Shown piece after piece: positions 1 through 26,422 of a stretch of 26,422 bases of DNA. The DNA comes from a virus: positions 1 through 26,422 of IMG/VR virus record IMGVR_UViG_3300032285_001719, one strand, 5' to 3'. Position 1 is the first letter of the stretch. Each line of letters starts with the position of its first letter. The position numbers were made by a program, and so were the translations under genes. The notes below the pieces were generated by a model. The model was not told the origin of the DNA, made no database searches, and saw only the letters and a list, made by a program, of their open reading frames with translations.

Positions 1-421
1 CAGTAATATCACCATAATCAGGATCCGCTATGTAACCTAAAATGTCCTGGTAAACTGTCTTACCAAAACCCCAGAACTTTACTCCTTCATTCTCTTTACC
101 ACGTACGATTACGGGTACAAAGGTACGAAGTTTCGGCTCCATTTTCTTACCTGCTTTCCAATCATCAGTATCGCCTGTACGTTTAAGTTTTTCTGCAAAC
201 TCAACGATTGGGTCAGGTCTACCAAATGAGATAGGACTCAGATAAGTTTTGTTGTTAATGTTGTAATGAAAATAAAGTTCAATGAAAGGTAAGTCTTTGT
301 TGAACTTGTAGGGAACGATACGAATAAGTGATTTCCCGTTTGCTGGCTTCCAAATTAAGTCAGACTTTTTTGATGTGTTTTGAAGGCTTTTAAAGCGATT
401 CAGTGCTAATGAAATGTCCAT
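1..421 (-). CDS. gp32: gp32-like single-stranded DNA-binding protein (3' end cut by window edge)
   Basis: This open frame starts at ATG 421 and runs off the window, leaving 140 codons of the N-terminal part. The translation begins MDISLALNRFKSLQNTSKK and contains IRIVPYKFNKDLPFIELYFH, SFGRPDPIVEFAEKL, FVPVIVRG, VKFWGFGKTVYQDI and ADPDYGDIT. I recognise these as the OB-fold core signature of T4 gp32 homologues in T4-like phages. The protein coats single-stranded DNA during replication, recombination and repair and organises the replisome. No Shine-Dalgarno sequence precedes the start; the region before it is A-rich (aaaacaacaaaagcaa). A 131-base gap separates it from the DUF1599 gene upstream and holds an ATATTTATA element at 518-526. 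The acidic C-terminal tail and the rest of the zinc-binding region lie outside the window. Confidence 0.86.
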   Translation of the reverse strand, partial: MDISLALNRFKSLQNTSKKSDLIWKPANGKSLIRIVPYKFNKDLPFIELYFHYNINNKTYLSPISFGRPDPIVEFAEKLKRTGDTDDWKAGKKMEPKLRTFVPVIVRGKENEGVKFWGFGKTVYQDILGYIADPDYGDIT

Positions 422-517
422 TTGCTTTTGTTGTTTTAAGGTTTAAAAATTAAGTTTAAAGTTGAGGTTTATTGCAATATCTCTATTACTAAATATAACC
501 TTTTTATCTTTTGATAT

Positions 518-526
518 TATAAATAT
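518..526 (-). promoter_or_regulatory. ATATTTATA element upstream of gp32-like gene
   Basis: The minus strand reads ATATTTATA here, the same nonamer found before most structural genes in the window. It lies 96 nt upstream of the gp32-like ATG, farther than the other copies (6-55 nt). The overlapping octamer TATATTTA is one base off the Bacteroidetes -7 consensus TAnnTTTG. A second TATATTTA octamer sits closer to the gene (about 491-498) but no well-spaced TTG was found for it. The role is inferred only from recurrence. Confidence 0.3.
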
Positions 527-552
527 ACAAAAATTAATTGGATTTACCAAAT

Positions 553-915
553 TTATTTTGCCCATTTATTACGGCTTACTAACTGCGCTATAACCCCATA
601 TACAGAGAGGTCTTGATAGGTATCATCTACTGCTTCTCCTACATTATCTTGCTTTCCCAATACTACTAATTGCTTCAATCTTTGTATTTTATCATTTTTC
701 CTGAACCAGAGGCCTGTTAAGGATAGTTTTTTATCTTCTGAGGTTTCTAAAGATGTTCCGACTGAAATGTTATGCGGACCATAGTTGGATTGCTTTGCAC
801 AAAATGTTTCATATCCTTCCATAATGATATTAAGGTATTCCTTAGTCATCTCAGGATATTGCTCTTCAATTTGTTTTACTACTTCCGGATTCTTGTACTT
901 GTAATTGTAACTCAT
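553..915 (-). CDS. DUF1599 / Nmad1 (nucleotide modification associated domain 1) protein
   Basis: This 120-residue all-alpha protein has the conserved blocks I associate with DUF1599 (Nmad1), a MazG-like family. They are Lys41 with Tyr45-Gly46, GLWFRKNDKIQRLK at 68-81, and the acidic block DDTYQDLSVYG at 97-107. The paired acidic residues Asp97, Asp98 and Asp102 could bind a metal as in all-alpha NTP pyrophosphatases. Family proteins are thought to act on nucleotides in phage DNA metabolism or modification; the substrate is unknown. The first ATG (915) overlaps the 3' end of the upstream gene by 50 nt. Met23 (849) would avoid the overlap, but the upstream residues look like normal helix, so I keep 915. 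The next gene downstream is gp32-like, which fits a replication setting. Family call is moderately sure; activity is inference. Confidence 0.6.
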   Translation of the reverse strand: MSYNYKYKNPEVVKQIEEQYPEMTKEYLNIIMEGYETFCAKQSNYGPHNISVGTSLETSEDKKLSLTGLWFRKNDKIQRLKQLVVLGKQDNVGEAVDDTYQDLSVYGVIAQLVSRNKWAK

Positions 916-1216
916 TTTTTTGTATTTTAGATTTTAATTTAGCTGCTAATGCGCAGTGTTCGTATTCTTCAAATTCTATTAGGTTCTCTATGTTTTGTTC
1001 CAATAGGTCTACAAATTCTTTACTATCTATTGAAAGTGTGATAACCAATATGCCCTTAACTATTATATAGGCAAAGTCTACCCTCTTGCGTTTATATTTA
1101 ACGGCAAAAGCGATAGCATCAATTATCGTTTTAGAAAGTTCTAATTTATTGTCTTGAAATATATTCTCCGGTGTATTGGTTTTTATTTCAATCGGTATAA
1201 ACTTTTTTGCTGGCAT
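866..1216 (-). CDS. Small unknown protein with UVR-like helix
   Basis: I do not recognise this 116-residue protein. The N-terminal part is basic (MPAKKFIPIEI), the middle is a mixed alpha/beta segment (FAYIIVKGILVITLSIDSKE), and the C-terminal third contains EFEEYEHCALAAKLKSKI. That segment resembles the UVR motif of UvrB, UvrC and McsA, a short helical interaction element; the resemblance is by eye. The gene starts directly at a host-type promoter-like block (1217-1251), with no room for a leader and no other Met in the frame. It therefore either makes a leaderless mRNA or is read through from upstream. Its 3' end overlaps the DUF1599 gene by 50 nt, suggesting coupled translation. Confidence 0.6.
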   Translation of the reverse strand: MPAKKFIPIEIKTNTPENIFQDNKLELSKTIIDAIAFAVKYKRKRVDFAYIIVKGILVITLSIDSKEFVDLLEQNIENLIEFEEYEHCALAAKLKSKIQKNELQLQVQESGSSKTN

Positions 1217-1251
1217 AAATCAAATATAAGAAAAATATTTTAATTTCCCAA
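1217..1251 (-). promoter_or_regulatory. Bacteroidetes-type promoter TTG-N20-TATATTTG abutting a start codon
   Basis: On the minus strand TTG (1249-1251) is followed after 20 bases by TATATTTG (1221-1228), an exact match to the Bacteroidetes -33/-7 pattern TTG-N17-23-TAnnTTTG. The -7 box ends only 4 nt before ATG 1216, so transcription would start at or next to the A of ATG. Positions 1217-1239 repeat at 4608-4630 with one mismatch. The upstream gene's stop lies inside the spacer. Confidence 0.6.
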
Positions 1252-1647
1252 ATTATCTACATTCAAAGTTTTATGTATCTTTGTTGGTATTTTCTTATAT
1301 CCAGCATTTGAAGTGGTTAAAATACAATTTCTAAACTCGTCCCAATCTATAATGAACGAACTATCTATGTGTCCGCCAGTTTTAGATTTTACGACTTCGT
1401 TTAATGCGTTTATAGTGTATATTGTGTTTGATTGCTTTTTTCTATGTACCAGAATTGTTTTCCATTTTGAATTTATTGGGGCTGATCCTTTCTCTACATT
1501 GAAAGTAATAAACAACTCTTCTGCTTTTATTTTGTTCTCCAAAACGAAGACATTAGGGTTTATTATTTCATAACTGTTCAGTATGAAATCAATGGAATGT
1601 TGCAACTCCGTATTGAGTGTAAATAAGCAAAGTAGTTGTGTATTCAT
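1240..1647 (-). CDS. Conserved T4-like phage hypothetical protein
   Basis: This 135-residue protein starts MNTQLLCLFTLNTELQHSID and contains VFVLENKIKAEELFITFNVE, ILVHRKKQSNTIYTINALN and IDWDEFRNCILTT. I recall similar small proteins of unknown function in T4-like phages, with the same order of a hydrophobic N-terminal strand, a basic 'VHRKK.SNT.YTINALN' block and a 'WDE.RN.ILTT' block. No catalytic motif or membrane segment is visible, and the protein is predicted to be cytoplasmic. Its ATG shares one base with the HNH gene's stop (TAATG at 1647), so the two are probably translationally coupled. The promoter for the next gene overlaps its last codons. Real gene: confident. Function: unknown. 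Confidence 0.7.
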   Translation of the reverse strand: MNTQLLCLFTLNTELQHSIDFILNSYEIINPNVFVLENKIKAEELFITFNVEKGSAPINSKWKTILVHRKKQSNTIYTINALNEVVKSKTGGHIDSSFIIDWDEFRNCILTTSNAGYKKIPTKIHKTLNVDNLGN

Positions 1648-3269
1648 TATTTAGCTTTATTTTTTTGTGCTTTTAATTTCTGTCTTAATTGGTCAATTCT
1701 TGATGTTTTATCTTTTACTTGAGCTTCTACATCTTTAATTGCTTTTAATAAAACAGTATCTGTTTGTTTAGCTTCTTTTTTAGTCAATGCAGGCACCTTT
1801 GCACCTCTCATAGCTTTTATTGTTAATTTTTTTCTTTCTGGAACAGGTCTTTTGACTCCTCTACTCCTAGAGCCGCCAACCTGTGCCGTATTTCTAATAA
1901 TTGTATTAGGATCATCTGGAGGTGGAACTTTTATACCAGCTTTATTTAAAATTTTATCATATTCTGGATTACTTTTTCTAAATTGATTTGCATCGCCAGT
2001 ATTTGGATGCCACCAATTCCAAGCTTTCATTACAATATCAATTTCATCGCCACTCATATTTTGAATAGTTTCCTCATTCATTCCACTAAAATCTCCCTTG
2101 CCAAAAGATTTAACTAAATTTTGCAATAATTTAGTTTGTCTAATATTTTCAACTTCTTGTTGTAATTTTTTCATTTCCTTTTCTTCTGGAGATGCTGAAA
2201 GTTTCTTATTAATTTTTTGGATTAAATCATTTCCTTCTAATGAATTTTTTAATTGATTTAAAGAAGTTTCCATTAAATCCCAATTAGGTAAGCTATCTAA
2301 ACGAGATTGCTCATCCAATAAAGTAGTTTTAATACCCTTAGCTGTTTTATCTTTAACAACTTTTGCAGCTGAGCTATATGGAACATGATGGTCTAATTGC
2401 ATTTGATTAAATGGAACTATTTTTCCAGTTACCGCACTACGTCCTCCGGTTTGTAAATATAATTTAATAATATCCCTAACTCGCTTAGCTCCTCTTTCGC
2501 CCGTAGTTAGTTGAGGGTCAACTCCACCTGCTTTTTGTATAGTAGATTTTACCTTTGTAAAGTCTTTACCTAATAATTTTTTCATTTCATCTAATGCCGT
2601 ATCTATATCATTATCCGATACATCATATTTAGGTAAAGGTCGGCGATAATTAGGATCTTTAATTTGCTCTTGAGTTACTTCTAATAAGGCTTTCATTTGT
2701 TCTTCTGTTGCATCAAATACCCCCGCGCCTGTTAATTTCTTTTCTGCACTTGGAATTAGGCCGGATTTAACAATATCTGCCAATCCTTTTTTATCATACA
2801 CAAGTCTTTTAGTTTCTTCTTTTGATAATGATAATCCTTTACTTTCTTTTTTAGGTATTTCTTTATTAGTATCTTTATCTTTTGCAAAGACCGATGCGCC
2901 TTTACCACCAAATACGGCTTTACCTTTTACTTTTGGGTCTTTATCAGATACAGGCAGCTTTCCACCATAAAAATCTTTTGCAGCTTGAATTTCGGCCGGT
3001 TTTGGAATTATATGGACCGATGGATCCATTTTTTTAACTTTGTATATATGACCAGATAGTTTATTTTTAACTATCACATCCGCATCGGCTTCATTTATAA
3101 AGCCAAAATATGCTCTCGCAGTTTGAGCAAGTTGGTTAGCATCACTCACTCCATTTTCACGTAGGATGTCAACTAACATTGTAACTTGATGTTCTTCGTT
3201 TAAGTTTATAATACCTGTAGGTAATCTAAACTCCAACTCTTTAAGAATTTCTTCAAAATCTATATTCAT
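1647..3269 (-). CDS. HNH-fold protein lacking the zinc cysteines
   Basis: This 540-residue protein has an HNH (beta-beta-alpha metal) core at about 255-345. The core includes SAVTGK at 278-283, MQLDHHVPYSS at 290-300 with Asp293-His294, and LPNWDLMETSLNQLKN at 327-342 with Asn329 and Asn338. This spacing matches HNH nucleases, whose usual blocks are C..TG, DH and N.....CN..K. The Cys of the first and third blocks are Ser278 and Leu337 here, so the zinc knuckle is missing. The N-terminal 100 residues form a folded domain, followed by a Lys/Gly-rich linker (103-150). The last 80 residues are Lys/Arg-rich coiled coil. Role options are a homing or packaging-linked nuclease, or a structural or DNA-binding protein that kept the fold. 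It is preceded by a 13-codon ORF and an ATATTTATA element, and followed by a 1-base-overlapping gene. Confidence 0.62.
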   Translation of the reverse strand: MNIDFEEILKELEFRLPTGIINLNEEHQVTMLVDILRENGVSDANQLAQTARAYFGFINEADADVIVKNKLSGHIYKVKKMDPSVHIIPKPAEIQAAKDFYGGKLPVSDKDPKVKGKAVFGGKGASVFAKDKDTNKEIPKKESKGLSLSKEETKRLVYDKKGLADIVKSGLIPSAEKKLTGAGVFDATEEQMKALLEVTQEQIKDPNYRRPLPKYDVSDNDIDTALDEMKKLLGKDFTKVKSTIQKAGGVDPQLTTGERGAKRVRDIIKLYLQTGGRSAVTGKIVPFNQMQLDHHVPYSSAAKVVKDKTAKGIKTTLLDEQSRLDSLPNWDLMETSLNQLKNSLEGNDLIQKINKKLSASPEEKEMKKLQQEVENIRQTKLLQNLVKSFGKGDFSGMNEETIQNMSGDEIDIVMKAWNWWHPNTGDANQFRKSNPEYDKILNKAGIKVPPPDDPNTIIRNTAQVGGSRSRGVKRPVPERKKLTIKAMRGAKVPALTKKEAKQTDTVLLKAIKDVEAQVKDKTSRIDQLRQKLKAQKNKAK

Positions 3270-3272
3270 TTT

Positions 3273-3314
3273 TTACATTTTATTTGCTAACCATGGGGGA
3301 CATAGTCCAAACAT
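3273..3314 (-). CDS. Candidate 13-residue leader ORF
   Basis: ATG 3314 opens a 13-codon frame, MFGLCPPWLANKM, ending in TAA three bases before the HNH gene's ATG at 3269 (ATGTAAAAAATG). It sits 10 nt downstream of an ATATTTATA element, a distance like that of other genes here, whereas the HNH ATG is 55 nt away. It could be a translated leader that couples or regulates the HNH gene, or a chance frame. Its Cys-Pro-Pro-Trp core is unusual, but 13 codons are too few to judge coding potential. Confidence 0.2.
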   Translation of the reverse strand: MFGLCPPWLANKM

Positions 3315-3324
3315 AATTATATGA

Positions 3325-3333
3325 TATAAATAT
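3325..3333 (-). promoter_or_regulatory. ATATTTATA element before the HNH gene
   Basis: The minus strand reads ATATATTTATATC, containing the ATATTTATA nonamer repeated across the window. It lies 10 nt upstream of the mini-ORF ATG and 55 nt upstream of the HNH ATG, just past the polymerase stop codon. It may allow the HNH gene to be expressed with the structural genes rather than with the polymerase. Confidence 0.35.
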
Positions 3334-3339
3334 ATTTTT

Positions 3340-4605
3340 TTAAGAGATTACCTCTAAATCATTATAATTATTTCCTTCGTAGGTGCGGACTGGGAATCCA
3401 TCACGCTCTAATAGGTTCTTAACCTGGCTCAAAACCATCTCTCTTTCCATTGGGTCGGTGTCTATAAGTAATGCATCGTATGTATATAAAATCGGCTTGG
3501 ATTTCCAATCTATCATCAGGTCGTTTAACTCCCCGATTTTCCGATAGTTGATTTCAGTCTCAAGCGCTTGTAGTAGGTAATTAAAGACCTTTTGTTTCGT
3601 TGGCCCTTCAATCCGGCTAAAATGGATTTGGCGTTTATATAGTGGTGTCGTTAAAATCCCCGAAATTACGAATCCTGCCCACATACGGTCTAACCACTCC
3701 GCCACCTTTCCAAAGAATGGCACATCCTTTACGGCATCCGTTATACCACCATATAAATAAGTAAACGTAATACCCTTTGCGGTTTCGGCATCCACCCCAT
3801 AATACGATGCCAAGTGTTCGTGAGCCGTAACCCCTTCCGGAAACCGGTACCCAACCAACCTGCCAATTATTCGTATGTGATAGGATTCATAATCAAACCC
3901 AATTAAAGTGCCACCATCAAATCTACTCACTATGCATTCACGGCTCCCATCCGATTTATTGAGAGCGGACCAGTTTACGTTGAGATGACGATTGGATGGT
4001 CTGCCCGTTACCGTATAGGGATTGTATTTCGTATAAACAAGTCCGTTGTGAATATGCTGGACATTGAAGCCAAAGTTATCAATAAATTTTTCCTCTACGA
4101 CTCTTACCCCAGCCCCTTCCAGCCTTCCAAGTTCCGTTATTGAGTCTGAATAAGAACGATACCAATCTTTACGTGTCTGAATATTTGGGATAGTCCGAAG
4201 CGTTTCATACCATTTCATTAGTGGTATGCAATCGTTCAGTTCATTAAAATCGTTTCTATACCCTCTATAAACCGATTCTACGAACTCTGCGAATACAAAT
4301 GGTTTACCATACTCTTCAAAATATACCCACTCATAATCGAGCCCATTTGTTCTTATATAGCGATTTCCAAATACCAATGTATCTTCATCGCAAAACTTTC
4401 TTAAGTCAAATTGTGGAACAGTTCCGGCGTCTATGTGATTGAAGTTTATTATACCATCTTCGGTTTCAGTACGATAATATATGAATGAGATTTTACTACT
4501 CCACTCATGTCCTCTTGCAGAAGACCATACGGGTATCATTAGTCCGAATTTTGGTCTGGACTTTGCGAAGTTTGCTAGTGAAAGAGTATTCTCAATTAAA
4601 TTCAT
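3340..4605 (-). CDS. Compact, divergent family A DNA polymerase
   Basis: This 421-residue protein carries family A polymerase motifs in order. TGRPSNR at 200-206 corresponds to TGRLSS of E. coli Pol I. Motif A is GFDYESYHIRI (236-246) with Asp238 as catalytic aspartate. Motif B is AKGITFTYLYGG (276-287), keeping Lys277, Phe281 and Tyr285. Motif C is ILYTYDALLID with Asp377. Against Pol I numbering, Glu710 becomes His243, Arg754 becomes Ala273, and the H-D-E of motif C becomes Y-D-A. Both metal-binding aspartates survive, so activity is possible but not assured. The first 150 residues show no 3'-5' exonuclease motif that I can recognise. Family A phage polymerases usually exceed 550 residues, so this is a near-minimal palm/fingers protein. 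The gene is visibly richer in G+C than the genes downstream and starts at a host-type promoter (4608-4641). Alternatives are a translesion enzyme or an inactive accessory subunit. Confidence 0.72.
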   Translation of the reverse strand: MNLIENTLSLANFAKSRPKFGLMIPVWSSARGHEWSSKISFIYYRTETEDGIINFNHIDAGTVPQFDLRKFCDEDTLVFGNRYIRTNGLDYEWVYFEEYGKPFVFAEFVESVYRGYRNDFNELNDCIPLMKWYETLRTIPNIQTRKDWYRSYSDSITELGRLEGAGVRVVEEKFIDNFGFNVQHIHNGLVYTKYNPYTVTGRPSNRHLNVNWSALNKSDGSRECIVSRFDGGTLIGFDYESYHIRIIGRLVGYRFPEGVTAHEHLASYYGVDAETAKGITFTYLYGGITDAVKDVPFFGKVAEWLDRMWAGFVISGILTTPLYKRQIHFSRIEGPTKQKVFNYLLQALETEINYRKIGELNDLMIDWKSKPILYTYDALLIDTDPMEREMVLSQVKNLLERDGFPVRTYEGNNYNDLEVIS

Positions 4606-4607
4606 AC

Positions 4608-4641
4608 AAATCTAATATAAGAAAAATATTCCGTTTTACAA
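4608..4641 (-). promoter_or_regulatory. Bacteroidetes-type promoter TTG-N19-TATATTAG before the polymerase
   Basis: On the minus strand TTG (4639-4641) is followed after 19 bases by TATATTAG (4612-4619), seven of eight with TAnnTTTG plus a correctly spaced -33 box. Bases 4608-4630 match 1217-1239 at 22 of 23 positions, including the spacer, so more than the sigma-factor boxes is conserved. Only 6 nt separate the -7 box from ATG 4605, implying a leaderless or nearly leaderless transcript. Confidence 0.58.
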
Positions 4642-4643
4642 AA

Positions 4644-5021
4644 TTATTTCTTATAAAATTGTAGAAGGTTTGGTAGGTAGAGCTTTAAATTACGCATTCC
4701 AACGGATGCTTCGGCTAGGGATATTTTGTTTGAGTTTAGAACACCCATATCACTTAAATCACCATTATCTTTGAATGTTTGGTCTAATGGGCCTGATATT
4801 CTCCATTTAAGTTGTTGTGTTATCCAAAATGGACTCTTTGAATAGTTATCATATACTTCTTTGGATATTTCAAAAATATGTCCGTATTCATCATTTGCAC
4901 GTCTTACAAAATATCTCCTTATAAATCCCAATTTATAATCCGAATCGCTTGGAGCTGGTATTATCGTATTAGGATATTCTATGTTAAACTTTTCTAAATT
5001 TTTTGCAATATCTTTATACAT
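4644..5021 (-). CDS. Conserved small phage protein after the baseplate hub gene
   Basis: This 125-residue protein has an N-terminal helix, then YKLGFIRRYFVRRANDEYGH (29-48), SPFWITQQLKWRISGPLDQT (63-82), DMGVLNSNK (91-99) and a C-terminal NLKLYLPNLLQFYKK. I recall these blocks from uncharacterised proteins of T4-like phages, where they keep company with structural genes. The basic and aromatic character suggests an interface protein of the virion, perhaps of the baseplate or neck, but no function is known to me. It follows the hub gene with a 2-base gap and is the last gene before the early-type promoter of the polymerase, so it probably ends the structural operon. Confidence 0.65.
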   Translation of the reverse strand: MYKDIAKNLEKFNIEYPNTIIPAPSDSDYKLGFIRRYFVRRANDEYGHIFEISKEVYDNYSKSPFWITQQLKWRISGPLDQTFKDNGDLSDMGVLNSNKISLAEASVGMRNLKLYLPNLLQFYKK

Positions 5022-5023
5022 AC

Positions 5024-7483
5024 TTATTTTTTATCTTTACTTACTACACGAAAATCGGCTTCAAGAGTAGTATTCCAGCCTTCTTTTGATACGGTGTGTT
5101 TTGTATTTGTTATTTGAAATACGCCAACCTGATTATATATTTCTGGAATACCATCTAAGTTAAAATATTGGCCACAACGAAATCCACTAAATCCATCTAT
5201 AGTCAAACTAACTGATATTGGCGATGTTATTGGTTTATTTTTTTTCTTTTCAGATTTTTCTATATAATCTTGTATAAAATCTCTATCTTTATAGATTAGA
5301 GTTTCCATTCTATTACTTTTCGTATTTTCATCAATTAAAAAATTAACAGATTGGTTTTTTATAACTTCATTAAAATCTTGTATTTCTTTTGTTGCCTCTT
5401 CCTTTTTTTGGTCTTCGGTTGTTACACCGGTTTTGTTTGGGTCATTTTGTTTAGCTTTTTCTAAATTTTGTTTTATTTTTTTAAATTCAACATTATTTAT
5501 AGAATACCAACCATCCGCATTTCCAAATGTTGAATTATCAACGGCTTTATATACCGATACGGGTAATTCAATATAACCAGCATCAGTTGGTTTTTTTCCT
5601 TTATTTTCTTTTTCTAAATCAGCTAGAAATTTTCCAGAATTAAAAATAGTTCGCCCTGCTACAAGATTACTCATTTCAAAATTAAATGAAAATTCTTTAA
5701 CTATTGAATTTATTGTAGTTGGTTTGAATCTATATGTTTCGCTTGTATTTTGGATTTGAATATTATCAGGAGCCAATTTATAATCAATAATAGTTGCCGG
5801 ACCGTTTTCGTATTGTAATCCATAAACAAGTCTAAAAAGACCAAAGCTATTATTATTAATCGTTTCAAGAACTTTTTCTAAAAAATCAATACGTGTGTAT
5901 GTTTTTTTCCAATGATTTACAATCGTTTCATATTTTATAAATATATTCAATGCATTTCCCAATCTTTCATCAGGATTATTAGTTGATTGATGTAATACTT
6001 CACTTTCATTTGGTGTTGTTGGTGCTACTGCTGCTTTTAATTTTTTTTGTAAATGAAAATCATAGCCACCAATTTTTCCATTAGTCGTTTTTTTACGGTC
6101 TATTGATACTTCATTTGGTTCTGTTGGTTTTATATCCTTACCGCTCTTATCTTGTTTAATTTGTGGTGCATACAATTTTGGTAAATCTGCTCTTGGATAT
6201 ATAATATCTTCCGATGGCGATAGTATATATTTATTTGATGTAACCGGTATACATTCTATTTTTTTGCCGGCCTCATCTAACCATAATTGCTTTTGTAATT
6301 TAAAAAAATTTGTATCTAATCCATCATCCGATGCCTTTAAAACATAATTCATTAAAATATGTAATACGAATCGTAAAGATACATAGGACTTATCGGATGC
6401 AACTGTATCTTTTTGTTCTTTATTTATTTTTATAAAATTAAAAAAATCATCTTCCCAAGTTTTCTTTCCCTCAGGTAATTCATTTTTTGTAAATTCCATA
6501 AATAATTTTGAATCCAAATTAAAATCAACTATCATCTGCTGTAATATCTGGCTGTATGTTGTTAGTTCCGTTGGCGGTACTTTTTCATTACTAGTTTCTT
6601 TTCTTTTACTATGTGGTAATGCCAAGCTTATTTGATTTCCCTGCGATACTTCAAAATTTGCCATATATGTACCATCTGGCTCAACCGAAAATGAATAGTC
6701 TAAAACTTTTCCAGCAACTAAATCATATGATCCCAAACTACATTCAACACGAGTCATATATTCAGCGGCAGCTGTTGTATCGGATCTGTAATATTTTGAG
6801 AAATTATCACAAAAAGAGTCATATGTGCCATTTTTAGGAACTAATGCTTCTAATGGAGTTGCATATGTTGTAAAATCTATTTGTTTACCATTTTGATATG
6901 TATTTCTTTTTGTATCACGCGCTGTAACAGGATCATTTATATTTTGTATCTTTATATTAGTATTTAATAATGCTGTATCGCCCCATTCAATTAAAACATT
7001 CATACCAGGTTTCATAAAGAATAATTCAAACATTTCAAGCTGCTTTAATGTAAAACATCTAACAGCAATTTTTGCTGTTTTTAATGTATTATTAGCTCCA
7101 TCTGTATCTATATCTACTGTTTCTATTATTGGTGTAGATACTCTTCGTCCGGTTTCATTATCAACTTTTATATATTTACCATTAAAATCAAGTCCAACTA
7201 TTGTTTCTCCGGTTGAATATGATAATTCCAAATTGTTTATATTATTTGATATGATACATCCACTATATCCATCGGATTGATTTCCATCTAATAGTTTTTT
7301 TATTTCCTCTCTACGAGCGTTTTGATCTTGGTCTGCTATACCTTGCGACCCCTTAACTACCAATGCTCCCGATGTTAGTATTACAAATGGGCTTCTGTAA
7401 ATTGATTTTATAGGATTGGCTTCACGCTCCTCCATAACCTGGACAATCCACGGACTTAGTGGAGCAAAAAATGGGAATGGCAT
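5024..7483 (-). CDS. Baseplate hub protein (gp27 / gpD-like)
   Basis: This 819-residue protein opens with a proline- and phenylalanine-rich segment (MPFPFFAPLSPW), then a block at 135-168 with KTAKIAVRCFTLKQLEMFEL and PGMNVLIEWGD. Such blocks are typical of the first beta-barrel of tail hub proteins. The last 60 residues include FSGFRCGQYFNLDGIPEIYN and GVFQITNTKHTV.KEGWNTTLEADFRV. That is a common ending of the gp27/gpD/VgrG hub family, where a barrel closes the tube and carries the spike. Its place after the LysM/gp53-like gene and downstream of the tape measure supports a hub role. At 819 residues it is about twice T4 gp27, with a large low-complexity middle rich in Lys/Asn, so extra domains may be fused. 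Hub assignment is by motif and order; the exact T4 counterpart is uncertain. Confidence 0.6.
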   Translation of the reverse strand: MPFPFFAPLSPWIVQVMEEREANPIKSIYRSPFVILTSGALVVKGSQGIADQDQNARREEIKKLLDGNQSDGYSGCIISNNINNLELSYSTGETIVGLDFNGKYIKVDNETGRRVSTPIIETVDIDTDGANNTLKTAKIAVRCFTLKQLEMFELFFMKPGMNVLIEWGDTALLNTNIKIQNINDPVTARDTKRNTYQNGKQIDFTTYATPLEALVPKNGTYDSFCDNFSKYYRSDTTAAAEYMTRVECSLGSYDLVAGKVLDYSFSVEPDGTYMANFEVSQGNQISLALPHSKRKETSNEKVPPTELTTYSQILQQMIVDFNLDSKLFMEFTKNELPEGKKTWEDDFFNFIKINKEQKDTVASDKSYVSLRFVLHILMNYVLKASDDGLDTNFFKLQKQLWLDEAGKKIECIPVTSNKYILSPSEDIIYPRADLPKLYAPQIKQDKSGKDIKPTEPNEVSIDRKKTTNGKIGGYDFHLQKKLKAAVAPTTPNESEVLHQSTNNPDERLGNALNIFIKYETIVNHWKKTYTRIDFLEKVLETINNNSFGLFRLVYGLQYENGPATIIDYKLAPDNIQIQNTSETYRFKPTTINSIVKEFSFNFEMSNLVAGRTIFNSGKFLADLEKENKGKKPTDAGYIELPVSVYKAVDNSTFGNADGWYSINNVEFKKIKQNLEKAKQNDPNKTGVTTEDQKKEEATKEIQDFNEVIKNQSVNFLIDENTKSNRMETLIYKDRDFIQDYIEKSEKKKNKPITSPISVSLTIDGFSGFRCGQYFNLDGIPEIYNQVGVFQITNTKHTVSKEGWNTTLEADFRVVSKDKK

Positions 7484-7486
7484 AAC

Positions 7487-7789
7487 TTATTTATTTATCT
7501 TTTGTAAATTGTTTAATATAGTTGGTAAATCGGACGGTATTCTTAATTGTAAACCTTCCTTAACAAAGAAATTGGCATCATTAAGATTATTTGCTATAGC
7601 AATTACCCACCACATACCAGTATCATTATAGTATTTTTTAGCAAGTAAATCAAGTCTATCTCCGGCTTCCGATATTATATAAAAATCATTATCATTAGCC
7701 TTTACTCTTGGATATATAGTAGATTCCATATAACTTTTATTAGTATCTTCTTGCTTTATAGTTCTTGTATATAGGTATCTATTTGCCAT
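7487..7789 (-). CDS. LysM-domain baseplate protein (gp53-like)
   Basis: This 100-residue protein carries one LysM-like unit: EAGDRLDLLAKKYYNDTG, then MWWVIAIANNL, then LQLRIPSDL near the end. The 'GDRLD.LA..YY.D...WW.IA.AN' pattern is shared by T4 gp53-type baseplate wedge proteins and by LysM proteins at tail tips of other contractile machines (P2 gpX, type VI-like systems). There it links wedge or hub parts rather than degrading the cell wall. There is no signal peptide. It lies between the tube-initiator gene (3-base gap) and the hub gene (3-base gap), as expected for a baseplate cluster. Confidence 0.72.
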   Translation of the reverse strand: MANRYLYTRTIKQEDTNKSYMESTIYPRVKANDNDFYIISEAGDRLDLLAKKYYNDTGMWWVIAIANNLNDANFFVKEGLQLRIPSDLPTILNNLQKINK

Positions 7790-7792
7790 TGA

Positions 7793-9178
7793 TTATGCAT
7801 TTTTTACTCCTGTAAAATAATTATCATATTGGTTGCCGTCATCTTCGGATAAATCATAGTTATACATTCTTTGATTATTTGATTGAATTATTGAAGGATG
7901 CTCTATTATTTTCATTCCAAATGAAACATTGATTACAGTTGGATATGGTTTCGTATCTGTTCCATCTAAACTCTTATAAACAATATCTGCGGTGTTTCCC
8001 CAAGAAACATTATCCTCTATTGTAAATCCCAATGTATCAACTATTCCCAAAATATTACTATATAATCCATTTATTGTTAGATATATTAAATTTGGTGTAA
8101 AATATAATGGAGAGTATTGACTATTATTATAAGTTACAGCCCCAATATTTTTATCAGGAAAAACCAACTGTCTTAATTTATCTAGATTTTTTTTCATTGA
8201 GATTTTTGTATCATTATCCAAATAATACATTTTTAAATCAAACTTTAAACTACGTTCTACACCACCATATCTATAAAGATTGAATGGAGATCCAACATAT
8301 TTAAAAGAATTTATCTCTGGTGCAAAATCTTCTGAGATTCCTGATAATGTTCCTGGAAGTATTATATTATTATCCGGCTTGCCATAAACACCTATTAATA
8401 CATATGTTTGGTTTAGCTCGTTATTATTTGTTTTAAATTTATCAACATCATCTTTTTTAAGTTCTGTTTTTCCTGAATCGGATAAATTTGATAATACTTG
8501 CTTATTTATAATATCCCATTTTGAATTATCTCCATCGCCTTTTAACTTTCTTTCTTCAAGTCCTACTGTTGATAAGAACGTATCATCTCCTTTTAATCCA
8601 TAAACGGGTGCATACTCCGAATATTTATAAGTTTTTGTTCTTTCTTTATTTGTTATGGCATCTCTACCATATTTAGGTCCGTATGATGCAAGTTCGGTTG
8701 GCTTTTTTAATTTATTAATGTATGAATTAAAAGCGTTTTTTCCATTCTTACTTCCAAATTTATTTAAAGCTGCTATTGCCGCACTTTGAGCTTGTGCCGG
8801 ACTACTTACTGCGTTTTTTACAAAATTTGCCATTGCTGCCCCAGGAGAAGGTTCGGTTTTTACGAAAGCTTCTTCAAGATCATCAGCCGCATATCGTATT
8901 CCTTCTTTTGTTGATATTATTGATATGGGTTTTGTGAATGGTTTGTTATCCTTAAAAATGGTATCACTTGGTCTATTTGCTCCACCACCTATTAAACCAG
9001 ATGCAGCGCTTCCAATCAAATCCGCTACCGCATTTGGAGATGATGCGGCAAGTGCGGCTGCTCTTGGTGCATCTATAAGTCCCCTACTTTCAATAAGAGT
9101 AGTACCGGTAAGTCCATATATTTCTGTACTTTTACCTACCGTTTGCTTACTCTTAAATAAATCTAATATTGTGGCCAT
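7793..9178 (-). CDS. Tail-tube initiator / baseplate junction protein (gp48 or gp54-like, tentative)
   Basis: This 461-residue protein has an Ala/Ser-rich N-terminal region (about 1-130), a charged central part and a C-terminal domain. The C-terminal domain holds RSLKFDLKMYYLDND, LRQLVFPDKN, YFTPNLIYLTINGLYSNILG, VDTLGFTIEDNVSW and PTVINVSFGMKIIEHP. The strand pattern 'P..I.LTI.......G.....GF.I.D...W......P....V...' is typical of the tube-like domain of baseplate proteins that seed tube polymerisation, such as T4 gp48 and gp54. Position just after the tape measure matches the T4 order 29-48-54. The choice between gp48 and gp54, and even the fold, is inference. An ATATTTATA element lies 16 nt before the start. 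Confidence 0.5.
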   Translation of the reverse strand: MATILDLFKSKQTVGKSTEIYGLTGTTLIESRGLIDAPRAAALAASSPNAVADLIGSAASGLIGGGANRPSDTIFKDNKPFTKPISIISTKEGIRYAADDLEEAFVKTEPSPGAAMANFVKNAVSSPAQAQSAAIAALNKFGSKNGKNAFNSYINKLKKPTELASYGPKYGRDAITNKERTKTYKYSEYAPVYGLKGDDTFLSTVGLEERKLKGDGDNSKWDIINKQVLSNLSDSGKTELKKDDVDKFKTNNNELNQTYVLIGVYGKPDNNIILPGTLSGISEDFAPEINSFKYVGSPFNLYRYGGVERSLKFDLKMYYLDNDTKISMKKNLDKLRQLVFPDKNIGAVTYNNSQYSPLYFTPNLIYLTINGLYSNILGIVDTLGFTIEDNVSWGNTADIVYKSLDGTDTKPYPTVINVSFGMKIIEHPSIIQSNNQRMYNYDLSEDDGNQYDNYFTGVKNA

Positions 9179-9194
9179 AGTTATACGTTGTAAC

Positions 9195-9203
9195 TATAAA
9201 TAT
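9195..9203 (-). promoter_or_regulatory. ATATTTATA element before the tube-initiator gene
   Basis: The minus strand carries ATATTTATAG in the 50-nt gap after the tape measure stop, 16 nt before ATG 9178. No TTG lies at promoter spacing upstream, which argues against a simple host sigma-factor promoter and for a phage-specific element or an RNA-level signal. Confidence 0.4.
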
Positions 9204-9228
9204 CTATTATTGAAAAATGATTAGATTA

Positions 9229-12200
9229 TTATGTTCCCGCATCTTGCCCTTTGTTATTATCTTCACGTCTTTGTATCATTCTCATAACAGGCTTTCCATC
9301 TATCATAAGTTTAATTCTTCCTTCGGTTCCAGCTACAGAAGCATCTATTAATTTTTGTATTCCTTCATTTATAGCAACTAATTGTTTTACTTGTAAATTC
9401 AAATTTTTCATTGAATTATCCGTACTCATTGCGTAGGTTGCTATCTTATCTGCCCTAGCAATTACTCTCTGAGCATTACCATTAATATCAATTAATTTAT
9501 TATTTTCTGCCTTTTCTATTGAATTATTTTCAGATTGAAGTTCTTCTAATTTTTCGTTTGTATTTGTTTTTGTAACATTAGCTGCACTAGCTCCTATCAT
9601 ACTTGCAACTCCAAGAGGTTTTCCAGGATTTGCTTGCTTATCATTACTTTGTATATTGACTGTATTTGCTAATACGTTTTGTGTTTGTGTTTGTAATTGA
9701 TTTGCAAGTGTACTTATTGCTGATCCAAATGAACCTCCGGCATTAGTCGTACCGCCATTGGTTGTTTTACTTTGATTTAATATTTGAGAACCAATACCAA
9801 CTGAGGTTGCGTTTTTTGCTAAATTTGCTAATCCACCCGTTGTATTATTTACCGTTGCTGATTTATTATTTGCAGTTGCCCCAGCTACATTTCCTAAATT
9901 TGTTATTGCTGCTGCGTTTCCTAAATTTGTTGTTCCAACTGTTTTATTATTTGCTGTTGCTGCAGCTGTAGTTCCTAAATTTGTTACCGATTGTGATGTT
10001 GTATTTTTTTCCTCTTTTAAATTTGTTGTTGGCGATTGCATTATTTCAATCACTTTATCAAATTTTTCATTCATACTTGTAAAGTTGTTAGTATGACTTG
10101 TATCAAACCATGTCATCATACTATCAAGTTTACTATTCATTAATGCAAACTGATTTTGTTTACCCGTCTCAACCCAAGATATCAAAGTAACTAAATTAGT
10201 ATTCATACTTTGCAAAGTAGTATTCATAGCTTGCATCAATGTATACATTAATATACCACGAGTATCGGCTTGGGTTTGTATAAGTTTTAAAGTTGCTTCG
10301 GTAGAACCAGCGGTTGCTCCAGCTGCCGGAGCTGCTCCACCGGCGGGTACTACTCCTCCAGCCGGGGTTGCCTGTGGGGCTCCTGGAGTTACAACAACAG
10401 TTCCTGCTGGAGTAGCTGCTGGTGTACCAGCTACTACTGTTCCCGTTGGTGTAGTTGTTCCGGCTGGAACTTGTGCTCCCGTTAGTGACTTCATACCCTG
10501 TGTCAATGTTACACCGGTTCCTTGTAAATTTTTAGTTGCTGTATTTATGACATTTTTAACTTGGGATTCGCTTACTTTATTTGTCTTTTTATATTCCGTA
10601 AATGCCGTAGCATCCATATTTTTATAAGCATCAAATATTGCTATTTGCTTTTCATTCATACTCTGGCGTGCAGTTGTTACTGCTTGCTGTTCTTTTTCAG
10701 CAGCCATTTGTGACTGTTTTGCACTAGCCATTGCATTAGTCTTTTGCTTTTGACTTATATCTGCCAATTCAAAGTTTTGAACACCCATTCCCTTTATCAT
10801 TTCGGCATAGGTCTTACCTGTATATTCTCCCTTTGTAATCTTTCCGGTATTATCAATATTATTTTGGGCCTCAAGTATTTTTAGCTGTCTATCGCTATAT
10901 TGTTGCATTATACCCAGTTTCTCTGCTCCTATTTGTTTAGATTTATCAAATGTTGCAGCAGTTTCCGAATAGGTGACCTTTTGTCCTCCTACCATAACAC
11001 CATCCCCAAGCGTGTCTTTAAACAATATCATTTGTAAAAAACGAGTCGCTTCTATTAATTGAGCCAATACGGATTCTCTCCAAGTTGGTTCATCTCCGGC
11101 TATCGTTGCAAGTCTATCATTAGTTTGTTGATCTAATGCAAGCCGTGTATCAACGGATTTATTAATTGCTATTAAGTTTTCAAAAGCGGCTTTGTTTTCC
11201 TCTGCTTTTCTTTTTGCCTCTTCCATCTCCTTTACTCGTCTTTCTTCTTCTTCGGATTGAGAACTAAAAAAGTTATCAAAAATTCCTACAGCCGCACCAA
11301 CTATTCCACCAACAACACCACCCACAACATTCCCAATAACAGGAATAGCACTGCCAAGCACTAAACCATAACTTGCATATGTCGCTGCTTTTCCTGCAAC
11401 ATCTAACCACCGGCCGGTGTTTAATTGGCCCATATCACCATTCATTTCAGCCAATTTTTTTTCCATATCACCAAAGCCACTTAAAACAGCACCACCAATT
11501 CCCAATCCCATACCACCAACAGCTGTTCCGGAGAATAAAGAACTTTTCAAAGTTGAACCAAGAGAAGATTTGGCTACATTTACAGCAACATCCTCACCAA
11601 CCTCTGTTGCCATAGTTTTTCCTGCTTGTATTAAACTATCTTCGGCAATTTCAACTGTTATATTTTTTCCAGACTGAGCTAAAGCGTTTTCTCCAACTTC
11701 GGTTGCAACATTTTTTCCAGCTTGCATTGTAGCAACTTCGGCCGTTTCTGTTAATGCCTGTTTTCCGACTTGTTTACTGCTTTGGCCAATTAGAGTTTTT
11801 AACATATCCTTCATACCCTCAAATCCAGCATTTTGAGCAAGTTTTGTTCCACCAAATTCTAATGTTTTAATAACAGTATTTGCTGCCAATTCTCCAACTC
11901 CAGTAGCTACACCGGAAACACCAGCCCCAATCATACCAGCTTTTTTTGTAGCAGCAGTTGCTTGAGCCATTAACTGCGAATATTTGGTATTTGATGCCAT
12001 TATTTTTTGTATCTTTGATAGCATCTGTAATTGGTCTAATGGTTTAGCCAAAGCTCCAACACAAGAACATAAATTTGAAAACCCACTTTGCATTTCAGAT
12101 GAATTGGCGGCCATTAAGTTTGCATCAGGTGTGCTTTGTGTGACAACCGTTTGTTGCTGTTGTTGATCTTGTGCAACAGCGGCCGCATATTCATCTGGTG

Positions 12201-15200
12201 TTGGCACTTTATCACCACCACCACTTGCGGCATATGCGGTTGCTCCTATACCAACCAAACCAAGAGTTCCAACTATGGCCTTTGTGTAAATATTGCCGCC
12301 TTTCAAGAATCCCTTTTCAAGGCCTTCTTCTAGAGCTACTTCGGAACTTTGAACAAATTTTTTAGTTACGGTTTCTTCTAATTGTACTTCTCCCTCTTTT
12401 AAAAACGATTGTCCAACTTTTTGCTCGCCCGTTTTTAACGCAGTTTTTTCAACCGATTCAGTTGTTTTTTGTCCAGCAGATTTGAAAAATTTATTTTTTA
12501 AATAATTTCCAGTCAGAACAGATGCTCCACCACCTACAGCTGTTAGGATATTTTCCGAAAAGCCTTTGGTTACTTCTAACTGCTTTTGTTCTGCTGCCGC
12601 TTTTTTAATGAGTGGATTACTTGTTTCAGCATTTTTAAGTAAAGCGTCGTATGCCATTCCTAATTCATCTATAAAACGCTGTCTTGCTACTAATTCTTGA
12701 TCTAATGATACATCTATTTTTTTCTTTCTTTGATCAATTTCATTTTTAAGTTGATTTATTTCTTGCTCTATCTGTCTTTTTCTTATATCTTGTAACTTTC
12801 CACCTTTATCAGCTAGGAAATTTTCTAATACTTTTTGAGATGTTTGTGCATCAAGTATAGCCTGCTGTGCCGATATTTGAGCCTGTTCCGTGTTTAATAC
12901 CGATTGTGCTGCTACATTTCTTTTAAGATAGTCTTGGTTTGCTGCTCCTGCCTTTCCTTGTTTAAGTGGCCCTACTTCTGCTCCTTTATTTTGTGATATT
13001 TTTTGTAAAGAACTTAAATCCATTCCACCTAGAGCCTGTGATAGAGCTTCCTGTTGGAACATATCCATATCTTCCGGATTAAGTCCTTGTGCTTGTAATG
13101 ATTTTAATGCACCTTCGGTATCTCCTTCAGCAAACTTAGCTCTTACTTCGGAAAGGTCTACTTGCTCACCCAATAGAGTACTCAACTGCATTTCGGCTTT
13201 GATACTATCTTTATAGTTCATTACCATATTCTTACCAGCCTTAGCTACATCTCCAAAACTAACACCTAATGATTGTGCATATGCAACTTGCTTTGCTAAA
13301 GCAGGTCCACTTTTAATCTGATAGCCCAATGCTTCTTTTGATGCAGCTGCAACTTCAGTCATAAGATTTGATAGAGATATGCCGGCATTATCTGCCATAG
13401 CTCTCATACCCTCTTGCATATTCATTGCTACATCGGCACTTACCTTATCTGTTCTTTGGAAATATTCATTTATTTGTGCTATACTTTCTACAGATTGACC
13501 AGTTCTTTCAGCCATTATAGCCATATCAGCTGCTGCTTTTCCCGTTGGCATTTTTCCTGTAGCAGCTGCAGCTGTACTCATTGCCCCCGCTATTTTTTCA
13601 GCACTTATGCCTGCCATTTGTAATTGGGCTGCACCATATCCCACGCCGCCCAATTTATTACCAAATAATGCGGTTTTTGATGCGGCTCTAAATTGGGCGG
13701 CCGCCTGCTTCATAGAAGCTGAGAAGGAATTTGCTGCTCTTTCAGCAGCAAATGATGCATCATTTTGTAATTTTAGTATTTCTTCTTCATTATCTAGTTT
13801 ACTTTTTGCAGTTTCTAAATTTAGCTTATTCCTAATATTGCCAATATCTACTGCACTTTCTTTTTCCTGTTGCGCAATCTCTAAGTCTAATTTTTCGTAT
13901 TCTTTTAGTTTATATAAATCCGTTAAACTAACATCTTTTGCTGATTTTTTTAATTTCTCACCAGCTTTTCCGACCACATTTGTTATTTCACCAACGCCAC
14001 CACCACCATTTTGCTGAAGTTGTTGTAATGCATTTGTCATATTCGACTTCGCCTCAAATTCAACCTGAATAACACCCGCTTGTCTTAATGCATCTATTTG
14101 ATTTGAAATGCGTTCATTTTTCATTTCAATATCAACCTGCCACGGTGCTGCAAAATATTTTGTTGCAAGCGCTCCTACTGCTGCCATAAGCCCAACAAAA
14201 GCCATTTTTGCACCAGGAACATCTTTATTTGCTAGTTTTTTAATTACATTTCCAAGCTCATTTATACCAGGTATACCGCTACTACCAATTTCATCAATAA
14301 CGGACTCCAATCCTTCCATTTGTTTTTTGGATTTTTTGGCCGCTCCAACAAAAGATTGCATACTATTTCTAGCATTTGTAAAGGTTTTAACTAATTCCTT
14401 TCCTTCATTTGTTGATGTATCTATTTTAGAAATTAATTTTTCAAAATCTTCATCACTTTGTAATATTATCTTATTATATTCTTCTAAATTTATTTTACCT
14501 TCTGCTAGTTGTTTATTAGCATTTAATATGGAATATTCCATATCAACATACCCCGTAGAGGCTGCATCTACCTGTGATTTTAATTCTTTTTGATTTTTAG
14601 GAATAACAGATGATAATTGTCCTATACTATTGATAGTTGTTTTAATTGATTCTTGTCTAGCATTAACAATTTCAGATAATTTTTGTTGCTCTTTATAATC
14701 AGATGTAATGCTATCCATTATCTGATTTAAATTTTTTAAACCATCTATTCTGCTGATTTCAACATTTTTTGTTAAATTTTGAATATCAATTTGCTCACCA
14801 AGTTTTTGCTTTTGCTCAGTATATAATTTTACTAATTCTTTACCACTATCAGTTGATGTATCTATACTTTGGATTACTTTATCAAAACTTTTATATGCAT
14901 CTAATATAGATGAATTATATTCGTCTTGTGTTATTTTATTATTTAAAAGTTCTTTTTTAGAAGATAGTAATGTCTGCTCTACATTTATATAAGCTGATGC
15001 CGTGTTTTCCGCTTGTTCTTTTAGTTCTTTTTGATTTTCCGGTATCTTACTTATGGATGATGAAATATCATTAATATTTGATTTTATTTCTTCCTGCCTA
15101 CTATTTACTACTTCCGATAGTTCTTTATGTTGATTTAATCCATTTGTTATTGTAGATATGGCCTGGTTTAGTTCTGTATAGCCCTTTATCCTGCTGGCTT

Positions 15201-16521
15201 CAACATTTTTTGTTAGAGTTTGAATATCAATTTGCTCACCTAATTTATTTTTTTGTTCAGTATAAAGCTCTACTAATTTTTTACCATGTTCAGTTGATAT
15301 ATCAATTTTTCCTATTAACTTATCAAAGTTTTTATAAGAATCTAATATTTTAGAATTGTATTCTTCCTGTGTTATTTTGTTATCTAAAAGTTCTCTCTTA
15401 GAAGATATTAATTGTTGTTCTACATTTATATAAGCTGATGCTGTATTTTCCGCTTGGTCTTTTAATTCTTTTTGGGTTTCCGGTATACTAACCATAGCCG
15501 TACCAATATCATCAACATTTTTTTTAATTTGCTCTTGCCTTACTTTAACTAGCTCCGATATTTCCGAATGTTTTTCAAACCCAGATGTTATTTTATTTAC
15601 TTCGCTATTTAGACTGCTAAATCCTTTTATCCTATCTGTTTCTGTTTTCTTTAATAAAGTTTCTATGTCAACTAATTTTCCTATAAAATCACGTTGATTT
15701 TTATATTCATCTGATAGTTTCTGTCCTTCTTCTGTTGACGTATCAATTTTTTGTATTAACTTATCAAAGTTTTTATAAGAATCAACAACATTTACAGCAA
15801 ATTCTTCTTGACTTATTTTATTATCTTCAAGATCTTGTTTAGATGATAATATTGATGTATTTAAGTTTTTATAAGCAGTATTGGTAGCGGACGATTGCTC
15901 GTTTAACTGAGATTGCGTTTCTCCAAGTCCAGATACTATATTTGATATACTTTCTAAACTCTTTTTATGTTCTATGGTAAGTAATAATGTTTCATTTTCT
16001 ATATTTTTATACTTACCACTATTTGAAAATATACTTGAAGTTATTGCATCCAATTCATCCGTTTCTTCTACGGTTTGCTTTATAGAAGCAACTCTATCAT
16101 TTTCTTTTGTTTGAATTTGTTCTAAACTTTCTTGTGATTTAGTTAAATTTGTATAACTATCCTCATATTGTTTAATGACATCTCTTGCAGCCTGAACATC
16201 TGCTCTGTTTGCATCTGCTACCCGTTTCTTTAAATCAATACTTTTATTAAGATTGTCTAATTTTTTAGCTTCATCTGCACTCAATTCTCTATCTAAAGCT
16301 AATAAATTAAGTTGCTCTTGCTCTTCTTTATCTAAGGCATCTTTATTTTGCTTATGTATATCTAATACAATCCTAGCATTTTCTACTTCATCTTTTTGCT
16401 TATTGACTATTTCTTGCGCTTCGGCAACAACTTTCTTAGCGGATTCAATTTCTTGCTCATATCCGTTATTTTTTTTATCTGCGGCCGGACCTTTTGGTTT
16501 TTTTGGAGATTTATTAGCCAA
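9229..16521 (-). CDS. Giant tail tape measure protein
   Basis: This 2430-residue protein is far longer than T4 gp29 (about 590). The first 800 residues are charged coiled coil with 147-residue tandem repeats (separate entry). Next comes a typical tape measure core rich in Ala/Gly/Gln (for example AGAMSTAAAATGKMPTGKAA and TLLGEQVDLSEVRAKFAEGD). Hydrophobic segments follow (IVGTLGLVGIGATAYAA and a long Gly/Val stretch near IPVIGNVVGGVVGGIVGAAV). Then there is a Pro/Thr/Ala/Gly linker and Asn/Thr-rich low complexity. The protein spans the tail tube and sets its length; the hydrophobic part may insert into the host membrane during ejection. The start is TTG (16519-16521): an in-frame TAA lies three codons upstream and no ATG follows for hundreds of codons. 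It is preceded by the chaperone candidates and the 86-residue gene. Confidence 0.92.
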   Translation of the reverse strand: MANKSPKKPKGPAADKKNNGYEQEIESAKKVVAEAQEIVNKQKDEVENARIVLDIHKQNKDALDKEEQEQLNLLALDRELSADEAKKLDNLNKSIDLKKRVADANRADVQAARDVIKQYEDSYTNLTKSQESLEQIQTKENDRVASIKQTVEETDELDAITSSIFSNSGKYKNIENETLLLTIEHKKSLESISNIVSGLGETQSQLNEQSSATNTAYKNLNTSILSSKQDLEDNKISQEEFAVNVVDSYKNFDKLIQKIDTSTEEGQKLSDEYKNQRDFIGKLVDIETLLKKTETDRIKGFSSLNSEVNKITSGFEKHSEISELVKVRQEQIKKNVDDIGTAMVSIPETQKELKDQAENTASAYINVEQQLISSKRELLDNKITQEEYNSKILDSYKNFDKLIGKIDISTEHGKKLVELYTEQKNKLGEQIDIQTLTKNVEASRIKGYTELNQAISTITNGLNQHKELSEVVNSRQEEIKSNINDISSSISKIPENQKELKEQAENTASAYINVEQTLLSSKKELLNNKITQDEYNSSILDAYKSFDKVIQSIDTSTDSGKELVKLYTEQKQKLGEQIDIQNLTKNVEISRIDGLKNLNQIMDSITSDYKEQQKLSEIVNARQESIKTTINSIGQLSSVIPKNQKELKSQVDAASTGYVDMEYSILNANKQLAEGKINLEEYNKIILQSDEDFEKLISKIDTSTNEGKELVKTFTNARNSMQSFVGAAKKSKKQMEGLESVIDEIGSSGIPGINELGNVIKKLANKDVPGAKMAFVGLMAAVGALATKYFAAPWQVDIEMKNERISNQIDALRQAGVIQVEFEAKSNMTNALQQLQQNGGGGVGEITNVVGKAGEKLKKSAKDVSLTDLYKLKEYEKLDLEIAQQEKESAVDIGNIRNKLNLETAKSKLDNEEEILKLQNDASFAAERAANSFSASMKQAAAQFRAASKTALFGNKLGGVGYGAAQLQMAGISAEKIAGAMSTAAAATGKMPTGKAAADMAIMAERTGQSVESIAQINEYFQRTDKVSADVAMNMQEGMRAMADNAGISLSNLMTEVAAASKEALGYQIKSGPALAKQVAYAQSLGVSFGDVAKAGKNMVMNYKDSIKAEMQLSTLLGEQVDLSEVRAKFAEGDTEGALKSLQAQGLNPEDMDMFQQEALSQALGGMDLSSLQKISQNKGAEVGPLKQGKAGAANQDYLKRNVAAQSVLNTEQAQISAQQAILDAQTSQKVLENFLADKGGKLQDIRKRQIEQEINQLKNEIDQRKKKIDVSLDQELVARQRFIDELGMAYDALLKNAETSNPLIKKAAAEQKQLEVTKGFSENILTAVGGGASVLTGNYLKNKFFKSAGQKTTESVEKTALKTGEQKVGQSFLKEGEVQLEETVTKKFVQSSEVALEEGLEKGFLKGGNIYTKAIVGTLGLVGIGATAYAASGGGDKVPTPDEYAAAVAQDQQQQQTVVTQSTPDANLMAANSSEMQSGFSNLCSCVGALAKPLDQLQMLSKIQKIMASNTKYSQLMAQATAATKKAGMIGAGVSGVATGVGELAANTVIKTLEFGGTKLAQNAGFEGMKDMLKTLIGQSSKQVGKQALTETAEVATMQAGKNVATEVGENALAQSGKNITVEIAEDSLIQAGKTMATEVGEDVAVNVAKSSLGSTLKSSLFSGTAVGGMGLGIGGAVLSGFGDMEKKLAEMNGDMGQLNTGRWLDVAGKAATYASYGLVLGSAIPVIGNVVGGVVGGIVGAAVGIFDNFFSSQSEEEERRVKEMEEAKRKAEENKAAFENLIAINKSVDTRLALDQQTNDRLATIAGDEPTWRESVLAQLIEATRFLQMILFKDTLGDGVMVGGQKVTYSETAATFDKSKQIGAEKLGIMQQYSDRQLKILEAQNNIDNTGKITKGEYTGKTYAEMIKGMGVQNFELADISQKQKTNAMASAKQSQMAAEKEQQAVTTARQSMNEKQIAIFDAYKNMDATAFTEYKKTNKVSESQVKNVINTATKNLQGTGVTLTQGMKSLTGAQVPAGTTTPTGTVVAGTPAATPAGTVVVTPGAPQATPAGGVVPAGGAAPAAGATAGSTEATLKLIQTQADTRGILMYTLMQAMNTTLQSMNTNLVTLISWVETGKQNQFALMNSKLDSMMTWFDTSHTNNFTSMNEKFDKVIEIMQSPTTNLKEEKNTTSQSVTNLGTTAAATANNKTVGTTNLGNAAAITNLGNVAGATANNKSATVNNTTGGLANLAKNATSVGIGSQILNQSKTTNGGTTNAGGSFGSAISTLANQLQTQTQNVLANTVNIQSNDKQANPGKPLGVASMIGASAANVTKTNTNEKLEELQSENNSIEKAENNKLIDINGNAQRVIARADKIATYAMSTDNSMKNLNLQVKQLVAINEGIQKLIDASVAGTEGRIKLMIDGKPVMRMIQRREDNNKGQDAGT
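11581..11724 (-). repeat. Three 16-residue tandem repeats in the tape measure
   Basis: Three consecutive 48-bp units encode QAGKNVATEVGENALA, QSGKNITVEIAEDSLI and QAGKTMATEVGEDVAV. Gln-x-Gly-Lys heads each unit and Glu-x-x/Ala-Glu follows. They sit just N-terminal to the longest hydrophobic Gly/Val stretch, so they may form an amphipathic helix next to a membrane-active segment. That role is inference. Confidence 0.75.
14385..15990 (-). repeat. Four copies of a 147-residue (441-bp) tandem repeat in the tape measure
   Basis: The landmark FDKLIQKIDTSTEEG recurs at residues 252, 399, 546 and 693 (FDKLIGKIDIST, FDKVIQSIDTST, FEKLISKIDTST), exactly 147 residues apart each time. Copies 2 and 3 are closest, sharing KELK.QAENTASAYINVEQ, LGEQIDIQ.LTKNVE and SSK.ELL.NKITQ. 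The nucleotide sequence also repeats at these places. The first and last copies are more diverged and incomplete at their outer edges. The repeats are alpha-helical and charged, as expected for tape measure coiled coil. Confidence 0.88.
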
Positions 16522-16540
16522 TGTGTATTAAGTTTTTTAT

Positions 16541-16801
16541 TTAGACTTCCTTTAATCCATATTTTTTTATCATATCATCAACCTCTTTGGTATCTAATCC
16601 AAATTTTTCTAAGCTACGTTTCTGGTCCCACATTTGTTTTGATAATTTTTCATCATAATCGGTCCATAAATCGGCTAATTTCGGGTCAGCTTTTCTTAAA
16701 CGCTTTAACCAATCGCTTTCTGTTCCGTTGGATTTAGCTCTAAAAAAACTTCTAAAAAAATCAACAAGTCCACTTTCTTTTACTAATATTCTTTTGCGCA
16801 T
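16541..16801 (-). CDS. Small conserved protein before the tape measure
   Basis: I place the start at ATG 16801 (MRKRILVKESGLVDFF), giving 86 residues. An upstream in-frame ATG at 16837 adds only MFIFIHKHNTVI, which overlaps the ATATTTATA element at 16823-16831. The protein is charged and helical, with DFFRSFFRAKSNG, WLKRLRKADPKLADLW and DTKEVDDMIKKYGL. I recall similar short proteins in related phages, but none with known function. Position between the gp51-like ORF and the tape measure hints at tail assembly. The C-terminal helix-turn-helix look (LEKFGLDTKEVDDMIKKYG) may be coincidental. Confidence 0.65.
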   Translation of the reverse strand: MRKRILVKESGLVDFFRSFFRAKSNGTESDWLKRLRKADPKLADLWTDYDEKLSKQMWDQKRSLEKFGLDTKEVDDMIKKYGLKEV

Positions 16802-16822
16802 AATTACAGTATTATGTTTATG

Positions 16823-16831
16823 TATAAATAT
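16823..16831 (-). promoter_or_regulatory. ATATTTATA element before the 86-residue gene
   Basis: The minus strand reads TATATTTATAC between the gp51-like stop (16846) and ATG 16801, leaving 21 nt to the start. The spacing matches that of the tail tube gene (23 nt) and supports the shorter start for the downstream protein. Confidence 0.4.
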
Positions 16832-16845
16832 AAACATTAATTAAA

Positions 16846-17064
16846 TTATCTTCTTCTAATTTTTGATGTAGAGTTGCTTGTAGAACGAACTTTTTCTATT
16901 TCAGCTTTTTCATCTTCTTTTGTTTTCAAAAGCTCGCGCCAATAAAATTCTCGTAGTTTAATTGGCATGTAATATAGATCATGCCAATTAAATCCACCAT
17001 TGGCGAAGTACATCATTTGAAAAATCTTTTGATGTAAAACTACTGAATAATTAGTCGGCAGGGT
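16846..17064 (-). CDS. gp51-like / tail-chaperone C-terminal segment, probably reached by frameshift
   Basis: This segment reads TLPTNYSVVLHQKIFQMMYF, then ANGGFNWHDLYYMPIKLREF, YWRELL and a Lys/Glu-rich tail. I recognise the 'GGF...D.Y.MPI.LR.FY...L' pattern from small T4-like proteins placed after gp26, where T4 has gp51 (baseplate hub assembly). The frame is open up to 17133, but residues before 17064 are only the gp26-like gene read out of frame. A free-standing product would start at ATG 17016 (56 residues) and lose the VVLHQKIFQ helix. The helix looks like part of the fold, so I prefer a shift at the T7 run at 17065-17071. That would fuse 72 residues onto the gp26-like protein, as in G/GT tail chaperones of other long-tailed phages. 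Confidence 0.6.
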   Translation of the reverse strand, partial: TLPTNYSVVLHQKIFQMMYFANGGFNWHDLYYMPIKLREFYWRELLKTKEDEKAEIEKVRSTSNSTSKIRRR

Positions 17065-17893
17065 AAAAAAAGTCAACCCCAAATGGTATACGAAGAGCCT
17101 CCGTTTCTCCCGTAAAAGGTGATGTATACTCAAAACTTAAGTCTAAATCGGGAGTCATTTTTGATATATGTTTTCTCAAAGCTTTTGAATCTCCTGCCAA
17201 TAGTCTATTTGATACAAAATTACTAATATGCCCAAATTCACGATTACCTCCAACTTCTACAATAACTCGTCTATATCTAGCTGTGATTTCGTTTCCACTT
17301 TTTAACATTTTTTGGCTGGCCTCTATATCTTTATTGATAATAGATTCATCGCCATGCGTTAATAGTTTGAATTTTATTGGAGTTTTTGAAATTGGCAATT
17401 CAAAATCATATTCATTTTTTCTATTCAGTAATGATTCATCTATTTCTTTTATTTTAATTTTAGATAAATCAATTACAGTTTCAACAGGTTCTTTTTCTTC
17501 TGGATCATTTATGGTAACATTATATTCCGGTCCAAATGCCAATAGTCTTGATGATACTAATATTGCATTTTTATCACCAATTAATAAATCATTAACATTT
17601 ACGCCTTCTTCAACTACGATTGATTCAAGTAATTTATCGAGCTGAATACCCTTTCTGATTAAGTTTGTAGAAGTTAAAATATCTTCTTCTTTGGCTGTCA
17701 TTAACTTAATTGTAATTTCTCCCTTAGATAGTGGATTACTTTCCGGATAACATAGACCTTTTGAAGGTAGACTAATTACTTCCGTTGGGAATGGGTAAGA
17801 TTTTTGTGTTACAGGTGATTGATATTCTTCATTTGATTGAGTTGGTGCAATACCTCTAGTAACTTGCTTTTTTTCTGCTGTAGCTTGTTCCAT
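17051..17893 (-). CDS. gp26-like baseplate / tail-assembly protein (T4 baseplate family)
   Basis: This 280-residue protein contains VISLPSKGLCYPESNPLSKG (39-58), ITIKLMTAKEEDILTS (60-75) and KGIQLDKLLESIV (81-93), and ends with LRIPFGVDFFYPAD. I recognise this order from the T4 gp26-type baseplate protein family (the PSKG..YP..NPL..G signature and the closing hydrophobic 'FF.P'). In T4, gp26 is counted as a baseplate hub component. The position upstream of the tape measure, and an overlapping small ORF in another frame, are the hallmarks of tail-assembly chaperones in other phages. The first 30 residues are Gln/Thr-rich and probably disordered. No clear promoter was found in front, although a terminator precedes the gene, so an unrecognised promoter or read-through is needed. 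Confidence 0.7.
   Translation of the reverse strand: MEQATAEKKQVTRGIAPTQSNEEYQSPVTQKSYPFPTEVISLPSKGLCYPESNPLSKGEITIKLMTAKEEDILTSTNLIRKGIQLDKLLESIVVEEGVNVNDLLIGDKNAILVSSRLLAFGPEYNVTINDPEEKEPVETVIDLSKIKIKEIDESLLNRKNEYDFELPISKTPIKFKLLTHGDESIINKDIEASQKMLKSGNEITARYRRVIVEVGGNREFGHISNFVSNRLLAGDSKALRKHISKMTPDLDLSFEYTSPFTGETEALRIPFGVDFFYPAD
17063..17071 (-). other. Candidate programmed frameshift site (T7 run)
   Basis: In the gp26 frame the minus strand reads GAC TTT TTT TAC CCT GCC GAC TAA. The seven T lie at 17065-17071, four codons before the stop. The gp51-like frame is reached by a +1 (or equivalent -2) slip: GAC TTT TTT, skip T, ACC CTG CCG ACT. A standard -1 heptamer is not present. Both chaperone shift types (+1 and -2) are known from other phages. 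Confidence 0.45.
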
Positions 17894-17953
17894 AATAATA
17901 ACTTTTGTTTTTAAATTATAACTTTGTGTTTAATTATATATATAAGGTTTTTT

Positions 17954-17991
17954 AAAAAACAAAAGGAATCCACATAAAGCGGATTCCTTTT
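17954..17991 (-). terminator. Rho-independent terminator after the tail tube gene
   Basis: AAAAGGAATCC (17961-17971) and GGATTCCTTTT (17981-17991) form a perfect 11-bp stem with a 9-base loop. On the minus strand the stem is followed by GTTTTTT (17954-17960). It starts about 20 bases after the tail tube stop codon and would end the sheath-tube transcript before the gp26-like gene. Confidence 0.88.
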
Positions 17992-18012
17992 ATTATTTTA
18001 TTTCGTCTACGA

Positions 18013-18501
18013 TTAGTATTCGAGGATAGCGTAGTCTATTGAAAGCGTCAGTTCTACTGAAACTGGGTCATTACCACTCCAATCCAACTCACCGAAGTTT
18101 GCTGAGGTTATGAATGCACCTTTCAATGTCCATTGCTCTACTTTATCACCAACTGGTCCAAGTACGAATATGTTTACATCTTTCTTATAGAATGCTGCAT
18201 ATCCATCTCTACCGGTCAAAGATTCGTGCGATTGACGAACCCAGTCCATTACCATTTGTGCTCCAGATGGAACAATCGGGTCATAAAGAGTGATATTAAC
18301 ATCATCCCAAGTTGATTTTCCCTTAATTTTTCTTTTAAGGTTGATGTGGTCAAGTTCTACGGGTTCAGATGTGAATGTAGGTCTTGCTGCGGTCTTAATA
18401 ACATAAGACTCTATACCGTCTATCTCCATAATGAACCTGTTGCTAAGCTTCGGTTCAAAATTTTTATAGAACATTTTGTCAAACTCTAATATTTCTGGCA
18501 T
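18013..18501 (-). CDS. gp19: Tail tube protein (gp19-like)
   Basis: The 162 residues match the length and pattern of T4 gp19-type tube proteins. They include FYKNFEPKLSNRFIMEIDGI, SYVIKTAARPTF, SEPVELDHINLKRKIKGKS, WDDVNITLYDPI, a helix MVMDWVRQSHESLTG, and closing strands GAFITSANFGELDWSG and PVSVELTLSIDYAILEY. The protein stacks as hexameric rings to form the inner tube. It follows the sheath gene by 47 bases, the conserved order in contractile-tailed phages, and is followed by a strong terminator. An ATATTTATA element lies 23 nt upstream, which could give extra, separate expression of this abundant protein. Confidence 0.93.
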   Translation of the reverse strand: MPEILEFDKMFYKNFEPKLSNRFIMEIDGIESYVIKTAARPTFTSEPVELDHINLKRKIKGKSTWDDVNITLYDPIVPSGAQMVMDWVRQSHESLTGRDGYAAFYKKDVNIFVLGPVGDKVEQWTLKGAFITSANFGELDWSGNDPVSVELTLSIDYAILEY

Positions 18502-18524
18502 TTTACTTTATTTTAATTGTTTTA

Positions 18525-18533
18525 TATAAATAT
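18525..18533 (-). promoter_or_regulatory. ATATTTATA element before the tail tube gene
   Basis: The minus strand reads CAATATTTATATAAAAC in the sheath-tube gap, 23 nt before ATG 18501. It is one of seven copies of the nonamer in the window and lies in one of the most highly expressed regions expected in a phage. Confidence 0.4.
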
Positions 18534-18548
18534 TGTTATTTTATTTTT

Positions 18549-20828
18549 TTATCCACCAAAACTTGCTCCAGTCGGTAAAATGTTGAAATCAATTTGGATA
18601 AATTCCGCCGTCTTCGTTGGTTGTAAGTAGATAGAACCATTCAAGAAGTTTCTATCAATCGTATCAGGCGTATTATTTGAAGCGTCCATTACCACTTTGA
18701 AAGCGTAAAGACCTTGTCTTTGTTGGATGCTCTCCAAATAAGGATTAACAATGTTTAAGAAGCGGTTTCTAGTAGTAGAAGTATTTTGTTCAAATATCAA
18801 ATATCTTGAAGTTGAAGCGATATACTTTCTAACAGTCAATAACAATCTACGAACATTAATTCTATCCAATGCAGATGGTTTATCTTGCAAAGTCTTTTGT
18901 CCGAATACTACGATACCTTGTCCAGGGAATTGTACGATTGGATTTACTTTAGCTTCATAAAGATTATCTCTATCAGCCTGAGTCAATCTACTCAATACTG
19001 CAACTGCTCCGTTCAAACCACCACGATTCAAACCTGCTGGTGCGAACCATTCTGCTGCTACTCTATCGTTAGCTGCGAAAACTGCTGGCATCAAAACAGA
19101 AGGTGGAATAGCGATTAATTTGTTTGTATTAACATCCACAGTCTTAATCCAAGGATAGTACATAGCTGCGTAGTTAGAATCTACAGATGCTGCTTGGTCT
19201 TTTGCTTCTGCAATATCACCACTATATGAAGTACCATCAATTACATAGAAAGAATCTGCTCTATCAGTTACCAAATCAAGTGCTTTATCAACGAGTTCAG
19301 AATGATATTCTTTATTCAAACCTGGAGTTACTAACATTTGAATGTCGTACTGGTCAGAAGAAAGTGCTGAGAATTGACGAAGATAAGCTACTGAACCAGA
19401 TGATGTAAGGGTTGCACAATTCAAACCTTGTGTATTTGAACCATCATCTTTCATATCTTTACCTTTCAAAATAGGAATTACAGGAGATTGTCCGTCAAAA
19501 CCTTCTTGGAATGCGATTAAGATATTTCTTTTTGCAACATCAGTTGCTAATGATCCGATAGGAGATAATCCAGAAACCGTATCTAATGAATAAGCCACAT
19601 TAGAACCTGAACAATATACATATGAACCCGAAATTGCATCATATGTTGCAGGAATTGCGTTACAATAGAATAAATTATCAGAGTTGCCTTCTAAATCAAT
19701 ACCACCATATTGAATAGCTGATGGAGTTGTGAAAGTTGCTACTGGAACTAAAGCTGCGATAGCCGCAGATGCTGATACAGGTAATTTATAAGCATCGTGT
19801 GCGAATGGTATAGCTTGAACAGGAATGTTTTCAGATACCAAAGTATTATCTCTTTCAGCATTTACAAGTCTAACATACTTTGATTTGTTTACCCAATCAC
19901 CAGTTTCAGTTGCTCTACCTGCTGCATCAAATGTAAGATGTCTATCACCAATTACTCTATAAATGTAGTTTGGAGAAGATGGGTCAAGGTTCACATTAGA
20001 ATAAGTTTCCAATGCATTTCTTCTTCTATTGGTGTCATTGAATGCTCTTACAGTTACAGTGAAAGTACCATAATTTGTAGCTTGTGATGAACCTGCTGGC
20101 TTAATGTTTGAAATACCAATTTTAATTTTTGTATTTGCTGCATTACCTGCTCCGATTGTTTCAAAACGGAAAAGATTATATCTTAATCCAGAAATTAATT
20201 GAGATTGAATGTAAGGAGTTTTAGCTTCTTGTGCATCAAACTTAAATTCTTGGTCTGGTAAAGTTACAGCTGCTACACTTCCTGTTCCCAAAGCTGCTGC
20301 TTTAACACCAAAATACTTGTAAGAATAAGCTGCTTTGTTACCACGTGGGTCAGAACCTAAAACTGCTTCAATGTTATTAACTGCGGTTGGAACTACAGAT
20401 GCTGAAATTTGTAATCCAGATCCTGAAATTACAAAATTACCTGCCCCATCATTTCCACTAACAGAACCATTAAAGGTCTGCCCTACTGTCGTACTAAATA
20501 CGATAGCAACAGATTGTGTAGCTGATCCAGATACAACCAACATTGTTGGAGTTTTTTCAACATATCCACCTACACCGGCTACTCTACAAACTGTAGCTGC
20601 GCCAGCTTCTTTTAGATATTTTTGAACTGCGATAGGTGTGTAATAAGTGTCATCAACTGTCCCAAACATATTTTCAAATTCTACTTGGGTGTTAACGAGA
20701 GTTGGAACCAATGGTCCTTCTTTGAATGGACCTACGAATGCTGTACCTATGCTTGCCACACCTTGTTGCAAGAACGATAAGTCATTCTCCTTGGTAAATA
20801 CGCCGGGTGATACTATTTTCTCTGCCAT
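18549..20828 (-). CDS. gp18: Tail sheath protein (gp18-like)
   Basis: This 759-residue protein has a typical sheath N-terminus (IVSPGVFTKENDLSFLQQGV, AFVGPFKEGP, YTPIAVQKYLKEAGAATVCR). It also has the conserved C-terminal domain: RRLLLTVRKYIASTSRYLIF, then RNRFLNIVNPYLESIQQRQG, then NDTP-like NNTPDTIDRN and IYLQPTKTAEFIQIDFNI. The N- and C-terminal parts form the inner ring that attaches to the tube and joins neighbouring subunits. The middle (about 90-500) is a variable surface insertion, making it slightly longer than T4 gp18. Contraction drives the tube through the host envelope. Locally the gene is G+C-richer than the tape measure, as is common for highly expressed genes. Confidence 0.95.
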   Translation of the reverse strand: MAEKIVSPGVFTKENDLSFLQQGVASIGTAFVGPFKEGPLVPTLVNTQVEFENMFGTVDDTYYTPIAVQKYLKEAGAATVCRVAGVGGYVEKTPTMLVVSGSATQSVAIVFSTTVGQTFNGSVSGNDGAGNFVISGSGLQISASVVPTAVNNIEAVLGSDPRGNKAAYSYKYFGVKAAALGTGSVAAVTLPDQEFKFDAQEAKTPYIQSQLISGLRYNLFRFETIGAGNAANTKIKIGISNIKPAGSSQATNYGTFTVTVRAFNDTNRRRNALETYSNVNLDPSSPNYIYRVIGDRHLTFDAAGRATETGDWVNKSKYVRLVNAERDNTLVSENIPVQAIPFAHDAYKLPVSASAAIAALVPVATFTTPSAIQYGGIDLEGNSDNLFYCNAIPATYDAISGSYVYCSGSNVAYSLDTVSGLSPIGSLATDVAKRNILIAFQEGFDGQSPVIPILKGKDMKDDGSNTQGLNCATLTSSGSVAYLRQFSALSSDQYDIQMLVTPGLNKEYHSELVDKALDLVTDRADSFYVIDGTSYSGDIAEAKDQAASVDSNYAAMYYPWIKTVDVNTNKLIAIPPSVLMPAVFAANDRVAAEWFAPAGLNRGGLNGAVAVLSRLTQADRDNLYEAKVNPIVQFPGQGIVVFGQKTLQDKPSALDRINVRRLLLTVRKYIASTSRYLIFEQNTSTTRNRFLNIVNPYLESIQQRQGLYAFKVVMDASNNTPDTIDRNFLNGSIYLQPTKTAEFIQIDFNILPTGASFGG

Positions 20829-20861
20829 TGTTTAAATTGTTTTTTAATTATGAAATTTGTC

Positions 20862-20870
20862 TATAAATAT
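20862..20870 (-). promoter_or_regulatory. ATATTTATA element and possible promoter before the sheath gene
   Basis: The 132-base gap before the sheath gene carries TATATTTATAG on the minus strand, 33 nt before ATG 20828. The octamer TATATTTA (20864-20871) follows a TTG (20888-20890) by 16 bases, close to host promoter spacing. This is the copy best placed to be a true promoter. The rest of the gap is A/T-rich with no ORF. Confidence 0.45.
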
Positions 20871-20960
20871 AATTTAAAAAACCAAAACAATGATTATTGG
20901 ATAAATGGTATTAAATATTTTAAAAAATGTTCGGGAATTTTCTTTTAGGGGAAAGAAATT

Positions 20961-22031
20961 TTAATTGTAGACTCGGATTTCGATGTATGTTTTATAATTG
21001 TATTGTGAAAATCCAGCATTTGTATAAACATCAAGTCTCAATAAACTTGTATTTACTTTTTTAAAACTTATCTGCGATTCAGCATTGTTTTCATACAATA
21101 ACATATTAGGTTTTGCTAAAAACGTGCCATCATCCCAAACTCCACTAATTTTTGTATAATCATCACCATTTGGGTCTGGTGCAGTAAATGTTGGTTCAAA
21201 TCCAAGTGTGTTTTCAAATACTTTTAATACATAAATTGCTAAAGTTGAAACACCGGTAGGTTGTGATTCAATTAAAGCAACATAAGATTTATAAGGTCTT
21301 AAATCTCCTGTTACTCCGTTTAATGATATAGAACCTGTTGTTATTACCAATGAACCAGAATCAATAAATACACTGCTCCCACTTGTCAAATTCAATGAAC
21401 TACTATTTGTAAGATTTAGATTGGAATCATTAACTGCTACAGCATTATTAAAGTTAGTCTGCCCCGAGAATTTTAATTCTGAGCCGGTGATTTCTACCTG
21501 TGAGCCGGTTATAGTTATTGAACTGTTAGTAAAATTACCGAATTGATATAAATCATTTGTGAAGTCTAATTTTAATCCTGTATTTCCTCCATTTGTTTGT
21601 ATTATATTTGCTGATGAATTTAATTCAAATATAAGGGAATTAATACCATTAGATGTGTTAAAATAACTTGTTCCGGTTTGAAAAACTATTCCATTTGCTG
21701 TATTGCTTGGTTTTCCAATTATGTTTCCAAACCCATACACATCGTTTGTCAAATCTATATAGATACCTGGATAACCGTTATCATAGCTTGAGGTTGTTCT
21801 TAATACATTTCCATATTGAGTTAAAAAACTACTAGTCAAACCATTACTACCGCTCCATACTGGAATATAACCATCGGATCCACCAGATACTCCACCACCT
21901 CCACCATTCATTGCGTATGATGCCGTTAATGCATATGATGCGGTTACACTACTGGTTAAATTGCCATTGGCATCAAGTTGTGGGAATCCGTAAGGTTGGT
22001 TTCCTTTATCTAGGGTTACTATTTCTTTCAT
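20961..22031 (-). CDS. Tail fibre protein with beta-rich repeats
   Basis: This 356-residue protein begins with a short attachment-like head (MKEIVTLDKGNQPYGFPQLD) followed by SSVTASYALTASYAMNGGGG, a motif I associate with fibres of Bacteroidetes phages. The middle is Asn/Ser/Thr/Gly-rich and beta-repetitive (DLTNDVYGFGNI and DFTNDLYQFGNF are internal echoes; SSLNLTSGSSVFIDSGSLVI). A distinct C-terminal domain covers about 250-356 (SYVALIESQPTGVSTLAIYV to YKTYIEIRVYN) and may be the receptor-binding or trimerisation tip. It lies downstream of the fibrinogen-like gene and 132 bases upstream of the sheath gene. Confidence 0.72.
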   Translation of the reverse strand: MKEIVTLDKGNQPYGFPQLDANGNLTSSVTASYALTASYAMNGGGGGVSGGSDGYIPVWSGSNGLTSSFLTQYGNVLRTTSSYDNGYPGIYIDLTNDVYGFGNIIGKPSNTANGIVFQTGTSYFNTSNGINSLIFELNSSANIIQTNGGNTGLKLDFTNDLYQFGNFTNSSITITGSQVEITGSELKFSGQTNFNNAVAVNDSNLNLTNSSSLNLTSGSSVFIDSGSLVITTGSISLNGVTGDLRPYKSYVALIESQPTGVSTLAIYVLKVFENTLGFEPTFTAPDPNGDDYTKISGVWDDGTFLAKPNMLLYENNAESQISFKKVNTSLLRLDVYTNAGFSQYNYKTYIEIRVYN

Positions 22032-22037
22032 ATCCTA

Positions 22038-22046
22038 TATAAATAT
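22038..22046 (-). promoter_or_regulatory. ATATTTATA element before the fibre gene
   Basis: The minus strand reads AGATATTTATATAGGAT directly before ATG 22031, leaving only 6 nt. This is the shortest spacing of the seven copies. If it is a promoter the transcript would be nearly leaderless; otherwise it may act on the RNA. Confidence 0.35.
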
Positions 22047-22060
22047 CTTTTTGTTTTGTT

Positions 22061-22765
22061 TTATCTAACCCAATACCAAATGATACCGGGACTAGCAATT
22101 ATACCATTCATCCAAGGAACCGGCACCCAACCACATTGAGATATTAAAGTTCCCCACCAACTATCACTGGCGGAGTTAGATGTCGTTAATACTCCGCAAT
22201 TGTTAGAATACCAAGGCATGTGCTGCTCAACGCCATTATCATTATAATCCCAACTATCAAATTTTGTGTTTATTGTAATATTTGTTTGAGAATTATCTGT
22301 ATTTACAAAACTATAAGTTCCGTTAGCTGTCCAAATTGCACCCCAATATCCCCTTTGATATGCATCAATCATATATTGGAAGCCTGATGCTGACTTTTTA
22401 ATATAATCGGCCCAACCTACAATACTATAATTGTCCGAACCAGTTGCTCCTTCCCCCTGTCTTGGTCTATCGTTTGGAGATGTGGGCGGTGTTAATTGGT
22501 TTCTTAATAATGCCGCTCCATAATTCCAATCACTATAATTATTTAATAATATTAAAGTCCAACCACCACCATCAGTTGTCATATCGGCATAGATTTGAAA
22601 TGGAGTTCCACTATCTATATTATCATTTTTAATCCAATAGAGTCCATCGGGTGAACTTGGATAATCCGTCTTAATCTGGAAAGCACTAACGCCAGCGGTT
22701 GCCGGCGTTAGTCCATCGGGTGTATTTTTTTTTATACTAAACCCATTTGTGAATATTATAGACAT
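22061..22765 (-). CDS. Fibrinogen-like domain adhesin
   Basis: This 234-residue protein contains SPDGLYWIKND (38-48) and PFQIYADMTTDGGGWTLI (55-72). That is the start of the fibrinogen C-terminal-like domain, whose family pattern is 'G.Y.I....PF.VYCDM.TDGGGWT.I'. The family Cys is Ala60 here. Aromatic-rich blocks follow (WADYIKK, RGYWGAIWTANGTY, MPWYSNN) and the C-terminus is WWGTLISQCGW, WMNG and SPGIIWYWVR, echoing the family's closing W..NG and G..W..W. In animals this fold binds sugars and acetyl groups. On a phage tail it is most likely a glycan-binding tip. There is no signal peptide. It is flanked by fibre genes. Confidence 0.78.
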   Translation of the reverse strand: MSIIFTNGFSIKKNTPDGLTPATAGVSAFQIKTDYPSSPDGLYWIKNDNIDSGTPFQIYADMTTDGGGWTLILLNNYSDWNYGAALLRNQLTPPTSPNDRPRQGEGATGSDNYSIVGWADYIKKSASGFQYMIDAYQRGYWGAIWTANGTYSFVNTDNSQTNITINTKFDSWDYNDNGVEQHMPWYSNNCGVLTTSNSASDSWWGTLISQCGWVPVPWMNGIIASPGIIWYWVR

Positions 22766-22781
22766 AGTTTATATCATCTAT

Positions 22782-23036
22782 TTATTTTTTAACTCCAGCC
22801 AATGCTAATTCCTTAACTCTAGCTACCGCTTGTGCCGTTGTCCAATCTCCTATTGAATCATAGGTTGTATCAGACCATAGTTTATAATTACCATCGCTTG
22901 TTCTAGCATTTACTACTTTTTTAGTAGCACTATCTTCAAATGTTTCAATGATAATCTTTGGTCTTCCGTTTTCAAATGTTACTTCAATACCAGTTTCTAT
23001 TGTTTCTGCATCTGGGTTTGTGTATGTTTTTGCCAT
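22782..23036 (-). CDS. Small unknown protein between fibre genes
   Basis: I do not recognise this 84-residue protein. It has an N-terminal beta-rich half (IETGIEVTFENGRPKIIIET), a middle with DGNYKLWSD, and a C-terminal helix (TTAQAVARVKELALAGVKK). Its size and its place between a large fibre and the fibrinogen-like adhesin suggest a fibre chaperone, adaptor or small tip protein. No sequence motif decides between these. The start lies in a very A-rich stretch. Confidence 0.55.
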   Translation of the reverse strand: MAKTYTNPDAETIETGIEVTFENGRPKIIIETFEDSATKKVVNARTSDGNYKLWSDTTYDSIGDWTTAQAVARVKELALAGVKK

Positions 23037-23070
23037 TTTTATTTATTTTATATTTTTGTTTTTAATTTAA

Positions 23071-25710
23071 TTAATCCCAACTGTTATTATCAATTGTCCA
23101 TGCACCATCTATCCAAGTTGCCTTTGGATTATCATATCTCCAGCTTTGATAATTATTAGTTGGATGGTAAAATGCGTACCAAGGGTATTCAGTACCTATT
23201 ACTCCTTGTTGTGCTGGATCTCTAAGTGATTGTAACCATATGTGAATCCTACTGGCATTTGTAGATAAATTAGTTCCTCCTGGTTTTATTATTAATTCTA
23301 TTCTTTGGCCTTCCCAAGTTCCATTAGGTAGGTAATAATTTAAATCAGTAGTATCGGCATCCCAACCGGTTGTATCTATTATATGGAACGATTTTGTCGG
23401 GTTTAATACAGTCATAGTTCCTACATCACCCCAACTTAAATTACCTTGTGTACCAGCCACATATGTAGTAGCTTCGTAGTTATTAAAACCTCTACTGATT
23501 GTTACATTTGATAACGATGAACTAAATGTTGTATTACTAAATCCGGTTCCTTGTCCAAGTTCAAACCCACTCAAGTTTGCCGAACTTGTTACATTTATAT
23601 TACTAAATTCGGCATCAACACCAATTTGAAAATTACGAATATATGAGCCCGTACATGCCAATATACCGTTGGCCGTATTGGCTCCCATAAAATTCATATC
23701 ATACATTTGTGCATCTTGCTCTAATGTAACATTATAAATTTCCCCGTCATCTCCCATATAGATGTCTCCAAAATAAGTATTATTACCCATTTGGATATTA
23801 TAGATACCGGAGTATGATTGGATATTAATTGATTCAAAAAATGAACCTGTTGGTGCGATACCACTATTTATATTATACAATGCACTAGCAGGTGCTATTT
23901 GTATTTGATTAAGGCCACTATCTTTACCCATTTCAACATTATTGATATAAGCTCTTGCATCTAATCTTATGTTTTGAAAATCGGTAGAATATCCACCATT
24001 GAAATCATTCATATAAGCGTACGCGCCCAAATCAATATTTTGTAAATTTGAATAATCTCCAAGACTAAAATATGAAATATATGCTCTATCTGAAAGGTTT
24101 ATTTGTCTAATAAACGAATCTACACCAATATCAAACCAAGCCATATATCCATCAGTTGCTATTGTTGTTCTCTTTAAACAAGAAGAATATGCTAAATCAA
24201 AATTACTTATGTAAGAATTTACTCCTATTGTTATATCTTTTATTTCCGAATAGCTTTCTAAAGTAAAATTACCCAAATATGCATCTATTCCCAATTCTAC
24301 ATCATATACATTTGTCCATTCATAATGAGTAGAATCTCCAAAATATGCATCAGTTCCAATTTCAATACGATAAATTTCAGAACCGTAGTACATATTAACA
24401 TTATAAAACCCTGCGTTATTTCCTATTGTTACTTCGTATATTTGAGCACCATCGCTAGTTCTAATATTTCGCATTTCTGAATCAATACCAAGTGTAATAT
24501 CCCATATATCTGTATTTCTACTAAAATTATTTCCACCAAAGTTTGCCCCTGTTGCACCATATATTCTATTAAAATAACTTTCTCTACCCCAAGTGGTTGC
24601 GTTGAATAAACTATTATGTTCAAACTTAATATCATTTGCCTCACACTGCCAAGGGAAGTTTACAAAATGATGTAAGTATGTATTAGTAAAACTAACATTT
24701 TTTACACCATAGTGTCCCCAAGGAAAATATCCTATTGTATTATATCCGTAGTTATCATCCCACCAATACCAATCACAACGAACTTCATTAATGCCATCAC
24801 TTCTATAAGAAATATTATCATGCTCAAAATCATATTCAATCGTGTGAGATTGTAATGTATAACTAACTTCATCAAACGGAACTACTTCCCAATCTTCAGG
24901 GTTTAAGTTTAATACATTTGTTGGCCATTGGTTTCCACCTTCTCTCCATCCAATACCTCCAGAAAGGTTTTGCCAAACTCTACCACCAAAAATCACACAA
25001 TCACCTGGTGCGTATGAGGATGTATAATCCAACCCGTCTATTGAACCACTTATACCTCCTCCGTATTGAATTTCTAAACCAATTAAATTATCAGAGTTTT
25101 GAAAAAATGTATCGTTGTGAGAATTTAATCGTAATGTTACATATCCACTGGTTTCTCCCTCTAAACCCCCTTCCAAAGTTGCGTTTGTTGAAGTAGTAGT
25201 TTCATTTGAATACAATGTAACACCGGCTCCGATTGGAAGTCTACCATTGAGATTTATAAAATATAATCTATGAGTATTATCCCAAGTCAAATAATTGAAA
25301 TCAGGAGGTGCTGTTGGAATGTTTGGATTTTCGTAGTTAGGAACATAGAATAAACCAACACCTTCTTTGGATAAGGTTTTTTCAGATGTGGCTTGTAAAA
25401 TAATTGTCGTACCACCTATTTGAATTTCATTACCATATCCACTCCAGCTAAATCCATTATTATCTAAAAATGATTGAGATGCTGCGTTTGTTATTTTGTA
25501 ATATCTACCCGTTGTTAAACTTCCAGAATCTACTAAGATTTGAATCGCTTCTCTAGTAATTTCTATTACGTTTTCACCTACATGTAAAATATCACCTGCG
25601 TTGTTTGTTACAGTTAAATTTCCCTGTACCGTTGCTCCCAATATTATTTTACCTTCAGCGGTTGCGGAAGGTATTATGGGATTTTTGTCAAGTTCTATAT
25701 AGCTTGGCAT
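23071..25710 (-). CDS. Large tail fibre / tailspike with beta-solenoid
   Basis: This 879-residue protein has an N-terminal attachment region (IELDKNPIIPSATAEGKIIL, QGNLTVTNNAG), a region at 60-160 typical of phage fibres (SLTTGRYYKITNA), a Trp/Tyr-rich section (240-400, including DWYWWDDNYGY), a solenoid at 401-737 (separate entry) and a C-terminal domain of about 140 residues. That last domain ends WIDGAWTIDNNSWD, with IELIIKPGGTNLS and IHIWLQSLRDP, and may be a lectin-like tip. It probably binds or depolymerises a surface glycan. No catalytic residues could be assigned by eye. It follows the collagen-motif fibre by 20 bases. Confidence 0.75.
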   Translation of the reverse strand: MPSYIELDKNPIIPSATAEGKIILGATVQGNLTVTNNAGDILHVGENVIEITREAIQILVDSGSLTTGRYYKITNAASQSFLDNNGFSWSGYGNEIQIGGTTIILQATSEKTLSKEGVGLFYVPNYENPNIPTAPPDFNYLTWDNTHRLYFINLNGRLPIGAGVTLYSNETTTSTNATLEGGLEGETSGYVTLRLNSHNDTFFQNSDNLIGLEIQYGGGISGSIDGLDYTSSYAPGDCVIFGGRVWQNLSGGIGWREGGNQWPTNVLNLNPEDWEVVPFDEVSYTLQSHTIEYDFEHDNISYRSDGINEVRCDWYWWDDNYGYNTIGYFPWGHYGVKNVSFTNTYLHHFVNFPWQCEANDIKFEHNSLFNATTWGRESYFNRIYGATGANFGGNNFSRNTDIWDITLGIDSEMRNIRTSDGAQIYEVTIGNNAGFYNVNMYYGSEIYRIEIGTDAYFGDSTHYEWTNVYDVELGIDAYLGNFTLESYSEIKDITIGVNSYISNFDLAYSSCLKRTTIATDGYMAWFDIGVDSFIRQINLSDRAYISYFSLGDYSNLQNIDLGAYAYMNDFNGGYSTDFQNIRLDARAYINNVEMGKDSGLNQIQIAPASALYNINSGIAPTGSFFESINIQSYSGIYNIQMGNNTYFGDIYMGDDGEIYNVTLEQDAQMYDMNFMGANTANGILACTGSYIRNFQIGVDAEFSNINVTSSANLSGFELGQGTGFSNTTFSSSLSNVTISRGFNNYEATTYVAGTQGNLSWGDVGTMTVLNPTKSFHIIDTTGWDADTTDLNYYLPNGTWEGQRIELIIKPGGTNLSTNASRIHIWLQSLRDPAQQGVIGTEYPWYAFYHPTNNYQSWRYDNPKATWIDGAWTIDNNSWD
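23500..24510 (-). repeat. 22-residue (2 x 11) beta-solenoid repeats in the large fibre
   Basis: Nine units of exactly 22 residues start at 424, 446, 468, 490, 512, 534, 556, 578 and 600 (IYEVTIG, IYRIEIG, VYDVELG, IKDITIG, LKRTTIA, IRQINLS, LQNIDLG, FQNIRLD, LNQIQIA). Each unit splits into two 11-residue halves of the form hydrophobic-x-N/D-hydrophobic-x-hydrophobic-G-x-x-A/S-Y. Looser units extend the array from about 401 to 737. The pattern predicts a long parallel beta-solenoid. Confidence 0.85.
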
Positions 25711-25730
25711 ATTGTTTTATGTTTTAATTG

Positions 25731-26249
25731 TTATTCTATAATTCCGTTTCCTGTTAAGCTTCCTGGATTATTAAATGCTCCACCTATCTTAAATACACCA
25801 TCTACTACTAGTGAGCCACTATTAATAACATCACCAAGTACATAATACTCTGCATTTTGCTCTACTATAAATATATCGTTTTCTTGAATAAGTAAATCCG
25901 ATGGATTAAATATGGATTGGTATTGTTTAATTATGTTTAAACTACCGGTTGTAGTCCTATTTTTTGAAAACCCTTCATTGTATAATGAGCCAGTAATTCC
26001 TATTGTTGCGGTTATTGAACCGGTTATGATTTGGTTGCTTTTAAATGTATTACTTCCTGTAGTTGCAAAACTACCTGTCTGCGAATTGGTTATAAATGAA
26101 CCAGTATCAATATTTCCTCCACCAGTACCACTATCTCCCTTTGGTCCTTGTGGTCCTGCGGTTACTACCTGAATTACATTTGTATCAGTTGTACTAATAC
26201 TAACTATATTTCCTTCTTGGTTTAATATATTGATTTCGTTACTTGCCAT
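25731..26249 (-). CDS. Short tail fibre with collagen-like motif
   Basis: This 172-residue protein starts MASNEINILNQEGNIVSIST, then carries a short collagen-like stretch GPQGPKGDSG followed by a Gly run. Next come repeats TGSFITNSQTGSFATTGSNT and ITGSITATIGITGSLYN, common in fibres of Bacteroidetes phages. The C-terminal 70 residues are beta-rich (IFIVEQNAEYYVLGDV, GSLVVDGVFKIGG), like the stacked strands of a trimeric stalk. The short GXY run could nucleate a trimer. Its ATG overlaps the stop of the gene upstream by one base (TAATG). Confidence 0.72.
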   Translation of the reverse strand: MASNEINILNQEGNIVSISTTDTNVIQVVTAGPQGPKGDSGTGGGNIDTGSFITNSQTGSFATTGSNTFKSNQIITGSITATIGITGSLYNEGFSKNRTTTGSLNIIKQYQSIFNPSDLLIQENDIFIVEQNAEYYVLGDVINSGSLVVDGVFKIGGAFNNPGSLTGNGIIE

Positions 26250-26422
26250 TATAATCTTGTTACTTCTCTACTTAATTTTATTGTACCCTGTAACAAACGA
26301 TTTACTACACTTCCCGATTGTAATTCTATATCGTAATATGCTATATCAAAATTTAAAGCTGATGATGTTACAGCTGATATATAAACTCCAACTATTCCTT
26401 CTGCTCCATTTATATTTAATCC
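26249..26422 (-). CDS. Tail-associated beta-sandwich protein, C-terminal end only
   Basis: The last 57 residues of a gene entering from the right read GLNINGAEGIVGVYISAVTS and continue through YYDIELQSGSVVNRLLQGTI to KLSREVTRL, stopping at TAA 26249-26251. The 'YDIEL..G.V.RLLQG...LS.EVTR' ending is shared by small beta-sandwich tail proteins that precede collagen-motif fibres in many phages and resemble the N-terminal domain of BppU-type baseplate proteins. It may link a fibre to the baseplate. Confidence 0.68.
   Translation of the reverse strand, partial: GLNINGAEGIVGVYISAVTSSALNFDIAYYDIELQSGSVVNRLLQGTIKLSREVTRL

Follow-up and report, generated by a model that had tools for sequence, protein, structure and literature searches.

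The window analysed here, a virus fragment of 26.4 kb (26,422 nt), carries two overlapping open reading frames between its tail tube and tape measure candidate genes, and these are probably joined by a programmed +1 ribosomal frameshift that yields the long form of a tail assembly chaperone, a reading to which we give a probability of about 0.86. Observed directly were the slip site, its conservation, the coding nature of the second open reading frame (ORF2), a clade-wide +1 phase and a short-form fold that leans towards chaperones. From these sequence data we infer the occurrence of the slip, its rate and the functions of the short and long products. All genes of the frameshift locus lie on the minus strand (Table 1).

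Table 1. Features of the chaperone locus and its surroundings, in window coordinates.
Feature	Coordinates	Strand	Evidence or remark
Tail sheath	20828..18549	-	
Tail tube, upstream context	18013..18501	-	Pfam Phage_T4_gp19 E 1.6e-9; PHROG 4542 tail tube E 2.6e-30
Short form (TAC-N, gp26-like), 280 aa, zero frame	17051..17893	-	Pfam PF12322 T4_baseplate, 35.1 bits against a cutoff of 24.5; PHROG 150 baseplate hub, E 4e-12
Predicted slip site TTT TTT T(AC)	17065..17071	-	T7 run
Predicted C-terminal extension (TAC-C, gp51-like), +1 frame, 72 codons + stop	16846..17064	-	
98-aa ORF between chaperone and tape measure	16541..16837	-	ORF list
Probable tape measure gene, 2430 aa	9229..16521	-	Length, position, repeated helical segments in translation

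At the junction the zero frame reads GAC TTT TTT TAC CCT GCC GAC TAA, so that the short form ends in GVDFFYPAD at a TAA stop (17053..17051). As an open frame ORF2 spans 16846..17133 (minus strand), and the coordinates given for it in the initial annotation held: it occupies the +1 frame, overlaps the gp26-like gene and runs 205 nt past that gene's stop, which begins at the 12th nucleotide after the T7 run (11 nt intervening), and the predicted fusion is 348 aa long if the shift is +1 and 349 aa if it is -2. Under the proposed mechanism, most ribosomes would halt at the zero-frame TAA and release the short form (TAC-N), while a minority would slip by +1 with tRNA-Phe on the second UUU of UUU_UUU_U in the P site (17068..17066). 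The tRNA would re-pair on the overlapping UUU (17067..17065), ACC (17064..17062) would enter the A site, and the slipped ribosomes would produce the long form (TAC-NC), 348 aa in length and ending in a domain of three helices, the predicted peptide across the junction being IPFGVDFFTLPTNYSVVLHQK. The tape measure protein would then be coated by many short and few long copies, and the extra C-terminal domain of the long form may bring in subunits of the tail tube, on the model of lambda gpG and gpGT.

Relatives were gathered from IMG/VR scans and isolated phages, giving 323 loci and 274 distinct junctions for the +1 clade, whose members include phages of Flavobacterium and Microcystis, Bacillus phage SP-15, Rhodothermus phage RM378 and hundreds of aquatic contigs. 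ORF2 was in the +1 frame in 273 of these 274 junctions, 267 being called by HMM match and 6 by position; five of the latter were open for 196-256 nt, and in the sixth (L265) the contig itself ended after 79 open nt. The median ORF2 continuation was 70 codons. Among 27 close relatives, divergence at the three codon positions was.229/.170/.401 in ORF2, highest at third positions, and.226/.138/.423 in the zero-frame gene, a resemblance which indicates that ORF2 is translated in the +1 frame; this protein-level selection supports the fusion first suggested from the window alone. The single exception to the +1 phase was the 595-kb phage LR756511, with a -1 phase on GGT_TTT_TTC; this phage falls near the +1 clade and has a long zero-frame tail after the site. 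Two further loci were irregular, with ORF2 breaking 17 codons past the junction in L030 and ending in unrelated sequence in L009, and both are probably contig errors or decay.

The site was conserved in all of the first 80 relatives, including one with TTCTTTT, and every one of the 273 +1 junctions kept UUU_U, UUU_C or CUU_U at the same F-F/L codon pair, a tally for which the odd sites of L083, L084, L085, L087 and L192 were read individually. At this F-F/F-L pair, TTTTTTTGG occurred in 170 junctions, TTTTTTTAC in 61 and TTTCTTTGG in 22, followed by TTTTTTTAT, TTTCTTTAC and TTCTTTTGG (4 each), TTCTTTCGT (2) and TTCTTTTAC, TTTTTTTTC, TTCCTTTGG, TTTTTTCAC, TTTTTTAGT and TTTCTATTC (once each). 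The T7 run, whose conservation the initial annotation had proposed as a check, was present in 236 of the 273, and it or a +1-competent equivalent was kept in every +1 junction. What is invariant is a UUU or CUU codon with a following base on which its tRNA can re-pair after moving forward by one nucleotide; in LIS04 and LR756508 the earlier of the two Phe codons is the slip-competent one. None of the 273 junctions had TTC as the second Phe codon, although TTC makes up 24% of the Phe codons in the rest of these genes. Bacterial RF2 (prfB) relies on CUU_U pairing and resembles the window in having a P-site YUU followed by U and re-pairing on UUU. RF2 has a stop codon in the A site and a Shine-Dalgarno (SD)-like stimulator 3 nt upstream, whereas the zero-frame A-site codon of the window clade is TGG or TAC (263/273 junctions). 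For the third pairing, UUU_C, influenza PA-X provides an established +1 example (PMC3498833).

The initial annotation had left the direction open between +1 and -2; the frame it gave was right, and the comparison of relatives now points to +1. A -2 slip on the T7 run, as in phage Mu, would lead into the same frame and add a Phe (349 aa), and the run permits perfect -2 re-pairing in 236 of the 273 junctions. TTT is likewise kept at the first Phe codon (265/273), a bias that counts against a pure +1 shift because P-site +1 slippage alone needs none, and that could reflect an E-site effect or some -2 contribution. However, in 32 junctions (TTTCTTT, TTCTTTT and TTCCTTT) the T run is broken and pairing at -2 is mismatched, yet +1 pairing and a +1 ORF2 are retained. 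On this basis we prefer +1 ribosomal slippage over both -2 and transcript slippage and regard the -2 shift as unlikely; assignment to the Mu-like -2 class was rejected because these 32 junctions lack mismatch-free -2 re-pairing. The Listeria PSA-type +1 site (CCC_UGA) was likewise rejected for the window, where there is no zero-frame CCC and four sense codons separate the slip codon from the stop.

Slippage of RNA polymerase on the T7 run would instead supply mRNAs one U shorter or two longer, on which the ribosome would stay in frame, and would suit both the homopolymer found in most members and a flanking codon that stops the run from growing. Seven Ts are, however, short for transcript slippage, the same 32 junctions have no T run longer than 4 at the site, and the covarying 3' hairpins described below, which follow the site immediately, fit ribosomal frameshifting; we consider polymerase slippage very unlikely. 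Slighter still is the chance that ORF2 is made as a separate small protein, through re-initiation or from a TTG or ATG start. The initial annotation had argued that any usable ATG falls after the start of the VVLHQKIFQ helix and that separate initiation would lose it. No ATG does lie upstream (the first in-frame ATG, at 17016, is within the helix), but three in-frame TTG codons do, at 17133, 17082 and 17076; judged on the window alone, initiation at such a rare start is possible. An in-frame ATG also precedes the helix in 57 of the 273 relatives, and some deposited annotations have a separate short gene. Nevertheless, 96 of the 273 junctions contain no ATG, GTG or TTG before the first helix, so that separate initiation cannot be general. 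Start positions vary, only 8 junctions combine an ATG with an SD-like stretch, and a separate start leaves the conservation of the site unexplained. Neither a conserved ORF2 start nor a gap between the ORFs, the pattern named at the outset as contrary to fusion, was found in the relatives. Some sequencing methods make errors at homopolymer runs, but neither such an error nor the decay of a single gene can account for a frame break that recurs in the same phase in approximately 270 distinct contigs and also in the finished genomes of phage isolates; that explanation is refuted and has a negligible probability.

Downstream of the site, two subclades carry a hairpin 5-6 nt past the T run, one of 6 bp with a 9-nt loop (12 loci) and the other of 7 bp with a 4-nt loop (10 loci). 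Hairpin cells were paired in 72/72 and 70/70 cases, respectively, a percentage expected for loci chosen for carrying the stem; the evidence lies in the compensatory changes, which numbered 3 and 4 pairs, more than in shuffled or slid controls. No 3' hairpin was common to the whole clade, these two subclades alone having one, and neither covarying type was present in the window or its own subclade, which counts against the proposed shift there. The downstream RNA of the window folded better than its shuffles (z -3.5). A perfect 10-bp inverted repeat, AATTGGCATG/CATGCCAATT, occupies 16960-16989 (minus strand) within ORF2, about 75 nt downstream of the site. This strong stem was rejected, as 28 sequences showed no compensatory change in it and coding explains it.

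The codon preceding the slip pair provided a signature of direction. In the +1 clade it is rarely T-ending (GAC 47 to GAT 1, AGC 34 to 0, AAC 60 to 6), against shares elsewhere of 22%, 26% and 32%, respectively. Where Gly precedes the pair, it is encoded by GGG in 33 of 41 cases, GGG being just 7% of Gly codons elsewhere. By shunning a final T, the preceding codon removes the -1 heptamer T_TTT_TTT; the window conforms, with GAC at 17074..17072. Cyanophage relatives, collected in a separate IMG/VR scan, displayed the reverse arrangement, all 76 having ORF2 in the -1 frame on an invariant T_TTT_TTC, with TTC for the second Phe and a T at the end of the codon before the pair in every case (76/76). 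KVP40-like, Emmerichvirinae and PhiW-14 phages share this -1 heptamer, and in Ackermannviridae ORF2 is also -1, on related GTT-TTY sites. The gp26/gp51 pairs of the cyanophage, KVP40-like, Ackermannviridae and PhiW-14 phages overlap without a gap, as in the window, but differ in their -1 ORF2. For the window itself the -1 class (T_TTT_TTC with a -1 ORF2) was ruled out by its C_TTT_TTT_T and +1 ORF2.

The +1 group clustered in an unrooted short-form tree, with 2 label changes versus 12.4 in shuffles, although the long-branched LR756511 and RM378 were uncertain in place; this distribution of directions fits few switches. We lean, with moderate confidence, towards a history in which the chaperone frameshift of one branch of the T4 superfamily turned from -1 to +1 a single time and has stayed so, with mirror-image sites on the two sides of the switch and T4 having replaced the shift by two genes. 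If so, related viruses would have reached three solutions to one protein ratio, and each of the mirror-image sites would promote the shift of its own branch and hinder the opposite one.

For structure prediction the short form and ORF2, which contains a further in-frame TTTT, were modelled apart, from an alignment that left out proteins from named phage records. The AlphaFold2 (AF2) model of the short form reached a pLDDT of 90.7 and that of ORF2, comprising three helices, 87.8. When 761 PDB chains were aligned to the short-form model, the best matches were YqbN (3klu, Z 5.0), the HK97 tail assembly chaperone (2ob9, Z 4.8) and 5ir0 (Z 3.6), ahead of the first unrelated chain in fourth place (Z 2.1); all are weak matches (Z <8) but specific, and the modelled fold leans towards a tail assembly chaperone. 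The same search with the ORF2 domain gave a best Z of 3.8 and nothing informative.

T4 gp26 and gp51 proved to be paralogues (hhalign E 9e-17). The Pfam family T4_baseplate spans both and ends near residue 201-206, and gp51 is approximately 46 residues longer than gp26, at the place of ORF2. Aligned with gp51, a profile of the fusion stayed in register through ORF2 (E 5e-4, with a probability of only 31%), and PHROG 634, 'baseplate hub assembly catalyst', was matched by ORF2 in 3 of 55 relatives (best E 0.0016). ORF2 alone gave no significant hhalign match to T4 gp51, gp26 or gp28. Genes 26 and 51 of T4 are divergent, on opposite strands, and T4 itself therefore does not frameshift; it would make the short and long forms from two genes. 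The suggestion in the initial annotation that they are the T4-branch counterpart of G/GT thus survives in that the paralogues stand for the short and long forms, and fails in that T4 has two divergent genes and no frameshift. The abstract of the 2022 study by Vladimirov and colleagues reportedly names both genes.

The concept of a frameshifted chaperone is already known. In lambda, too, a single locus (G/GT) ahead of the tape measure gene supplies a short and a long chaperone, H following G/GT just as the tape measure candidate lies downstream of the pair in the window; the likeness is one of layout, lambda using a -1 frameshift on a different site. A 2016 review described the G/GT frameshift as widely conserved except in T4 (PMC5009743). 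The chaperone genes of T4-like phages were identified, and their short and long forms published, by Vladimirov, Gautam and Davidson (Virology 2022, 566:9-15), as cited in PMC10885494 and PMC12846349. According to those citing papers, some T4-like phages have a short gene and a long fused gene (PMC10885494) and poly-T sites serve as -1 signals in T4-like phages (PMC12846349). The window shares with these TAC-N/TAC-NC systems, as cited, the protein family, the place in the tail module and the two-product logic, but is +1 where they are -1 on poly-T or two-gene. A +1 shift has also been proposed between two chaperone ORFs at TTT-CGC in haloviruses of the HF1 group (PMC7230728), myoviruses of archaeal hosts likened to the window by arrangement and a predicted +1 at UUU, which differ in having UUU_C rather than UUU_U.

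What appears new is the +1 direction in a large branch, the site rule, the mirror-image signature and the covarying hairpins, for none of which was a prior description found in open-access text. Across the family, related phages meet a single need by three routes, and homologous genes offer natural +1 and -1 sites that are almost identical in sequence (C/G_TTT_TTT_T versus T_TTT_TTC), making the rules of frameshift direction in bacteria testable by single-base changes.

The 98-aa ORF following the chaperone pair had no Pfam match and a PHROG 8176 match at only E 0.008. In the tape measure candidate, which has a TTG start in the ORF list, segments of the type TASAYINVEQ...LTKNVE... are repeated, and its length suggests a very long contractile tail. 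The findings also correct the public annotation of isolated phages of the +1 clade, the long form being missing from the annotations of Flavobacterium phage immuto, SP-15, LIS04, GXN1, RM378 and Mel-JY01; in these six records (L081-L086) the +1 extension is annotated as a truncated separate ORF or not at all. Similarly, in loci L343-L350, drawn from cyanophage, Methylophilales, KVP40-like, Emmerichvirinae, PhiW-14 and Ackermannviridae phages, the gp51-like -1 ORF is separate or unannotated and the fusion is absent from the annotation.
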